Of a stretch of 64,000 nucleotides of DNA, positions 1 to 64,000 are shown piece by piece. The DNA is taken from NCBI GenBank assembly GCA_026417415.1, contig JAOADG010000008.1, positions 1 to 64,000 of the forward strand, given 5' to 3'. The notes below the pieces were generated by a model, which saw only the letters and a program-made list of their open reading frames with translations, searched no databases and had not been told where the DNA came from. The DNA comes from a bacterium. GTDB taxonomy: Bacteria > Electryoneota > JAOADG01. The translations under genes and the position numbers were made by a program. The first letter of the stretch is position 1; the number at the start of each line of letters is the position of its first letter.

Positions 1-21
1 GAAAAATTTGCGCCCGGGGCT

Positions 22-1188
22 TTGCTTCCTAAAGAGTATATTCCACTGTCAGTTCCTGAAATTCGTGGAAACGAATGGAAGTATGTGAAAGAATGTTTAG
101 ATAGCGGTTGGGTCTCTTCTGTTGGATCGTATGTGAATCAATTTGAAGAGGCAGTTGCCAAAGTTGCCAACACGAAATATGCTGTAGCTACAGTGAACGG
201 CACATCTGCTTTACATATCGCTTTAATTCTGGCTGGTGTAGAAGCCAATGATGAAGTGATTGTTTCCGACATGACCTTTATCGCACCAGTATTTACAATT
301 CGATACACAGGGGCTTACCCAGTGTTTATAGATGCTGAACCAAACTATTATCAAATGGATGGAAACAAACTTCAGCATTTTTTAGAAAAAGAGTGTGTTT
401 GGAAAAATGGATTTCTAATTAACAAAACCACTAAACGGAAAGTGAAAGCCATTATACCAGTCCATATCCTTGGACATCCTGTAGAAATTCAACCGATTGT
501 TGAGCTTTCTAAAAAGTACAATCTGTTTGTCATTGAAGATGCTACTGAAAGTATTGGTGCGAAATACAAGAACCAACCTACGGGCTCATTTGGTGATATA
601 GGATGTTTTAGTTTTAATGGGAACAAACTCATCACTACCGGTGGTGGAGGTATGTTGGTAACGAACGAGAAACCGTTAGCAGATCGCGCACGCTACTTAA
701 CAACTCAAGCCAAAGATGATCCGCTTGAATACATCCATGGTGCGGTTGGATACAATTACCGATTGACCAACGTATTAAGTGCCATCGGTTTAGCACAGGT
801 TGAATTGTTAGAGGAGTTTATTCAAAAGAAAATCCAAATTGCTCAACGATATGAAATCGGTTTAGGTAATGTAAATGGAATTACTACCATGAAATCGGCG
901 GATTGGGCGTTTAGTACCTATTGGTTGTACACCATACTAATTGATGAGAAAAAATTTGGAAGAAGTTCAAGAGAATTGTTACACATTCTGGAAAACCATA
1001 AAATTCAAGCCAGACCGTTGTGGCAACCTATGCACAAAAGTCCAGTGTTTCAAAACTTAACTCATCAAGTATGCCCGGTATCTGCTTACTTAAACCAAGT
1101 AGCACTCAGCATTCCTTGTTCAGTAGGTTTAACTGAAGAGAATCAACAAATTGTGATAGATACCATTCGAAATGCAGCAAAGTGCTAA
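22..1188 (+). CDS. LegC-family PLP-dependent sugar aminotransferase (DegT/DnrJ/EryC1/StrS)
   Basis: This is a DegT/DnrJ/EryC1/StrS-type aminotransferase. Such enzymes put an amino group on a nucleotide-linked keto-sugar with pyridoxal phosphate. The N-terminal IPLSVPEIRGNEWKYV stretch with GWVSSVGSYVNQFE resembles the LegC subgroup, which makes legionaminic-acid-type or related amino sugars for surface glycans. NGTSALHIAL near residue 60, FIEDATESIGA-like VIEDATESIGA near 175 and FSFNGNKLITTGGGG near 195 (Lys is the expected PLP Schiff base) fit the fold. The start used is a TTG with no clear ribosome site, and the frame stays open to the left edge, so the real start may lie outside the window. 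A hairpin terminator follows. The exact substrate is not readable from sequence. Confidence 0.85.
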   Translation: MLPKEYIPLSVPEIRGNEWKYVKECLDSGWVSSVGSYVNQFEEAVAKVANTKYAVATVNGTSALHIALILAGVEANDEVIVSDMTFIAPVFTIRYTGAYPVFIDAEPNYYQMDGNKLQHFLEKECVWKNGFLINKTTKRKVKAIIPVHILGHPVEIQPIVELSKKYNLFVIEDATESIGAKYKNQPTGSFGDIGCFSFNGNKLITTGGGGMLVTNEKPLADRARYLTTQAKDDPLEYIHGAVGYNYRLTNVLSAIGLAQVELLEEFIQKKIQIAQRYEIGLGNVNGITTMKSADWAFSTYWLYTILIDEKKFGRSSRELLHILENHKIQARPLWQPMHKSPVFQNLTHQVCPVSAYLNQVALSIPCSVGLTEENQQIVIDTIRNAAKC

Positions 1189-1211
1189 TCTAATAGCTCA
1201 TAAAAAACAAA

Positions 1212-1235
1212 CGCCGACAGAAAGTCGGCGTTTTC
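1212..1235. terminator. Terminator between convergent genes
   Basis: A 7-bp GC-rich perfect stem (CGCCGAC / GTCGGCG, loop AGAAA) is followed by TTTTC on the plus strand. It lies just after the aminotransferase gene. On the minus side an A-rich stretch (AAAAAACAAA) flanks it, so it may also stop transcription from hppD. Confidence 0.85.
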
Positions 1236-1255
1236 TTATTCCGAAAGATAAAAGA

Positions 1256-2338
1256 TTAAAGTACACCGCGTCTTCTTTGGTCTTGCTCAATTGAGTCGAA
1301 CAACGCTTGAAAATTTCCTTCACCAAATCCGTCATGCTTTTCACGTTGAATAAATTCATAAAACAAAGGACCTACCATATACTTGGTAAACAATTGCAAC
1401 AAATACCCTTCTTCATCGCCATCAACCAAGATATGAAGTCGTTGAATTTCATCTAAAGGTTGTTTCACATTCGGTACCCGTTTCGGAATGGCTTCGTAAT
1501 AAGTTTCTGGTGGCGGATCTAAAAATACAATTCCACGATCTTTCAATGTTGCAATGGTTTCAAGGATGTTTCCAACACGGAAAGCGATATGTTGAACGCC
1601 GTGACCTTTATGCATTTCTAAAAATTCTTCAATTTGACCCTTTTTATTGGTCATCTTTTGAGGTTCATTGATTGGAATAATCACATTTTTATCAGGACTG
1701 GCTACGACTTTACTATACAACCCTGTTTCAATTCCTTTAATATCAAAATCGCGAACAACTTCAAAACCAAAAATTCGTTTGTAAAATTCTACCCAAATTT
1801 CCATCTCACCTTCTGGTACATTATTGGTCAAATGATCAATACGTTCAATGCCATGTTTGATGGGTTGTGGAGGCACTGGTTTTTGAAAATGGACATAGTT
1901 AGGAAGGAAAACAGGTCCACCATCAAGAGGACGTTCTACAAATAGATTTTTCACGCTGCCAAAACCACGTATTGCGCTGGTACGATATCGAGCACCATTG
2001 ATATGTTTCTCAGAAACCGGTTCCAACATGACTGCACCACGATGGACCGCTTCATGCAAAGCATGTTCAGCATCTTTGACCAAAAAAGCGATGGTACAAA
2101 CACCATCACCATGGTCATGTAAATATTGACCTTCAAACGTATGAGTAGGGGCATTTTCAGTTACTACAAGTTTCACCTTACCTTGAGTAAACAAATCGTT
2201 AGTATGTGTGGAAAGTTCGCAACGAGCTGAATGAGCAAATCCCATTGTAAAAAAAGAATCACGAATGGCTTTTGAATCTTTCACGGTAAAGTGAATGTGA
2301 TCAATATCCAAAACTCCTAAAGGATTGTGTACACCCAT
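1256..2338 (-). CDS. hppD: 4-hydroxyphenylpyruvate dioxygenase
   Basis: Non-heme Fe(II) dioxygenase that converts 4-hydroxyphenylpyruvate to homogentisate in tyrosine breakdown. It has two vicinal-oxygen-chelate halves. The expected iron ligands are visible: His in RIDHLTNNV (about residue 169), His in GVQHIAF (about 250) and Glu in FYEFIQR (about 328). The C-terminal HDGFGEGNFQALF block is diagnostic of HPPD. I start at the ATG at 2338, giving 360 aa, because TAGGAGTGCTT sits just upstream; a longer frame begins at 2359 but lacks a ribosome site. No other tyrosine-degradation genes are nearby. It is transcribed away from the riboswitch region. Confidence 0.95.
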   Translation of the reverse strand: MGVHNPLGVLDIDHIHFTVKDSKAIRDSFFTMGFAHSARCELSTHTNDLFTQGKVKLVVTENAPTHTFEGQYLHDHGDGVCTIAFLVKDAEHALHEAVHRGAVMLEPVSEKHINGARYRTSAIRGFGSVKNLFVERPLDGGPVFLPNYVHFQKPVPPQPIKHGIERIDHLTNNVPEGEMEIWVEFYKRIFGFEVVRDFDIKGIETGLYSKVVASPDKNVIIPINEPQKMTNKKGQIEEFLEMHKGHGVQHIAFRVGNILETIATLKDRGIVFLDPPPETYYEAIPKRVPNVKQPLDEIQRLHILVDGDEEGYLLQLFTKYMVGPLFYEFIQREKHDGFGEGNFQALFDSIEQDQRRRGVL

Positions 2339-2474
2339 AAGCACTCCTATTGAAAACAATGCTAATCAAAAATGAATAAGAACCTAAGAATATCCAAACA
2401 ATACGATACAGTTTGGTGAAATACAAGTTTGATTCTGATTTGAAAATTTGAATGAATTGAAATAAATTGGTTGT

Positions 2475-2633
2475 GCATAAAGTGTTACGGGAATCCTGTG
2501 TAAATCGGGAACAGCCCCCGCTACGGTAAGCATTGAAATCACGCAAAAACCACTGATTGGATGTAAAATCCAATTGGGAAGGTGCGTGGTCAGTGAATCT
2601 ACTGATATGCAAGTCCGGAGACCGACTTTATGC
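2475..2633 (+). promoter_or_regulatory. Cobalamin (adenosylcobalamin) riboswitch aptamer
   Basis: The B12-box core GCCCCCGCTACGGTA lies at 2514-2528, with GGGAATCCTGTGTAAATCGGGA just before it and GCAAGTCCGGAGACC at 2609-2623. A perfect 8-bp closing helix P1 pairs GCATAAAG (2475-2482) with CTTTATGC (2626-2633). These are the conserved parts of the cobalamin riboswitch. It faces the surface-protein pair starting at 2749. Together with its flanks it fills the roughly 400-base gap between hppD and that gene. Confidence 0.95.
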
Positions 2634-2646
2634 CAGCATTCGTTAA

Positions 2647-2665
2647 CGCTTGCGGGGCGCGAGCG
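2647..2665 (+). promoter_or_regulatory. GC-rich hairpin, possible riboswitch expression platform
   Basis: CGCTTGCG and CGCGAGCG form an 8-bp stem (one G-U pair) with a GGG loop, 13 bases after the aptamer. Only a short T run (ATTTTAG) follows after AGGCGG, so it is not a textbook terminator. Its place makes it a candidate for the switching element. About 80 bases of untranslated leader follow before the ATG at 2749. Confidence 0.4.
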
Positions 2666-2748
2666 AGGCGGATTTTAGAATGAATTTTCTAATCAATCTC
2701 TCCTCCTCTCGTTCTGCCTTCATTGAAATTATAGAAGGGAGAACACAC

Positions 2749-4068
2749 ATGAAACAAATTTCACTTAATCTCGTTTTAATCATTGCTATACTTTTTGTAA
2801 ATGTTGCTCTTGCTGAATTTCCTCAAACAAGCGGGTTCTTTGTCATCAGTGGATACACCAATTCTAGGTTGTTGTGGAAACCGATCAATCAGGAACCACA
2901 AGTGGATTTAGGGTCTTTAGGAGTGGTAGCCAATCGGGTAATTTGGAATGGTCAATACTTAGTAGTAGTCAATTCCGGAAACTTTGCGGGATTTTCTTCA
3001 GAGTTGTGGTATGTCAACAATACACAAGTTACTCAAGCCATCAACCAGCAAATCCCTTTACAATGGTCAGTGATTTCATTTCCACAATTTTCTAACCTTT
3101 ATGATGCAGTCATTTTTGGAAACCATGCTTTTGTTTCTGCATTAGGTACTAGCCAAATTTTTGAAGTGGATTTTACTACCAACACCATTGTTCGTGTTCA
3201 TTCTACTGTAGCCAACCCTCAAGATCTACTGTTAACCAATGATTATTTATATGTAGCAGGTTCTGGATTCGGAACGGGAAATACTGTAGCAAGGCATAAC
3301 CGAGTAACTTTCTACTATGACTCTGTTCAAGTGGGCTATAATCCGCAAGGTCTAAAGAGTTTATCCGATGGATCTATCTTGGTTGCTTGTGCGGGCGCTA
3401 GTTGGTCAAACCCTCCTTATCCGGGAAGCGTTGCGGTCATACTACCAACACAACAAGTTTTGCATTCTACACCTTCTTACTCCTTTTCACCAACGAACAT
3501 TGCTCTTACTACTGATCAAAGAATTTTGGCAGGAGGTGAATACGGTACACCCAATGTTGCACAGATTACCATTTCCAATCAATCCATTCAATACTCTCCA
3601 ATTAGTCATGTCTCTGGAGGTTGGCAAATTATTCCTGATACTCAAGGTTCGGTATGGATCACTTCAACCACTACCAATACCATAACAAAGTATGACCACA
3701 ACTGGAATGCTTTACAAACCATTACCTTCAACCAAGTACCTGCTTATGTCGCTTTTCATCATCCTGCCTTGTTATCAGTTGAACGAGAAACAACCATTCA
3801 ACCCAACACCATTCAATTGTCTAACTGCTATCCCAATCCATTTAATCAAACCTTAAAAATTCCCTTTGTACTCTCAAAAGAGAGCAATATTACAGTAAAG
3901 GTATTCAATATCCTCGGAGAGCAAGTAGATATGTTCAAAACAATCCGACTCAACGTTGGAAATCATCAAATCCAATGGTCACCACAAAGGTTGTCTAGTG
4001 GAAAATACATCCTTCAAATTGAAACGGCTGAGCATATCCAACGTACCAGTGTGCAATACTTAAAATGA
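2749..4068 (+). CDS. Secreted beta-propeller protein with T9SS type A sorting domain (BtuG-like candidate)
   Basis: 439 aa. A signal peptide (hydrophobic residues 7-20, cleavage near VALA-EF) is followed by repeated four-stranded blade-like segments to about residue 345, such as NRVIWNGQYLVVVNSG, LYDAVIFGNHAFVSALG and LLTNDYLYVAGSG. A C-terminal T9SS sorting domain (CYPNPFNQ near 360) follows, ending in SVQYLK. The repeats resemble YncE/BtuG-like propellers. BtuG is a Bacteroides surface propeller that binds B12 before the TonB receptor BtuB; that function is inferred here from the riboswitch. The start is chosen by AAGGGAG ahead of the ATG and by the signal peptide. It overlaps the next gene by ATGA. 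No BtuB is adjacent. Confidence 0.8.
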   Translation: MKQISLNLVLIIAILFVNVALAEFPQTSGFFVISGYTNSRLLWKPINQEPQVDLGSLGVVANRVIWNGQYLVVVNSGNFAGFSSELWYVNNTQVTQAINQQIPLQWSVISFPQFSNLYDAVIFGNHAFVSALGTSQIFEVDFTTNTIVRVHSTVANPQDLLLTNDYLYVAGSGFGTGNTVARHNRVTFYYDSVQVGYNPQGLKSLSDGSILVACAGASWSNPPYPGSVAVILPTQQVLHSTPSYSFSPTNIALTTDQRILAGGEYGTPNVAQITISNQSIQYSPISHVSGGWQIIPDTQGSVWITSTTTNTITKYDHNWNALQTITFNQVPAYVAFHHPALLSVERETTIQPNTIQLSNCYPNPFNQTLKIPFVLSKESNITVKVFNILGEQVDMFKTIRLNVGNHQIQWSPQRLSSGKYILQIETAEHIQRTSVQYLK

Positions 4069-4715
4069 AACGACCTCCAATCCTTTTCATTTGGGTAAGT
4101 GGATGTATCTTAGGATATGGTTGTCATCCATCAAATCCTTCTTCGCCGTTGCCGTCAAATGCTCCCGATCCATTTCCCGATAAAGTAATTTCTGTTCAAT
4201 TTGGAGATGGCGCTGGATTTGGTCAAAACTTTTTTCCGGATAACATTTTTGGTCCACCAGATTCATCGGCTCGTGCTTCTGTGCCATCTGCAGATGAACG
4301 AGAGATCCTCACATTAGGGAGTGGTGGCGAAATTATTCTACAGTTTTTGGATGGAGGCATAGAGAACGGTAATGGACCTGATTTTACTATTTTTGAAAAT
4401 GTATTTCAGTATGCTCAGAATCAATATTACCGCGAGACAGCATTTGTATCTGTAAGTGTTAATGGGACCGATTGGTACCCGTTCCCTTATGATACAACTA
4501 CATTCCAAGGGCTTGCTGGTGTTCATCCAACAAATGGAAACGAAAACTACCTCGATCCAAACCGAAGTGGAGGAGATTCTTTTGACCTATCCGATGTAGG
4601 TCTAATGAAAGCATATTATATAAAAATTACAGATACCAATGGAATGGTGCGTGATAGTGGTCCTTCTTTTGATTTGGATGCTGTTGTAGCGATCTACGGT
4701 GAAAACGGTAACTAA
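4065..4715 (+). CDS. Surface lipoprotein, partner of the riboswitch-controlled propeller
   Basis: 216 aa. A short signal peptide ends in a lipobox-like LGYGC, giving a probable lipid-anchored Cys at residue 20. The mature part is beta-rich with many Asp/Gly, such as GDGAGFGQNFFPDNIFGPP, NGPDFTIFENVF and SGGDSFDLSDVGL. It resembles small cell-surface proteins seen beside B12 uptake genes in Bacteroidota, but I cannot name the family with certainty. Translation is coupled to the propeller gene (ATGA overlap), so both are probably under the cobalamin riboswitch. A role in holding or handing over corrinoid is inference. A bidirectional terminator follows. Confidence 0.7.
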   Translation: MKRPPILFIWVSGCILGYGCHPSNPSSPLPSNAPDPFPDKVISVQFGDGAGFGQNFFPDNIFGPPDSSARASVPSADEREILTLGSGGEIILQFLDGGIENGNGPDFTIFENVFQYAQNQYYRETAFVSVSVNGTDWYPFPYDTTTFQGLAGVHPTNGNENYLDPNRSGGDSFDLSDVGLMKAYYIKITDTNGMVRDSGPSFDLDAVVAIYGENGN

Positions 4716-4720
4716 AAAAA

Positions 4721-4745
4721 GCCAAAGCATTTTGCTTTGGCTTTT
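4721..4745. terminator. Bidirectional terminator
   Basis: A perfect 9-bp stem (GCCAAAGCA / TGCTTTGGC, loop TTT) has seven A before it and TTTT after it, so it can work on both strands. It separates the B12-linked lipoprotein gene from the convergent aspartase-like gene. Confidence 0.9.
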
Positions 4746-4765
4746 CAGATTCTAATTCCTTGCTA

Positions 4766-6193
4766 CTATTTTTTAGCAACTCCGGGTTCTGTCATTGCAC
4801 GGATAGCTTCAGGTGATAATATTTTATCAACTTCTTCTGCAGTTAAAAACCCTTTTTCAATCACAATATCCCGAATAGACCGACCGGTTTTACCCCATTC
4901 TTTTACCACTTCAGCAGCATTCAAATAACCGATCACTGGGTTAAGTGCCGTAGCAATTTGAGCATTCTTAAGCAAGTATTCGCGACATTTCGCTTCATCC
5001 GCAGTAATCCCTCTTACACATTTGACTGCAAGATGTTCGCATGCGGTACGTAAAATGGTCAACTCCCAAAAGAGATTATGTGCGATAACGGGCATCATTA
5101 CATTGAGTTGGAATTGACCTGCACCAGATGCAAGGGCTACAGTGGTATCCATACCCATAACTTGATAACATACCATATTGACCATTTCAGGAATGACTGG
5201 ATTGACTTTTCCGGGCATAATAGAAGAGCCGGGTTGCAATTCGGGCAGTCGTATCTCTGCAATCCCGGTGGTAGGTCCTGAGGATAACAAACGTAAGTCA
5301 TTGGCAATTCTACCCAACTCAATGGCTAATTCTCGGCATGCACCAGAGATTTCAACTGCTGGACCTAAAGAGGACATCGCTTCAAAGAAATCCGCCGCTG
5401 GTACCAGTGGGAATCCTGTTAGTTCTGCGAGGTGTTTAGCAACCAGTTTACGATAGTCAGGATGTGTATTAAGTCCGGTTCCTGCAGCAGAACCTCCTAA
5501 ACCAATTTCATAGAGCGCAGTCATTGCATGATCAATACGATATCTACATTTTTGTATCGATCGTGCCATTCCACCAAATTCTTGGCCTAATCGAATAGGA
5601 ACAGCATCTTGTAAGTGGGTACGTCCACTCTTTACAATATGATCAAATTCTTTTGCCTTCTGGTACAATTCATTTTCTAACAGTTCAATTGCGGGCAAAA
5701 GTTCTTTGGCACCACGTAAACCTCCAATGCGAATAGCAGTTGGAATAACATCATTGGTGGATTGTCCAAAGTTTACATGGTTGTTTGGAGATATTTTTTT
5801 ATCATCCCCTTTTGGATAGCCCAAAATTTCCAAAGCACGGTTTGCCAATACTTCATTCATATTCATATGATGGGAAGTACCAGCGCCTGCTTGATAGGGA
5901 TCAACCACAAATTGATCGTGCAGCTTTCCATTCATAACCTCTTCGGCGGCTTGCATGATTGCATCTGCAATTTCAGCAGGGATCATACCCAATTCACGAT
6001 TTGCTTGAGCTGCACCCCGTTTAATTACAGCAAGAGACCAAATGAAAAGTGGATGCGGTTTTAGACCGGATATCTGAAAATTTTGAGTTGCACGATATGT
6101 TTGAGCTCCATAGTAAACTTGATCAGGAAGTTCAATAGGACCAAAACTGTCTCGTTCAATTCGGTATCCCGGACGTGAAGATAATTCTGTCAT
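4766..6193 (-). CDS. Aspartate ammonia-lyase / class II fumarase superfamily enzyme
   Basis: 475 aa, normal length for the superfamily. The signature GSSIMPGKVNPV is present, with SGRTHLQDAVP near 195 and GAGTSHHMNMNEVLANRALE near 105. Aspartase splits aspartate into fumarate and ammonia; class II fumarase interconverts fumarate and malate. LQDAVPIRLGQEF and DPYQAGAGTS look closer to aspartase than to FumC (which has QDATPLTLGQEF and QTGSGT), so aspartase is preferred. The start has GAGGG five bases upstream. It is a single gene in a minus-strand unit, with the rhodanese gene upstream on the same strand. Confidence 0.85.
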   Translation of the reverse strand: MTELSSRPGYRIERDSFGPIELPDQVYYGAQTYRATQNFQISGLKPHPLFIWSLAVIKRGAAQANRELGMIPAEIADAIMQAAEEVMNGKLHDQFVVDPYQAGAGTSHHMNMNEVLANRALEILGYPKGDDKKISPNNHVNFGQSTNDVIPTAIRIGGLRGAKELLPAIELLENELYQKAKEFDHIVKSGRTHLQDAVPIRLGQEFGGMARSIQKCRYRIDHAMTALYEIGLGGSAAGTGLNTHPDYRKLVAKHLAELTGFPLVPAADFFEAMSSLGPAVEISGACRELAIELGRIANDLRLLSSGPTTGIAEIRLPELQPGSSIMPGKVNPVIPEMVNMVCYQVMGMDTTVALASGAGQFQLNVMMPVIAHNLFWELTILRTACEHLAVKCVRGITADEAKCREYLLKNAQIATALNPVIGYLNAAEVVKEWGKTGRSIRDIVIEKGFLTAEEVDKILSPEAIRAMTEPGVAKK

Positions 6194-6271
6194 AATGCCC
6201 TCAAAAAGTTAAAGATGTGGGAGGTCAAAGCAAGATAAATGTTGCATTCAAGATTAACAAATATACAAATA

Positions 6272-6631
6272 TTAAATACTTTTCTTGGGAAATTCAATTT
6301 GGTACCCTTCACGAAACCAAGAAAGTATTCCACCCCGTAGTGAGAATACATTCGTATAACCCATTTCAAGAATTTCACGTGCACTTATTTGCGAGCGATG
6401 ACCTGAACGACAATAGACCACGATTTCTTGATTTTTATCGTGAACTAAGGTAGGGAAAACAGATTTGATTTGTCGCATCGGAATCATCTTTGCACCAAGA
6501 ATAATCCCATCTGCATGCTCTTCTGGTTCACGGACATCCACCAAAATCAAACGTGCTTCTGCTTTCAGTTTACCATTCAAAGTGATAACATCCATTTCAG
6601 GTATGGGTGTTTTGTTTCGGCGGAAGAACAT
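6272..6631 (-). CDS. Rhodanese-like domain protein
   Basis: 119 aa, a single rhodanese domain. LVDVREPEEHADGIILGAKMIP is the CH2A-type region. The active-site loop CRSGHRS, with the catalytic Cys at about residue 74, is intact, followed by LRGGILSW. Such proteins move sulfane sulfur or act as persulfide carriers in the cytoplasm; there is no signal peptide. The substrate is unknown. It lies about 80 bases upstream of the aspartase-like gene on the same strand and is divergent from the glycosyltransferase gene, with only about 43 bases between them. Confidence 0.88.
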   Translation of the reverse strand: MFFRRNKTPIPEMDVITLNGKLKAEARLILVDVREPEEHADGIILGAKMIPMRQIKSVFPTLVHDKNQEIVVYCRSGHRSQISAREILEMGYTNVFSLRGGILSWFREGYQIEFPKKSI

Positions 6632-6674
6632 CTACATATTACTCCTATACAAATACAATGATACGAAATCGTGA

Positions 6675-8513
6675 ATGAATACAAAAAGTTCAATCTCCCT
6701 GCCTATTAATTTTCCCCAAGCTTTGTTTCTTTATGCGCTCGCACTGAGATTGATTTGGCTTATTGCTTTTTCAAAAACGCCTTTTTACCAATTTCTGTTA
6801 GTAGATGCAAGAACGTACGATGAAGCTGCAAGATGGATTTTGCAAAATGGATGGATTCCGAATACTGTTTTTGAAAGAGCACCTCTTTATACCTATTTCG
6901 TTGCGATCATCTATACCCTTTTCTCGGCAGATCCATTGTGGGTTCGGATGGTCCAAATTGGAATTGGTGCTACAAATGCGGTACTAATGTACTATTGGAT
7001 TAGAAATGGATTTTATGAAAACACTGCTCGAATAGCCGCAATGATCACAGCATCCTACGGAATTTTAATTTATCATGACACTGATCTTTTAAATCCAACT
7101 GTAGGTCTTTTTTTCTTATTGCTTTATTTATTCTTAAGCACAACAAATCCATCTTACCAGTTTAAAATTCGTTTTTTAGAAACCAATCGGCTTTACTTTG
7201 CAGCAATTTCGTTAAGTTTTGCTGTCCTTACTATTCCAACACTAATTTTCGCTTTACCTTATATGGTCTTTCGCCAAAAGTGGAAATCAGCAAAAGAATT
7301 CATTTCAAGTTATTGGAAATTGATTGGCTTAACTTTGAGTTTGCCTATCCTTGTAATTGTTTTTCAATGGATCAAGTTTGGTGAACCAATTTTATCTTTA
7401 CAAGGAGGTGTTAATCTCTATATCGGAAATAATCCTTATGCAGATGGTTATACTGCTGAAGTACCCGGTTTTGGGGCGGGATGGACGTTTCCAGAATTAA
7501 AACACCGTTTAGAAGTTGAAAAAAAACAACCGATAAAATGGCATCAATTAGATAAACATTATAGAAATTTATCCATTCAATTTTGGTTAGAACAACCTCT
7601 TAAAGCCATTCAACTGTTTTTAAAAAAAGTGGGATACCTCCTTTTTTACCAAGAAATTTCCAACACCTTTGATATTCATCAGTTTATCCGTGAATTTCGT
7701 TGGAGCAGACCATTATTATTTGTTGGCTGGTGGTGTATTGCACCATTGGCTATAAGTGGTTTCATCTTCACCATTCTTAAAAAAGCACATCACACAGAAC
7801 ACTATTTAAAACCCCTTTACTGGACGATTCTAAGTTTATCGTTGGGTATCTTGCTCTTTTTTGTAAATACAAGATACCGTCTTCCTTTGGTACCACTTTT
7901 CATTCCAATGGCTGCATGGATGATAGAGTACTTTTACAAAAATCGTAAATCGTTCAAAGAATTGGTGGGTCCATCAATTCTTTTAATAATTGCTTGCTTT
8001 GTAGTGTGGTACAACTGGAATGACTATTCAGATGATCAAGGTTCTTTTGGAAAAATGCAATTGGCTTTGGCTTACAAAGAACAAGGCGACTGGGCTCGTG
8101 CAGAAGAAAAATTTTTGCAGGCCTATGAAGCACAAAACAATTTACCCGGCGTGCAGTACGAATTAGCAAATATTGCTTTAATAAAAGGCGATACTGCAGC
8201 AGCAAGAAAATGGATTATGGGAGAATTAAAATCTGCAAACGATCCAAGAAATGAGATCAATATCGCATTTGTATTGGTTCACCTCAATGAGTTAGAATTA
8301 GCAAAAATTTTACTAGAACGGGCATTAAACAAAAATCCTTATTTGGAACAAGGTTGGAGAAATTTGTGGCGTGTTGAACTTGTACTTGCAGAAAAAGCGC
8401 TTCTCGAAAAAGATACTTTAGAAGCCGTTGCGATCTACAAGAAAATCGCACAAGTACCCGATCCAATTTTTAGACAATTTGCTCAGATGAAGTTGGATAG
8501 TTTAAGTAAGTGA
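6675..8513 (+). CDS. GT-C membrane glycosyltransferase (ArnT/PMT-like) fused to TPR repeats
   Basis: 612 aa. An N-terminal multi-pass membrane part (about 12-460) has the GT-C loop after the first segment, LLVDARTYDEAARWIL, holding acidic residues typical of lipid-linked sugar transferases of the ArnT/PMT type. A membrane pair near VNTRYRLPLVPLFIP is followed by a soluble C-terminal part (about 475-612) with TPR-like helices such as LALAYKEQGDWARAEEKFLQAYE and VQYELANIALIKGDTAAA. It probably moves a sugar from a polyprenyl carrier to an envelope acceptor, with the TPRs binding protein; substrate and acceptor are unknown. The ribosome site is weak. It is convergent with the M20 gene and no terminator is seen between them. 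Confidence 0.75.
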   Translation: MNTKSSISLPINFPQALFLYALALRLIWLIAFSKTPFYQFLLVDARTYDEAARWILQNGWIPNTVFERAPLYTYFVAIIYTLFSADPLWVRMVQIGIGATNAVLMYYWIRNGFYENTARIAAMITASYGILIYHDTDLLNPTVGLFFLLLYLFLSTTNPSYQFKIRFLETNRLYFAAISLSFAVLTIPTLIFALPYMVFRQKWKSAKEFISSYWKLIGLTLSLPILVIVFQWIKFGEPILSLQGGVNLYIGNNPYADGYTAEVPGFGAGWTFPELKHRLEVEKKQPIKWHQLDKHYRNLSIQFWLEQPLKAIQLFLKKVGYLLFYQEISNTFDIHQFIREFRWSRPLLFVGWWCIAPLAISGFIFTILKKAHHTEHYLKPLYWTILSLSLGILLFFVNTRYRLPLVPLFIPMAAWMIEYFYKNRKSFKELVGPSILLIIACFVVWYNWNDYSDDQGSFGKMQLALAYKEQGDWARAEEKFLQAYEAQNNLPGVQYELANIALIKGDTAAARKWIMGELKSANDPRNEINIAFVLVHLNELELAKILLERALNKNPYLEQGWRNLWRVELVLAEKALLEKDTLEAVAIYKKIAQVPDPIFRQFAQMKLDSLSK

Positions 8514-8547
8514 AAAAGCTCAGATTCCGTATAGACGCTTTCAGAAA

Positions 8548-9912
8548 CTATTTTGCGGCCTCACCCCAAAATCTGGATAAACTACGAACGCCATAAATAA
8601 AATGTTTCAAACTTAACCATTCGTTAGGACTATGTGCGTTCTCGTTTGGCTGGGAAAATCCAAGTAACACCGAATCCAAGTTCAAAACATCTTTAAATGC
8701 AGCTACAATAGGAATAGAACCACCTGCTCGTACAAATACAGGTTCTTTCTGAAATGCATCACGCAAAGCACGTTTACCCGCTTGAATAAAGCGATTATTT
8801 CTATCCACAAGTACAGGTTTACCACCATGATGCAATTTAATTTCAATCCGACAGCCGGGAGGGCAGAGTTCTTGGACAAATCGTACAAACTTGCGTTCAA
8901 TATCTTTTGGTTCTTGATCAGGTACCAATCTACAACTAATCTTGCAATGGGCTTTAGCAGGTAATACTGTCTTTGCACCCGATTCTACAAAACCAGAAAG
9001 CAATCCATTCACTTCCAAAGTTGGACGTGCCCACAAACGTTCCAAAGTTGTAAAACCAGATTCACCTGAGGTAGAATGTACCCCCAATTCCATACAATAT
9101 TTATCTTCATCAAAAGGTAAAGTTGCCCATAATGCTTTTACATCTTCTGGAACACCTCGAACATGATCATAAAAACCGGGGATGGTGATTACTCCTTTAT
9201 CGGTCTTTAATCTTGAAATTAAACGTGCCAATTCAAAAGCAGGATTATCAATTGAACCACCATAAGTACCACTATGTAAATCGCGATTGGGACCATATAA
9301 ATCAACTTCAAAATAAACCAAACCACGTAAACCATCACAAATGGTTGGCAGTTCATCTGCGAAGAGTCCTGTATCTGAAATTACAAACACATCACCCGAC
9401 AATTCTTGCTTGTGTTCTTTAATAAAGGGAATCAAGTGGACGCTACCAATTTCTTCTTCACCTTCAATGAGTAATTTGATATTGACGGGCAAACTACCAT
9501 AAACTGCCAGATACGTTTCAATCGAGCAAAAATGCATCCATACTTGTCCTTTGTCATCTGCAGCGCCTCGAGCGATTATGCGATCTCCATCTAAAAACGG
9601 TTCAAATGGATCTTTTCTCCAAAGATGAAGAGGATCAACTGGTTGAACATCATAATGACCATAAACGAGGATAGTTGGTGCAGATGGGTTAGGTGAACGT
9701 AATTCACCCGTAAGAATTGGATGACCTTTTGTTTGGTGAACTTGAACCTTTTCAAAACTTAAGGAGCGTGCATGGTTGGCAAGCCATTCGCAGCAATCAA
9801 TCAAATCTTTTTGATGGGATACTGAGGTAGAAATGGTCGGAAAACGTAAGAATGTAAATAAACCTTCTAAAAACTTTTCTTGGTGGTCCGAAATGTAGGA
9901 ATCAACTGACAT
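8548..9912 (-). CDS. M20 family dipeptidase (CNDP/PepV-like)
   Basis: 454 aa, usual length for M20 dipeptidases. Metal-site motifs are intact: GHYDVQP (His86, Asp88), RGAADDKG (bridging Asp near 120), EGEEEIGS (Glu near 152-153), ISDTG and the late His in ENAHSPNEW. The insert DLHSGTYGG belongs to the dimerisation domain. It hydrolyses dipeptides in the cytoplasm, and no signal peptide is present. TTAGGAG lies seven bases before the ATG and fixes the start. It stands alone on its strand. Confidence 0.92.
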   Translation of the reverse strand: MSVDSYISDHQEKFLEGLFTFLRFPTISTSVSHQKDLIDCCEWLANHARSLSFEKVQVHQTKGHPILTGELRSPNPSAPTILVYGHYDVQPVDPLHLWRKDPFEPFLDGDRIIARGAADDKGQVWMHFCSIETYLAVYGSLPVNIKLLIEGEEEIGSVHLIPFIKEHKQELSGDVFVISDTGLFADELPTICDGLRGLVYFEVDLYGPNRDLHSGTYGGSIDNPAFELARLISRLKTDKGVITIPGFYDHVRGVPEDVKALWATLPFDEDKYCMELGVHSTSGESGFTTLERLWARPTLEVNGLLSGFVESGAKTVLPAKAHCKISCRLVPDQEPKDIERKFVRFVQELCPPGCRIEIKLHHGGKPVLVDRNNRFIQAGKRALRDAFQKEPVFVRAGGSIPIVAAFKDVLNLDSVLLGFSQPNENAHSPNEWLSLKHFIYGVRSLSRFWGEAAK

Positions 9913-10019
9913 AAATACTCCTAAGTAGCAGTGCGATGTAAGTGGGGTATTAGTAAATCACAATATAATCATTGTGCGGGTAATCACAAAATTGCGTATT
10001 TCTTGAAAAATTAAACATA

Positions 10020-10814
10020 TTAAGGGAAAGGATGCTCACGATAAAACAAATCCCAACCAATACGAAAACTGCCTGTGCCATCTGAATGTAGGGTTGCACG
10101 GACAAATTCATATCCATCTAAAAACAAATTGATTGACCAATCGCCATTGCTTGATCGATTCGAACTGCCAGTTACGTTCCAGCGATATGGAACACCATCG
10201 TTTTCCCAAGAAACGGCAATACCTGTCCACTGAAAACTGGTTTGATCCAAAGGCGGGGGTGTACCGCCAGCCAAAGAAAAGGTACCTCTTAAATAATATG
10301 AGTAATTGTACCAATATCCATCCGATGCAATGGTATAAAAGCGATAATAAAAGGTTGCCGTTCCTCGTAAACCACATAACGAATCTGGAGGGATAATCCG
10401 TTTTGTAATCAGTGAATACCAATAGGTGCCTGATCTTAAAGTATCGGTTGGAGAATAATACCATTCATAAAAAATTGAATCATGGATTTGATTAGGAAAT
10501 CGCCAAATATCGGGTATAAAACGTACTCGTTCTACAATGGTATCATTGATTTGCCGAGTGTACCAAATTGAATCGCTACGATGAAAAAGAGTTGAATCAT
10601 AGTATGGTGTAGGTAATGCAAATCCACGTTGTAAAGTGTCTGTCATTTGGGTCAATTCAAATGAACGAGAAAGTAAGGTACGTGCTAAGTTTTTTTGTGA
10701 TGTCTCTGAAATCAAAATGATAGGTGACAAACCGTATTCTTCTCGGCTTGGATTGCAACTTAACTGGAAGAAAATCAGAAATAATAACGGAACAAGAAGG
10801 TGTTTAATGTTCAT
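10020..10814 (-). CDS. Lipoprotein of unknown function
   Basis: 264 aa. The signal peptide ends in the lipobox FQLSC (Cys near 20), so it is a predicted lipoprotein. The mature part is rich in Tyr, Trp, Ser and Thr, with a beta-strand pattern (for example GTATFYYRFYTIASDGYWYNYSYYL and later GTGSFRIGWDLFYREH). I recognise no family. It follows the DUF4835-like gene by three bases on the same strand and is probably co-transcribed. The 107 bases after its upstream-strand neighbour at 9912 hold nothing clear beyond AT-rich DNA. Confidence 0.7.
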   Translation of the reverse strand: MNIKHLLVPLLFLIFFQLSCNPSREEYGLSPIILISETSQKNLARTLLSRSFELTQMTDTLQRGFALPTPYYDSTLFHRSDSIWYTRQINDTIVERVRFIPDIWRFPNQIHDSIFYEWYYSPTDTLRSGTYWYSLITKRIIPPDSLCGLRGTATFYYRFYTIASDGYWYNYSYYLRGTFSLAGGTPPPLDQTSFQWTGIAVSWENDGVPYRWNVTGSSNRSSNGDWSINLFLDGYEFVRATLHSDGTGSFRIGWDLFYREHPFP

Positions 10815-10817
10815 TTG

Positions 10818-11657
10818 CTATTTCAAAATATGCTTCATTTGTTCTTCATAAAGTGAACTGTGGGTACTATCCAATTTGATTAAAAGCTCCAAATAATCTT
10901 TTTTCCCCAATCCAACCGCTAATTTGGCAAGAGAGATCGCATTGGCATTGAGAAACATTTTTCGGTCTTCAGAAGGAAGTGAAGGTAATAGTAGAAATGC
11001 TGAATCTGCAAAAGGTCTTGCTTCACGAGGGTTGTATTGGATCAAATAATCGCCGGTACAAGCATAATACAAAAAGGTACGATACATACGACGGTTGCGT
11101 GCGGTTAGGGATTGAACTAAATCGCTTCGTTCATGCCAACCGGAGATAAACCTTGCATCAAACTTTCCTTGATCAGCAATGGTTCTTGCTTGAATATAAT
11201 AGCTTTCACCACCAAACAAATCCCATTTATCAAACTCATTGGCTAAAATTAAATTGGCATAAAATTCAATCACCGATAACATTGGATGATAACGGCCATC
11301 ACGATGGAGATTACGCCATTCAGGAAGCGGATAAATCCAACGTTTGTCTGTAAAGTATGCTTCAGCGCCATTGGTTGCTACGAGATAACTTTTGTATGTT
11401 CGCTCGGGAGGTTTTTCAATTACTTGTTCAATGTAAATGGAGATTTGAAAAGGAACTTCATAATCGTAAGGGTTTTCGTGCCATTTGGGTGTGGTTAAAA
11501 AGTAACGTAAACTCTTTTCAGCATCTTGCCATAAAGGTTTCAAATCATCAGGAACTTTATCCAAATTGATTTGAATAGTAGGAACAAGCAACTGCCCAAA
11601 ACATCCGAAAGGGAGTCCAAGAAAAAACAGTACAATGATGAACGATACAATGTTCAT
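10818..11657 (-). CDS. DUF4835-like envelope protein
   Basis: About 279 aa from the ATG at 11657; a TTG at 11669 is possible, and neither has a clear ribosome site. A signal peptide (IVSFIIVLFFLGLPFGCFG) is followed by a region like DUF4835 proteins of Bacteroidota: RYFLTTPKWHE, FYANLILANEFDKWDLFGGESYY and then ARNRRMYRTFLYY. That family is secreted or periplasmic with no known biochemical role. Key Cys/Asn residues at the family N-terminus are not obvious, so this is a divergent member. It is followed closely by a lipoprotein gene and is divergent from the barrel gene at 11712. Confidence 0.65.
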   Translation of the reverse strand: MNIVSFIIVLFFLGLPFGCFGQLLVPTIQINLDKVPDDLKPLWQDAEKSLRYFLTTPKWHENPYDYEVPFQISIYIEQVIEKPPERTYKSYLVATNGAEAYFTDKRWIYPLPEWRNLHRDGRYHPMLSVIEFYANLILANEFDKWDLFGGESYYIQARTIADQGKFDARFISGWHERSDLVQSLTARNRRMYRTFLYYACTGDYLIQYNPREARPFADSAFLLLPSLPSEDRKMFLNANAISLAKLAVGLGKKDYLELLIKLDSTHSSLYEEQMKHILK

Positions 11658-11711
11658 TGATGAAATCAATTGATAATTCTTTTTTCGTTTTACTAACTTA
11701 CATTATTTCTT

Positions 11712-12530
11712 ATGCATCTTCAAGTAAAGTTCATCTTAACCATTCTAATCCCATTATGCTATCTGCAATCTATCTTCGCTGCTTATGAATGGCAAACAGG
11801 ATTTCCTTTAGAACGTGTACTAAACTGTAGTGAATCCATGAAATATTCTGAAATAATGGATACCACAGGTTGGAAATGTGGTGTGATGGTGTCTAACCCA
11901 TATGGAATCAAAGAAATTACCTATACAGAATTGATTGTAGCAAAATGGAAAGTTCCTTATGCTGTAAAAATCCATTTTACTCAGTTAGGATTAGACGGAT
12001 ATCGTGAAAGTCGTTTGGGAGTTTTTGGAAGTTATGAATTGAAGCGTTTTTGGTATGCATTTGGAGGATATTTCGGATGGATTGATGTGCCTCCGTTATC
12101 TAAAAAATATGGAACTTCAATTTATTCAGAATTAGGATGGGGAACTCACACAATCCATTCCTATCTCGTTTGTAACCAGGCAATGAAAAGTAGAAACCAA
12201 TCGTTTGTATTACCTGAAAAACAAATGATGGTGATTCAATATCAACCACTTCAAACATGGATACTAAGTGGTTCAGCACAATATCTATATCAAGAAATTC
12301 AATATGCAGTGGGTGGAATTTGGAAACCTTTTGAAGAAGTTTCGGTATATATGGGTACCAATTTTACCAGAGGATGGGGAGCAGGAATATCTATTTCATT
12401 TCAAGGTTTTTCAATTGCTTTCAGTTCAGTTTTCAACGAATCACTTGGGTGGTCATCATTTTGGTCGTCACAAGTGGCTTCTGTCAAAACCAAACAAGTG
12501 GGATACAAGCATCCACCTACGATCCCTTAA
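11712..12530 (+). CDS. Predicted outer-membrane or periplasmic beta-rich protein
   Basis: 272 aa. A signal peptide (residues 1-23, ending SIFA-AYEW) is followed by amphipathic strands that look like a small barrel, such as GVFGSYELKRFWYAFGGYFGW, SIYSELGWGTHTIHSYLV and GAGISISFQGFSIAFSS. No family is recognised. Its end overlaps the next gene by about 157 bases in a different frame, which is unusual. It is the first gene of a long plus-strand run that reaches 24.2 kb. Confidence 0.6.
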   Translation: MHLQVKFILTILIPLCYLQSIFAAYEWQTGFPLERVLNCSESMKYSEIMDTTGWKCGVMVSNPYGIKEITYTELIVAKWKVPYAVKIHFTQLGLDGYRESRLGVFGSYELKRFWYAFGGYFGWIDVPPLSKKYGTSIYSELGWGTHTIHSYLVCNQAMKSRNQSFVLPEKQMMVIQYQPLQTWILSGSAQYLYQEIQYAVGGIWKPFEEVSVYMGTNFTRGWGAGISISFQGFSIAFSSVFNESLGWSSFWSSQVASVKTKQVGYKHPPTIP

Positions 12531-13879
12531 TTGAACAAAACGATGAACGTTGGTTTTGGCCTCTTGAAACAGAAAAGATGAACTGGTATAATCTGACTAC
12601 GCTAAAAAATCAATCTGGGTTTAAATCTCAAGTCAGTTTTTCACCGCACCGAACTGAAGAGAGGTCTGATGGTTGGTGGATTGGAAAATACTATTCTTAC
12701 GAAAAAGAATTGGCATTGATGATCCAAACCAAACCTTACCGTGATAAGACAATTCATAAACAAGGTTATGCGAAATGGCAAAACTACAAGTCAACACTTT
12801 ACCTTGGAAACCTCGCTTTGCGTTTTGCAAATGGATTACAACTACAAAACTATTCAACCTATCATCCCTACCGTTTTACAGAAACGTCTGTCCAAGGAAA
12901 ACTCCATCCATCGCAAAATGATCTTTACGGTATATCTTATCAAGTTAAATCTAACAATTTGGAAACTTCTATAGGATTAGCAGAACACACATCCAAAACA
13001 GACCGAAGAATTCATTGGTGGCAATTAAAATTTTTTCTAAATGACCATCATAACTTAGAAACGACAGCTCTAATGGCGTCAAGGAATCGGCAATTGAAAA
13101 AAAGTTTATTTCATTCTTTAAGTATAACCTATCAAACCAAACAAGAAAATCTCTTTACCTATTGTATTCCAGTTTTTACACCAAGTGGAAGTATTTTACG
13201 ATTGGGTACAAGCATTCTCGCGTATGGAAAACTTCATTTAGATTGGTTTGGTCAAATCAAAAGTCCTAAACTTGAATTTGCAGCATCAAAATATCAAAAA
13301 TCTAAGTATGGTTTTTTAGCAAACTACCAAATTCAATTTGAAAATGAATACCATTTCTTTTTTCAACACACTGCCAACACGCTTCAACAAAAGGAACTGT
13401 TTACAAGTTTCACCTGTATTCAAAATGAATTCGGAAATCAAACCATTTGGAAAGGATTGTACGCTAAGGAAGTCAATCAATGGCGTGTTGCTTGTTCTTA
13501 TCGTGCTGAAAACCAAATCAACCAATTCAAGCATTACAGAGGAATATGGATCCAGCAATATGAGGAATTTCAGAAACGTTCTATCCATACCATTTTAACC
13601 TATGGTATCTATTCCAAGATTAAGGAATCTTGGAATATCTTCGGTTGGAATGCGATGGTCTTAGGAAACCGATCCGATCTTGTTCCATCACAAATTGTAG
13701 CGGTACCACTATTACAATCCAACAGAAATCCTTATCTTACTGAAACTGGTGGTTATCTTGGTATTGAAATAACTTACCGTTTTCTTGGTTGGTGCATCAC
13801 AGTGCAAGGTTTTGGTAATGTAGTTAAGAGCCAACAAGAGAGTAGTAGTATCATTCTTACCACGATGTGGGAGCCTTAA
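12374..13879 (+). CDS. Predicted outer-membrane beta-barrel protein, overlapping its upstream neighbour
   Basis: Up to 501 aa. The frame starts at an ATG at 12374 inside the previous gene; a hydrophobic signal-like segment (VVIILVVTSGF) lies at about residues 25-35 and cleavage probably falls before QNQTSG. No ATG lies closer to it; a GTG (about 12446) within the hydrophobic segment is the only later choice and would leave no charged n-region, so I keep 12374 with caution. The mature protein is built of alternating aromatic/polar strands with no cytoplasmic motifs and ends TTMWEP. No family is recognised. Its own ribosome site is poor, so translation may be coupled to the gene above. Confidence 0.6.
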   Translation: MGSRNIYFISRFFNCFQFSFQRITWVVIILVVTSGFCQNQTSGIQASTYDPLIEQNDERWFWPLETEKMNWYNLTTLKNQSGFKSQVSFSPHRTEERSDGWWIGKYYSYEKELALMIQTKPYRDKTIHKQGYAKWQNYKSTLYLGNLALRFANGLQLQNYSTYHPYRFTETSVQGKLHPSQNDLYGISYQVKSNNLETSIGLAEHTSKTDRRIHWWQLKFFLNDHHNLETTALMASRNRQLKKSLFHSLSITYQTKQENLFTYCIPVFTPSGSILRLGTSILAYGKLHLDWFGQIKSPKLEFAASKYQKSKYGFLANYQIQFENEYHFFFQHTANTLQQKELFTSFTCIQNEFGNQTIWKGLYAKEVNQWRVACSYRAENQINQFKHYRGIWIQQYEEFQKRSIHTILTYGIYSKIKESWNIFGWNAMVLGNRSDLVPSQIVAVPLLQSNRNPYLTETGGYLGIEITYRFLGWCITVQGFGNVVKSQQESSSIILTTMWEP

Positions 13880-13897
13880 AATTTAAAGGAATTGAGT

Positions 13898-14965
13898 ATG
13901 AAAAAATTTGATGTAGTTGGAATAGGTGTTCCCGTTACCGATATCTTTCTAGTAAATCCTGAAATTGTTCAATTTTCCATTGAAAGCGGAAGTATTAAAA
14001 AAACGTTTATCGGGTTAGAAACAGGATCAAAATCGCCATCCCATATAGAAAATTTTACGGGAGGTAGTTCAGCAAATTCGCTTGCAGCATTGGCAAAATT
14101 AGGAAATCTCTCTTTGGCTTATGTTTGTGTAGTAGGTACAGATCAATATTCAAACATTTTGATTGAAGATCTTGAAACACGGGGTATTGATGTTACCGGT
14201 GTAATTCGTAAACATGGTTTCTCACCAGGTGTATCCGTAATCATTACTGGAACTGGAGGGGTAAGAGACAGAGCCATTTCCGTGGATCATGGCACAGGTG
14301 AGCACTTGACAGAAAGAGATTTACTTTGGGCAAGTGATGTAATCCGTTCAGCAAAATGGTTAGATATAACCTCTTTACCGTCCAAATCAATTGTACCAGT
14401 TAGAACCTTTGTGCGAAGTTTAAAAAAGGAGAATGATTCCCCAAAAGTGTTTTTAGCGCCATCTGCGTCAATGTTACACAGAGACTTAGAACAGGTGCAA
14501 CAATGGATTTGTGAAGCGGATGCTTTGGCGTTGAATGATGAAGAATTGTTATTACTTACGGGTTCTAAGACCTTACAAGATGCATTCAAATGGCTGATTG
14601 ATAAAAAGGTACCCAAAACTTTTGTTACCAGAGGAAGTCAAGGAGTAATGTACATCACTGCAGAACAAGTCATCACCATTCCTGCAGTGAAATTGAAGAG
14701 TGAAGAGATTTTTAACACCACTGGAGCAGGTGATATTTCAGCTGCAATGTTTCTTTTAGGTCTTTTACAAAACGATGATCCACTCATTACCATACAAAGA
14801 GCAGCAGTGGCTGGTGCAATAAAAATTACCTCTAAAATGTTAGGTGCAAAATCAGGGCTTCCTACCAAAGAACAATTGGAACACGAATTTAAAAAACATA
14901 AAAAAGAGTTAGTACCCAGAATTTTTCATCCATTACACAATCCAGAGGAGAATAAAACAAGGTGA
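13898..14965 (+). CDS. PfkB-family sugar/nucleoside kinase
   Basis: 355 aa. Domains match ribokinase/adenosine kinase-type PfkB enzymes: FTGGSSANSLAALAKLG near 45 (substrate lid and N-signature) and NTTGAGDISAAMFLLGLL near 270, where GAGD carries the catalytic Asp. The usual DTTGAGD begins with Asn here. It phosphorylates a small sugar or nucleoside with ATP; which one is not clear. AAAGGA lies seven bases before the ATG at 13898. It overlaps the amidase start (GTGA), so the two are translationally coupled. Confidence 0.88.
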   Translation: MKKFDVVGIGVPVTDIFLVNPEIVQFSIESGSIKKTFIGLETGSKSPSHIENFTGGSSANSLAALAKLGNLSLAYVCVVGTDQYSNILIEDLETRGIDVTGVIRKHGFSPGVSVIITGTGGVRDRAISVDHGTGEHLTERDLLWASDVIRSAKWLDITSLPSKSIVPVRTFVRSLKKENDSPKVFLAPSASMLHRDLEQVQQWICEADALALNDEELLLLTGSKTLQDAFKWLIDKKVPKTFVTRGSQGVMYITAEQVITIPAVKLKSEEIFNTTGAGDISAAMFLLGLLQNDDPLITIQRAAVAGAIKITSKMLGAKSGLPTKEQLEHEFKKHKKELVPRIFHPLHNPEENKTR

Positions 14966-16491
14966 AAAGTAAGGTATTGATTTTATCCATTGTTTTGTAT
15001 TGGGCACAGTTTCTTTTTTCTGCAGAATTAACCGTCATTCGTGATCAAGATACACTAAGGGTACCCTTGAAAAGGACTTCTAATAAACGTGATCTAATTG
15101 ATATGGTATCCTTTTCAAAAGCATTAGAGTATGCAACACAAGTCGATTCAAATGGAAACTGGTTAACAGTAAAGACAAACCCACAATTAATGTTCAAAGT
15201 GAATAATCCATTTGTTCGTTATGGAACAAAAATCATTCAGTTAAAAACTGCAGTTCAAAAAGATTTTGATGTTTACTGGGTGCCTTTAGATTGGACTATC
15301 TCCTTTTTTCAATCCATTAGTATTGAAAAAATGGAATATGATTCAAGACAATCCCTCCTTACTGTTCAACCAACCAAAGCCGTGTGGAGTGGCGTAACAT
15401 TAAGTAAAATCAGTGAGACGGAAGCGCAAATCGTTTTACATGTACCAAGAGGTCCTACTGTAAAGTACACAGTCAAAGATTCACTTGTAATGTTTGAAGT
15501 TTTTGGTGCTACTACACAATCAAAGAATTTCAAAATTAAAGCGTCACCGGGTTTCATAGCCAACAATAAACTCATCTTAGATAAACAACCCCATCTATTG
15601 CATCTAAAATTTCAATCCAAAATTGAAAAAATAGAATCCATTGATGCACGTACTTTCAAGGTAATTCTCACTCCTAAAACATTGGGTCAAGATTCCAAAA
15701 CAATGATAACACCTGAATTAGCAACTCCTTCTCCACCAACAGATAAAGGAGCAACAAAAGAAGGTTTGCAATCCCTATCAGTAAAAGATGCACAAAAAAA
15801 ATGGTTGATAGATTGTATTGTGATTGATGCCGGACATGGTGGGCATGATCCGGGCGCAATTGGAAATAAACTTCGTGAAAAAGACATTACATTAGATATT
15901 GCATTAAGATTGAAAAAAATTTTAAGCAAAGAAAAAACCTTAAAAATTGTGATGACACGCGAAACAGATATCTTTATTCCACTTCAAGATCGAACCAAAA
16001 TAGCCAATCGAGAAAATGGAAAATTATTTTTATCTATACATGTCAATTCAGCAAAGAACAAAAAAGCACGAGGAATAGAAACTTATTTTCTATCTCCTGC
16101 ACGAACTGAAAAAGCATTGGAAGTGGCTGAATTTGAAAATCAGGTGATACGTTTAGAGCAAGACACATCTGCTTATCAAAAACTTACGGATGAAAATTTT
16201 ATCCTATTAACAATGGCGCAATCCCAATTTATCCGCGAATCCCAAGATTTAGCTTTTTTAGTTCAAAGAACAGCAGTGAAAAGGTTAGGTTTAGAAGATC
16301 GAGGAGTAGATCAAGCAGGTTTTTATGTTTTGGTTGGTGCCAGCATGCCAGCGATATTATTTGAAACGGCATTTATTTCAAATTCTCAGGACGCAAAAGT
16401 TTTACGTTCAGAAGCAGGAAGACAGGCATACGCAGAGGCGTTAGCAAAAGCCATTCTTGAATTCTGTAATCGAGTCAATTCGAAAGGGTAA
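14962..16491 (+). CDS. N-acetylmuramoyl-L-alanine amidase (AmiC/Amidase_3 type)
   Basis: 509 aa. The start GTG overlaps the kinase stop. A signal peptide (about 1-20, FLFSA-EL) is followed by a beta-rich N-terminal region (about 25-265; stalk or AMIN-like) and a Ser/Thr/Pro-rich linker near 250. The C-terminal Amidase_3 domain (about 285-505) has zinc-site motifs IDAGHGGHDPGA, REKDITL and SIHVNSA, and the catalytic Glu in FETAFISN. It cuts the bond between MurNAc and the stem peptide in the periplasm during cell separation or wall turnover. It sits directly before surE with 3 bases between. Confidence 0.93.
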   Translation: MKSKVLILSIVLYWAQFLFSAELTVIRDQDTLRVPLKRTSNKRDLIDMVSFSKALEYATQVDSNGNWLTVKTNPQLMFKVNNPFVRYGTKIIQLKTAVQKDFDVYWVPLDWTISFFQSISIEKMEYDSRQSLLTVQPTKAVWSGVTLSKISETEAQIVLHVPRGPTVKYTVKDSLVMFEVFGATTQSKNFKIKASPGFIANNKLILDKQPHLLHLKFQSKIEKIESIDARTFKVILTPKTLGQDSKTMITPELATPSPPTDKGATKEGLQSLSVKDAQKKWLIDCIVIDAGHGGHDPGAIGNKLREKDITLDIALRLKKILSKEKTLKIVMTRETDIFIPLQDRTKIANRENGKLFLSIHVNSAKNKKARGIETYFLSPARTEKALEVAEFENQVIRLEQDTSAYQKLTDENFILLTMAQSQFIRESQDLAFLVQRTAVKRLGLEDRGVDQAGFYVLVGASMPAILFETAFISNSQDAKVLRSEAGRQAYAEALAKAILEFCNRVNSKG

Positions 16492-16494
16492 TGA

Positions 16495-17262
16495 ATGAAA
16501 ATTCTTTTAACCAATGATGATGGTATCCATGCATTGGGAATTCATACATTGTACCATGTTGCAAAGCAATATGGAGAAGTTGAGGTAGTTGCACCTAGTC
16601 GTGAGATGTCTGCGATAGGACATGCAATCACCATTAGCGATTCATTAAGGATAGAACCTTATCAACAAAATGGTTTAACTGGATGGGCAGTGCGTGGAAC
16701 ACCTGCAGATTGTGTAAAAATGGCAGTGAAAACCATACTTAAACAACAACCAGATATTGTAATTTCAGGTGTCAATCAAGGAAGCAATACCGGTTTAAAT
16801 GTGATTTATTCCGGAACTGTTTCAGGTGCTTCTGAAGCAGCAATTTTAGGGTATCCAGCCATAGCCGTTTCTTTGGATAGTTACTATTCAAAAGATTTTA
16901 CCTTAGCTGCAGAAGTAGCCCTAAAAGCTGCAGAAAAATTGTTACAAAACCCATTACCGAAATACAGTTTGTTGAACATTAACGTACCTTCATTACCTCG
17001 AGAACAAATCAAAGGGATCCGCGTTGGAAAACAAGGTCGCTATCGGTACGATGAAGTGTTTGACCGAAGAGAAGATCCAAGAGGAAGAGTTTATTATTGG
17101 ATGGGAGCAGAACGCTTAAATCTGATAGAAGCAGATGATATTGATGAAACCTTACTGCGGAATGGTTACATTGTATTTACACCTTTACAACTGGATCTCA
17201 CTGATTTCAATTCACTGAATCAAATCGAAAAACTCGCACAAAGTTTGGGAGACATTTCTTGA
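16495..17262 (+). CDS. surE: 5'/3'-nucleotidase SurE
   Basis: 255 aa, the normal length. The SurE hallmarks are all present: ILLTNDDGIHALGI at the N-terminus, SREMSAIGHAIT near 37, RGTPADCVK near 64 and SGVNQGSNTGLNVIYSGTVSGA near 90, which holds metal-binding Asp and Asn. It removes phosphate from nucleoside monophosphates in stress and stationary phase. The last bases overlap the guaA start (TTGA), so a nucleotide phosphatase and GMP synthase are co-translated. Confidence 0.96.
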   Translation: MKILLTNDDGIHALGIHTLYHVAKQYGEVEVVAPSREMSAIGHAITISDSLRIEPYQQNGLTGWAVRGTPADCVKMAVKTILKQQPDIVISGVNQGSNTGLNVIYSGTVSGASEAAILGYPAIAVSLDSYYSKDFTLAAEVALKAAEKLLQNPLPKYSLLNINVPSLPREQIKGIRVGKQGRYRYDEVFDRREDPRGRVYYWMGAERLNLIEADDIDETLLRNGYIVFTPLQLDLTDFNSLNQIEKLAQSLGDIS

Positions 17263-18824
17263 AATCCTATTTTGGACACATTTCTAATGCACCCTCTAAA
17301 CGTGTATTGGTGCTTGATTTTGGATCACAATATACACAACTGATTGCACGACGAATTCGTGAACTGGGTGTATTTTCTGAGATTGTAAGACACGATCAAA
17401 CACGTGAGGATTACGAAAAACATCATCCAATTGGATTAATTTTATCTGGTGGTCCCTCATCTGTATATGAAGAAAACGCTCCTAAACTTCATCCATCGGT
17501 ACTTGAATGGGATATTCCCATGCTGGGAATTTGTTATGGTTTACAAGTCCTTGCGTATCAAACTGGTGGAAGTGTAGTGAAAGGGAGTTTGCATGAATAT
17601 GGACGTGCAATAGCAACCCAGATTCAATCATCACCATTACTGAATGGAATTGATTCAGCTTTTGAAGTATGGATGAGTCACGGAGACCAAGTGGTACAAT
17701 TGCCTGCGGGATATACTTGCGTGGCGACTTCACCATCTACAAAAAATTGTGTGATTGCAAATGAAACTCTAAAGAGATACGGTGTACAATTTCATCCTGA
17801 AGTCACGCATACTCCGCAAGGAAAAGTGATTTTATCTAACTTCTTATTCCAAATTTGCAATGCAGTAAAAAATTGGTCCACTGAAACATTTATTGAAACC
17901 GCTCTTCTAAACATTCAAGAGTTTACACAAGGTAGAAAAGTACTATTAGCATTATCCGGTGGAGTAGATTCTTCTGTATTAGCCGCCTTATTAGGTAAGG
18001 CAATAGGTGATCGTTTAATTCCAATTTTTGTGGACAATGGATTGCTGAGAAAAAATGAAGCAATCCAAGTCGTCAATACATTTCAATCCATTGGTATTCA
18101 TGTCATTCCAGTGAACGCACAACAACAATTTTTATCTGCCTTACAAAACGTTGAAGATCCTGAGGAAAAAAGAAAAATCATAGGAAAAACTTTTATTGAA
18201 GTTTTTACGAAAGAAGCACAAAAGTTTGATGATATCGGTTACTTTGCCCAAGGGACGCTTTATCCGGATGTGATTGAAAGTTCACCTGTACGTGGCCCTT
18301 CAGCGACTATTAAATCGCATCATAATGTGGGTGGGTTACCTGAAGAATTGCCTTTTCCTTTGTTAGAACCTTTGCGAGAATTGTTTAAGGATGAAGTCAG
18401 AGCAGTTGGAAAAATGTTGAGATTACCCGATGAAATTGTAATGCGTCATCCTTTTCCGGGACCCGGCTTAGCAGTTCGGCATCTTGGTGCAATTACTCCA
18501 CAAGGGTTAGAAATCCTTAGAGATAGTGATGACATTTTTATATCAGAATTACGCAAAGAGAATCTGTATTCAAAAGTATCTCAAGCATTTACCGTTTTGC
18601 TCCCTGTAAAATCGGTTGGCGTACAAGGAGATTTTCGCACCTACGAAAGAACGGTAGTTATCCGCGCGGTCAATACGGATGATTTTATGACAGCAGATTT
18701 TACACGTTTTGATTGGAATTTTTTAGCAAAAGTGTCCAATCGAATCACCAATGAAGTTCGTGGTGTCAATCGTGTAGTTTATGATATCACTTCAAAACCT
18801 CCTGCGACAGTTGAATGGGAATGA
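17259..18824 (+). CDS. guaA: GMP synthase (glutamine-hydrolysing)
   Basis: 521 aa. The class I glutamine amidotransferase half has SGGPSSVY, GICYGLQ (catalytic Cys92) and VQFHPEVTHT. The ATP-pyrophosphatase half has the PP-loop LSGGVDSSV near 230, and the dimerisation domain follows with HPFPGPGLAVR. It makes GMP from XMP. The start is TTG, placed by TTGGGAG seven bases upstream and by the coupled overlap with surE. guaB lies two genes downstream in the same run, separated by uppP and a glycosidase-like gene. Confidence 0.97.
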   Translation: MKSYFGHISNAPSKRVLVLDFGSQYTQLIARRIRELGVFSEIVRHDQTREDYEKHHPIGLILSGGPSSVYEENAPKLHPSVLEWDIPMLGICYGLQVLAYQTGGSVVKGSLHEYGRAIATQIQSSPLLNGIDSAFEVWMSHGDQVVQLPAGYTCVATSPSTKNCVIANETLKRYGVQFHPEVTHTPQGKVILSNFLFQICNAVKNWSTETFIETALLNIQEFTQGRKVLLALSGGVDSSVLAALLGKAIGDRLIPIFVDNGLLRKNEAIQVVNTFQSIGIHVIPVNAQQQFLSALQNVEDPEEKRKIIGKTFIEVFTKEAQKFDDIGYFAQGTLYPDVIESSPVRGPSATIKSHHNVGGLPEELPFPLLEPLRELFKDEVRAVGKMLRLPDEIVMRHPFPGPGLAVRHLGAITPQGLEILRDSDDIFISELRKENLYSKVSQAFTVLLPVKSVGVQGDFRTYERTVVIRAVNTDDFMTADFTRFDWNFLAKVSNRITNEVRGVNRVVYDITSKPPATVEWE

Positions 18825-19717
18825 AAAAGAAAAACAACCTTTGGATGTTTGTTTTCATGATTTTATTTGTAGCTCCATTGTATGCTGCAGTTCAATCCAA
18901 TAAACCCAATGGATTCAACTATTGGCATGCAATTTTGTTAGGGATGATTGAAGGGCTAACGGAGTTCTTACCAATTTCATCTACGGGGCATTTAATTTTA
19001 GCTAGCCGTGCATTTGGATTAGAGAAGGGTGCGATAGATGCATTTAATATCGTTATTCAAGGTGCAGCTCTCTTTGCAATTCTTGGATTATATTGGGAAA
19101 GAGCCAAGTCAATGATGTGGGGCTTGGTTGGGAAAAACGAACAGGGAAAGTCCTTATTCTTGTATTTACTGATCAGTTTTTTACCTGCTGCAATCATCGG
19201 TGTATTGTTTGATGAAATGATTGAAGAACGGTTATTCCATAGCATTCCGATTGCTTTGGCACTGATTGTTGGTGGTTTGTTGATGATCGGTTTTGAAATG
19301 ATAAACAAACGAAGAAAAGTCGTCGGTGTTCCAATTGAATCAATGACTTGGAAAATGGCTTTAGTGATTGGAATTGCACAAATTTTTTCAATGTGGCCCG
19401 GAACATCCCGATCTATGGCTACAATACTTGGAGCTCTCATCGCTGGAATGTCTTTACCGGCGGCAGCAGAATATTCTTTTTTACTTGCATTGCCTACTTT
19501 AGGTGCTGCATCCCTATACAAACTTATTACTGCTGGAAGAGAAATTTTCCAATTAGCACATTGGAGTGTTATTCTTTTAGGAATGATTGTAAGTGCTTTT
19601 ACAGCAGCCGTTGCGGTAAAAGGATTTGTAGCATTTCTTTCGCGTGGTGGTTTAACACCATTTGGGTATTATCGCATCATTTTAGGAATAGTAGTACTGT
19701 GGTGGATAGGTCACTAA
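18815..19717 (+). CDS. uppP: Undecaprenyl-diphosphatase UppP/BacA with extra N-terminal segment
   Basis: 300 aa (298 if the ATG at 18821, which makes an ATGA overlap with guaA, is used). It recycles the undecaprenyl carrier for wall and glycan synthesis by removing a phosphate from C55-PP. Motifs: EGLTEFLPISSTGHL near 50 (catalytic Glu residues) and PGTSRSMATI near 193. Hydrophobic helices follow the BacA pattern. Before the first usual helix (YWHAILLGMIEGL) there is an added hydrophobic, signal-like segment, FVFMILFVAPLYAA. Family members usually begin near that helix. Confidence 0.93.
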   Translation: MGMKKKNNLWMFVFMILFVAPLYAAVQSNKPNGFNYWHAILLGMIEGLTEFLPISSTGHLILASRAFGLEKGAIDAFNIVIQGAALFAILGLYWERAKSMMWGLVGKNEQGKSLFLYLLISFLPAAIIGVLFDEMIEERLFHSIPIALALIVGGLLMIGFEMINKRRKVVGVPIESMTWKMALVIGIAQIFSMWPGTSRSMATILGALIAGMSLPAAAEYSFLLALPTLGAASLYKLITAGREIFQLAHWSVILLGMIVSAFTAAVAVKGFVAFLSRGGLTPFGYYRIILGIVVLWWIGH

Positions 19718-22215
19718 TATTCTTTTGCTTCATCTTCTTTTTGTCCACTGGAACGATGGCACAAAATTATTATTATGGCGATTCGTTTCACTATTTTCGT
19801 GTTGATGGATTGAATGGAACAACCGATACTCAAAGATTAATTTTACTGAATGGAGTTTGGCAACAAATTGAACCTTCTGAAAAAACCATTCGTGTTCCGT
19901 TTTGTTACGATGGTACCGAAACCATCAAATTGCAAAGAACATTTCGTTTACCAGATACTTTAAGAGCCGATCAATTCCGATTGGTATGTTATGGAATCGG
20001 TCAAGCCGCAATTATACGATTAAACCAAGAATTTTTAACCATTATCAACGGAACCAATAAACTTGAAATTGATATTCCCAAGAATCAAATCTACACGGAT
20101 CGAGAAAATACCATTGAAATCGTATTAAGACCTGAAGTACAAAATCCTCTGGATTTTCCTTTGGCGGCGTCATTTTATTCTCCAAAGCGGTATTCAGGAA
20201 TTTATCGTGACATTTATCTACTGGCACTTCCTGAAAAGAGAATTGAGGAGTTTTCAATCAATGCATCGTGGGAAGATAAAGTAGGGAAATTCTTATTAAA
20301 ATTTTTAATACGTGATACAAAAGTTAGTACAGCAATCACTTCGCAAGCTACTACAAACGATATTCGTTTACACATTCAGATTACTTCACCTAAATCCGAG
20401 ACCTTGTTTTCTACGTACATACCCGTGTCGTTTTCTAACAATTCAATCCAAACTGGTGTTTTGGAACAATCCATTGGAAACGTTCAAGAGTGGACTCCCA
20501 ATCAACCTCATTTATATCATCTAAAATTAACTTTGTTCAACAGAGATTCAGTGTGTCACCAAACTGAAGCTATCTTTGGATTCAAAAAATTTCAATTGTT
20601 ACCAAATGGGATTTCAACGTCAAATGAGTTGTATCAAATTCGTGCAGCCAATTATGTAGAAGAATTTCCAGAAACAGGATGGGCAGTTACACCTTACCAA
20701 ATTGAAAAGGATCTTGCGAATGCAAAGTTGTTAGGATTAAACACTTTACGAATCATTGGAAAACCGCCTCATCCATATCTCTACTCATTAGCGGACAAAT
20801 ATGGATTGTGGATTTTAATAGAACCTCCCATTTTTTTACCTCCTATTACTGTTTTAAAAGAAAGTGGATTTAGACAACATATCATTACCACAATAAAAGA
20901 TCTGTTAACCGATGCAGAACATCATCCATGTTTACTTGCTGTTGGAACCGGTTTTGGAATTCCTATAGAAGACAATGAGAATGAGGTAGTTGAATTGTAT
21001 CGTCAATTCAAAATGGAAACCCATGTTCCTATTTATCTTTCATCTCCCAAACTAATTGAAAATCTTCCCTGTGATCTGTATTTACTTGAGCGTCTCCCAC
21101 ATCATACCTTTCAATATCATTTTCATCCGCCACACACAATCCCAATGGTGTATAGTTCAATTGGTATGTTGGTGGATCCGATTACCTTACAAGGTCCATC
21201 ACCTGAAGCAGAGATGAAACAAACCCAGTTAACGATACAATTCTTACAATTACCACAAATCATGAAAAGCTCTGGTTTTGTTTTAGCTGCGTTAAATGAT
21301 TATCAAACCATGTATCCATTGTTATTAAGAACACCTTCACCACAACCTTATTTAGTGACTACTGGAATTTGGAATTTCCAGAGAAATCCAAGACCCATTT
21401 TTACACCACTGAGAGATTTTTTAACTGGTATAAACGTCAGAACGGTTCCTATCCAATCACAAAAATCAGAACCACCACCACATTTCTTAATTGGATTATT
21501 ATTAATACTATTAATTGCTGCAATTCTATTTGGAAGAAATAAGATCTTAAGAATTCACTTTTATAAAACCTTTATGAATACCTCCCGATTTTGGGAAGAA
21601 ATTCGTGAAGGTCGGTATTTTCAGTATGGTGAATCGATAGCAATGTTGCTGTTAATTGCTGCAGTGAATTCAATATTAGCAGCAGCAATTCTTCATGGAT
21701 TAAAATTTAATCCTGCTTTTGATTTGATACTAACTTCATTGTTGCAAGGCAATCCGATCGTAAAAGTGTATGCCAACCGATTAATTTGGAATCCTATACT
21801 ACTTATTCTATTTCTTTTTGTAGTGCTTATCCTAATAAGTTTCGTTTTGTCTGGATTTGCATCTTTGTTTTCATTGTTCACAAAACAGAGAATGTCTTTT
21901 CAAAAAGCAATATCCTACTTTTCGTGGAGTTTTGTGAATCATCTTTTCTTATTACCCATTTTCATCTTTTTAATGAACTCTATAACTGTAAAAGGAATTT
22001 CCATTGGTTGGGTGTTGTTGGGATTATTTATGTTTTGTTGGAGTGTGTACCGTCTTACAACTGCAATTATCATCGCTTATCGCAATACTGCGATAACCGC
22101 AATGGTCATTTTTTCTTTGTTTAACATCACTGTGCTAACTTTATTGTATTATTGGATTTGGATCCAAAAAAATATTGGAATATACTGGTCATCTTTCCGT
22201 GCTGCAGGATGGTAA
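19699..22215 (+). CDS. GH2-like glycosidase fold, probably inactive, fused to a Yip1-like membrane domain
   Basis: 838 aa from GTG at 19699, which gives a signal peptide ([18 protein letters not shown]) and AGGAA upstream; a longer frame runs back into uppP but is not credible. Residues about 25-180 look like the GH2 sugar-binding jelly roll, then an Ig-like domain, then a TIM-barrel-like region (about 320-570). Where GH2 enzymes carry the acid/base GNE after HPxxLxW, this protein reads [11 protein letters not shown]; where the nucleophile E lies in PxxxExG, it reads PMVYSSIG. Both catalytic Glu seem lost. Residues about 595-838 hold several membrane helices like a Yip1 domain. Possibly a glycan-binding envelope protein; function unknown. 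Confidence 0.65.
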
Positions 22216-22225
22216 GGAGTTTGTT

Positions 22226-23710
22226 ATGTCCATCTTTACAGAAAAAATTGTCGGTGAATCGCTAACCTTTGATGACGTTTTATTAGTACCTGCAAAATCT
22301 GAAGTATTACCTCGTGATGTTGATGTATCTACTCGGTTGACTAAGAACATCCGTTTAAACATTCCACTTGTGTCTGCGGCTATGGACACCGTAACCACCT
22401 CTAAATTGGCCATTGCTTTGGCAAGAGAAGGAGGAATTGGAATCATTCACAAAAACATGTCCATACAAGATCAAGTAAATGAAGTGGATAAAGTGAAACG
22501 TTCTGAATCTGCAATTGTCACCAAACCGATCACAATACCACCAGATATCACAGTTGCTGAAGCGAAAGAGAAGATGAGAATTTCTGGGTATTCAGGTTTT
22601 CCTGTGGTCAAAGAGAAGAAATTAGTCGGAATGTTGACCAATAGAGATGTACGATTTGAAACCCGATTGGATGTTAAAGTAGAAGAAATTATGACTAAAA
22701 AACTCATTACTGGTCGACCGGGAATGTCATTGGATGATGCAGTAGAGATTTTACAACAACATCGTGTTGAAAAGTTACCATTAGTGGATGAGAATGGCTT
22801 TTTAGTTGGTTTGATTACAGTCAAAGACATTTTGAAGCGTCGCCAATTTCCGAATGCATGTAAAGATGCTGAAGGTCGTTTAAGAGTAGGTGCAGCTGTG
22901 GGAGTAGGAGATGAAGCCCTTGAGCGTGTAAAAATGCTAATCCAAGTAGGATGTGATGTGATTGTGTTGGACAGTGCACATGGGCATAGCAAAGGGGTGT
23001 TAAACACCATAGAGAAGATAAAATTGAATTTTCCAGAAATTGAGTTAATCGCTGGAAATGTGGTCACAAAAGAAGCCACCTATGATTTGATTCAATCTGG
23101 TGTATCTGCGGTGAAAGTTGGTGTAGGACCCGGCTCAATTTGTACTACTCGAGTGGTTACCGGTGTTGGTTATGCTCAAATTTCTGCTATTTTACAGTGT
23201 GCGGAAGAAGCATCAAAATACAATATTCCAATTATAGCAGATGGAGGAATTAAATATTCTGGTGATATCGCAAAAGCTATTGCTGCAGGTGCAGAAACCG
23301 TGATGATTGGAAGTTTGTTTGCAGGAACTGAAGAATCTCCCGGTGAAAGAGTATTGTATGAAGGAAGAACATTCAAAGTGTATCATGGAATGGGATCATT
23401 AGCAGCCATGAAAAGAGGTAGTTCAGACCGATATTTTCAAAAGGATGAAGAACCTGAAAAACTTGTTCCAGAAGGAATTGAAGGGAGAGTTCCTTATCGA
23501 GGAATGCTTAGCGATACGGTTCATCAATTGGTTGGAGGTTTGCGATCTGCTATGGGTTATTGTGGATCCGAAAACATAAGTAAGTTTATCCAACAGACCA
23601 AGTTTGTGAAAATTACCAATGCTGGGTTGCGTGAATCCCATCCACACGATGTACAGATCACTAGAGAAGCACCAAATTATTCAATTTCGGATGACAATAA
23701 AATTCTATGA
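22226..23710 (+). CDS. guaB: IMP dehydrogenase
   Basis: 494 aa. The N-terminal part of the barrel ([17 protein letters not shown]) is followed by two CBS domains (about 95-210; [28 protein letters not shown]), then the catalytic barrel with VLDSAHGHS, the loop [11 protein letters not shown] (catalytic Cys near 303) and GMGSLAAM. It oxidises IMP to XMP, the step before GMP synthase. TAAGGAG lies six bases before the ATG at 22226. Its stop overlaps the EVE gene start (ATGA). Confidence 0.97.
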
Positions 23711-24183
23711 GTTTGATGATTCAGTATTGGTTATTGAAAACAGAACCAACTGTATTTTCTATGGATGATTTGATGAATGCTCCAATGGCTACTACCACTT
23801 GGGATGGTATAAGGAATTATCAAGCGAGAAACTATCTTCTTCAAATGCGAATAAACGATTATGCTCTTATTTATCATTCAAAGAAAAAACCCCAGCACGT
23901 GGCTGGGGTTGCAAAAATTGTGAAAGAAGCAGAAATAGATCCAACTCAATTGATAAAAAATCATCCATTTTACGATAAAAGAGCAACAATCAAAAATCCG
24001 ATTTGGTATCAAGTGAAAGTACAAGGAATTAAGAAAGCAAAAGAAATGGTGACACTTGATCAATTGAAAAGAACAGAAGAACTTAGCGAATTGGTTCTGT
24101 TAAGAAATCATCGCCTTTCTGTACAACCACTCAAAGAATTTGAATTTTTCTTCATCCTAAACTTGATGGGTATAACCATTTAG
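23707..24183 (+). CDS. EVE domain protein
   Basis: 158 aa (or 155 from the ATG at 23716). Family features: [16 protein letters not shown] at the N-terminus, [15 protein letters not shown] near 30, [10 protein letters not shown] near 57 and a Trp/Tyr-rich core (NPIWYQVKV). EVE domains bind modified bases or RNA; the partner is unknown here. It is coupled to guaB by a 4-base overlap. Codons for KPQHVAGV contain a strong hairpin that would end transcription from the opposite strand (see 23888). Its stop overlaps the stop of the convergent gene by four bases. Confidence 0.92.
23884..23910 (-). terminator. Minus-strand intrinsic terminator embedded in the EVE coding sequence
   Basis: A perfect 9-bp stem (AACCCCAGC / GCTGGGGTT, loop ACGTG) lies at 23888-23910. 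Read on the minus strand it is followed by a run of T (complement of 23884-23889). It lies 270 bases past the last minus-strand gene (ends 24180), inside the convergent plus-strand gene. On the plus strand no T run follows, so EVE transcription should pass. The GC-rich codons used (CCC, GGG) stand out in this AT-rich region. Confidence 0.6.
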
Positions 24184-24515
24184 TCAAAAATATGAATGGC
24201 AAGTATTGTATTTTCATCCACAGTTTTGTTGAATTCTTCCACAGCTTTTTCCGATTGTAACACTTCCAATTTAATACCTCTTGATTCAATAGCTGCACGC
24301 ACATTAGGAAAAACACTTAAATAGCGATACATACCATTACCAATAATCACACGTTTGGGATTACTCTTAAGTAAATCATCCAAGTCCGCTAATGAAAGAC
24401 GACTTCCTTCTTTACGCCACCAATTGCGTACTGTGCCATCGCCATGCACAATGACATCTTTATCGTATTTTTTTCCATTGATTTCAATTTGGCCAAATCG
24501 AATTGAATTGATCAT
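24180..24515 (-). CDS. Mth938/NDUFAF3-like (DUF498) small protein
   Basis: 111 aa. The pattern IRFGQIEINGKKYDKDVIV ... RNWWRKEGSRLSLADLDDLL ... KRVIIGNGMYRYLSV matches the Mth938/DUF498 fold, related to complex I assembly factor NDUFAF3. The molecular role in bacteria is unclear. The start is the ATG at 24515, with TAGGAG five bases before it; a GTG two codons earlier is less likely. It lies eight bases after the DUF3783-like gene and is probably in one unit with it. Confidence 0.85.
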   Translation of the reverse strand: MINSIRFGQIEINGKKYDKDVIVHGDGTVRNWWRKEGSRLSLADLDDLLKSNPKRVIIGNGMYRYLSVFPNVRAAIESRGIKLEVLQSEKAVEEFNKTVDENTILAIHIFD

Positions 24516-24523
24516 AACCACTC

Positions 24524-24778
24524 CTAAGTTCTCTCTTTAAGACCTGTGAATAGACGATGCTCTTCCTCCAAAGTTTTGATATAATCTCGTATCGTCCAAT
24601 CATAAACCGTTTCTTGGATAATTGCAAAAATCGGGCGGTGCTTTTCTACACGTAATATTAAATCAATATAAAAAGAAACTTCTTTTTCAGAAAAGCCCTC
24701 AAATAAAATTTTTGGACTTGATGAGTAGATAGAGACATCTTTTTCATTTAAAGGAACAAATTCCGGCGTTTCATTCAT
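24524..24778 (-). CDS. Small DUF3783-like protein
   Basis: 84 aa, acidic. The segment ILFEGFSEKEVSFYIDLILR, then IFAIIQETVYDWTIRDYIKTLEEEH, resembles DUF3783, a small family with a helix-strand layout and a Trp followed by a Leu/Glu-rich helix. The function is unknown. It is upstream of and close to the Mth938-like gene. Its ribosome site (AGAGATTGAA) is weak. Confidence 0.7.
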   Translation of the reverse strand: MNETPEFVPLNEKDVSIYSSSPKILFEGFSEKEVSFYIDLILRVEKHRPIFAIIQETVYDWTIRDYIKTLEEEHRLFTGLKERT

Positions 24779-24843
24779 TTCAATCTCTTGTGGGTATTAA
24801 ACGAAACGGAAATGTAAAATCTCTTAAAGGATAATCCAAACCG

Positions 24844-25137
24844 TTATTTAGGTTTCCAAGGAATTGGGTCAAAATGTTCGGTGAAGTAGGTTGGTGCCAT
24901 ATTTTTTCCTAACACAAAGTGCCATTTATCTTTAATTTCACCGTCTTGATCTTCAAAAAGATCTACATATGAAACGATTTTAATTAGAAAGTATCGCTTC
25001 ATAGCATCCCGACGATAGAAACGATAGAAATCGGGTTGTAGTTCATAACATTCCGAATTTGAACAATAAAAATTTTCCTTTTCTTCCACGAAACCTTTTT
25101 TAGATAACCAGTTTTTCATTTGTCGTTGGGTAACCAA
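24844..25137 (-). CDS. Small hypothetical protein
   Basis: 97 aa from a TTG at 25137; I choose it because AAGGAGG lies at ideal distance (five bases). A longer frame starts at 25200 but has no ribosome site. The protein is rich in Lys, Phe and Tyr and includes KNWLSKKGF, CSNSECYEL and RYFLIKIVSYVDLFEDQDGE. The two close Cys (CSNSEC) might bind metal, though this is weak. No family is recognised. It leads the three-gene minus-strand group. Confidence 0.6.
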   Translation of the reverse strand: MVTQRQMKNWLSKKGFVEEKENFYCSNSECYELQPDFYRFYRRDAMKRYFLIKIVSYVDLFEDQDGEIKDKWHFVLGKNMAPTYFTEHFDPIPWKPK

Positions 25138-25255
25138 AACAACCTCCTTTTTACTATATATCCAATGAACAGGGAAGTATTTTGAAGTGTTGTCTCTCAA
25201 TAGTAGTATAAAAAAGTGAGCAATTCAATCATAACCAATTTGAAAAGGAAATTCA

Positions 25256-26413
25256 ATGGAAAACATTCCGATATCTCAATCTGGTTGGCATAAAGTGAAG
25301 CTTCAAAAAAGAGAAATTTTAGTGGCCATCACTGGACACGGATTTGGCCATGCTTCACGTGTCTTACAAATTGTGAATAGGATATACGAGCGAGATCCTA
25401 TGATTCATTTTACAATCGTAACTCCAGTGGTTGAATGGTTTATACGTTCTACATGTCATGCTTCATTTGAAATCATTCCATTACAGCTCGATGTGGGTGC
25501 AGTTCAAAAGGATGCATTGGAGTTGGATCCAGAAGCTACACTTAAAAAATACGCTGAGTTTATTCTGCATCGGGATATAATTTTCAAAACCTTAGAAGAA
25601 AGTTTAAAAGATAAAACCATTGAAGCTGTTCTTTATGATATTCCACCTTTAGGAGGGGAAATTGGTGCATGGTTGGGTGTTCCAACCTTTGGAGTAACCA
25701 ATTTTTCGTGGGACTGGATTTATCAGGAGTACATTGAAATCTATCCCGAATACTTTTGGATCTTAGAGGAAATGAAAGAACAATATCAACGAACAACAGT
25801 GCTATATGAATTACCTTACAGTGGTGATTTATCTTCATTTCCAGTGCGAGAAAGCATTTCTTGGATTTGTAGAAGAGCAAAAACAGACCCGAAGGATGTA
25901 AGAAAAAAACTAAACCTTGATCCTCAAAAACCAGTTGCATTGATTACTTTTGGAGGAATTGGAACTACAGTAAAATTGCCCACTGGTGTATGGACAAAAG
26001 ATATTCATTTTTTAGTTACCGCACCTGTGCTTCAAGTGATTGGTGAGGGTGAAATTTTAGAAAATGATTATTTACATCAACTTGAAATTACTTTCCCTGA
26101 TTTAATCCAAATGGCAAGTTTTGTGGTCTCAAAACCAGGATATGGCATTGTGTCTGAATGCATTGCTCATCAAACACCATTGTTGTTTATCGAACGAAAG
26201 AAGTTTCGAGAATATCACAAACTTTTAGAGGCAATGCAGCAACATCTGAAACATCAACAGTTAACCACTGAGGCGTTAGAAAGTGGGGATTGGCAAGGTG
26301 TGTTGGAAAAATTATTTGCGAAAAGGACTTTACCTAGAGATCCTGATCCAACAATGGAAGGAGACCTTGAAGTTGCTGATTCAATTTTAAACTTTATTAC
26401 TCTTAGAGGTTAG
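25256..26413 (+). CDS. GT-B-like glycosyltransferase-related protein
   Basis: 385 aa. It begins ILVAITGHGFGHASRVLQIVNR, the glycine-rich N-terminal loop seen in MurG-like GT-B folds and in the N-terminal half of L-arabinokinase-type proteins. The second half has ITFGGIGTT and the nucleotide-sugar-site-like MASFVVSKPGYGIVSECIAHQTPLLFIER. It is probably cytoplasmic, transferring or binding a nucleotide sugar; donor and acceptor are unknown. AAAAGGAAATTCA before the ATG is a fair ribosome site. It is a single gene, followed by a 175-base gap with a promoter for the sigma gene. Confidence 0.75.
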   Translation: MENIPISQSGWHKVKLQKREILVAITGHGFGHASRVLQIVNRIYERDPMIHFTIVTPVVEWFIRSTCHASFEIIPLQLDVGAVQKDALELDPEATLKKYAEFILHRDIIFKTLEESLKDKTIEAVLYDIPPLGGEIGAWLGVPTFGVTNFSWDWIYQEYIEIYPEYFWILEEMKEQYQRTTVLYELPYSGDLSSFPVRESISWICRRAKTDPKDVRKKLNLDPQKPVALITFGGIGTTVKLPTGVWTKDIHFLVTAPVLQVIGEGEILENDYLHQLEITFPDLIQMASFVVSKPGYGIVSECIAHQTPLLFIERKKFREYHKLLEAMQQHLKHQQLTTEALESGDWQGVLEKLFAKRTLPRDPDPTMEGDLEVADSILNFITLRG

Positions 26414-26503
26414 TGCAACTTTTTTAAAATTGTGACAACCAATTGAATAAGAAATAGGCAATGTACTTATAACTATAGAAAATATCTAAACTAATATAAA
26501 ACT

Positions 26504-26532
26504 TGACAAATCGTATCCAAATTTAGTATATT
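26504..26532 (+). promoter_or_regulatory. Sigma-70-type promoter of the ECF sigma gene
   Basis: TTGACA (26504-26509), a spacer of 17, then TATATT (26527-26532) forms a near-consensus housekeeping promoter in the gap before the sigma gene at 26589. The match to TTGACA is exact, which is striking if the host is a Bacteroidota relative. The leader would be about 50 bases and ends in AGAAGGGAG. Confidence 0.75.
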
Positions 26533-26588
26533 GGTACAAAGAAACAAAAACAGATACCTAAGCGTATTAAAACCAGAAGGGAGTTAAA

Positions 26589-27266
26589 ATGAAAAAATCT
26601 ACATTAACCAATCAAGAAATTCATGTTGTACCTATTGAGAGTGAAGCGAGTAAAAAACCGATCGCATCTGCAAAAAAATGGAGTGAAATGAAGGAAGCAG
26701 ATGATAAAGAATTAATTGCTTTAGCGATTAAAAATGACCCTCTGGCATTTCATACCTTGGTTGAAAGATATCGCACACGTGTTGCTTCTATAGCATATCA
26801 AGTCATTGGAAACTACGAAGATGCAAGAGATGTTTCACAAGAAGTGTTTGTGAAACTGTTTAGAAGTTTAGACACTTTTGATGCAGAAAAGAAATTCTTT
26901 ACATGGCTTTATCGCATGACAGTCAACGCAAGCATTGATTTTTTGAGATCAAGAAAAAAGAGAAATCTCGAAAATAGCATTGAAGAGCAACCGGAATACT
27001 ATCAAGACAATATTGCTCATCCAGATGGCGATGGATTTGATCAATTTGAAAACACGGAATTGAATGCAATCTTTCACGAAATTGCCAAAAGTTTAAACCC
27101 AAATCAACGAACTGCGTTTATCTTATGTGATTTACAAGGGTTTAGCCCTGCTGAAGCAGCGACCATTATGAAATGTCCGAAGGTTACATTGAGATGGTAT
27201 TTACACGAAGCAAGAAAAAGAGTGCGTGCCGAAATGTTAAAACGCTATCCGGAATACGCAAGATAA
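26589..27266 (+). CDS. ECF-type RNA polymerase sigma factor (RpoE-like)
   Basis: 225 aa. After an extra N-terminal tail of about 38 residues come region 2 (ELIALAIKNDPLAFHTLVERY ... GNYEDARDVSQEVFVKLFRSL ... FFTWLYRMTVNASIDFLRS) and, after an acidic linker, region 4 (LNPNQRTAFILCDLQGFSPAEAATIM ... VTLRWYLHEARKRVRAEM). It directs RNA polymerase to its own promoter set, most likely an envelope-stress set given the genes behind it. GAAGGGAG precedes the ATG. It has its own promoter and terminator, while the putative anti-sigma gene lies beyond the terminator. Confidence 0.93.
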   Translation: MKKSTLTNQEIHVVPIESEASKKPIASAKKWSEMKEADDKELIALAIKNDPLAFHTLVERYRTRVASIAYQVIGNYEDARDVSQEVFVKLFRSLDTFDAEKKFFTWLYRMTVNASIDFLRSRKKRNLENSIEEQPEYYQDNIAHPDGDGFDQFENTELNAIFHEIAKSLNPNQRTAFILCDLQGFSPAEAATIMKCPKVTLRWYLHEARKRVRAEMLKRYPEYAR

Positions 27267-27288
27267 TTTAATTTCTTCTTCAAAAAAG

Positions 27289-27320
27289 AACGGGGTATAT
27301 TTGTACCCCGTTTCTTTTTT
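27289..27320 (+). terminator. Terminator between sigma and anti-sigma genes
   Basis: A 9-bp stem (AACGGGGTA / TACCCCGTT, loop TATTTG) is followed by TTCTTTTTT. It lies 22 bases after the sigma stop and 65 bases before the anti-sigma start, so the downstream genes may be transcribed less than sigma or by read-through. Confidence 0.85.
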
Positions 27321-27376
27321 GTTCTTTCGGAAAGTTGCTTCGTATCACATCAAGAGAATTTAATAAGGAAAGATAT

Positions 27377-27826
27377 GTGAATTGTGAAGAAGCAAGAACT
27401 CTGATTAAAAAACTAAACTGCATCAACCTTACCAGAAAACAAACTCAATTCCTTCAACAGCATTTAGACAGTTGTGTGGAATGTAGAAAATTCCAAATGC
27501 ATCAGCATGTTCTAAAATCAAAAACTGTTTTTGATGATGAAGCGTATTGGGGAGAATTTTATAAAAAAATTGCTGAGGAAATTCATAAGAAAGAGACCTT
27601 TCAAGAAAGAATGAAACGAAAGCTTCTGATACATATGCCTTGTCCATTTACAGCATTTGGAATTGATAAAATGGTAAAACTTGGTGTACTTATTTTACTA
27701 ATAATTTCAATATCCGCATTATTACAATCCGGTATGAGACAATCCCAAAACACTTCACAAACAGTAGATTTTACAACCGTTCAGGACACATCAGGATTAA
27801 AAATTTACCAGCTGAAAGCCCCGTGA
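27377..27826 (+). CDS. Putative zinc-finger (ZAS/zf-HC2) anti-sigma factor, single-pass membrane
   Basis: 149 aa from a GTG at 27377 with AAGGAA six bases upstream; an earlier TTG at 27335 has no ribosome site. Cys3 and the His-x3-Cys-x2-Cys motif (HLDSCVEC, residues 29-36) match the zinc-binding anti-sigma domain that grips ECF sigma factors. A single membrane helix (LGVLILLIISISALL, about 100-115) leaves a short outer tail of about 30 residues. It probably holds the sigma factor at the membrane. The start of the next gene overlaps its stop (TGATG). Confidence 0.85.
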   Translation: MNCEEARTLIKKLNCINLTRKQTQFLQQHLDSCVECRKFQMHQHVLKSKTVFDDEAYWGEFYKKIAEEIHKKETFQERMKRKLLIHMPCPFTAFGIDKMVKLGVLILLIISISALLQSGMRQSQNTSQTVDFTTVQDTSGLKIYQLKAP

Positions 27827-28848
27827 TGAAACGGTCAATTCAGAAATTATTCTACCTCCCTTGGTTGTTCACTTTTCTTTTGTTCATCAGTGCTTGTAAA
27901 AGAGACACCAATGTTTTGCAACAATTTGATCAAGAACTTCGTGTATTAACACAATCCTTATCTTCTTCTGTAGCAGAACTATTGGCTGTTCCTGATAGTG
28001 GTGAAATTGAAAAAGTGATCGGTTCTGCATTAATCATTTCAAAAGATGGTTTAATGATTTCCACAGCTTCTATTCTAAAAGAAGGCAAACCTATGGTGGC
28101 AAAACTAAACTATTTGCCATACATTCCTGTAACTTTGATTGGAACGGACTGGGAAACCAATGTTGCTTTGTTAAAACTGGATACTACCTTACAGTTTCAA
28201 TCTGTTCCATTAATTGGTAAAAACGATATTGAAGTTGGGCAATTGGGTTTCTTAGTGGGTTCTACACCGTTCTTAAAAGAAACCATTACCATGTTCGGAA
28301 TGTTAACACACTCTATAATAGGCGGTGAAGATGCTTATGATGTACCGATGTATGCACTTTCCACGTTCAGTGTACTGGCAAGACCCGGTGCGCCTGTTTT
28401 TGATGCCGATGCACAAATTATTGGAATTGTAGATGGGAAATTGCACACCGCACAAATGGGAATGTGGACCGTGATCCCACTAAAAACTATACGCAACGTG
28501 TTGCCTATGTTGGAAAAAGAAAGTGGTGTACAGCGCGGATATTTAGGAATCATACCTGCGGATCATTCAATCAAAAACAAAAACTCAGAAGGAGTAGTCG
28601 TCAAAGCGGTACTCCCCAATACGCCAGCTTATCATGTCGGTTTGAAAGATGGAGACAACATCCTTGAAATAGACGGTATCCGTATTAAAAAGGTAAGCGT
28701 TTTAAGAAAACAGATTACCAAAAACCCAAACAAAAAAGTTACTCTAACGATTGAAAGAAATCAGAAAAATCATACCGTTGAAGTTTTTTTACAAAGCCGC
28801 ATCATTTCTTCAGAAGAAGAAAATCGCAATCCATTTCGTAAGTTGTAA
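27826..28848 (+). CDS. Catalytically dead HtrA/DegP-like lipoprotein with PDZ domain
   Basis: 340 aa. The lipobox FISAC puts a lipid on Cys24. Residues about 62-230 follow the trypsin-like HtrA fold (GSALIISKDGLMIST, GTDWETNVALLKL, VGSTPF, AQIIGIVDG) and 235-322 form a PDZ domain (GYLGI, VLPNTPAYHVGLKDGDNILEIDG). The triad is gone: the His of TNxHV is Ser82, the Asp of tDIAvl is Asn112, and the GNSGGP loop reads ARPGAP (Pro187 for Ser). It is therefore predicted to sense or bind peptides, not cut them. Coupling to the anti-sigma gene by TGATG suggests a part in controlling the sigma factor; that is inference. Confidence 0.85.
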   Translation: MKRSIQKLFYLPWLFTFLLFISACKRDTNVLQQFDQELRVLTQSLSSSVAELLAVPDSGEIEKVIGSALIISKDGLMISTASILKEGKPMVAKLNYLPYIPVTLIGTDWETNVALLKLDTTLQFQSVPLIGKNDIEVGQLGFLVGSTPFLKETITMFGMLTHSIIGGEDAYDVPMYALSTFSVLARPGAPVFDADAQIIGIVDGKLHTAQMGMWTVIPLKTIRNVLPMLEKESGVQRGYLGIIPADHSIKNKNSEGVVVKAVLPNTPAYHVGLKDGDNILEIDGIRIKKVSVLRKQITKNPNKKVTLTIERNQKNHTVEVFLQSRIISSEEENRNPFRKL

Positions 28849-28880
28849 CCTTATCTATTTATACAATAGGTAGAAAGAAA

Positions 28881-30374
28881 ATGCAAGAAAATCCGAACAT
28901 TAAATTTCGTATTGATCCAAAACCACAAACTGCCAGCGCAGGAAATAGCGAAGAAGAGCATAAAGAAAAGAGACACACTTTTCTTACGAACTTCTCCGTT
29001 ACTCCATTGGAGTTAGAAGCATATTTGAATCAATATGTTATTGGTCAAGAGCAAGCGGTTTCTATTTTAGCCACGAAAATTGCTACTCATTACAACCGCA
29101 TGAAAATGGAAATGCTGCATCCAGATTTAAAACCAATAGTAGGAAATATCAAACCGAATATCATTTTAATTGGACCTACCGGTGTTGGTAAAACCTATAT
29201 TATAAAACTCATTGCCGATTACATTAATGTTCCTTTCGTTAAAGGAGATGCAACCAAGTTTAGTGAAACAGGATATGTGGGTGGCGATGTAGAAGATTTG
29301 GTTCGTGATTTGGTGTACCAAGCAGGTGGCGATATTCATGCAGCAGAAAGAGGAATTATCTACATTGATGAAATTGATAAAATTGCTTCTGCACAAAATG
29401 TAATTGGATTAGATGTATCAAGATCAGGAGTGCAAAGAAATCTGTTAAAGATTATGGAAGAAACCGAAGTTGATATGAAAGTTCCTCACGATATTGCATC
29501 GCAAATGGAAGCCGTGATGGAGATCCAAAGAACAGGAAAAGCAGAAAGGAAAAAAGTCAATACCAGAAACATATTATTTGTTGTAAGCGGTGCTTTTTCT
29601 GGATTAGAGGATATTGTGAGAAAACGTGTAAGAGGAAGTAGCATTGGTTTTGGTGCGCTAACGGAGGAACAGATTCAATTAGAACAAAACTGGCAAAATT
29701 TAATATCTGCACAAGATTTAATTAAATATGGATTTGAAACCGAATTTGTCGGTAGATTACCAGTCCACGTTAAACTAAGACCATTGAACGAAGAGGATTT
29801 TTACAAAATTTTACGATCGCCTACGAGTGCGGTTATTCTTGGAAAAAAAAGGGACTTCCTTGCATACAACATCCAATTGAGTTTTACGGATGGTGCACTC
29901 AGAAAAATTGCACAACTTGCTGTAAAAGAAGGAACCGGTGCAAGAGGAATTTTATCTGTGGTAGAGAAAATTCTTTTACCATTTGAAAAACACCTTCCTC
30001 ATCGTGTTTCAGAGTTCACAGTTACACAGCAAGTTGTAGAAAATCCAGAAACAGAGTTGAAAAATATGTTGGCGCAATTGGATATCAATGATTATACCAG
30101 AAAAATCATGTTAGATCATTCCATCTTTTTCAAACTACCTCCCGAATCTGTTGAGCGTTTAATTGAAGTTGCAAATATGCAAAATCAAACAGTAAAACAG
30201 TGGTTAGAAACCAATTTGAAGAATTATCCATATGGTCTTAGATTATTAGGTGTATCAGAGTTCGTGATAACACCGGATATCATTGAAAATCCACAAGATT
30301 ATCTTGATAAAAAGATCAAAGAGAGTTATGCAAGACAAAATAGAAATAGGGATATGAATCATGAAAACAATTAA
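28881..30374 (+). CDS. ClpX-like AAA+ unfoldase lacking the zinc-binding domain
   Basis: 497 aa. AAA+ motifs: GPTGVGKT (Walker A, near 100), YIDEIDKI (Walker B), GYVGGDVEDLV (pore-1 loop), SSIGFGA (the IGF loop that docks ClpP), the segment LIKYGFETEFVGRLPV, and sensor-2 GTGARG. This is the ClpX pattern, but the N-terminal Cys4 zinc domain is replaced by about 40 polar residues (HKEKRHTF) and there is a C-terminal extension of about 90 residues. ClpX feeds unfolded proteins to ClpP; no clpP is in the window. GAAAG lies before the ATG. It is 32 bases after the dead HtrA gene. A second, regular clpX elsewhere is likely. Confidence 0.85.
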   Translation: MQENPNIKFRIDPKPQTASAGNSEEEHKEKRHTFLTNFSVTPLELEAYLNQYVIGQEQAVSILATKIATHYNRMKMEMLHPDLKPIVGNIKPNIILIGPTGVGKTYIIKLIADYINVPFVKGDATKFSETGYVGGDVEDLVRDLVYQAGGDIHAAERGIIYIDEIDKIASAQNVIGLDVSRSGVQRNLLKIMEETEVDMKVPHDIASQMEAVMEIQRTGKAERKKVNTRNILFVVSGAFSGLEDIVRKRVRGSSIGFGALTEEQIQLEQNWQNLISAQDLIKYGFETEFVGRLPVHVKLRPLNEEDFYKILRSPTSAVILGKKRDFLAYNIQLSFTDGALRKIAQLAVKEGTGARGILSVVEKILLPFEKHLPHRVSEFTVTQQVVENPETELKNMLAQLDINDYTRKIMLDHSIFFKLPPESVERLIEVANMQNQTVKQWLETNLKNYPYGLRLLGVSEFVITPDIIENPQDYLDKKIKESYARQNRNRDMNHENN

Positions 30375-30567
30375 ATTAGAAGTACGTGGGATGACCTGTG
30401 CGCATTGTGAGGAATCTGTAATCAAAGCACTTAAAAAAATAAATGGCATTACCGAAATTGAAGTGAACCGATTTGAAAATTATGCACAATTTCGTTTAGA
30501 TGAAACGAAAGCAAATCAAGAACAAGTAAAACAGGCAATTGAAGCGATTGGATTCCAAGTTGTATGA
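30361..30567 (+). CDS. Heavy-metal-associated (HMA) domain protein, CopZ-like
   Basis: 68 aa, one complete HMA domain. The GMTCAHC motif near residue 10 supplies the two metal-binding Cys, and the ferredoxin-like fold ends in GFQVV. Such proteins carry Cu(I) or other soft metals in the cytoplasm. It overlaps the end of the ClpX-like gene by 14 bases and the tyrS start by four (ATGA), so it is embedded in the unit. No metal ATPase is nearby. Confidence 0.92.
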   Translation: MKTIKLEVRGMTCAHCEESVIKALKKINGITEIEVNRFENYAQFRLDETKANQEQVKQAIEAIGFQVV

Positions 30568-31859
30568 GTGGTTTCCTTACTTTATTGAAGAACAGAGGAT
30601 TGTTAGCATCTCAAACTCATGAACATTTGGATGAGTTAGTCCCAATCTTTGAACAAGTTGCACCACCCGAACACATGAAAACAGCATATGTTGGATTTGA
30701 TCCAACTGCTGATTCGCTTACTATTGGAAATTTTATCCAAGTTTTAGGATTAAAAAGATGGCAAATGGCAGGTCATCGTCCCATTGCACTTGTAGGCGGG
30801 GGAACAGGTTTAATAGGTGATCCTTCCGGAAAAACTCAGGAACGTCAACTGCTAACCAAAGAAACGGTTGAAAAAAACGTTGAAGGAATTCGTGAATTGC
30901 TTGGAAGGTTATTGGATTTTGATGAAAAACGACCCAATCGTGCCTATTTGTTAAACAATGCAGATTGGCTTACAAAGATTACATTTGTGGATTTTTTACG
31001 TGATGTTGGAAAATACTTTACTGTACCTTACATGCTAGCTAAAGAATCAGTCAAATCAAGATTAGAAACTGGAATTTCTTTCACTGAGTTTAGTTACATG
31101 TTGTTGCAAGCGTACGACTTTAAATATTTGTTTGAAAATTACAATTGTGAATTTCAATTCGGTGCAACCGATCAGTTCGGAAACATCACTGCAGGAATTG
31201 AGTTTATCCGAAAGACATTAGAAAAGCAAGCGTATGGTTTTGCCCAACCGTTGATATTGGATGCAAATGGTGTAAAGATAGGAAAGTCACAAAGTATTAC
31301 CATTTGGCTTTCTGAACATAAAACCACTGTGTACAAGTTTTACCAATATTGGATCAATACACAGGATGCAGATGTAGAGCGATTTCTTTTTTATTTTACA
31401 TTCCTTTCAGAAAATGAAATCAAAGAAATCATAGCAAAACATCAGCAAAATCCGGAACAACGTTATGGTCAAAAAATTTTAGCAGAAGAAGTTACCGATA
31501 TGGTGCATGGGAAGTCAAAACGTACATTGGCTGAAAATGCTTCGCACATTTTGTTCGGCGGTGATCCGACTCAAGCAAAAGTAGAAACGTTTCAAACATT
31601 AGCGAGTGAAATTCCATTCGTTCAAATGGATAAACAATTACTTCACGAAGGTCTAAAAGTTTCAGATATATGTGTATCTTTAGGAATTACAACCTCCAAA
31701 GGCGAAGCACAACGCGCGATTGAACAAGGTAGCATCTATTTGAAAAATCAACGTGTGATAGACAAGTTTATGAAAGTTACTGCAAATGATCTGTTAGAGG
31801 GCGGTTATTTGTTATTCCGAAAAGGAACTAAACAGTACTATTTGGCACAATTTATTTAA
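30564..31859 (+). CDS. tyrS: Tyrosyl-tRNA synthetase
   Basis: 431 aa, usual length. The Rossmann core has YVGFDPTADSL, ALVGGGTGLIGDPSGK, the tyrosine-site FSYMLLQAYDF and FQFGATDQFGN, KIGKSQ in the KMSKS place, and a C-terminal S4-like domain (about 355-431). It charges tRNA-Tyr. The HIGH motif reads T53-I-G-N56: both usual His are replaced. Asn in the last place is familiar, but Thr for the first His is unusual for TyrRS. The rest is so well kept that I expect it to be active. It is coupled to the HMA gene by ATGA. Confidence 0.95.
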   Translation: MSGFLTLLKNRGLLASQTHEHLDELVPIFEQVAPPEHMKTAYVGFDPTADSLTIGNFIQVLGLKRWQMAGHRPIALVGGGTGLIGDPSGKTQERQLLTKETVEKNVEGIRELLGRLLDFDEKRPNRAYLLNNADWLTKITFVDFLRDVGKYFTVPYMLAKESVKSRLETGISFTEFSYMLLQAYDFKYLFENYNCEFQFGATDQFGNITAGIEFIRKTLEKQAYGFAQPLILDANGVKIGKSQSITIWLSEHKTTVYKFYQYWINTQDADVERFLFYFTFLSENEIKEIIAKHQQNPEQRYGQKILAEEVTDMVHGKSKRTLAENASHILFGGDPTQAKVETFQTLASEIPFVQMDKQLLHEGLKVSDICVSLGITTSKGEAQRAIEQGSIYLKNQRVIDKFMKVTANDLLEGGYLLFRKGTKQYYLAQFI

Positions 31860-31908
31860 TGAAAAATCCAATTGATTATTGTTAATACCCACCGAAGAGG
31901 ACCACATC

Positions 31909-33174
31909 ATGAAAATTACACATTTTGAAAAATTTATGAAACGAGAACCTTTAATCACTTTTGAATGGCATGATGATGAAACCGATGCAGTAGGTTGGAC
32001 TGTGATTAATTCTTTAAGAAATGGTGCAGCTGGTGGCGGTACACGAATGAGACCTGAAGTTACAAAAGAAGAGGTTCGTGGATTGGCTAAAGTGATGGAA
32101 TTGAAATTCACAGTAAGTGGACCAAAAATTGGCGGTGCAAAAAGTGGTATTCGCTTCGATCCGAATTCTCCTTATAAGAGACAGGTTATTGAAAGATGGT
32201 ATAAAGCTGTTTTACCATTATTGAAAACCAGATATGGAACTGGTGGTGATATGAACATCGGATTGAATGATACTGTATTGCCAATTTTATGGTCGTATGG
32301 ATTAGGACACCCACAGGAAGGTATCGTACGTGGTCATTATCGTAAAAACGAGTTGATCACGGCGGAGTTACTTAATCGTTTAAGACATGGCATTACCATG
32401 CACGTTCACAGTTTTCAAGATTTAGCTCAAATCAAAGGATACACACCTACGATAGGGGGTATTGTTACTGGGTACGGTGTTGCATTTGCAACCAAATGGT
32501 TTTATGAAAATTGCAGTAACGGAATTGAAGGAAAAAAGGTTGCCATTGAAGGTTTTGGTGAAGTTGGTGCAATCGCTGCTTATTTCCTTCATCGTTATGG
32601 AGCCAAAATTGTTGCTGTTCACGATATTCATCGTTGGATAGCCAATGATAAGGGTTTACCAGTATTAGAGTTAATTGCCAATCGTGAAGATGGAAGACAT
32701 TTATCTAAAGAAAACACCCACGAAAGAAAAAACGAAACAGTTCCACCCTATTTCAAAGAGGTTGAATTTGATGTGTATATACCTGCAGCAATTGGTGAGT
32801 CCATAACCCAGGAGATAGTCCATTCATTACCCGCAAAACTGATTGTAAGTGGAGCAAACGATCCATTTTTAGGGGATCCTTATGGAAACACTACTATCAG
32901 AAATGAAGCCGATAAAAAGATGACCGTGATTGCTGATTTCATTGCGAATTGTGGAACCGCACGTCTGTTTGGAATTTTAATGGACCCAAGTAAACCCATG
33001 ATGCCAACAGAACAAGAAATCTTAAAAGATTTGGAGAATACAATCGCACTTCCTTTACAACAATTAAAAGACAAATATCCTCATCTAACCGGTTGGGCTG
33101 AAGCCGCATTTGAACATGCTGCTGAAGAATTAGAGGTAGCACGAGAAAATGGCGAGTACCACTATCCCTATTGA
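31909..33174 (+). CDS. Glu/Leu/Phe/Val dehydrogenase family protein
   Basis: 421 aa from the ATG at 31909 (AGAGGA upstream). The N-terminal dimerisation domain carries the substrate-site PKIGGAKSGI (Lys of the glycine-rich site), followed by GTGGDMN (Asp) and a Rossmann domain with GFGEVG near 215. It oxidatively deaminates an amino acid with NAD(P)+. Which amino acid is uncertain; the sequence is not a typical GdhA. It ends with VIADFIANCGTARLFG and a helical tail. It follows tyrS by 49 bases and is closed by a strong terminator. Confidence 0.88.
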   Translation: MKITHFEKFMKREPLITFEWHDDETDAVGWTVINSLRNGAAGGGTRMRPEVTKEEVRGLAKVMELKFTVSGPKIGGAKSGIRFDPNSPYKRQVIERWYKAVLPLLKTRYGTGGDMNIGLNDTVLPILWSYGLGHPQEGIVRGHYRKNELITAELLNRLRHGITMHVHSFQDLAQIKGYTPTIGGIVTGYGVAFATKWFYENCSNGIEGKKVAIEGFGEVGAIAAYFLHRYGAKIVAVHDIHRWIANDKGLPVLELIANREDGRHLSKENTHERKNETVPPYFKEVEFDVYIPAAIGESITQEIVHSLPAKLIVSGANDPFLGDPYGNTTIRNEADKKMTVIADFIANCGTARLFGILMDPSKPMMPTEQEILKDLENTIALPLQQLKDKYPHLTGWAEAAFEHAAEELEVARENGEYHYPY

Positions 33175-33184
33175 CATTAAATCA

Positions 33185-33211
33185 AAAGGGCGGTAAAATA
33201 CCGCCCTTTTT
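33185..33211. terminator. Bidirectional terminator
   Basis: An 8-bp GC-rich stem (GGGCGGTA / TACCGCCC, loop AAA) is flanked by AAAA before and TTTTT after. It serves the dehydrogenase on the plus strand and the T9SS protein gene ending at 33239 on the minus strand. Confidence 0.9.
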
Positions 33212-33238
33212 AATCGTTCAAACACTGTTCCAAATTCT

Positions 33239-35509
33239 TTATCGTAATAATACTACTTTTTGCTGAGTTGCAATGCCATTTCTACTTGCTCTTAACATAT
33301 ACACACCCGATGACAAAGTAGTACCATCTATCGTGAATTCTACTTCTTCAGAATCCAAGTGACCAGAGTAAATGTTCTTTACTAATTGACCTTGAAGGTT
33401 ATATAGGGCAACTGTTGTGAAGCTCGGTTCACCGACCAATACTTTTACTTTCGTGGTTGAGTTAAATGGATTGGGATATACTTCTAACAATCCAAATGCT
33501 GTGGGTAATGTTTTCTCGTGATAGTGTACTTGTACACTTCGTAAGAGACGCTGCGAACCATCAATATCTACTTCATACAGGTGATATTCATAAATCGTTC
33601 CTGATACCAGATTTTCGCGATCCAAAAAATGATAAGTTAACTCTGTTGTACTATTTCCGCTTTCTGCTAAACTTGGTACAAAATAGGTGTGGAAATTGGC
33701 TGTATTTCCAACTTCTTGTCTTAAAATAGAAAAACCAAGATTGTGAATTTCTGAAACCGTTGTCCACTGAAGTGAAACCCCACGATAAACTGAATTTGCA
33801 ATAAAGTTGGTTAATTCAACAGGTAATATAGGACCATTTCCCATTGCCCAATAAGAAAACTCAGTCACATTTGGTATAGTCACTTCCCAAGCATTTCCAT
33901 TCTGTACAGCAGTTAAATTGGTGTCATACATAACCCACGTTAAACCACCATCTGTAGATCGTGCTATGTTTAAAGGGGTAAAACGATTATTGTAAGGATC
34001 TTGAGTGGGTGTAAAGCGTAAAACAAGATTCGTGGTCCAATTTGTGCCTCCATATTGAACAATATTCCAAATTCTTTTTACACCGTAAGGAAATGGATTA
34101 AGATAAGGTATTGGAGCAATTGAGGCGTAAGAAACTCGAGCACTATCAGGGGTATCACTCCCTGTAAAAGTCATATCAGCTGGACGCTTATTATCAGTGT
34201 TTGGATCAAGCGGGAATGAAGGTGTCCAGGTCCCTGAGCCACTTCTCGTGACACCAGTAGAGTAACTTTCTCCGATTCCTGTCAAGTTGATGGTGAAAGT
34301 ACTGGAAGTGGTATCTAAACTGGTAAACGATAACGAAGCAGTACGAAGACCAGTTGCTGATGGCGTAAAGCGTACTGTAAATGTAACAGAAGCTGTATTG
34401 ACTCCATCAAAACCATCTATGACCGTGGGAGTTGTACCAATATAAGTAAAGTTACTTGCATGGGGTCCTGTAATAGAATTGAAAGTTAAGGGTGAATTCC
34501 CTGGTGAAGTATTTGTGATTGTAAACGTAATGTTGGTGTAAGAACCTACCAATTGGGTACCAAAGTTCTTTGTACCGCCGTTTGGAATGGTCCCTCCTGA
34601 TGTTACTTGCAAAGAAGTTGCAAAATCTACTGAAGTAAGAACACGTATCGTATTGTTCCCGCCATTTGGGCTACGCAAATTCGCACCACCAGGCCATAAT
34701 CCATCTGCATCCTTAAAGTAACGAATAATTGAACCGTTAGTAAAAGAACGAACTTCTACTCGTCGTATGGTGTCAAAATTGGGTACACAAGTTCCAAATG
34801 CCCGATTTACACCTTGAACAAAATTGGTGTAAAAAGTAGGGGGACTATTTCCATTCGCATATCCTTCGCTTTCAATGTATGTTCCCACTAATGGACGCCC
34901 AGTCCCACTGACATTATTATAGAAAAAGATAAAATCTCTTGCTGAACCGGACCCTGTAGGAGGTAGTACTCCTCTTAAACCGGTTCCATTGTAGTTAGAA
35001 GGGACCGTACTAGTTCCAAAAATCAGATTACGGATGGAATCAGTGCCACCAATTGTAGTTAAACGGGTTGCTACAGATGTTCCTCCTGCTCCGTTATTAA
35101 GCATAACCCGATGTGCAATTCCACGTCCTGCATTATATCGTTGATTAGTGTTGGTTTCTAATGCCATCCAAATCGTTGCAGACCCACTGGCATTGGTCGT
35201 GAAACTATCATAGGTACCACTGGTGGATAAACTGGGAGTGGTAGTAGAAAAGAATCCACTCGCATTACAAAAAATGGGATTACCTATACCGTTACTGGTT
35301 GCACCATCGTTTACTGCATTGACACTACGATTGTAGAAACGGTAGGTAGCATTTGCATTTAAACCGTTTAGTGTTACACGAAACACACTTGGAACACGCA
35401 AATTCCCACGTGTTTGATACAAAGGAACGATAACAGGAGTAATTGACGGTTGTGAATAGGATGGAAGAAAAAGTAAAATCAAAACGAAGAAAACAAGAAC
35501 AAATTTCAT
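33239..35509 (-). CDS. Large secreted protein with choice-of-anchor-D-like domain and T9SS type A sorting domain
   Basis: 756 aa from the ATG at 35509. A signal peptide ends at LPSYS-QPS. The N-terminal half is a Ser/Thr/Asn/Gly-rich beta region (about 20-300) with many NxT/S-type repeats. A HYDIN/choice-of-anchor-D-like Ig domain (about 305-415) has NFGTQLVGSYTNITFTITNT and VTFTVRFTPSATG. Then come a second beta region and a C-terminal T9SS sorting domain starting at LLEVYPNPFNS and ending KVVLLR. It is predicted to cross the outer membrane by T9SS and be surface-attached or released. Its binding target is unknown. It resembles its upstream neighbour in C-terminal layout (LPVEL..F, then FN3-like). 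Confidence 0.85.
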   Translation of the reverse strand: MKFVLVFFVLILLFLPSYSQPSITPVIVPLYQTRGNLRVPSVFRVTLNGLNANATYRFYNRSVNAVNDGATSNGIGNPIFCNASGFFSTTTPSLSTSGTYDSFTTNASGSATIWMALETNTNQRYNAGRGIAHRVMLNNGAGGTSVATRLTTIGGTDSIRNLIFGTSTVPSNYNGTGLRGVLPPTGSGSARDFIFFYNNVSGTGRPLVGTYIESEGYANGNSPPTFYTNFVQGVNRAFGTCVPNFDTIRRVEVRSFTNGSIIRYFKDADGLWPGGANLRSPNGGNNTIRVLTSVDFATSLQVTSGGTIPNGGTKNFGTQLVGSYTNITFTITNTSPGNSPLTFNSITGPHASNFTYIGTTPTVIDGFDGVNTASVTFTVRFTPSATGLRTASLSFTSLDTTSSTFTINLTGIGESYSTGVTRSGSGTWTPSFPLDPNTDNKRPADMTFTGSDTPDSARVSYASIAPIPYLNPFPYGVKRIWNIVQYGGTNWTTNLVLRFTPTQDPYNNRFTPLNIARSTDGGLTWVMYDTNLTAVQNGNAWEVTIPNVTEFSYWAMGNGPILPVELTNFIANSVYRGVSLQWTTVSEIHNLGFSILRQEVGNTANFHTYFVPSLAESGNSTTELTYHFLDRENLVSGTIYEYHLYEVDIDGSQRLLRSVQVHYHEKTLPTAFGLLEVYPNPFNSTTKVKVLVGEPSFTTVALYNLQGQLVKNIYSGHLDSEEVEFTIDGTTLSSGVYMLRASRNGIATQQKVVLLR

Positions 35510-35570
35510 AGCGCTCACTCTATAAAAAAATTATGTAAATATAATAAATAATTATAGTGAAAGTCAAAAT

Positions 35571-35595
35571 AAAACGGGGCGGCAAGGCCGCCCCG
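35571..35595 (-). terminator. Terminator of the LTD/T9SS gene
   Basis: A 9-bp GC-rich stem (CGGGGCGGC paired with GCCGCCCCG, 3-base loop) lies between two minus-strand genes. Read on the minus strand it is followed by TTTTATTTT. It follows the gene ending at 35624. Confidence 0.85.
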
Positions 35596-35623
35596 TAATT
35601 GAATCTTCAAACAAATTTAACGA

Positions 35624-38110
35624 TTATTTCAATAACAACATCTTTCTGTTTTTTACCACTCCCTCTGTCCGTAATTGATAAACATAAATTCCAGCGGGAA
35701 GATGTGAAGCGTCAAAGGTTACTGAATACCGACCTGCAACTTGTTTTACGTTCACCAATTGAGCAACTTCTCTACCACTTACATCAAACACAGTTAATGT
35801 TACCACTCCCTCTTCTTGAATAGAGTAATCAATGGTGGTAGTTGGATTGAAGGGGTTCGGATAATTTTGTTGCAAATCATATTCATAAGGAACAGTGACG
35901 GGTGTTAAGGGGGTCGCTGTTACGATTTGTGGGTGTAAGGTAGTGGAACCATCAAAACTTACATCCATCAAACGGTAGTAGTAGGTTACTCCCCCTTGAA
36001 CATTACGATCTACATAACGATACTGGTGCGCAGTGATAGAATTTCCTTGACCTGAAACAATTGCGATGAGTTCACCCAACTCGTTATGAGTAAGGGAACG
36101 GTAGATGCGAAACTCTTTGTTGTTTACTTCTGATTCCGTTTGCCAATATAGATTCACGTAATCAATTCCGGCAACTGCATGAAAAGAAGACAATTCCACG
36201 GGTAATTCACCACCATTCCCAAGTCCCCAATCAGAAAAATGGCTCAAACCAGTTATAGTAGCACTATAATAACTTCCATTATTCACAATATTGGTTAGTG
36301 GTAATTGATGCCAAGTCGCACCGTTATTGGTGGTATAACCTGCCATAATGGGTGGATTGGCAGTGACGGGATCAGGGATACCAGAAGGCAAGTCACTGGC
36401 AGTAAAGTTGAGAGTCAAGGTTGCATTTTGGAAATTGCCACCAGTTGCCTCAATCGACCAAAAACGCTGGATGGTATTGGATGTAGGTAAGTCCAATTCG
36501 GATGTTAATGGTGGACGAGTGTTGGAATAACTTACAGTGACACTTGTCGGATTTGAATTGCTGCCGCTTTGTGCAGGGAAACTAATCACTACAGGGGGTT
36601 GATTGGCAGTAAACGGATCATTTGGAAAACTTGGATTCCAAGAAGATTGCGGTGGGTTAGGATTATTGGATGTTTGGGTGCTGGTATAAAATTGAGTTGA
36701 ATTTAACCCTCCAGGTGTTCCACCACTCACTGCCGATACTTTCCAATTTGCACCTAAAGAATTGTCGCTATTTGGGCTGATTAATTCAATGGAAGTGCCA
36801 CTGGGTGAATTGGGCCAAGGTGAAGTATTCGTATAAGTGAGTCCATCAACCAAATTCCCATTCACATCAAATAAACGAATCTGATCGGTATCAAAATTTA
36901 AACCGAAAGGCATATTGACATTATAAAGCGTACCAGTAAAGTTCGGATAGGTAGAATTAAATGTTGAGATAAATTGTGTGAATACCAGATACCCGTTTGC
37001 GGGTAAAATGGTGCCAGGATTAATGTCATAAGAGCGTGTTTGGTTGTCCCATAATTTCCAATAGCTTAAGTCAATAGGACTATTGGTCTTGTTGTAAATT
37101 TCTACCCAATCAGGATCCGAACTATAACGAAATTCATTAATAATGATGGATGCATCGGTAAGAATTGTACCATAGATGCGGACATAATGTTCACCACTTG
37201 ATGGAAAGCGCGAAGTAGGCGATCCCAAATTGTTTGCTTCTACGTGATAAGCAATCAAAGCACCATTTGCCTGACCGGGGATATATCCTTGATAAGTGTT
37301 GCCAGAAACCAAACTCATTGGAACATTTTGGAAAGATCCACCATTCACCGAATAATAAACAAATGCGGTCATTCCCGGTTGCACACCGGTGATTTCTGCT
37401 TGGATTGCAAAGTTGGTATTTGGTGATGGATTTTGTACAGGTCTTGAGATTGAAGTGATGGTAGGTGGTGTATTCTCACCTCGTAAAATGGAAATCCACT
37501 GGCTGTTGACACCACCATTTCCTGAACCTGGTGTAGCACTTGCAGCTGCCACGCGGGTCCAGTTGCTGGCTGTTGCTACACCAGCTGCTGTATTGGATGT
37601 ATAATTGACCGATTGGTTCGCTGCTGGTCTTAAAGTTCCTGCTGTAAATGCACTGTTGTCATTTTGATCCCAATCGTGTATCACCACATTGGATGCATTA
37701 CGAAGAGTGGGATTATCTGTTGCAGTTGCGTTTGCAAATGCAATCCAAGCAGAAGAAGTTAGATTTCCAGAGGAATTATGGGGCATTATGACACGTTTAT
37801 CCGTTCCAAAGGTTAAATCATCTGCTGGAATGTTAGGATCTTTTTCTGTTGCGTTGTAAATCACGATAATGGCACCTGCTGGAATATTTTGCCATATCGT
37901 ACCCGAAAAAGTTATTAAGCCACTATTGTTTCCATCGCGCAAAGTCCAATTTTGCATATTTAAGCCATCTTGGATCACTAAAATCTCTACCCATTCTTGA
38001 TTACCTGCTGGACCTTGCGACCATTCATTGATAATCGCAGCTTGAGAAAAGGCAGTAGAATGTATCGTAATCATCAATCCACAAATCAAGAATAGAAACA
38101 AACGGTTCAT
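35624..38110 (-). CDS. Large secreted protein with two lamin-tail (LTD) domains and T9SS type A sorting domain
   Basis: 828 aa. A signal peptide ends TAFS-QAAI. The first LTD begins IINEWSQGPAGNQEWVEI (about 26-180). An Ig-like region (about 215-310) reads AYHVEANN, and a second LTD reads IIINEFRYSSDPDWVEIYN (about 320-470). Beta domains follow with LPVELSSFHA, FN3-like FRIYRS, and a T9SS sorting domain starting QNYPNPFNPTTTI and ending KMLLLK. LTDs occur in surface proteins and nucleases, but no nuclease motif is seen here. AAGGAG lies before the ATG. The upstream 230 bases hold a terminator for the next gene plus AT-rich DNA, probably its promoter. Confidence 0.88.
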   Translation of the reverse strand: MNRLFLFLICGLMITIHSTAFSQAAIINEWSQGPAGNQEWVEILVIQDGLNMQNWTLRDGNNSGLITFSGTIWQNIPAGAIIVIYNATEKDPNIPADDLTFGTDKRVIMPHNSSGNLTSSAWIAFANATATDNPTLRNASNVVIHDWDQNDNSAFTAGTLRPAANQSVNYTSNTAAGVATASNWTRVAAASATPGSGNGGVNSQWISILRGENTPPTITSISRPVQNPSPNTNFAIQAEITGVQPGMTAFVYYSVNGGSFQNVPMSLVSGNTYQGYIPGQANGALIAYHVEANNLGSPTSRFPSSGEHYVRIYGTILTDASIIINEFRYSSDPDWVEIYNKTNSPIDLSYWKLWDNQTRSYDINPGTILPANGYLVFTQFISTFNSTYPNFTGTLYNVNMPFGLNFDTDQIRLFDVNGNLVDGLTYTNTSPWPNSPSGTSIELISPNSDNSLGANWKVSAVSGGTPGGLNSTQFYTSTQTSNNPNPPQSSWNPSFPNDPFTANQPPVVISFPAQSGSNSNPTSVTVSYSNTRPPLTSELDLPTSNTIQRFWSIEATGGNFQNATLTLNFTASDLPSGIPDPVTANPPIMAGYTTNNGATWHQLPLTNIVNNGSYYSATITGLSHFSDWGLGNGGELPVELSSFHAVAGIDYVNLYWQTESEVNNKEFRIYRSLTHNELGELIAIVSGQGNSITAHQYRYVDRNVQGGVTYYYRLMDVSFDGSTTLHPQIVTATPLTPVTVPYEYDLQQNYPNPFNPTTTIDYSIQEEGVVTLTVFDVSGREVAQLVNVKQVAGRYSVTFDASHLPAGIYVYQLRTEGVVKNRKMLLLK

Positions 38111-38299
38111 AGAATTCTCCTTTTCTAATTAGACAAAAAATAGTACAAAAAAAATACGTACATTACAAAGATGCAATCTTTAACCAAATAGAGAATACGA
38201 TTTTAATACTTCATTTAAGAAACGAAAAAGAACAATACATCCAAGAAATGAAGAATTGATGAGTGTTTCCTCAAAGAGTTTACCGAGTTTCCATGAAAA

Positions 38300-38320
38300 A
38301 AGGGTCTCTTTGAGACCCTT
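38300..38320 (-). terminator. Terminator of the HmuY-like gene
   Basis: A perfect 9-bp stem (AAGGGTCTC / GAGACCCTT, loop TTT) is followed on the minus strand by a run of T. It lies 20 bases after the stop of the HmuY-like gene. Confidence 0.88.
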
Positions 38321-38339
38321 TTGAAAAATTGTAAGACAA

Positions 38340-39353
38340 CTACAACCTTGCAAAGCGATAAGTTACATATCCCCAAACATTTCTATTATCGTAATAATCG
38401 TCAAAGGAAATTTTCCATACGGGTCCACTACTTTGTTGCTTCAGGAGCAACGTTTTATTCCAAGGTGTCAAACGATGATTGGATGTCGGTCCCGTATCGT
38501 AGTAGAACAGCCATCCTGTTGCTAAGGTATCACTGTCAGTAATCCAATTAACATTAGATGGAACTGAAGTAACTTGATCGTAAGTTTGATTAACCCATGC
38601 GCAGAACATTCCATCTTTTTTATTTAAACGTCCATAGGGGTACTTTACTGCTCCATGTAATGCAGGGGTAGGATACCAAACCGTAGTCATTGCAAAATGC
38701 CATTGGGATTGACTGACTTGCCCAATTCCAAAGCGATATCCATAAGGAACATTCGGAACTGCATGTTGGATACTATCTACAACGGTTGTACCCCAATAGA
38801 TAGTGCGCGTAGTCCAGTTAATGCTGTCGCTGAATGCATAACGGAAAACGACTGCACTATCTAAACTTTTTGCTAAAGTGGGTTGAAATTTTACCCAACG
38901 ATAAGCGTCACATCGTAAAATAAAGGTAACCGTATCTCTACCAATAAAATTGTGTGTGGTTACGTCGTACCTAGCCCAAGTACCCCGACCACCGATCGCT
39001 AAAACGGTATCATTGATATCTTGTTCCCATAAAGAAGTATCCGGTACACTATTCGTTTCTTCATACCTTGTAGCAACCTGTGCACTCCACCAACCTTTTG
39101 ATCCGCTGTATCCACCATTGAGTAAAAATTTTGGATACTGTCCCACAACCCCTTGAACAAATGCTACGTCCCAAACGGAAACCGTATCACCAGTTTCTAA
39201 ATTCAAGTAAACAGCAGCATGTTCTATATTGTTGGTAAAGCGCGAACCTTGTGTAGGTGCGGTTGGGCTATCTTCATCTTTATCACATCCTAAAACCAAT
39301 AAAGCAAAAAATGAGATAAGTACGAATACAATAGTCAATTTTTTAAGAATCAT
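38340..39353 (-). CDS. HmuY-like heme-binding lipoprotein
   Basis: 337 aa. The lipobox LVLGC anchors Cys23. VSVWDVAF near 60 and the C-terminal KISFDDYYDNRNVWGYVTYRF match the HmuY family, surface lipoproteins of Bacteroidota that take heme from host or environmental proteins and pass it to a TonB receptor. It is longer than typical HmuY (about 200-220 aa), with an inserted or duplicated beta region in the middle. The TonB receptor gene is directly upstream on the same strand with a 28-base gap, as in hmuYR loci. ATGATTCTT follows a fair AAAGGAG ribosome site. Confidence 0.8.
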   Translation of the reverse strand: MILKKLTIVFVLISFFALLVLGCDKDEDSPTAPTQGSRFTNNIEHAAVYLNLETGDTVSVWDVAFVQGVVGQYPKFLLNGGYSGSKGWWSAQVATRYEETNSVPDTSLWEQDINDTVLAIGGRGTWARYDVTTHNFIGRDTVTFILRCDAYRWVKFQPTLAKSLDSAVVFRYAFSDSINWTTRTIYWGTTVVDSIQHAVPNVPYGYRFGIGQVSQSQWHFAMTTVWYPTPALHGAVKYPYGRLNKKDGMFCAWVNQTYDQVTSVPSNVNWITDSDTLATGWLFYYDTGPTSNHRLTPWNKTLLLKQQSSGPVWKISFDDYYDNRNVWGYVTYRFARL

Positions 39354-39381
39354 TTTTTTCTCCTTTATGATTGATATACGT

Positions 39382-41589
39382 TTAATCTGAAGAATTCACT
39401 TTCCATCCCAGTGATACAAACCATCTTCTTCCAGTAAAAGGACCATAGATTGAATTGGTGTAGTTCAATAAATTTGTACTACCTACATTGATAAAGAGAT
39501 CTTTAAGAAAATAGTTTTCAGGAAAGAAAGTTTTCCCACGAACCGTGATCGTCGCATCCACCATTGGTCGCGGTGTAAACCTATTCAATTCATTGGTGTA
39601 ATTTCCTAAGAATAGATCATAACGACGTTCAAACCGTTGCCAGATGCGGCTTCTAAGAGAGAGTGAAATCCCATCATCACGAAGTTTAGTATCAACCTTC
39701 AAATTTGCAGTATGACGATTGTGTGGTAATTCAATTTGAGCATCACGATCATAAACTTTCAACCATTGATAACCGGAAGAGAGCGTAAGATGTTGTGACA
39801 TATACCATTTCAATGTCACTTCATAACCTGCACTGTAACTATTTCCAACATTTTTATAGGATAGCAAATTCGGAGAAATTGCATAATCTTCAATTTTGTT
39901 ATGAAATTCATTAAGAAAACAATTGCTTGTCCAAAGCAAACGGTTCTGATATAGGTACTCAAAACCCAAATTGTAACCGATTGAGGTCTCTTGTTTCAGA
40001 TTGGGATTACCGTAAGCCGTATATCCTACAGCAGGATGGGGAAAAGTTAAGTACAATTCTGTCCAACTCGGTGCACGGTACCCTTTCCCGATGCTTGCTC
40101 GAACTTTCCAAAGATCGTTGGGACGCCACATCACTGCTATTTTGGGTGCAAATGCATGACCAAAATTGTTATTTTTATCGTACCGAGCACCGATGCTAAT
40201 GACCCAAATATCGTTTATTCGTCTTTCAGATTGTGAAAAAATAGACCACTGGATAGATTGAATTTTTTTACCCCAACTAACACGATTGGCTTGAAATTGG
40301 CTGTATTGGTAGGAAATACCAAAACTGGCTTCATAAGAATCGGTAAATTGACGCCAGTAATTCAGTTCACCGGAGTAAATTCTTTCATGGGTTAAATTGG
40401 ATTGATCAACATCATGATATCCACTTTTTCTCACGTAAACGTCGTAATCGCGTTGATAATTAGCAATTCTTGATTTGAATTGGTAACTGGCCCAGGGGCG
40501 ATAACGGACTTTAAGTGAAGGACGTACATCCAACCGTCGTATGGCAGTAACGTAACGAATGGCAATATCTTTTGAAGTTTCAGTATGTGAAGAATAAGTC
40601 GTATTCAAGTCCAATTTTGAATCATCACTTTCGTGAAACAATTTGGAAACTTTGAGTGAGTTTTCGTAACTGCGAATTTTTGAAAGCGTGATATAATCTC
40701 TTTGAGGAGCTTGTCCCTGTAAATAAACATTGGTGTGATACAGCATCTTCCAAGCATTTGATCGTGTACTGATTTGAAAATTACTGGTCAGAAGGTCATG
40801 ACTACCCGTTTTTAATTCAGAAGAAATTTCTAAAGGTTGAGTGGCTTCTTTGGTAATGATGTTGATTACTCCACTCATGGCCTGACTACCATACATCGCA
40901 CTTCCGGGTCCTTTGACGATTTCAATGCGTTCAATTCGGCTAGTAGATAATGCACTTAGTTCTACTCGATTGTCAAAATGGCCGATAACAGGTTCACCGT
41001 CAATCAATACCAATGTGTATTTTGGATCAGTGCCTTGAATCTCTGCGGACAAGCCACCGCTACGCCCAAATCGCAAATCTAATCCTAAGCGATCTGAGAT
41101 CAATCCGGCAACATTACTCGCACCACTTTCTTCAATTTCACGTTTGCTCAAGACCATAGTCGGAACAGGTGTCTCTTGATAAATTCGTTCTGTGCGTGTT
41201 GCAGTGACTACAATTTGATTCAATTCTAAATAGTTTCTTTGTAAATAGATCTTCAAATGCTGTAAATCTGAATGGGTTACATCAATCCCTATTTCTTTAG
41301 AGGAATAACCTATTTGGGAAATGCGGAGTTTGTAACGACCTGCAAGAAGTCCTTTGAGTTGAAATTTTCCGTGTTGGTCAGTAACTGCACCGATTTTGGT
41401 GCCTAATACCATCACCGATACATAGGGAAGTGCCTCATATTCTCCATTGTCTGCTTCACCATAAACGACACCTTCTACAACACGGGTTGTAGCAAAAACA
41501 GAGGAATAGAGTATCAATAGACCAATAATGAAAACGAGTGATTGAAACTTTCTCATTCTGCCTGAAAATTTTTCTAAATTCATCATCAA
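39382..41589 (-). CDS. TonB-dependent outer-membrane receptor, probable heme receptor (HmuR-like)
   Basis: 735 aa; the start may be the ATG at 41556 (MRKFQSL). Order: signal peptide, CarboxypepD_reg-like domain (about 35-110; GAVTDQHGKFQLKGLLAG), plug (about 120-235; VVTATRTE, IERIEIVKGPGSAMYGSQAMSGVINI), then the barrel. A YRAP box near 505 and an NPNL box near 530 flank a His (FPHPAV), the arrangement of heme receptors such as HemR and HmuR. With HmuY-like next to it, heme uptake is the best guess. Energy comes from TonB-ExbBD, not in the window. The 140-base gap to the divergent transporter gene carries a palindrome at 41649. Confidence 0.85.
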   Translation of the reverse strand: MMMNLEKFSGRMRKFQSLVFIIGLLILYSSVFATTRVVEGVVYGEADNGEYEALPYVSVMVLGTKIGAVTDQHGKFQLKGLLAGRYKLRISQIGYSSKEIGIDVTHSDLQHLKIYLQRNYLELNQIVVTATRTERIYQETPVPTMVLSKREIEESGASNVAGLISDRLGLDLRFGRSGGLSAEIQGTDPKYTLVLIDGEPVIGHFDNRVELSALSTSRIERIEIVKGPGSAMYGSQAMSGVINIITKEATQPLEISSELKTGSHDLLTSNFQISTRSNAWKMLYHTNVYLQGQAPQRDYITLSKIRSYENSLKVSKLFHESDDSKLDLNTTYSSHTETSKDIAIRYVTAIRRLDVRPSLKVRYRPWASYQFKSRIANYQRDYDVYVRKSGYHDVDQSNLTHERIYSGELNYWRQFTDSYEASFGISYQYSQFQANRVSWGKKIQSIQWSIFSQSERRINDIWVISIGARYDKNNNFGHAFAPKIAVMWRPNDLWKVRASIGKGYRAPSWTELYLTFPHPAVGYTAYGNPNLKQETSIGYNLGFEYLYQNRLLWTSNCFLNEFHNKIEDYAISPNLLSYKNVGNSYSAGYEVTLKWYMSQHLTLSSGYQWLKVYDRDAQIELPHNRHTANLKVDTKLRDDGISLSLRSRIWQRFERRYDLFLGNYTNELNRFTPRPMVDATITVRGKTFFPENYFLKDLFINVGSTNLLNYTNSIYGPFTGRRWFVSLGWKVNSSD

Positions 41590-41648
41590 ATAAAATCATA
41601 AAAAATAGATAGAAATGTATTATGAGAAAAATCTTTTTTCAAATAGGG

Positions 41649-41666
41649 CAATAAAAATTTTTATTG
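41649..41666. repeat. Perfect 18-bp palindrome in divergent promoter region
   Basis: CAATAAAAATTTTTATTG reads the same on both strands. It lies between the divergent TonB receptor and NicO-like genes, 60 bases from one start and 63 from the other. It may be an operator for a metal or iron regulator, but it is AT-rich and does not match a standard Fur box. Confidence 0.45.
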
Positions 41667-41686
41667 TAAATCAAATAATTGTTAAA

Positions 41687-41715
41687 TTGGATGATTTCAT
41701 ACGATTCGTTATTAT
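41687..41715 (+). promoter_or_regulatory. Possible promoter of the NicO-like gene
   Basis: TTGGAT (41687-41692), a 17-base spacer and TATTAT (41710-41715) make a plausible sigma-70 promoter. It lies only about 14 bases before the ATG at 41729, so the leader would be nearly absent. That makes this call uncertain. Confidence 0.3.
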
Positions 41716-41728
41716 AAAAAAATTTGGA

Positions 41729-42457
41729 ATGACTATGATTACTTTAACAACAGCCATCTTTCTAGGTTTTTTTCACACCCTCATAGGACCAGATCACTAT
41801 CTACCATTTATGGTAATCGGAAGAGCAAGAAGATGGTCCTACTACCAAACAATGATGTTAACAACCATTTGTGGAATAGGTCATGTGCTTTCCAGTGTGC
41901 TACTTGGTTACATTGGTGCAGTCGCAGGGCTATCATTGGAAAAAGTGATGCATTGGGAAACTTCCCGTGGTGATTGGGCTGGATGGTCACTGTTTCTTTT
42001 TGGTATTGGGTACCTCATTTGGGGAATTTGGAAAATTAGAACCAACCCTCATACCCATTACCATCTCCATTCCGATGGTTCCATCCATAGACATGAACAT
42101 ACACACGAATCTGTTTTAGCAACAAAGCTTCATTCACATTCTCATTCAGACCATCAGCAAGAAAAAAGTTGGAAAGAGTTAACGCCATGGTTACTTATCA
42201 TCATTTTTGTTTTAGGACCTTGTGAACCGCTTATCCCTTTGTTTTTTACCGAAGCAGTACTTGGAAATTGGTCGCATTTAATAGCAGTTTCTTTGGGATA
42301 TGGACTTGCGACAATCCTCACGATGAATCTTATTGTTACTATAGGTTGGTTCGGGCTCTTTCAGATCAATTTTGGAAAATTTGAAAAGTACACGCATGCA
42401 TTAGCAGGTTCTATGTTGTCTATTGCAGGTGCAGGAATAGTGTTTCTTGGATGGTAA
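41729..42457 (+). CDS. NicO/RcnA-like membrane metal transporter with His-rich loop
   Basis: 242 aa from the ATG at 41729 (TTTGGA upstream); an earlier ATG at 41615 would add 38 AT-rich-coded residues. Six or so membrane helices are seen. FHTLIGPDHYLPFMV and GIGHVLSSVLLG correspond to the HxxxPDH-type and GH motifs of NicO/UreH-like transporters. The cytoplasmic or periplasmic loop (about 105-148) is packed with His (HTHYHLHSDGSIHRHEH). The likely cargo is Ni, Co or another divalent metal; import versus export is unclear. It is divergent from the heme receptor and convergent with a ferritin-like gene. Confidence 0.78.
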   Translation: MTMITLTTAIFLGFFHTLIGPDHYLPFMVIGRARRWSYYQTMMLTTICGIGHVLSSVLLGYIGAVAGLSLEKVMHWETSRGDWAGWSLFLFGIGYLIWGIWKIRTNPHTHYHLHSDGSIHRHEHTHESVLATKLHSHSHSDHQQEKSWKELTPWLLIIIFVLGPCEPLIPLFFTEAVLGNWSHLIAVSLGYGLATILTMNLIVTIGWFGLFQINFGKFEKYTHALAGSMLSIAGAGIVFLGW

Positions 42458-42458
42458 T

Positions 42459-42484
42459 AAAAAAGGCGCTTATGGGCGCCTTTT
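42459..42484. terminator. Bidirectional terminator
   Basis: AAAAGGCGC and GCGCCTTTT pair around the loop TTATGG. Six A before and TTTT after allow use on both strands, between the transporter gene and the convergent ferritin-like gene. Confidence 0.85.
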
Positions 42485-42506
42485 GAATTATAGTTCATAT
42501 CTAAAT

Positions 42507-42968
42507 CTAACTCAACAGTTGTTCCATTTTGCGTGCATGTTCTTGTTCATCCATAATGATATGCACAACCGTGTGGTATAACCCTTCATGATCCACATCA
42601 GACAATGCATTTTCGCGGACACCTTGATTGATTAAGTCAAGAATCTCGCGATACTTTGCGATCCCACCAAGTTCCATTTGGATTCCGAGTTTTAGCATTT
42701 CATTCGCGTCTTCTAATGGTTTCACATTTACTTTGAAGTTGCCATTGACGTGACCACCAAAATTAATAATCCATTCAGAAAATACCTGTAAATCTTCCAC
42801 TTCATCTTTGGCTAAATCTTTGAACAAATCGTACACTTTTTCAGCTTGGAAAGATACCAATTTCACATTTAAAAAATTGGATTGGTACTGCATAATCGCA
42901 CCAATTTCCATTTCCAATGCCTCGTGTAGTTTCTTTACGATTTCATTTTTATAATTGACTGATGACAT
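42507..42968 (-). CDS. Ferritin-like diiron protein (bacterioferritin-type)
   Basis: 153 aa, a four-helix bundle. Carboxylate/His motifs occur in each helix: EMEIGAIMQYQ, KDEVEDLQVFSEW, QMELGGIAKYREI and MDEQEHARKMEQLL, as in ferroxidase centres. The canonical heme-binding Met of bacterioferritin cannot be assigned. It probably stores or detoxifies iron in the cytoplasm, which would fit the nearby heme and metal transport genes. AAGGAG lies eight bases before the ATG. It is a monocistronic gene. Confidence 0.85.
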   Translation of the reverse strand: MSSVNYKNEIVKKLHEALEMEIGAIMQYQSNFLNVKLVSFQAEKVYDLFKDLAKDEVEDLQVFSEWIINFGGHVNGNFKVNVKPLEDANEMLKLGIQMELGGIAKYREILDLINQGVRENALSDVDHEGLYHTVVHIIMDEQEHARKMEQLLS

Positions 42969-43044
42969 ATTGTTTCTCCTTTTTCGTGATTAAATAAAAT
43001 ATACGTAAGAAAGAATAATTGTAAAACAATTCACCTGAATGGAG

Positions 43045-43074
43045 TTGACTTAATCATTTCCATTGATGTATTTT
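43045..43074 (+). promoter_or_regulatory. Promoter of tRNA-Glu
   Basis: TTGACT (43045-43050), an 18-base spacer and TATTTT (43069-43074) sit just before the tRNA, which starts at 43083. Transcription would begin close to the mature 5' end. Confidence 0.5.
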
Positions 43075-43082
43075 CGTTCAAT

Positions 43083-43154
43083 GGCGCATTCGTCTAGTGG
43101 TTAGGACGCTGGTCTCTCACGCCGGTAACAGGGGTTCGAATCCCCTATGCGCTA
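43083..43154 (+). tRNA. tRNA-Glu (anticodon CUC)
   Basis: A 72-base cloverleaf. The 7-bp acceptor stem is GGCGCAT / ATGCGCT, with a G-U first pair. The D arm follows, then a 5-bp anticodon stem around CTCTCAC with CTC at 43116-43118, a 4-base variable loop and a 5-bp T stem around TTCGAAT. CCA is not encoded. The body matches bacterial tRNA-Glu. Its own terminator follows. Confidence 0.96.
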
Positions 43155-43159
43155 CAAAA

Positions 43160-43188
43160 AAAGGGTTATCACAAGATAACCCTTTTAT
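43160..43188. terminator. Bidirectional terminator after tRNA-Glu
   Basis: AAAGGGTTATC pairs with GATAACCCTTT over 11 bases around the loop ACAA. A-rich DNA precedes it and TTTTATT follows. It serves the tRNA and the convergent DinB-like gene ending at 43206. Confidence 0.9.
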
Positions 43189-43205
43189 TCTATTCTACCT
43201 TTGAA

Positions 43206-43733
43206 TTAAGAGCTTCCCCAAAGGTGATTTGTATTCACAGGCCGACCCATCATTTTTAAGTAGTAGAACAATTGACCTTTGTGTTGTTGTAAATGTAAAA
43301 TCATCTCAAGTAAACGTTTTCCTAAAACAGGTTTCATCTGATCCCACATTGCTGGGGCAGGTTCCGTTTCTAATCGCTCATCGCTGCAACTGGCTAAGGT
43401 GGAAAGTGCTATCTCTTTATCCGAAGCTAACAACTGCAATGCTTCAGATACACTGGAAACACTTTTCATACTCTCTGCCGGTGGAAGCATATCTTCTTCT
43501 TTCATTTGGCTCGGATCAAAATCTGCAGGAAAACCCCATTCACCCGTTACGAAACCCTTAAAACATAAACCACAAGATTCTGTAATATGATACAACAATT
43601 GACCTACAGTCATCCAATTGTCACCTAATGGTGGTTTCCAGTTCAATTCAGAATCATCTACCATTTTAATTAAATTTTCTGCAACTCGGTAGTTGGTTTC
43701 AATTCCGTCAAGCAATAATTCACGCCATTTCAT
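43206..43733 (-). CDS. DinB/YfiT-like metal-dependent hydrolase-fold protein
   Basis: 175 aa. Helical DinB superfamily: TVGQLLYHITES near 45 gives the first metal His, and MILHLQQHKGQLFYYLKMMGRPV near 145 gives the HxxxH-type pair and the usual G-x-P end. DinB proteins bind a divalent metal and often transfer thiols, but the substrate here is unknown. AAGGAG lies seven bases before the ATG. It stands alone on its strand. Confidence 0.85.
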   Translation of the reverse strand: MKWRELLLDGIETNYRVAENLIKMVDDSELNWKPPLGDNWMTVGQLLYHITESCGLCFKGFVTGEWGFPADFDPSQMKEEDMLPPAESMKSVSSVSEALQLLASDKEIALSTLASCSDERLETEPAPAMWDQMKPVLGKRLLEMILHLQQHKGQLFYYLKMMGRPVNTNHLWGSS

Positions 43734-43810
43734 TTATTTCTCCTTGATTTGTAACTAATAATTGTTTACAGTGATTTAGAATACAGGAAAAAATCCAATT
43801 TTCAAAATTG

Positions 43811-43841
43811 ATTAAACCGTTTAAGCGCTTAACGGTCTTAA
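43811..43841. promoter_or_regulatory. Long imperfect palindrome upstream of MacA/MacB-like genes, possible operator
   Basis: TTAAGCGCTTAA (43821-43832) is a perfect 12-bp palindrome. ACCG and CGGT extend it with one extra T on the left, and ATTAA / TTAAT lie at the outer ends. It is about 45-75 bases before the efflux adaptor ATG. This is the size and place of a TetR- or MarR-type operator; no regulator gene is next to it. Confidence 0.5.
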
Positions 43842-43884
43842 TAAAACAAATAGTCGTATCACTTTTGTCAATTTGGTGTAATTT

Positions 43885-45111
43885 ATGAAAAAGAAATTAA
43901 TTTGGATTATCCCAATAATTCTACTTGGGCTCTTATCCTTTTGGTTTTTTACAGGTACAAGTAAAAAAAGTAAAAATATTGAATTTCGTACAGCCGTAGT
44001 TACTAAAGGCGATATTGTAAGATTGGTAAATGCTACTGGAACTTTGGAAGCAGTGACCACAGTCCAAGTAGGTAGTCAGGTTAGTGGAACTATTGCTGCA
44101 TTGTATGCTGATTTTAATGATCGTGTACAAAAAGGACAATTGCTTGCACAATTGGATACCAGTTTTCTTGCAGCACAAGTGGCTGAAGCACAAGCCAATT
44201 TAGCTAAAGCCAATGCTGCGCTCAATGAATCGAAGCGTGCATTAGCAAGGGCAGAGACCTTGTATTCTGCAAATTTAATTTCGTCTGCTGAATACGATAA
44301 AGCACTAGCAAATTATGAGACCTCACTTGCTGGAGTGGAAGGCGCCAAAGCGGCAGTCACGCGTGCCAAAACCAACTTGGCTTATGCCAAAATCGTTAGC
44401 CCAATTAGTGGTACAGTAATTTCAAGAAATGTAGATGTAGGACAAACCGTAGCAGCAAGTTTGAATGCACCTACTTTATTTATAATTGCTCAAGATCTTT
44501 CAAAAATGAGATTATTGGCTTCAGTGGATGAAGCGGATATTGGTCAAATTGCTGTGGGAAATCAAGTTACATTCTCGGTAGATGCATTTCCAGAACGCGT
44601 ATTCAAAGGGGAAGTGGAACAAATTCGATTAGCACCGGTTACAGTGCAAAATGTAGTGACCTACACTGTGGTCATTGGCGTAGATAACTCTTCTGGAAAA
44701 CTAATGCCCGGAATGACTGCAACAGTCACCATTGAAACTGCAAGATCCAACGATGTGCTGAAAACATCATCTGCTGCTATTCGTGTTCGTTTGCCCGGTG
44801 AAGAGAATAAAGCAACTACAAGCGGAAGGCGGTTGGTTGATCCTGCCAAACAAGCGCTGATACCCGTTGGTGATCAAAAAGTAAAAGCAAGTGTCTATGT
44901 TGTCAATTCAAAGAAACAACCTGAAAAGAGGGAAATTGAAATTGGTTTAATTACTCCCTCTGAAATCGAAATTAAAAGTGGCTTAACCTTAGGTGATAGT
45001 GTAATAGTAGGTATAGTGCAAGATCAATCCACCAAACCAAACCAAACCAATCCTTTCAATCCGATGTCTAGACCGGGCGGTGGCGGATTTGGCGGAAGAC
45101 GAGGAATATGA
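43885..45111 (+). CDS. Efflux periplasmic adaptor (MacA-like, HlyD/RND superfamily)
   Basis: 408 aa. An N-terminal membrane anchor (IWIIPIILLGLLSFWFF) is followed by a lipoyl-like half motif (VQVGSQVSGTIAALYADFNDRVQKGQLLAQLD), an Ala-rich coiled-coil hairpin (about 95-170) and the second lipoyl half (IVSPISGTVISRNVDVGQTV). A beta-barrel domain and a Gly-rich tail (RPGGGGFGGRRG) follow. It bridges an inner-membrane transporter and an outer-membrane TolC-like channel. The Shine-Dalgarno is poor. It is coupled to the permease gene by ATGA. Confidence 0.92.
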   Translation: MKKKLIWIIPIILLGLLSFWFFTGTSKKSKNIEFRTAVVTKGDIVRLVNATGTLEAVTTVQVGSQVSGTIAALYADFNDRVQKGQLLAQLDTSFLAAQVAEAQANLAKANAALNESKRALARAETLYSANLISSAEYDKALANYETSLAGVEGAKAAVTRAKTNLAYAKIVSPISGTVISRNVDVGQTVAASLNAPTLFIIAQDLSKMRLLASVDEADIGQIAVGNQVTFSVDAFPERVFKGEVEQIRLAPVTVQNVVTYTVVIGVDNSSGKLMPGMTATVTIETARSNDVLKTSSAAIRVRLPGEENKATTSGRRLVDPAKQALIPVGDQKVKASVYVVNSKKQPEKREIEIGLITPSEIEIKSGLTLGDSVIVGIVQDQSTKPNQTNPFNPMSRPGGGGFGGRRGI

Positions 45112-46325
45112 ACATTCTACAAATCGTTTATGAGGCATTTCGGGCATTGGATAGAAATCGTATTCGTGCTTTCTTAACTGCTTTAGGCATTATCATTGGT
45201 GTCGGTGCAGTTGTAGCAATGGGTGCAGTGGGTGCAGGAGCAAAAAAGCAAGTTGAGGATCAAGTACGTTCTTTAGGAACTGCGGTACTTATGGTTTTTC
45301 CCGGCTCAGGGTCTCCAAGAGGTGTGTCCGGTGGTGCAGGTTCTGGAATGTATTTACTTTCAGAAAGTGATGCAGAAGCCATTGAAAAAGAGATCCCACA
45401 CGTGAGAGCGACCAGTCCTTTGCTTAGAACCAATGCACAAGTCATTGCTGGGGCTCAAAACTGGGCGACGACCATTCAAGGCGGTGATCATGATTTTCTT
45501 ACCATACGTGCATGGCAAGTGGTGATGGGTGAGAATTTCACTTCATCCGATGTCAGAAACCAAGCCAAAGTTGCATTGATTGGTGAGACGGTAAGAAAAC
45601 AGTTATTTCCAGATTCTGACCCACTGGGAGCGACCATCCGCATTCGAAAAATCCCCTTTCGGGTGATCGGGGTTTTAGAACCCAAGGGGCAAAATTATAT
45701 GGGTCAAGACCAAGATGATGTGGTTTTAATTCCTTATACTACTTTACAGAGAAGAATCTTAGGACAAGATCGAATTTGGGGAATTTTAGTAGGTGCGGAA
45801 AGTGATCGTCATTTACCTCAAGTTACACAAGATATTGAGATGTTACTCAATCAAAGAAACAAAGTCCCAGTAGGAGAAAATGCATATTCCATTCGAAGCC
45901 AAACAGAGATTCTAAGTTTTGCCTCAGCAACAGGAAAAGTTCTGAATATCCTTTTGGGATCAATCGCTGGAGTATCTTTAATCGTGGGTGGTATTGGCAT
46001 CATGAACATTATGTTGGTAAGTGTGGCTGAAAGAACGCGCGAAATTGGCTTGAGAATGGCTATTGGAGCAAGAAGAAGTGATATTCGTTGGCAATTTTTA
46101 TTGGAAGCAAGTGTACTATCGTTAGGAGGTGGTTTTCTCGGCGTGTTTTTAGGAACGGCTGCTGCCAATATCATTTCTAAATTCGCTGGCTGGCCAGTAT
46201 TGGTCACTCCACAAAGTATCACCATTGCAGTCATCTTTGCTGCAGCGGTGGGAATTTTCTTTGGGTTTTATCCTGCACAAAAAGCTGCAGCATCCAATCC
46301 GATTGATGCACTTCGTTATGAATAA
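45108..46325 (+). CDS. ABC transporter permease (MacB periplasmic core + FtsX)
   Basis: 405 aa. Helix 1 (FLTALGIIIGVGAVVAMGAV) is followed by the large MacB_PCD periplasmic domain (about 45-240) and three C-terminal helices of the FtsX type (LLGSIAGVSLIVGGIGIMNIMLVSV, ending NPIDALRYE). ERTREIGLRMAIGARRSDI is the usual coupling segment. It has no ATP-binding domain, and no ATPase gene lies beside it; the genes downstream run on the other strand. It must borrow an ATPase from elsewhere, or the operon has lost one. It may export peptides, lipids or drugs. Confidence 0.92.
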   Translation: MNILQIVYEAFRALDRNRIRAFLTALGIIIGVGAVVAMGAVGAGAKKQVEDQVRSLGTAVLMVFPGSGSPRGVSGGAGSGMYLLSESDAEAIEKEIPHVRATSPLLRTNAQVIAGAQNWATTIQGGDHDFLTIRAWQVVMGENFTSSDVRNQAKVALIGETVRKQLFPDSDPLGATIRIRKIPFRVIGVLEPKGQNYMGQDQDDVVLIPYTTLQRRILGQDRIWGILVGAESDRHLPQVTQDIEMLLNQRNKVPVGENAYSIRSQTEILSFASATGKVLNILLGSIAGVSLIVGGIGIMNIMLVSVAERTREIGLRMAIGARRSDIRWQFLLEASVLSLGGGFLGVFLGTAAANIISKFAGWPVLVTPQSITIAVIFAAAVGIFFGFYPAQKAAASNPIDALRYE

Positions 46326-46808
46326 TTAGAGGAAGGAATAGGGAGGTCCTTGAAAACCAAACTCTAAGAGAATTTGGTGAATACTTCCTCGTAAAAAAGA
46401 TTCTTCCAACAAAAAGTTCCAAAACACAGTATGCCCAGTATATTGAATTTCCGGATAGTGTGGAAGTTCAAATAGATTATCCCATCCTCCTGAAGGACCC
46501 AATCCACACAAGGTAAACAAGGATCCTTGATTCTCTTCAAAAGTTGCTTTGATATCTTGAAGAGAAGAAAAACCTTCTAAAGGATACAAAGATGGTTCTT
46601 TTTCTAATGTTTGACGTAACCAATAATCTTCATTTTTGAAAATAGTGTTCCACAGATCAAGAATAGAAGGAGCAATTGTAGTTGGATTCAAAAGAACGGT
46701 AAAATGGTTTTGTTTTGTGACAATGGAAGACGGAAGGGTTTCACAAAATTCCAACAATTGAAAGCGACGAAGAACGTTGGTGGTGTACCATTCCGAATAA
46801 GTTGCCAT
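46326..46808 (-). CDS. DinB-like small protein, divergent
   Basis: 160 aa. The helical layout and the end LLEESFLRGSIHQILLEFGFQGPPYSF recall the C-terminal HRGQ...LRxxGxxPP motif of DinB/YfiT proteins, and SILDLWNTIFKNEDYWLRQTL the first metal-site helix. The expected His at the HRGQ position reads as Leu-Arg-Gly, so metal binding is doubtful. It is the last gene of the long minus-strand run, two bases after the M1 peptidase gene. It abuts the MacB-like stop with no visible terminator. Confidence 0.55.
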   Translation of the reverse strand: MATYSEWYTTNVLRRFQLLEFCETLPSSIVTKQNHFTVLLNPTTIAPSILDLWNTIFKNEDYWLRQTLEKEPSLYPLEGFSSLQDIKATFEENQGSLFTLCGLGPSGGWDNLFELPHYPEIQYTGHTVFWNFLLEESFLRGSIHQILLEFGFQGPPYSFL

Positions 46809-46810
46809 TA

Positions 46811-48832
46811 TTAGAACGCTGTAACTTCAATCCGTAACGAGTGTCTGGTTACTGGCCAAGTTCCTTTTAAGACATTTGTTCCATCCGATTGAAATCCAAT
46901 ATAGGAGTATTTTCCATAATGTGGTGCTTTTCGTTTTAAGTAATGAATGTCTTCAATCGTTGGAGCACTTACAAAACCAAGCAATTGTCCTGTGTCTGAT
47001 AAATAGGAAACAACTGAACCACCTAAAAATTCAACTTGATTGAGAACAGTTTTTCCATTGCTGAAAAATTGTGAAAACTTTTTTTGAAAAATTTGTTCTG
47101 GTTTACCAAAAAACACAACAGTGGAATAACTTTCTAATGGTTTATCTACCCAAACGATCGAGTCAAACAAAATGGTTGCAAGTTCCTGCATCCCTTTTTG
47201 ATAGACAGTATCAATACCTTCTGCTAAAATACCATGAACCAAAGTAGAACCGTACAGATCCGATAACGTGGGTGGCAATTCACCTATTGCAGGCATTCGC
47301 CAACAATCAAATCGCGGATCAATCGCAAAGGACTTAAGCATCCTGGTCAACGGTAGTTTCACAGTAAATGAACCTTCTTTCACTGCAACATAAGTAACCG
47401 TAGTATCTTTTTCCGTGAAACAATAGATTGGCAAACGTTCAATCTTTGGAGTACCAATAACTTCTAAGGTAAGGATCAAATTCTTTTTAGATAGTTTATA
47501 ACGATGAAGTTTTACAGTTGGCGCACCAGTTGTGTTTAACCAATGTTCAAAAAAATTACCTAATGACTGGCCAGAGGTTTCCTCAAAACACAATCGTAAA
47601 TCATTCCAGTTTGCGTATTGAAATTTATGGTTTGAATAAAATCGTTGCAGTCCCCTTTGAAATGCTTCTTTTCCAATTTTCTGTTTGAGGGTATGGAAAA
47701 AGAATGCGGATTTATTGTAACCTACAGCCCGAGTAGCACCACTTGAGCGTGAGGTAAATTCTTTGAGTGGAAAATCATTTCCTTGATGTACGTAAGATGC
47801 GTAACTTTTGATACTATTGGCACGATATTCTACGCCCTGTAAAACCCCTTGATCTTCTTTGTAAGCCCAATCGGCACCATAAGTGGTTAACCCTTCGCAC
47901 CAATTTCCATCTTCCCAACGAACAAATACACCATTACCCCACCAATTGTGGAGCACTTCGTGGCCTAAGGAACTCTCTACAATAAACGGCAATGCGATAA
48001 CTTCCGAGCCAAGAAAGGTAAAACCGGGCATTCCAAATCCCGCTCCAAAAAATGCTTCTACCATAGAAAAACAGGGATAAGGATATACACCAATCTCTTT
48101 TTGATATCGTGCGATATATTTTTTAGCCCATTCTAAATACGTTTTAGAGAGAGATTTTCTCTTTTCACTAAAACACGTTTCAATTACAATCCCTAACGTA
48201 TCGCTACGTTCTACTTGATATTGACCTGCAGCAATGGTAATTCCATCTAACAAATAAGGACCACCAAAAGACCATTGAATCATACCATCCGATTCAATGC
48301 GAATTTTTTCTCGAAGACCAGTAGTAATTGGAATCCAATTGCTTGGCATACTTATGGATACTACGTATTGGTGAATCGTTTGCTCTGAAGTTGGATAGAA
48401 AAGAGCCGAAGGAGGTAGATAAACCCCTTGCAAGCCAATTACTCCACCGGGAGCATCGGCTACTTGTTCACGACCATTGGTTACTTGGTTGACAGTATCA
48501 TTGAACATCCCACTCCAATGAACAACATAAACATCATTTCCTATAAGATTGAACTGACTTGCATCCTTTAACCATTCTTTGTCAGAAACAAAAGGAAGTA
48601 TTTCAACAGAACGACCGTCTTTTAGTGAAGTAACCGAAATTTCACATTTCTTGTGCAAAAAAAATTGAATTGGTCCTTGATTGACAGTAATGGTATCAAT
48701 CCCGTAAAGCATATGACTATCGGGATGCAGGTACAATAACATTTTATGAGAAGCGTCAACTGTGATTGGAGTAGCAGAAAAAGTGTAATGTGAACAAAAC
48801 AAGAGGAAAAGAATAATTTTACCTATTTTCAT
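46811..48832 (-). CDS. M1-family metallopeptidase, secreted
   Basis: 673 aa. A signal peptide ends FSA-TPI. The N-terminal beta domain is followed by the zinc site GHEVLHNWWGN near 290, with the third ligand Glu in NWCEGLTTY 17 residues after the second His (one fewer than in classic aminopeptidase N, but as in a known bacterial subgroup). The exopeptidase loop GxMEN is replaced by GAGFGMPGF. The C-terminal part (about 420-673) is helical/beta without a sorting signal. It probably trims peptides in the periplasm. It overlaps the DedA stop by four bases. Confidence 0.85.
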   Translation of the reverse strand: MKIGKIILFLLFCSHYTFSATPITVDASHKMLLYLHPDSHMLYGIDTITVNQGPIQFFLHKKCEISVTSLKDGRSVEILPFVSDKEWLKDASQFNLIGNDVYVVHWSGMFNDTVNQVTNGREQVADAPGGVIGLQGVYLPPSALFYPTSEQTIHQYVVSISMPSNWIPITTGLREKIRIESDGMIQWSFGGPYLLDGITIAAGQYQVERSDTLGIVIETCFSEKRKSLSKTYLEWAKKYIARYQKEIGVYPYPCFSMVEAFFGAGFGMPGFTFLGSEVIALPFIVESSLGHEVLHNWWGNGVFVRWEDGNWCEGLTTYGADWAYKEDQGVLQGVEYRANSIKSYASYVHQGNDFPLKEFTSRSSGATRAVGYNKSAFFFHTLKQKIGKEAFQRGLQRFYSNHKFQYANWNDLRLCFEETSGQSLGNFFEHWLNTTGAPTVKLHRYKLSKKNLILTLEVIGTPKIERLPIYCFTEKDTTVTYVAVKEGSFTVKLPLTRMLKSFAIDPRFDCWRMPAIGELPPTLSDLYGSTLVHGILAEGIDTVYQKGMQELATILFDSIVWVDKPLESYSTVVFFGKPEQIFQKKFSQFFSNGKTVLNQVEFLGGSVVSYLSDTGQLLGFVSAPTIEDIHYLKRKAPHYGKYSYIGFQSDGTNVLKGTWPVTRHSLRIEVTAF

Positions 48833-49467
48833 TGGACATTCCTTTTTGCGCGAAGATATTCAATGATTGCCGGCAAGATAGAAAGAAAGATGATAAGTAA
48901 AATCACCAAAGAAAAATTCTTTTTTATGAATGGAAGGTTCCCAAAAAAGTAACCCGCTGAAACCAATAGACCAACCCATAAAATTCCACCAGTAACATTA
49001 AAAGTTAAAAACTTCGAATAGGTCATTTTCCCAACACCTGCTACGAACGGTGCAAAGGTTCGTACAATAGGAACAAAGCGAGCAATCACAATCGTTTTAC
49101 CACCATACTTTTCATAAAATTCATGGGTTTTATCTAAGTACTCTTTCTTGAATATTTTACTTGGTTTAGAATAAACTTTATCCCCAATTCTTAAACCGAT
49201 AGAATAGTTGACGCTATCTCCGATGATAGCCGCTAATGTGAGTAAAATAAATAGCAATATCGGATCTAAAATGGTGATGGCAGCTAAAGTTCCGGCAGCA
49301 AACAGAAGTGAATCACCCGGCAAAAAAGGAGTGATTACCAAACCAGTTTCACAAAAAATGATGAGAAATAAAATCAAATAGGTAAAGTAGTGGTATTGGC
49401 GAATAATGTTTTCAAGATGTTTGTCTAAATGAATGATTAAATCAATCAAATGGGCGATGTATTCCAA
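48829..49467 (-). CDS. DedA family membrane protein
   Basis: 212 aa. Motifs FCETGLVITPFLPGDSLLF near 40 and KYGGKTIVIARFVPIVRTFAPFVAGVGKM near 120 are those of DedA/SNARE-associated (VTT) proteins, which flip phospholipids such as undecaprenyl-phosphate or phosphatidylethanolamine between leaflets; the lipid is unknown. The start is TTG, fixed by AAAGGAG six bases upstream. It lies 15 bases after the Omp85-like gene and four-base-overlaps the M1 gene. Confidence 0.93.
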   Translation of the reverse strand: MEYIAHLIDLIIHLDKHLENIIRQYHYFTYLILFLIIFCETGLVITPFLPGDSLLFAAGTLAAITILDPILLFILLTLAAIIGDSVNYSIGLRIGDKVYSKPSKIFKKEYLDKTHEFYEKYGGKTIVIARFVPIVRTFAPFVAGVGKMTYSKFLTFNVTGGILWVGLLVSAGYFFGNLPFIKKNFSLVILLIIFLSILPAIIEYLRAKRNVQ

Positions 49468-49482
49468 AGAATCTCCTTTACA

Positions 49483-50787
49483 TTATAGTGCTGTTTTTAG
49501 TTCAGTAAACAAGGCCGGTTGATCAATTCCTACCCTTGGGTTAAACCCCACATCAAAACGTAAAATGTTAACATAGGGTAAAGTAAAAATGAGCGAAATT
49601 CCATATCCAGAAAGCAGTTTTTCAGAATCTAAGCTCTTACCTTTTTTCCAACTTTGGCCCATTTCATAAAATAAACTGGTACTCAGCCCGAATTTCAAAT
49701 TACGAAAATGTTTCGCAACTGATGAAGGAACATTAGTGAATGTATAATAGCGTCTTTGAATGGTTTGATACCTTAAATCAAACACTCCTTTTACAAGAAA
49801 TACCCCCGGACGATCTAAGTTGCGATATCCACGTAGATAATGCGTGTGTCCCAAGCGTAATTGCAAATATGTAGGATCTTCACCACTAACACTAGACGAC
49901 AGCAACTGACAAGATAGAGTCCATTTCTGATGAAGTGGAAGGTACTGACGATAATCAAAAGTACCAACAAAGCGATTTTTCCATACTTTGTGAATTCTAA
50001 TCCACTCGAAGGATTGTGAAAAATAGTCACCTGTATGTGGTAATTCAATTAAATCTCTATGATCACGTTCGTATTCCACGCGAAAGGAGTGAAGATAATC
50101 TTGTTTTTCTTTTGACACAGTTTTCGTTGTGTCTAAATCCCACTTTTGAAATGAGAAACCGAATTTTAACAAATGATTATATCCAAAACGCTTGGAAAGT
50201 CCTAAATATGCGGTTTGTTGCAAATGTTTTTCTTCTTGAATCTCTAAAGGGGGTTTCTCGTACCAATGTTCATTTCTAAGTAAAAAAAGAAAACCGATAC
50301 CTGGACTGTGGATGATCCAAGGATCATGAAATAGAAACATTTGACCGTTACGTTTGCCATGATAATAGTTGCCAATTAAAGTCCGATTCAACCCTTGAAA
50401 ATTCATTTGTAAGTATCTAAATCCATATTCAAAATCGTTAGGTTCAGGTCCAACCCAATGAAAATAGGGCAATGGAAAAATGTACCATTTTTCTGTTACA
50501 GCAATCACTAAATAAATACTATCCATTCGTACCAAAGGAAACACTTCTACACGGTGAAACAAATTCAAGTTGGTTAACCGATTTTCAATGTCTATTAAAT
50601 CGGAAGAATCAAGCCATTGCTTCTGTTTAAAGTAAATCTCACGTAATAAAATTTCTGAGTGTGTTTTATCATTGCCGATGATTTGAATACCATCCACTCG
50701 AATGGGAGGACTTCCGTTACAAGTACTATTCAAGATCAGAGATACAAGCAAAACAACCGATATAAAAACGCCAAAATAAGTTACCAT
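49483..50787 (-). CDS. Omp85/BamA-like protein with one POTRA domain
   Basis: 434 aa. A signal peptide (about 1-25, NSTCNGS) is followed by a single POTRA-like domain (about 28-100; IRVDGIQIIGNDKTHSEILLREI, LNLFHRVEVFPL) and a 16-strand-size barrel with the Omp85 signature LRGYRNL near 325. Omp85 proteins insert or secrete outer-membrane proteins; BamA has five POTRAs, so this is a short relative, not BamA. It may serve the neighbouring barrel protein. It overlaps that gene by seven bases. Confidence 0.8.
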   Translation of the reverse strand: MVTYFGVFISVVLLVSLILNSTCNGSPPIRVDGIQIIGNDKTHSEILLREIYFKQKQWLDSSDLIDIENRLTNLNLFHRVEVFPLVRMDSIYLVIAVTEKWYIFPLPYFHWVGPEPNDFEYGFRYLQMNFQGLNRTLIGNYYHGKRNGQMFLFHDPWIIHSPGIGFLFLLRNEHWYEKPPLEIQEEKHLQQTAYLGLSKRFGYNHLLKFGFSFQKWDLDTTKTVSKEKQDYLHSFRVEYERDHRDLIELPHTGDYFSQSFEWIRIHKVWKNRFVGTFDYRQYLPLHQKWTLSCQLLSSSVSGEDPTYLQLRLGHTHYLRGYRNLDRPGVFLVKGVFDLRYQTIQRRYYTFTNVPSSVAKHFRNLKFGLSTSLFYEMGQSWKKGKSLDSEKLLSGYGISLIFTLPYVNILRFDVGFNPRVGIDQPALFTELKTAL

Positions 50788-52636
50788 AGTTTAGAAAGTG
50801 TAAATTCCCAAGTAGGTTGTGTCTCTTTTTTTCTATGCATCTGTTTAATAAACAGGATGGAAGTCCGATTATAAACTCGCCACTGATTGGTAAACTGATG
50901 TTGAAATTCTACAATCGGACCAATTCCTTGAACAGTTTGGACATTTTGATTATATCGCCCCTTAGCACGAAAGATTGAATAGTACAAAGGTTTTCTGCTA
51001 TAACCATGAATTCCAAAAGAGAAGGGTACTCTCTGAATATGTGTTTCAAAATGAAATGATCCAGTAAGTGTATGAAACGCTTCTGCAAGAGCAACTTCGT
51101 GATTAGTACGAAAATAAGTACCTCTATCTTCAATATCATTTCGCAAATGAACTATGATTGTACCACGAGAAATGGGTACAGACAGCCAATCATACAAACT
51201 AAAACGCCTTGACGCCAAGTCGCGACTCTCGTTCGTTTGCATTGGAAAATCATATAAAATGTAAGAAGAAAACATTTCTATGGTTACTTGATGAGTAAAT
51301 CGATTGGAAAAAAATTGTTTCAACGTGGTTCCAAAGTTGTAACTACGTATTGAACGGTTGGACGATGAGGTGTATCTAGACAAATAAATTGGGTGCTGAA
51401 ACACGTATCCCAATTGACTTTCCACAAGAAAGTGTTGCGAGAAATGTTGAACACCTCGTAGATAACCATTCCATTGTACTTCATCACGATCATTATATTC
51501 AGTGGTATCAGGAGTGGTGATACGAGTGACTGCACCTTCAATGGATAGAGCAAGAGAATCGATGGGGATTTTCGTTAGACCTGTGTGCAAGTGAACACGC
51601 TCAGATACATGCTGCTGAAGGTGTTCACCCAATCGTGTTACTTGATAACCAGTACCATAAAAGGAAAGTAAAAATGGATTGCTTTTTTCGCGTCTTATCC
51701 CGACTGTATGGTAGTGTTTTAATTGAGAGGAGGATGGATACAAACTCCCCTGACGAATTCTAAACCCATCAACCTGACTTTCTAAACTAAAATGTGTTTT
51801 TCCAATAATAGGAGTCAAAATTTTTAAAGACGTATTTCCATTCCATTCTGATCGCCTATAAGGAATCACTGTTGGGATATCTTTTTCATAATGCTCTACA
51901 TTCATTTGAATGTTTGCAGAACTTATTCGTATTGAATCATTCCATAACAAATCTAAATGAAAAAGTATCTTTTTCGATTCTCTTGGGCGAAGCCAGTGTT
52001 GTTCAAAATTCAACTGATAGTTTGTTCGCCATTCATTACTAATTGTGGGATTGGCATAAATTTGGGTTTGGATGGTATAACCACGACCAACATCCTTTCC
52101 ATCTTGATCATAACTCAATCCTGTTCCTGTTAATAGATGATGATCAGACCAGTTTGTTTCCAAACCCAAAAGTGCATAACCTCTATGTTGTGAAAAGTAG
52201 GTTGGTGAAGATGAGTGATAAGATTCATCATAACGGTAATGTTCAACCATAGAAGTAAATGAACCCAATTGAGGTCTAAGCACTTCAGCACGATTGCGAT
52301 AGGAATTCGTAAACAATGTAGAAAAAAAACGAAGGTTTAGTTGAATATCTTTTGAGTAAAAGAACTCCAAAATCTCGTTATCCTTAAAATGAGGACTATA
52401 TCCACTCAAAGTTCGTGTAAACAATGAGCCATAGAGTTTCAATGAAAAGCTATCTTGTTTTGTAGAAAAAGTGCGAACAGTACGAAATATACCTATGCGT
52501 TCACCAAGTTTTTCTGTATAACCAAAACCGATGCTATCAATAGGTAAAGTATTTGATGGATACTCTGACGTATTTCCAGGATTGAAGAGTAAGGAAATAG
52601 AAAAAAAAAGAGGAGAATTCTATAGCCGTACATCAT
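50781..52636 (-). pseudogene. Outer-membrane beta-barrel protein with a frame break at an A9 run in the signal peptide
   Basis: The main frame (50781-52442 and its open upstream part) encodes about 615 residues of alternating aromatic strands ending in SKLW, a barrel-like end. An ATG at 52636 overlaps the DUF502 stop (ATGA) and begins MMYGYRILLFFF, a clear signal peptide, but in another frame. The two frames meet at nine A on the plus strand (52601-52609). With ten the product would run MMYGYRILLFFFSISLLFNPGN into the barrel. As written the first frame stops after about 48 codons. It could be phase variation, slippage during transcription, or a base-call error. A TTG at 52442 could give a shorter product without a signal peptide. 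No family is recognised. Confidence 0.7.
52601..52609. repeat. A9 homopolymer at the frame break
   Basis: Nine A on the plus strand (T9 in the coding strand) lie within the signal-peptide coding part of the barrel gene. Insertion of one base would restore a single frame. Runs of this length are prone to slippage in replication, transcription and sequencing. Confidence 0.85.
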
Positions 52637-53277
52637 TTACGGTCGGTATCTTTCACAATTCCGAAACTAAACAGAATCTTCAACGCTTGCTCAACGGACA
52701 GATTCGCAGGATACAAATCACTTTTTTTAACATACAATAGTATGCCAGTAGTGGGTGGTGCGAAAGGGAGATAAACCGCAATTTCAGGTTCCGTGGGAAG
52801 TTGTTTCACACTTTCTGGTGCATCTCCAATTACAAAACCAATGGTATAACCATTTTCATAAGGTATCCATACCACTTCACGAAAAAAGTCATTTTGTCCA
52901 CCAAAGATGGCTCTTGATAACGGTTGTACAGTAGAGAAAATGGTGTTGATGATAGGCAACTTTTCAAACCATTGATTCGCTATTTCAAAAAAACGATGAC
53001 CGATATAAAGACGTGTCAATCCACCAACCAAGAGAAGTATCAGCAGAAGTGCCAGTAATCCCGGTCCATAAATTCGCTGTTCAGGGGATATGGAAATACC
53101 AATTTGTTGCAACAACCACCGACTTGGTTCTGATAGAATCCCATCCAAAAATAGAAATAGTTTAATTAGCAACCAGATGGTAATCGCAACAGGCGTAACC
53201 ACCAAAAGACCACTCATAATGGTCTTTTTGAATAGTCCAAAGATCCCTTCGTTCTTTTGTTGAATCGTTTTTTGCAT
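52633..53277 (-). CDS. DUF502 family membrane protein
   Basis: 214 aa. Two membrane helices (MSGLLVVTPVAITIWLLIKLF near 20-40 and LLALLLILLLVGGLTRLYIG near 73-90) are followed by a soluble domain with IPYENGYTIGFVIGD and VYLPFAPPTTGILLYVKKSDL, the hallmarks of DUF502. The family function is not established. It lies two bases after the T9SS/CxxCH gene and overlaps the barrel gene start by ATGA. Confidence 0.9.
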   Translation of the reverse strand: MQKTIQQKNEGIFGLFKKTIMSGLLVVTPVAITIWLLIKLFLFLDGILSEPSRWLLQQIGISISPEQRIYGPGLLALLLILLLVGGLTRLYIGHRFFEIANQWFEKLPIINTIFSTVQPLSRAIFGGQNDFFREVVWIPYENGYTIGFVIGDAPESVKQLPTEPEIAVYLPFAPPTTGILLYVKKSDLYPANLSVEQALKILFSFGIVKDTDRK

Positions 53278-53279
53278 GT

Positions 53280-54773
53280 TTATTTCAACAGAATCAGTTT
53301 TTTATACTGACGATCCTTAGCTGAAACGAAAGTAAGCCAATAAATTCCTGATGGTAAATCTACAACTTGGATCTTAAGAGTATGGTATCCTGCCTCAAGA
53401 CGTCCGAAGGAATATCGTCGGACTTCACGTCCATGGATATCATACAATAAACCTTCCACCATTTTTGGATGGAAAAGAGTTATGTTTACTGTTGTGCTTT
53501 GGTTAAACGGGTTAGGATAAACCGAAGAGATAGAAAAATCTTGTAAACTTTGAACGGTAGTATTCACTACATTGTAAGGCATTAATTGAAATGTATCTGA
53601 TTCAACATAACTTAGCGGAAAAGACGACATTGCTTGAACCCACCAAAAAATTGATTCATTGGGCTGAAGCGGAGGAATTGTATCTAAAAGAATAGTCATA
53701 GTAGAATCAATTCCTACATCATAGATATAAGTATAATTCCTAAAAGAAAAGTGAATAGAATAACGGATCGTATCTTGAGGATCAGGATCAAAAGCATGAA
53801 ACCAACCAAACGTCATTGGCATATGTATCCATTGACTATTATTCTCAGGGAATGATAACAAAGGACGTATAGTAATAGGTGAATACATTTGAATGGTAAA
53901 GTGAAACATTTGATTTGACCAGACGCTTTGAAGACGTTGGTTGTAAGCACGCACTTTCCAATAGTAAGTTGTATTGTTGATTAAGTTAGATACAATTCTC
54001 GATGAAATTGTACCCGTATTGAAACTATCAGCAGCATGAAACAAACTGTCGGTAGAGAGATAACACACATAGTAAATCGTATCATTCGCACCCCCACCAT
54101 TCGATTCCCAACTCAAAGTGACTTGATTGTTTCGTAAAACAGTTCCATTGGATGGACTTGTTAAATTGAATGGATTAGGAGGTAGATTGGTTTGATATTC
54201 GTTTACAGGAACAGAGATCACATAAGTATAATCACCACTTGAGTTGCTGTTGTTATTTGCTGCTAATCCTGCTGCATAAAACGTTACGGTACCTGTACCA
54301 GCTGCTGGTGCTGTCCATTGAAAGTTCCAATTTACGGGTCCATTCATGGTGTTGCGATAATTCCCTTGTGAGGTCTGATTTAAAAATTGCAATCCATTCC
54401 CAGCAAGTGAGGATAAACGTGTAGTGGTAGAATTGGTAACTATGATAGTACCACCACGTTCTGTAACTAAACTATTTTTTGCTACTGTAAGTTGAAATCC
54501 CCAACGACTTTGGCCCGGATCCTGCAATTGAAGCGTTAAATTATAAGTTTGACCCGGTGTATAAGTGGTAGGAAGATTCAAAATACTCATACTCCCATTT
54601 CCCGAGTTCACTGTACCTGAATGGCAATTCACACATGAATTATTCGCAGGTGGATTGCCGGCATAATTGTTTCCTAAGTTGGATGAGTATCCTCTTGCGA
54701 ATGAGTAGAAAAACATACTTAACAAGAAAATTCCGACTATATTTTTCATATTCATCCCAATACTTTTAATCAT
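53280..54773 (-). CDS. Secreted protein with CxxCH motif, choice-of-anchor-V-like domain, FN3 and T9SS sorting domain
   Basis: 497 aa. The signal peptide ends near FARG-YSS. A single heme-c type motif, CVNCH, is at about residue 43. A Reeler/choice-of-anchor-V-like beta domain (about 50-190; YTPGQTYNLTLQLQDPG, WGFQLTVAKN), FN3-like domains (about 200-400; YYWKVRAYN) and a T9SS sorting domain with VYPNPFNQS ending KLILLK follow. If heme is attached, the protein may be a surface electron carrier; alternatively CxxC is structural. Heme attachment would need periplasmic maturation before T9SS export. The ATGA start overlaps the SbcD-like gene; an inner ATG (MNMKN) is possible. Confidence 0.85.
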   Translation of the reverse strand: MIKSIGMNMKNIVGIFLLSMFFYSFARGYSSNLGNNYAGNPPANNSCVNCHSGTVNSGNGSMSILNLPTTYTPGQTYNLTLQLQDPGQSRWGFQLTVAKNSLVTERGGTIIVTNSTTTRLSSLAGNGLQFLNQTSQGNYRNTMNGPVNWNFQWTAPAAGTGTVTFYAAGLAANNNSNSSGDYTYVISVPVNEYQTNLPPNPFNLTSPSNGTVLRNNQVTLSWESNGGGANDTIYYVCYLSTDSLFHAADSFNTGTISSRIVSNLINNTTYYWKVRAYNQRLQSVWSNQMFHFTIQMYSPITIRPLLSFPENNSQWIHMPMTFGWFHAFDPDPQDTIRYSIHFSFRNYTYIYDVGIDSTMTILLDTIPPLQPNESIFWWVQAMSSFPLSYVESDTFQLMPYNVVNTTVQSLQDFSISSVYPNPFNQSTTVNITLFHPKMVEGLLYDIHGREVRRYSFGRLEAGYHTLKIQVVDLPSGIYWLTFVSAKDRQYKKLILLK

Positions 54774-55948
54774 GTTGAATACCTCGCAGGCAATTTGTCT
54801 TCTACTTTTTGATAACGAAATGCTTGTAAACCAACCTCTAAAATATCTCGTTGCAATTGCTCTTCTTCTTTGTTTTGAGACCGTATAGCTTCCTGAATTC
54901 GTTCTAATTGGGTTCGGACAAACTGGGCTTCAGCGGAAATTCCTTTGGCAAGTTCTTCATAATCCCAATCGGGGGTAAGTTGGATAATGTTTTCAAGATG
55001 ATAACAACGGTCTTTGTAATGATCCGGATTAGGAATTCTAAACCGATCTTTACTCAATCGTCCTTGATAAATTACACGCACATAATCGGTCAATTGAATG
55101 TTAAGTTCACGCCATTTATTTTCCAATGCTTGAATAGGTTCACCATCACCGGGAAAAGAAAGAGTAATTTCATGAATTCTTAGTTTGTCCCAATTTTCCG
55201 CACGAATATTGTGAATGAAAACACCCTTTGGTTCAACATCTAAAATCAAAAATCCTAAATCTCCAACATCTGATTTGCGTTGTGCTAAAAAGGCTCCCGA
55301 ATATCCTGCTACAACCCGATCATTTTTCAAAAAGAATTTACGACGATGGTAATGACCAATGGCTGCATAATCATAATTCATTCCAAGAAGTTCATCCGGA
55401 GAAATTGTAGCCATGGGTTCTTGTTCAGGCGGTACTTCACCAACACTGCCATGAAAACATAAAATTTCTACTGGATCTAAACCGCGTGGTGGAATTTTTT
55501 GCAAAGCACCCATTTCGCGTAGTGAGAGGAATGATCTTGCTGTGACGGCAAAACCTTGAAATTGGAAACGTTGCCATTCTTTTCCTGCAAGGTACACATG
55601 GTTACCTAACACAGATGCTTCTTGCTTTTTAAAATTGAACCGTTTGACTAAAGAAAGAAAACTATCATAATAATCGTGATTACCGGTACTAATGATAACA
55701 GGGATAGGGGCAAATGCATTTAAGATCCCGAAAAAACGTTCAATCAACTGTGATGGAATACTGTCTGCATTGAATAAATCGCCTGGGAGTAAAACGATAT
55801 CTACATTTTGATTTTTTGCAAATTCAGGAAGTTGTTCAAGCAACTGCAACAAAAAATCTTGACGTTGGATACCCCGATCTGTGCGAAGTTGAAAGGGCAA
55901 ACGTCCAATATGCCAATCAGAGGTTTGTAAGACGCGTATCGGTTTCAT
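54770..55948 (-). CDS. SbcD/YhaO-like DNA repair exonuclease (metallophosphoesterase)
   Basis: 392 aa. The calcineurin-like motif set is complete: TSDWHIG at the N-terminus, GDLFN near 57, GNHDYY near 93, CFHGS and GHYH near 200, which bind two metals. This is the Mre11/SbcD/YhaO nuclease family. The partner YhaN-like ATPase gene lies 36 bases upstream on the same strand, so they should form an SbcCD-like complex that trims broken DNA ends. The C-terminal part is helical and could contact the ATPase. Confidence 0.9.
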   Translation of the reverse strand: MKPIRVLQTSDWHIGRLPFQLRTDRGIQRQDFLLQLLEQLPEFAKNQNVDIVLLPGDLFNADSIPSQLIERFFGILNAFAPIPVIISTGNHDYYDSFLSLVKRFNFKKQEASVLGNHVYLAGKEWQRFQFQGFAVTARSFLSLREMGALQKIPPRGLDPVEILCFHGSVGEVPPEQEPMATISPDELLGMNYDYAAIGHYHRRKFFLKNDRVVAGYSGAFLAQRKSDVGDLGFLILDVEPKGVFIHNIRAENWDKLRIHEITLSFPGDGEPIQALENKWRELNIQLTDYVRVIYQGRLSKDRFRIPNPDHYKDRCYHLENIIQLTPDWDYEELAKGISAEAQFVRTQLERIQEAIRSQNKEEEQLQRDILEVGLQAFRYQKVEDKLPARYST

Positions 55949-55984
55949 GGATTTACCTTAAATTGACCAATTCAATTTTTTCTT

Positions 55985-58810
55985 TCACTCCGGATGTGTA
56001 TCTAGCCAGTGTTGATGTCGCTGTTCGGGGCATGTAAACAGCAAAATCTGGCGATTTTTTGATTCGTCCAATAATAGATGCATTCCTCGATCAAAACGTA
56101 CATCATCACATTGAGCAAAGGGCTCATCCAATATTACAGGTAATGGATCATTTTTAGGAGACAGATACTCCACCAAAGCAAGACGTACCGCTAAATACAG
56201 TTGATCACGGGCACCAGCACTAAATGCGATGAGTTCTTGATCCCGAAGGGTTTTTGTATTGGGAATTTCAACGGTTAGTTCCAACTGATCAGAAAAAGTT
56301 ACGAAGCGAGGTTCACCAAATTGTGCTAACCGTTGCGATGTTCCGCTATTTAACGCTTTAGACCAGTTTTTATGCAAATCCTTAGAAATGTTATCAATTT
56401 CTTCAATGGCTTTCACTACAGCATTCTTAAAACGAAGTGCTTCACGTTTTGCGAATTCAACTTCTTGTAATCGCTCCTCAAGGGATTGTTTATGTTGCCA
56501 CTCGCGTTGAAATGTATCCAATCGTATCTCTAAGTTACGGCTCTCTTCAAGCAATTCTTTTCTACGCTGATTGATGCTTACTAAACCATCATTATCATTC
56601 ATTGCATTGTAAGGTGATGGAATTTCAACATCCGTTAATTCACCAACTGCATTTTTTAATTGTTCATAACGATGTTGCCACTCTTGATATTGTTGAGCAG
56701 GTACAAGCCGTTCGGACAATCGTTGCTTTTCTTGTGAATACTGATCATATTCACGACGTTTTTGTATGGTGTTATAAAACCATTGAACAGCATCGGTTTC
56801 TGAAAGACCATGGGGGATACTCGCATGACGAAGAATCTCCCAGAGTTCCTTTTCAAGTTTATTGACTTCTTCAAGTGCGTTCTCTTTTTGTTTGGTAGCA
56901 TCAACAATTTTACGTTCACCTTCTTCAATTTCTCTTTGAAGTAGCAAAGATTGATTGATGCTATCAATACTTTCTGACATAAACTGAAGTGATATTTCAG
57001 TTGGCTTGGTAGGAACACCGGCTTCCGTTAAAATTCTGGCAGCTTCTTCTTGAATATCGTTTAAGATCTTTGCATTACGATGATATTCATTGTAAGATCG
57101 TTTCCATTCTTCAATTTCTCGTCGCAATTCGCGTCGTAACCGCCACTCTGAATAAAGTTCTTTATAACCATTCATATTGAGCGAGTTCAATAAGTTTCGC
57201 AATTTTTCATGGACAGCAAGATACTCTTCTTCAGCAATGCGGAAGTTTTCGCTGGCTTTGGTCAATAAACTCTGTAATGGGATTTTTTGTTGTTCTGCTT
57301 CATTAGGCAATTGTGAAATTCGCATACTGGAAAAAATCGCCAGAAAAATACCCAGCAAAAGAATTGAAATACTTATAGCCAATAAAATTGATTGAGAACC
57401 GATTATCCCACCAATTCCAACCAAACCTAAGAAAATTCCAACCAAACGAACTATTTTTGCTTGTTTGATTTTCGTCCGATACAATACATCTATATCCAAC
57501 AATTTATCTTCAATAGATTTCAATTCATCTTGAGCTTCACGCTTTCTAAGGGCAATGGTGGTTCCGATTTGACCTTTTTCCAATTGAGCGATTAACAATT
57601 CTTCTTCTGGTGAAAGCGAGTTCCATTTTTCTTCATCTTCTATAAAAGTAACCGGTTCGGCTATCCCTTTCTGTTGTAAAGCCGAATGAGCATTGCGAAA
57701 ACTGGTTTCAGCTTGTCTGGCATTAATAAAAGCGCTTTCACCGCTATATTTCATTGCACTTAAATGATCTCGTTGGTGGATGGTAGCGCGACTAAATTTG
57801 TGTTGGTTTAATTGTGAGCGCTTGGTTTCAATTTGATCGCGAAGCAATTCAATATGTAGGTTCAGTTTATCAATATCCCGACGTTTGCTAGCAAGCAAGG
57901 TATGGACCCGTTTGAAGGGTTCTTCTAAAGACAAATCAATTCGCGAATAGTACTCAAGCTCACGTATCCGATTTTCTATCAGTGTAAGTTCGGAATAAAG
58001 TTTTTGATATTCTTCTATCCGAAGCATTAATTCGTTTTTTTCACGAATTAAACTACGTTGTTGAAGCAACTTTTCCGTTTGTTTTAAAAATTCCAATTCA
58101 GATAAAATTTCCTCTGTGCGTTGAATATCTGCATGATATGCAGCATATACTTTCTCCAAATTGGATAGTTCTTTTTGACAGCGGGCGATTTCATCATCCA
58201 ACTTTTGGATCTCGTAATCTATTGAGGCATTTTTAGAGATGATGGTAAACGGATAATTGTTTAGCGATTTCTGTAAGGCATTTAGGGCTTGAACCACATT
58301 TGAATCACCGGCATTTGAATCAACGATTCTTTGTATAAGAATCGCAAGTGAGTTTAAACTCCCATTTTCTAACACAATTTGAGATTGTTGGACAAACAGA
58401 GTTTTGAATGCATCCATCAAACTCATTTTGAAAAGCATATTCCCAAGATCATCTTTTTTTCCGGGGAAAAATTCGGTGGTAACATCTTGATTGGTATCTA
58501 AATCCAATACTTGGACAAACCGTGTCGTGAAATTGCGTTTAATGCGAAGGCGTTGGTTTGAGGTTGTAAAATCTAATGCAATTTCAAACGGATGCTCGGA
58601 CCATGGTTTTAGTAATTGCAAGCGTTGAAATAGTTCTCGTGAACTACCTCGACTATCTGGTAATCCATAGATACCAAACAAAAGTGCATTGGCTAATGTG
58701 GATTTTCCCGCTTCGTTTTTCTCCATCACAAGAATCAATTTATCATGGGGAAAACGGTAGCTATTTGATAATCTTCCAAAACCGACTATTTGAATTGATT
58801 CGTAACGCAT
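55985..58810 (-). CDS. YhaN/SbcC-like ATPase with coiled coils
   Basis: 941 aa. The N-terminal ABC/SMC half has EKNEAGKST (Walker A, residues 30-38) and VQQSQIVL. Long coiled-coil segments follow (about 180-430 and 550-850), with a hydrophobic hairpin in the middle (VGIFLGLVGIGGIIGSQSI, then LLAISISILLLGIFLAIF) as in the YhaN family, which may tie the protein to the membrane. The C-terminal half has FSAGARDQLYLAVRLALVEYL and LPVILDEPFAQCDD (Walker B near 895-905). It pairs with the nuclease downstream. Its cytoplasmic role in end processing is family knowledge, not shown here. Confidence 0.92.
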   Translation of the reverse strand: MRYESIQIVGFGRLSNSYRFPHDKLILVMEKNEAGKSTLANALLFGIYGLPDSRGSSRELFQRLQLLKPWSEHPFEIALDFTTSNQRLRIKRNFTTRFVQVLDLDTNQDVTTEFFPGKKDDLGNMLFKMSLMDAFKTLFVQQSQIVLENGSLNSLAILIQRIVDSNAGDSNVVQALNALQKSLNNYPFTIISKNASIDYEIQKLDDEIARCQKELSNLEKVYAAYHADIQRTEEILSELEFLKQTEKLLQQRSLIREKNELMLRIEEYQKLYSELTLIENRIRELEYYSRIDLSLEEPFKRVHTLLASKRRDIDKLNLHIELLRDQIETKRSQLNQHKFSRATIHQRDHLSAMKYSGESAFINARQAETSFRNAHSALQQKGIAEPVTFIEDEEKWNSLSPEEELLIAQLEKGQIGTTIALRKREAQDELKSIEDKLLDIDVLYRTKIKQAKIVRLVGIFLGLVGIGGIIGSQSILLAISISILLLGIFLAIFSSMRISQLPNEAEQQKIPLQSLLTKASENFRIAEEEYLAVHEKLRNLLNSLNMNGYKELYSEWRLRRELRREIEEWKRSYNEYHRNAKILNDIQEEAARILTEAGVPTKPTEISLQFMSESIDSINQSLLLQREIEEGERKIVDATKQKENALEEVNKLEKELWEILRHASIPHGLSETDAVQWFYNTIQKRREYDQYSQEKQRLSERLVPAQQYQEWQHRYEQLKNAVGELTDVEIPSPYNAMNDNDGLVSINQRRKELLEESRNLEIRLDTFQREWQHKQSLEERLQEVEFAKREALRFKNAVVKAIEEIDNISKDLHKNWSKALNSGTSQRLAQFGEPRFVTFSDQLELTVEIPNTKTLRDQELIAFSAGARDQLYLAVRLALVEYLSPKNDPLPVILDEPFAQCDDVRFDRGMHLLLDESKNRQILLFTCPEQRHQHWLDTHPE

Positions 58811-58818
58811 AGGGATGT

Positions 58819-59697
58819 TTACTTATAAATTGGTAAATATTCAGGTTTTGCACTGGTTGTGTAACTTATCCAATGTGAGAAATGATTGGATTCACCTTGA
58901 AAACGACGAACAGAATAAGAAAGTACCAATCCTTCTTTTGCTGTGGAATAAGCAATACCATAAGTTTCTACAAATTTTCCAAGCACCATACTTCTACCTA
59001 CTCGGAAATACCCTGTTTCAAGGATTCGTATTTCACATCCATATCCCCAATTGGTAGCAATTTCATTACGAAATGTACGCATAGAATTGGTGAGAGACGA
59101 GACACCAGTAGAAAGAGTCACAAATTTTTTGTGAAATGAAGCACCCACTTCGTAACGTTTTGCCTCGCTGAGACACTTCATACCCAAAAGATTTTTTGCA
59201 CTCAGCCCGAATCGAAAATTTGAAATTGGGATTAAAGTCCCTAAATCGCAGGTAAAACCGGTACGGAATCGATCTTTTGTATCCCACTTTTCCCATAAAA
59301 GTTTTCCGGTACAACCTACCGTTATTCCCCATTGATCATCACTAAAACAAAATCCCAATTGATTGGATTGCAATCCAATAGAATCCTTAAGGTTCCAAAA
59401 ATGATAAAAGAAGATTGCTGCAGCATTGGTTTCACTATCTTTGGGCTTGCGTGCAGTAATGCCCCAACTATTGGGTAAGGAAAAGGATGAATCTGTTGCA
59501 AAGAATTCAATTTGAAGTTGACCATCCATTGCTGCATTCGCAGGATTATGATACACAGACGATACATCCATAGAAAGAGCACTGGTGAAACCACCCATCG
59601 CCGCGTCTCTGGCACCAGCAATAGGTAAAAAACCAAACGATTTTGATCCGTATAGGACCAAGAAGAAAATAGAAAAAAGTACAGCGAAAAAGTTCAT
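58819..59697 (-). CDS. PorV/PorQ-like outer-membrane barrel protein
   Basis: 292 aa. A signal peptide ends SFG-FLP. The N-terminal ARDAAMGGFTSALSMDVSSVYHNPANAA is the signature of the PorV/UPF0164 barrel group (FadL superfamily), which includes the T9SS shuttle PorV that delivers cargo to the attachment complex. The strands end at PEYLPIYK. It is a candidate partner for the T9SS cargo in this window, but PorV paralogues are common, so this may be an unrelated barrel. It overlaps the aldehyde dehydrogenase stop by four bases and precedes the YhaN gene by eight. Confidence 0.8.
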   Translation of the reverse strand: MNFFAVLFSIFFLVLYGSKSFGFLPIAGARDAAMGGFTSALSMDVSSVYHNPANAAMDGQLQIEFFATDSSFSLPNSWGITARKPKDSETNAAAIFFYHFWNLKDSIGLQSNQLGFCFSDDQWGITVGCTGKLLWEKWDTKDRFRTGFTCDLGTLIPISNFRFGLSAKNLLGMKCLSEAKRYEVGASFHKKFVTLSTGVSSLTNSMRTFRNEIATNWGYGCEIRILETGYFRVGRSMVLGKFVETYGIAYSTAKEGLVLSYSVRRFQGESNHFSHWISYTTSAKPEYLPIYK

Positions 59698-61124
59698 ACA
59701 TCCCTATCAGGTGGCAAAACCATCACTTTACGTTCCGACATTTCTTCCATTGCATATTTTACCCCTTCTCGTCCCAATCCTGAGCGTTTTACACCACCAT
59801 AAGGATAAGTGTCTGAACGAAAAGTAGGTACGTCGTTACAAACAAGACCACCAACTTCCAAATGGTTAAATGCATAAAAAAGTCGCTCGAGGTGACTTGA
59901 AAAGTACCCCGCTTGTAATCCGTATTTAGAATCATTGATCTCAATTAGTCCTTGTTTCCAATTCGGAACTTTTTCTATGATAGCAATGGGTGCAAAAACC
60001 TCTTCACGATAAAGTTTACAATGTTTAGGAACTTGAGTAATCAGTGTAGGTTGAAAACGGTTTTTTTCCCGATATCCACCAAATAAAATTTTGGCACCGG
60101 CTTGAACTGCTTCAGAAAGCCAATTCTCTGCACGGATAGCCGCTTGTTCATGGATCATGCAAGACAATTTGGTCTCCAAGAGAAGTGGATCATTGACGAT
60201 ATAGGTAGGAATCTCTTTAATAAACATCTCTACAAAATCTTGATAAATGGATTCTACCACATAAATGCGTTGCACAGAAATGCAAATTTGTCCTGCATAA
60301 GAATAACTTCCGATCAAACAACGTTGGACTGCATAGTTTAAATTTGTATAGGTTTCATCAATCAAAACAGCACCATTCCCTCCCAATTCTAATGCCAGCG
60401 GATTTTGAACTTGTCTACGCAGTAACCACCCAACTTGTTCACTACCCGTAAAACTTACTAACCCAAATCGTTCATCATTGACAAATGGTTGGATTACATT
60501 TCCTTCACAAACGATAACTTGAAGCACATTTTCTGGCAATCCACACTCTTTACATAGTTCTGCCAACATAAGGGCAGTCATAGGGGTTTGTGGTGCTGGT
60601 TTCAAAACGATGGGACAACCACAAGCAATCGCAGGCGCTACTTTATGCGCCACTAAATTCAACGGGAAGTTAAAAGGAGTAATTCCTAAAACTACTCCTC
60701 GTGGAAAGCGCTTCACCAAAGCACTACGACCTTTACTCATTACGGTCTGATCTAAAGAAATCCACTCACCATGTGCAAACCGTGTAGCTTCTTCACTTGC
60801 AAGTTGAAAGGTAAAAACGGCACGGTTAACTTCATTTCTGGCATCTTGAATTGGCTTGGCGGCTTCTTTTGCAATTGTAGTTGCAAAGCGTTCAAGATTA
60901 TCACGTAGTCCATTCGTTATACGAATTAATACATCTCTTCGTAAGTAAGCAGGCATTTTTGAAAACTGTGAGAAAGTCATGTGTGCTAATTGAATTGCCT
61001 GTTCAATTTGTTCTGGTGAACAATGTTGAAATTCAAGCAAAGGGGTGTTATCCCAAGGTGCGAATAATGTTGAAGGCGTTCCTTTTCCTTCTTGATACTG
61101 ATTGCTAATCCAAACACCGTTCAT
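59694..61124 (-). CDS. Aldehyde dehydrogenase (NAD(P)+-dependent)
   Basis: 476 aa. Family motifs: GITPFNFPLNLVAHKVAPA near 148, LELGGNGAV near 240 (general-base Glu), YAGQICISVQRIYV near 275 (catalytic Cys), SGLGREG near 452. It resembles the GapN/succinate-semialdehyde group, but the substrate cannot be told. There is no signal peptide. It lies 12 bases after the TPR-like gene on the same strand and is coupled to the PorV-like gene, an unexpected neighbour. Confidence 0.92.
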   Translation of the reverse strand: MNGVWISNQYQEGKGTPSTLFAPWDNTPLLEFQHCSPEQIEQAIQLAHMTFSQFSKMPAYLRRDVLIRITNGLRDNLERFATTIAKEAAKPIQDARNEVNRAVFTFQLASEEATRFAHGEWISLDQTVMSKGRSALVKRFPRGVVLGITPFNFPLNLVAHKVAPAIACGCPIVLKPAPQTPMTALMLAELCKECGLPENVLQVIVCEGNVIQPFVNDERFGLVSFTGSEQVGWLLRRQVQNPLALELGGNGAVLIDETYTNLNYAVQRCLIGSYSYAGQICISVQRIYVVESIYQDFVEMFIKEIPTYIVNDPLLLETKLSCMIHEQAAIRAENWLSEAVQAGAKILFGGYREKNRFQPTLITQVPKHCKLYREEVFAPIAIIEKVPNWKQGLIEINDSKYGLQAGYFSSHLERLFYAFNHLEVGGLVCNDVPTFRSDTYPYGGVKRSGLGREGVKYAMEEMSERKVMVLPPDRDV

Positions 61125-61136
61125 AAGAATTGCTTT

Positions 61137-62888
61137 CTAAGATACCAAAAGGTTAGTAACAGCGATATGCATATTGGTTTCTAATTGCTGGATGCGTTCT
61201 CTTGCTTGACTAATTTCTGTTTGAAGACGGCGAATAGCTTCTTTGAACTCTTTCGGTTCTTTGAATTTTTTAAACCATTTTTTAGGTTCAACCAGCATTG
61301 TAAAACCTAATGCAAAAAATGCAAGAAAAATGGGAGTTCCTTGTAACCCTTTTTGAAAATACCAAGTATCAATAACGAAAAACCATAAAACAATAGATAC
61401 ACAAGTATAAAGAACCTGTCTCAACCAAAAAAGTTTTACCTGCTTCAAAAGTTTTTGATACTGTTTGATTTCAAACTTCGAATTGAGTACCAAATCATTT
61501 AGGGGTTGTATTTCGGTTGAGTAAGCGGTTACGCTATGGTTCAATTCTTGAAAGGTATGTAAATAATTGGTGAGGTCTTTGTGGTATTGTAAAAGATCTT
61601 CAAATGTTTCTGTGGTGCGTTGGATGAGTTCAAAAGTAGTATCAAGCACAATTTTAGGAAAGTTTAGATAATGCAATTGTCGTAAAAGGTTGGCAAATGG
61701 TGTTATATGCTCGTTAAGCATTTTGTTAATTTCTGTTTGGATGCGTTCAATTTCAAAAGATTTTGTGGATTCAATGGTATGGTGAAAATCTGTACAGATC
61801 TGATTTTGTATTAGTAAAAACAATGCATCAACGGATGGATAGTTTGCAGAGGCGAATTGTTGTACCATTGCCAAAGATTTTGGGATCATGCTTACATTGT
61901 TTCTATACAAATTCAAGGTTTCATTTAGTTTGGATTGTAAATCCTCAAAATTCAATTGTGTCTGTTTAGAAAGGATTTGAAAACAAGTTTCTTTATCTAA
62001 AAGGGTTACTAAGAGAGGATCACAAACCATACAGAGCAATGTAAACCAATAAAGATAAGAAGTTTGATGGTTTAAGAAATTGATAAAGTACGTTGCAACT
62101 TGGTTGTAGGATGGATTCGGTGAGGAAAGTAAAGCAAATTTGCAATGATCCATCACCGCCGTCAGCTCGTTGGGATGTTTTTGAAAATTTATTTGAGAAA
62201 GCGAAAATGCTTCTTCTACATTTTGATTGTAATAACAAGCAATCGCTGACCATTCCAAAAATTCTGTATCAAAATGTGTGATGTTTTCTTTTCTTAATGT
62301 TATCTGGTAAGATTGTTTAAACGCTTCATAAGCCCGACTTACATTGGAAAAAGAATCACGTCGTATCAGCCAAAACCATCCTTCCAAATTTAAAAAACTG
62401 CTGTTTTTGGGGGATAATTCACGTGCCATTCGGATGGTTTCAGTAGCAGCAGTCCATTGTGCATTCTGATAAAATTTTACGGCTACTTCTGCTTTGGTGT
62501 ACGCAGCGATGTCATCTTTTGAAGCACCATCCTGCAGAATCCCAAGAAAATAACTTGGGTTGAACTTTTTATGAATGACGTGTGTAACCACCGAACGATA
62601 ACTAAAAGAAAGGACTCGTAAAACTCCATGCAGTAAAAGAGGATGGTTTTCAAATAGTTGTGAAAGCAATTCAATCCTTTTTTCTTTTTGAATAGAATAA
62701 GGAGTGAGTTGAAGGAGAGTTTTAATGATATCAATCTTTAGAGTTTCAACTTCGAATTCATTTAAAAATTTGAAACTGTAATTAAACTCTTGAATTTTGG
62801 ACAAAAGTCCTATTTTTTCCCAATAATGAAGTTCATCCTTCCAAGTAGAGGCGTTTGAGAGTGTTTCTAAAAAAGAAATTGGTTGCAT
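61137..62888 (-). CDS. Large helical protein with TPR-like repeats and C-terminal membrane hairpin
   Basis: About 583 aa from the ATG at 62888, or 590 from 62909; neither has a ribosome site. The N-terminal half is helical with TPR-like pieces (AEVAVKFYQNAQWTAATETIRMARELSPK, LNLEGWFWLIRRD). The C-terminal part has a membrane hairpin (VLYTCVSIVLWFFVIDTWYF and TPIFLAFFALGFTMLVEP, about 500-550) and then a coiled coil (RRLQTEISQARERIQQLETNM). No family is recognised. It may be a membrane-linked scaffold. It is the first gene of the long minus-strand run. Confidence 0.6.
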   Translation of the reverse strand: MQPISFLETLSNASTWKDELHYWEKIGLLSKIQEFNYSFKFLNEFEVETLKIDIIKTLLQLTPYSIQKEKRIELLSQLFENHPLLLHGVLRVLSFSYRSVVTHVIHKKFNPSYFLGILQDGASKDDIAAYTKAEVAVKFYQNAQWTAATETIRMARELSPKNSSFLNLEGWFWLIRRDSFSNVSRAYEAFKQSYQITLRKENITHFDTEFLEWSAIACYYNQNVEEAFSLSQINFQKHPNELTAVMDHCKFALLSSPNPSYNQVATYFINFLNHQTSYLYWFTLLCMVCDPLLVTLLDKETCFQILSKQTQLNFEDLQSKLNETLNLYRNNVSMIPKSLAMVQQFASANYPSVDALFLLIQNQICTDFHHTIESTKSFEIERIQTEINKMLNEHITPFANLLRQLHYLNFPKIVLDTTFELIQRTTETFEDLLQYHKDLTNYLHTFQELNHSVTAYSTEIQPLNDLVLNSKFEIKQYQKLLKQVKLFWLRQVLYTCVSIVLWFFVIDTWYFQKGLQGTPIFLAFFALGFTMLVEPKKWFKKFKEPKEFKEAIRRLQTEISQARERIQQLETNMHIAVTNLLVS

Positions 62889-62909
62889 TGTAGTGATTGA
62901 ACGATACAT

Positions 62910-63188
62910 TCAAATGTAATCAATCTACCTATTCAATGGTACATTTCAAATAAAATAAGTTGAAAATCTTTCAATAAAGAAATTGTTAATAAAATTCACT
63001 GGTTTGTTAAAATACAAGAATTCCTCTTCAGTGAAATCATGAGTCATCAACTACGCTAATTAAATCTGCTCTATTTACCATGAAATAAATTTCAAACGTA
63101 TAAACTATTTATTCATCTTAGGATTTACAGTCATTTTGATTTATTAGTGTTTTATCGTTTATATTCGGTACTAAATTCGAGTGAAACT
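62910..63188. other. Divergent intergenic region
   Basis: About 280 AT-rich bases lie between the divergent TPR-like and TerC genes. It should hold both promoters. I see no convincing -35/-10 pair, RNA structure or repeat. In the last 40 bases the TerC frame is already open. Confidence 0.5.
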
Positions 63189-64000
63189 TTGGAACTACTA
63201 ACTTTAACTCAACCTTTAGAAGCAGAAAAATCAATTTGGGAATGGGTCATTTTCCATTTCATTATCTTTACCCTATTAGGTTTAGATCTGGGGGTTGGTC
63301 AAAGAAAAGCCCATGTACCATCTTTTAAAGAAGCCATCTCTTGGGTCTCTCTGTATATCACTTGTGCAATCCTGTATGGTGTCTATATAGGATGGAAATG
63401 GGGAACAGAGAAAGCGATTTTATTTTATACCGGTTATTTAGTCGAATATTCCCTTTCAGTGGACAACCTTTTTGTCTTTTTGGTTCTATTCTCCTTTTTT
63501 GCAGTTCCCCCTAAATCGCGACATCGGGTTTTATTTTGGGGCATCTTAGGTGCACTTTTTTTCCGTGCAATATTTATTGCATTAGGTGCAATCATCATCA
63601 GTCGTTTTGATTGGGTTCTTTATCTTTTTGGTGCATTTCTAATATACACAGCATGGAAATTGTTACACTCCGGAGAACAAGAAATTCATCCTGATGAAAA
63701 TCCGGTAATAAACTGGGTTAAAAAACATTTCCCAGTCACAAATTTCTATGTTGAATCAAAGTTTACTACAAAGGTTGATGGAAAAACTTACCTAACTCCA
63801 TTGGCTTTAGTACTGATTTCTGTGGAAACGACGGACATTATCTTTGCTGTAGATTCAATTCCTGCAATTTTTTCTATTACCTCTGATCCATTTATTGTCT
63901 ATACCTCAAATGTATTTGCCATTCTTGGACTAAGAAGTTTGTTCTTTGTTTTGGATAAATTGTTACCTTTATTCCGTTTCCTAAAACCTGCTTTAGCAGT
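63189..64000 (+). CDS. TerC family membrane protein, truncated at the right edge
   Basis: At least 270 aa; the gene runs out of the window. Translation gives ELLTLTQPLEAEKSIWEW, then several membrane helices with FTLLGLDLGVGQRKAH, YLVEYSLSVDNLFVFLVLFSFF (family motif with Asp), FWGILGALFFRA and LISVETTDIIFAVDSIPAI (second acidic motif). These are diagnostic of TerC/Alx proteins, which act in metal (Mn) export or membrane protein metallation. The TTG at 63189 is a guess; the frame is open upstream and a GTG at 63147 is an alternative. No ribosome site decides. It is divergent from the long minus-strand unit. Confidence 0.88.
   Translation, partial: MELLTLTQPLEAEKSIWEWVIFHFIIFTLLGLDLGVGQRKAHVPSFKEAISWVSLYITCAILYGVYIGWKWGTEKAILFYTGYLVEYSLSVDNLFVFLVLFSFFAVPPKSRHRVLFWGILGALFFRAIFIALGAIIISRFDWVLYLFGAFLIYTAWKLLHSGEQEIHPDENPVINWVKKHFPVTNFYVESKFTTKVDGKTYLTPLALVLISVETTDIIFAVDSIPAIFSITSDPFIVYTSNVFAILGLRSLFFVLDKLLPLFRFLKPALA

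Follow-up and report, generated by a model that had tools for sequence, protein, structure and literature searches.

Can an HtrA/PDZ protein that is unable to cut serve as a fixed partner of a sigma factor and its anti-sigma factor? This question is raised by a locus in the window, by which we mean the whole 64,000-nucleotide stretch analysed here (contig JAOADG010000008.1, positions 1 to 64,000, from a bacterium of the phylum Electryoneota). Positions 26503-30374 hold four genes, encoding an ECF sigma factor, a transmembrane (TM) anti-sigma factor, an HtrA lipoprotein without a catalytic triad and a ClpX-like AAA+ protein, and all four genes named in a preliminary description of this DNA were found there (Table 1). 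Judged by sequence, the first three (26589-28848) are a conserved trio of sigma factor, TM anti-sigma factor and HtrA/PDZ pseudoprotease, found in 20 genomes from at least three phyla. Because these genes are conserved in 19 other genomes, a chance arrangement could be excluded. We did not find this arrangement described in the literature that we searched.

Table 1. Features of the locus, in window coordinates
Feature	Position	Strand	Remark
Sigma-70-like promoter TTGACA-N18-TATATT, upstream of sigma gene	26503..26532	+	Consensus match only
ECF sigma factor gene, 225 aa	26589..27266	+	Pfam Sigma70_r2 and Sigma70_r4_2 above cut-off
Putative intrinsic terminator/attenuator in the sigma-anti-sigma gap	27288..27313	+	11-bp stem, 4-nt loop, T-run
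TM anti-sigma gene, GTG start, 149 aa	27377..27826	+	ORF as listed opens at TTG 27335
Anti-sigma outer tail, motif D-x-x-x-G-[LI]-x-[IV]-Y	27728..27823	+	Similar pattern in relatives
Pseudoprotease HtrA lipoprotein gene, 340 aa	27826..28848	+	Trypsin_2 and PDZ above cut-off
Ser82 codon, catalytic His position	28069..28071	+	His absent in 20/20 dead HtrAs
Asn112 codon, catalytic Asp position	28159..28161	+	Asn in 19/20, mostly within D-x-E-T-N
Pro187 codon, catalytic Ser position	28384..28386	+	Family: Pro, Glu, Gly, Ala, Cys or Ser
HtrA C-terminal tail ...FRKL-COOH	28825..28845	+	[RK]-x-[ILVA] at extreme C-terminus
ClpX-like AAA+ unfoldase gene without zinc domain	28881..30374	+	Motifs intact

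The domain scan showed that the sigma factor has sigma-70 regions 2 and 4 only, and orthologues with 54-83% identity were found in 14 other Electryoneota genomes. The promoter-like sequence upstream matches the consensus at 11 of 12 positions and is the top promoter-like match in the stretch. A hairpin comparable to the one that follows the sigma gene here also lies 3' of sigma in a relative (G001, L093 1591-1616).

For the anti-sigma factor, GTG 27377 is the likely start rather than TTG 27335, because it has an RBS-like sequence (AAGGAAAG) and most relatives share an M-x-C opening. The protein carries both hallmarks of a class I zinc-binding anti-sigma factor, the H-x3-C-x2-C motif (HLDSCVEC, aa 29-36) and a three-helix N-terminal domain. 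AF2 predicted three short N-terminal helices (3-12, 20-32 and 34-48), a long helix, a TM helix and a disordered tail. The Pfam zf-HC2 match was weak, at 15.5 bits against a gathering cut-off of 22.2; the anti-sigma factors of G014 and G039 scored above this cut-off, and the zinc motif was absent from that of G001. A single TM segment (aa 99-117) separates the cytoplasmic, sigma-binding part from an outer tail of 32 aa (aa 118-149), which has a counterpart in the third phylum, e.g. NNLVVYEGELLSAVDDGGVTIYTV. The extreme C-terminus was considered as a PDZ ligand and rejected, as its last residues are unconserved and the conserved motif is internal.

The ATG of the HtrA gene overlaps the anti-sigma stop codon (TGATG). 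Its product has a lipobox (ISAC, Cys24), whose Cys is invariant among the dead HtrAs, followed by a chymotrypsin-like fold and then a PDZ domain, as found by Pfam and by AF2 with Foldseek. The AF2 model (pLDDT 78) gave DegS with an OMP peptide (6ew9) as the top PDB match, with a TM-score up to 0.73 in Foldseek. The His-Asp-Ser triad is missing, replaced by Ser82/Asn112/Pro187 in agreement with the preliminary description, and the PDZ peptide-binding loop R-[GS]-x-x-G-[IVL] is kept across the dead HtrAs. On the DegS equivalog TIGR02038, the window's HtrA scored 75 bits and its relatives 107-143, with a cut-off of 423. Its Pfam and NCBIfam matches were confined to PDZ and trypsin models and to families of the HtrA type or others with PDZ domains; the RseB family was not among them.

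The initial search with the window's HtrA as query gave no match, and a search with the sigma factor as query gave 34 loci. The trio was found in seven Electryoneota (three families), one genome of a second phylum and 12 of a third. The genes are adjacent and co-oriented in the seven Electryoneota and the 12 third-phylum genomes, and in G039 one cation-efflux gene is inserted. We left one MAG (G309) out of this count: its HtrA end lies at a contig start (L213) and is nearly identical to that of G491, so that contamination is possible. At the more distant sigma-query loci (L117-L139), the DNA examined contained no dead-family HtrA.

All 20 dead HtrAs formed one clade with 100/100 support against 29 active HtrAs, and an intact triad was found in none of them. 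Local gene decay, or local loss of the triad, can therefore be rejected, as the triad is absent in all relatives at the equivalent place and these proteins share a single clade. Homologues with an intact triad had been named beforehand as the finding that would overturn the preliminary description, and none appeared among the 20; at the sequence level, this supports the proposal that the sigma/anti-sigma pair has a non-cutting HtrA/PDZ protein as its constant companion. Since the cutting site is lost in every relative found, the protein probably acts as a binding gatekeeper rather than as scissors.

The dead HtrA could instead be an output of the switch, a sigma-controlled periplasmic holdase chaperone merely travelling with its regulator. 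HtrA proteins such as DegP can be chaperones without cutting, and the cluster could be autoregulated. However, the HtrA is present exactly where the anti-sigma factor has its TM segment and outer tail. Each of the 18 distinct anti-sigma factors tested from loci with a dead HtrA had both. The anti-sigma factor of G015 is soluble (106 aa), without TM segment or outer tail, and here the HtrA is also missing from the equivalent place, which is followed by purN/purH-like genes, just as the locus is in G011 and G013. In the other sigma-carrying genomes without an adjoining HtrA, the anti-sigma factor was absent as well wherever flanks were readable. Neither gene adjoins sigma in six Electryoneota, indicating that the sigma factor is able to do without both. 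The position after the anti-sigma gene is fixed across phyla and the non-enzymatic C-terminal tail is conserved, which also speaks against a mere output, and we regard this explanation as quite unlikely.

The linkage of all four genes proposed earlier held for sigma, anti-sigma and HtrA and broke down at the ClpX-like gene. In the ClpX-like protein, Walker A/B, the pore loop GYVG and the ClpP loop IGF are intact and the N-terminal zinc domain is absent. It fell short of both ClpX equivalogs, with 286 versus 371 bits for TIGR00382 and 317 versus 359 bits for NF003745, and the matches to these models begin at about position 48-51. The window's genome also encodes a canonical ClpX separately (L003). 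Most genomes of the phylum have an orthologue of the ClpX-like gene, usually with other neighbours (rhomboid, HflX, RarA-like), and it adjoins the trio only in two genomes, both of the window's family. On this distribution and these neighbourhoods we rejected it as a module member; it is probably just a neighbour.

These results bear on the preliminary description's protease-free relay, in which nothing is cut: binding by the PDZ protein is the sensing step, and the ClpX-like unfoldase then strips the anti-sigma factor from sigma. Within the window's family both genomes do have the gene beside the trio, its AAA+ motifs and ClpP loop intact, and E. coli ClpXP clears the RseA remnant (PMC7593790). 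However, orthologues also occur in genomes without sigma, anti-sigma and HtrA, which undercuts the role of puller, and in the flanks read for the 18 trios that lie outside this family the gene was never next door. Moreover, a TM anti-sigma factor must first be released before a cytosolic unfoldase can act. In the window's genome, as in 35 of 39 genomes of the phylum, RseP scored above the curated cut-off, and in six third-phylum genomes the gene for the dead HtrA is followed directly by one for an active, TM-anchored HtrA, so a relay without proteases is not needed. We consider it highly improbable.

The active HtrA next to the dead one in six genomes suggests that the two work on the anti-sigma factor as a pair. 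In the window's genome the only active HtrA found is DegP-like and lies far from the trio, and none adjoins the trio there or in the other Electryoneota trios read. All 20 dead HtrAs end in [RK]-x-[ILVA], in most cases within an RRCxxRSI-like tail, and none of 59 active HtrAs does. This tail is probably a PDZ ligand, bound either by the pseudoprotease's own PDZ domain or by that of a partner protease, HtrA or RseP.

The same tail and the adjoining active HtrAs would also suit a positive partner, which joins or activates the active HtrA, as a mixed trimer or with its tail in the PDZ domain of that protease, and so promotes the first anti-sigma cut. The dead HtrA relative MamO, for instance, promotes proteolysis by MamE although it does not itself cut (PMC4794232), and C-terminal peptides including MucE activate AlgW (PMC8545111). 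Against this stand the Electryoneota trios without an adjoining active HtrA and the lack of aromatics in the tail, unlike the YxF ligands of DegS; in addition, AF2 placed the tail at pLDDT <50, and no docking on its own PDZ domain was seen at that confidence. Such a positive role appears unlikely to us, and protection of the anti-sigma factor, as by RseB, is the preferred net effect of the pseudoprotease over help to the active protease.

Taken together, the trio may be an envelope-stress switch in which the pseudoprotease gates site-1 cleavage of the anti-sigma factor in an RseB-like manner, with RseP downstream, a model in which our belief and our doubt are evenly matched. At rest, the anti-sigma factor would hold sigma at the membrane, and the pseudoprotease would sit on its short outer tail, gating an active DegS/DegP-like site-1 protease. 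A misfolded envelope protein binding the PDZ groove would shift or release the pseudoprotease, and the active HtrA could then cut the outer tail. RseP would next cut the TM stump, and ClpXP would clear the cytoplasmic remnant and free sigma. The RseB/DegS/RseP/ClpXP pathway offers a precedent (PMC7593790).

Compared with E. coli rpoE-rseA-rseB (DegS, RseP, ClpXP), the trio has the same order of sigma factor, TM anti-sigma factor and periplasmic regulator, an envelope location and RseP, and its regulator would likewise bind the outer part of the anti-sigma factor. In all 20 genomes the HtrA gene has the position of an RseB/MucB-type regulator, beside a TM anti-sigma gene, and its product may also regulate anti-sigma proteolysis. 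The regulator here, however, is a catalytically dead HtrA/PDZ lipoprotein and not RseB, which is not known to be related in fold to HtrA, and the outer part of the anti-sigma factor is only about 30-70 aa. DegS and AlgW also combine one protease domain with one PDZ domain, and DegS is the best structural match, but here the triad is absent, a lipid anchor replaces the TM anchor and the scores lie far below the DegS equivalog cut-off.

Mycobacterium sigE / rseA-htrA-tatB likewise has a sigma factor, a zinc-motif anti-sigma factor and an HtrA gene in a row. The separate transcription of sigE and rseA (PMC10027907) recalls the terminator that lies here in the gap between the sigma and anti-sigma genes. 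In mycobacteria, HtrA has been reported to be an active serine protease that is essential (PMC10027907), whereas the HtrA here is a dead lipoprotein with a conserved tail. MamO of the magnetosome shares the HtrA/trypsin-2 fold, a degenerate triad and a non-catalytic role in which it promotes cutting by a paralogue that is active (PMC4794232); it differs in serving magnetite formation and metal binding, with no link to a sigma/anti-sigma pair.

In the known envelope-stress pathway HtrA is the scissors, and here it appears to have been kept, in distant phyla, for its grip alone. It is an even call, in our judgement, whether one class of ECF sigma switches, spread over several phyla, has an HtrA pseudoprotease as its ancient and dedicated third component. 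Such a protein would sense envelope damage with its PDZ domain and control anti-sigma proteolysis without cutting, and its conserved RRCxxRSI-type tail would be a docking signal. If this is the case, it would join the known types of sigma-switch regulator. The trio makes it testable whether PDZ binding alone carries a stress signal, and the conserved C-terminal tail offers a direct handle.

We found four genes in the same orientation at 26503-30374 of the window, in a 2.2 Mb genome assigned through its closest named relatives to the candidate phylum Electryoneota/LCP-89; its class contributed only two genomes to the comparison set. The gene content and domain matches bore out the preliminary description, including the sigma gene's own promoter and terminator (table), an HtrA homologue retaining its fold and PDZ domain, and the replacement of the catalytic His, Asp and Ser by Ser82, Asn112 and Pro187. 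This HtrA carries a lipobox (Cys24), and its AlphaFold2 model is DegS-like (pLDDT 78), with 6ew9 (DegS with an OMP peptide) as the best PDB match. The zinc-finger assignment of the anti-sigma held for the motif, while the zf-HC2 score fell under the Pfam cut-off.

Features of the locus and of related loci
Feature	Position	Strand	Remarks
Promoter, sigma-70-type	26503-26532	+	good match, upstream of sigma gene
ECF sigma gene	26589-27266	+	ECF sigma domain matches
Terminator hairpin	27288-27313	+	between sigma and anti-sigma genes
Anti-sigma gene	GTG start 27377 (most likely)	+	H-x3-C-x2-C, one TM segment, 32-residue outer tail
Dead HtrA gene	start within anti-sigma stop codon, TGATG 27824-27828	+	Trypsin_2 and PDZ matches
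ClpX-like gene	28881-30374	+	
Small protein resembling the HMA-like one of G015	30361-30567		3' of ClpX-like gene
Hairpin of G001	L093 1591-1616		3' of sigma gene, comparable to the window's
Joint-loss locus of G015	L115 5753-6070		no dead HtrA gene, anti-sigma without TM segment and outer tail; small heavy-metal-associated (HMA-like) protein in the gap

The window's family has two genomes, and in each a terminator hairpin lies between the sigma and anti-sigma genes; the two products may therefore differ in amount, as in mycobacterial sigE/rseA.

Of 39 Electryoneota genomes, 15 have a sigma orthologue; these belong to three families (f1, f2, f3), and in seven of the 15 sigma is followed by the anti-sigma and the triad-less ("dead") HtrA. 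A profile built from the seven dead HtrAs was searched in 386 genomes; the seven scored 430-505 bits, a member from another phylum (G039) 306 bits, and other HtrAs at most 191 bits. In G039 a cation-efflux gene is inserted between sigma and anti-sigma, and the dead HtrA comes last. The trio is also present in G194, from a third phylum, and a second profile searched in 133 genomes of that phylum recovered 12 members from five families (242-385 bits; next HtrA, 202 bits), with the three genes consecutive in all 12. Six of these genomes encode an active TM-anchored HtrA directly 3' of the dead one. A tree combining the 20 dead HtrAs with 29 active ones placed the former in one clade (support 100/100); the root is not fixed, and the very long G194 row makes finer branching unsure. 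G309, a genome outside G491's phylum, carries at a contig end (L213) a fragment of this dead HtrA near-identical to that of G491, which may reflect transfer or bin contamination.

Active Electryoneota HtrAs aligned with the window protein retain the triad, and none of the 20 aligned dead HtrAs has an intact one. At the catalytic His position they have S, E, N, T/G or V, never His; at the Asp position 19 have Asn and one (G493) has Asp; at the Ser position P, E, G, A, C or S occurs. Local triad loss in the window, considered in the preliminary description, is ruled out by triad-less HtrAs with the trio in other genomes and phyla. Conserved among the dead HtrAs are the Cys of the lipobox, a D-x-x-T-[ND] motif and R-[GS]-x-x-G-[IVL] in the PDZ loop. 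All 20 end in [RK]-x-[ILVA], mostly RRCxxRSI or near it; the active HtrAs of the compared loci, with 59 distinct C-termini, never do. Because this hydrophobic C-terminus stands after the PDZ domain, the tail may be a PDZ ligand.

Among 18 distinct anti-sigmas tested that adjoin a dead HtrA, all have a TM segment and 17 the zinc motif (exception, G001). A short pattern resembling strand-turn-strand recurs in their outer tails, as NNLVVYEGELLSAVDDGGVTIYTV in the third phylum and as DTSGLKIYQL in the window. G015 has no HtrA between the anti-sigma and the purN/purH-like genes, where G011 and G013 have one, and its anti-sigma is a soluble 106-aa protein without TM segment or outer tail; judged from sequence, G015 is a natural double loss. 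Where sigma stands with readable flanks but without a neighbouring HtrA, the remaining genomes also lack a neighbouring anti-sigma. Six Electryoneota loci (L080, L095, L096, L097, L100, L104) show sigma without adjoining anti-sigma or dead HtrA. The co-occurrence of dead HtrA with the anti-sigma TM segment and tail is exact; as the genomes in question are related, we attach no formal probability to it.

The proposed four-gene linkage held for sigma, anti-sigma and dead HtrA across phyla and not for the ClpX-like gene, which adjoins the trio in just two genomes, G000 and G001 of the window's family, where a downstream GluDH-like gene is also syntenic. Its orthologues (L045-L074 and the window's) occur in most of the 39 Electryoneota genomes, including ones lacking sigma, anti-sigma and HtrA, mostly near other genes: a rhomboid protease (most f2), HflX (most f3) or a RarA-like gene (several f5, f6), the first two identities checked in one locus each and RarA by sequence inspection. 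We therefore treat it as a neighbour of the trio and probably not a module member. The encoded AAA+ protein is a second ClpX-like protein, which most Electryoneota retain in addition to canonical ClpX; it lacks the zinc domain and has a C-terminal extension of ~100 aa. All 30 aligned relatives keep Walker A/B, GYVG (GYIG in one) and the ClpP loop [IVML]GF; in place of the RKH region they have a conserved stretch specific to the family, PHDLASQMEAV.ETQRTGK. As far as we have seen, this second ClpX-like protein appears undescribed. The rhomboid-type gene lies directly 5' of it in most f2 genomes (L049, L051, L054, L059, L061, L065, L071; Pfam identity from L049 only), which suggests an intramembrane protease/unfoldase pair.

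In the RseA pathway, RseB shields, DegS cuts, RseP cuts the TM stump and ClpXP clears the remainder (PMC7593790). The window's genome encodes RseP (C26, 270 bits with neighbours in frame), and the dead HtrA occupies the gene position of E. coli RseB. Next to it, six third-phylum genomes have an active TM-anchored HtrA. The most economical reading is that the dead HtrA would gate site-1 cleavage of the anti-sigma. The main rival is that it would act as an activator, as MamO does toward MamE (PMC4794232). Sequence comparison shows that the genes are linked, that the triad is lost, that the PDZ loop and tail are conserved and that G015 has the joint loss, whereas binding and sensing by the dead HtrA and the direction of its effect are our inference. 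The full-text literature searched, which covered few subscription papers, contained no inactive HtrA within a sigma/anti-sigma system. Mycobacterium carries rseA-htrA-tatB behind sigE (PMC10027907), but HtrA is active there and dead here.
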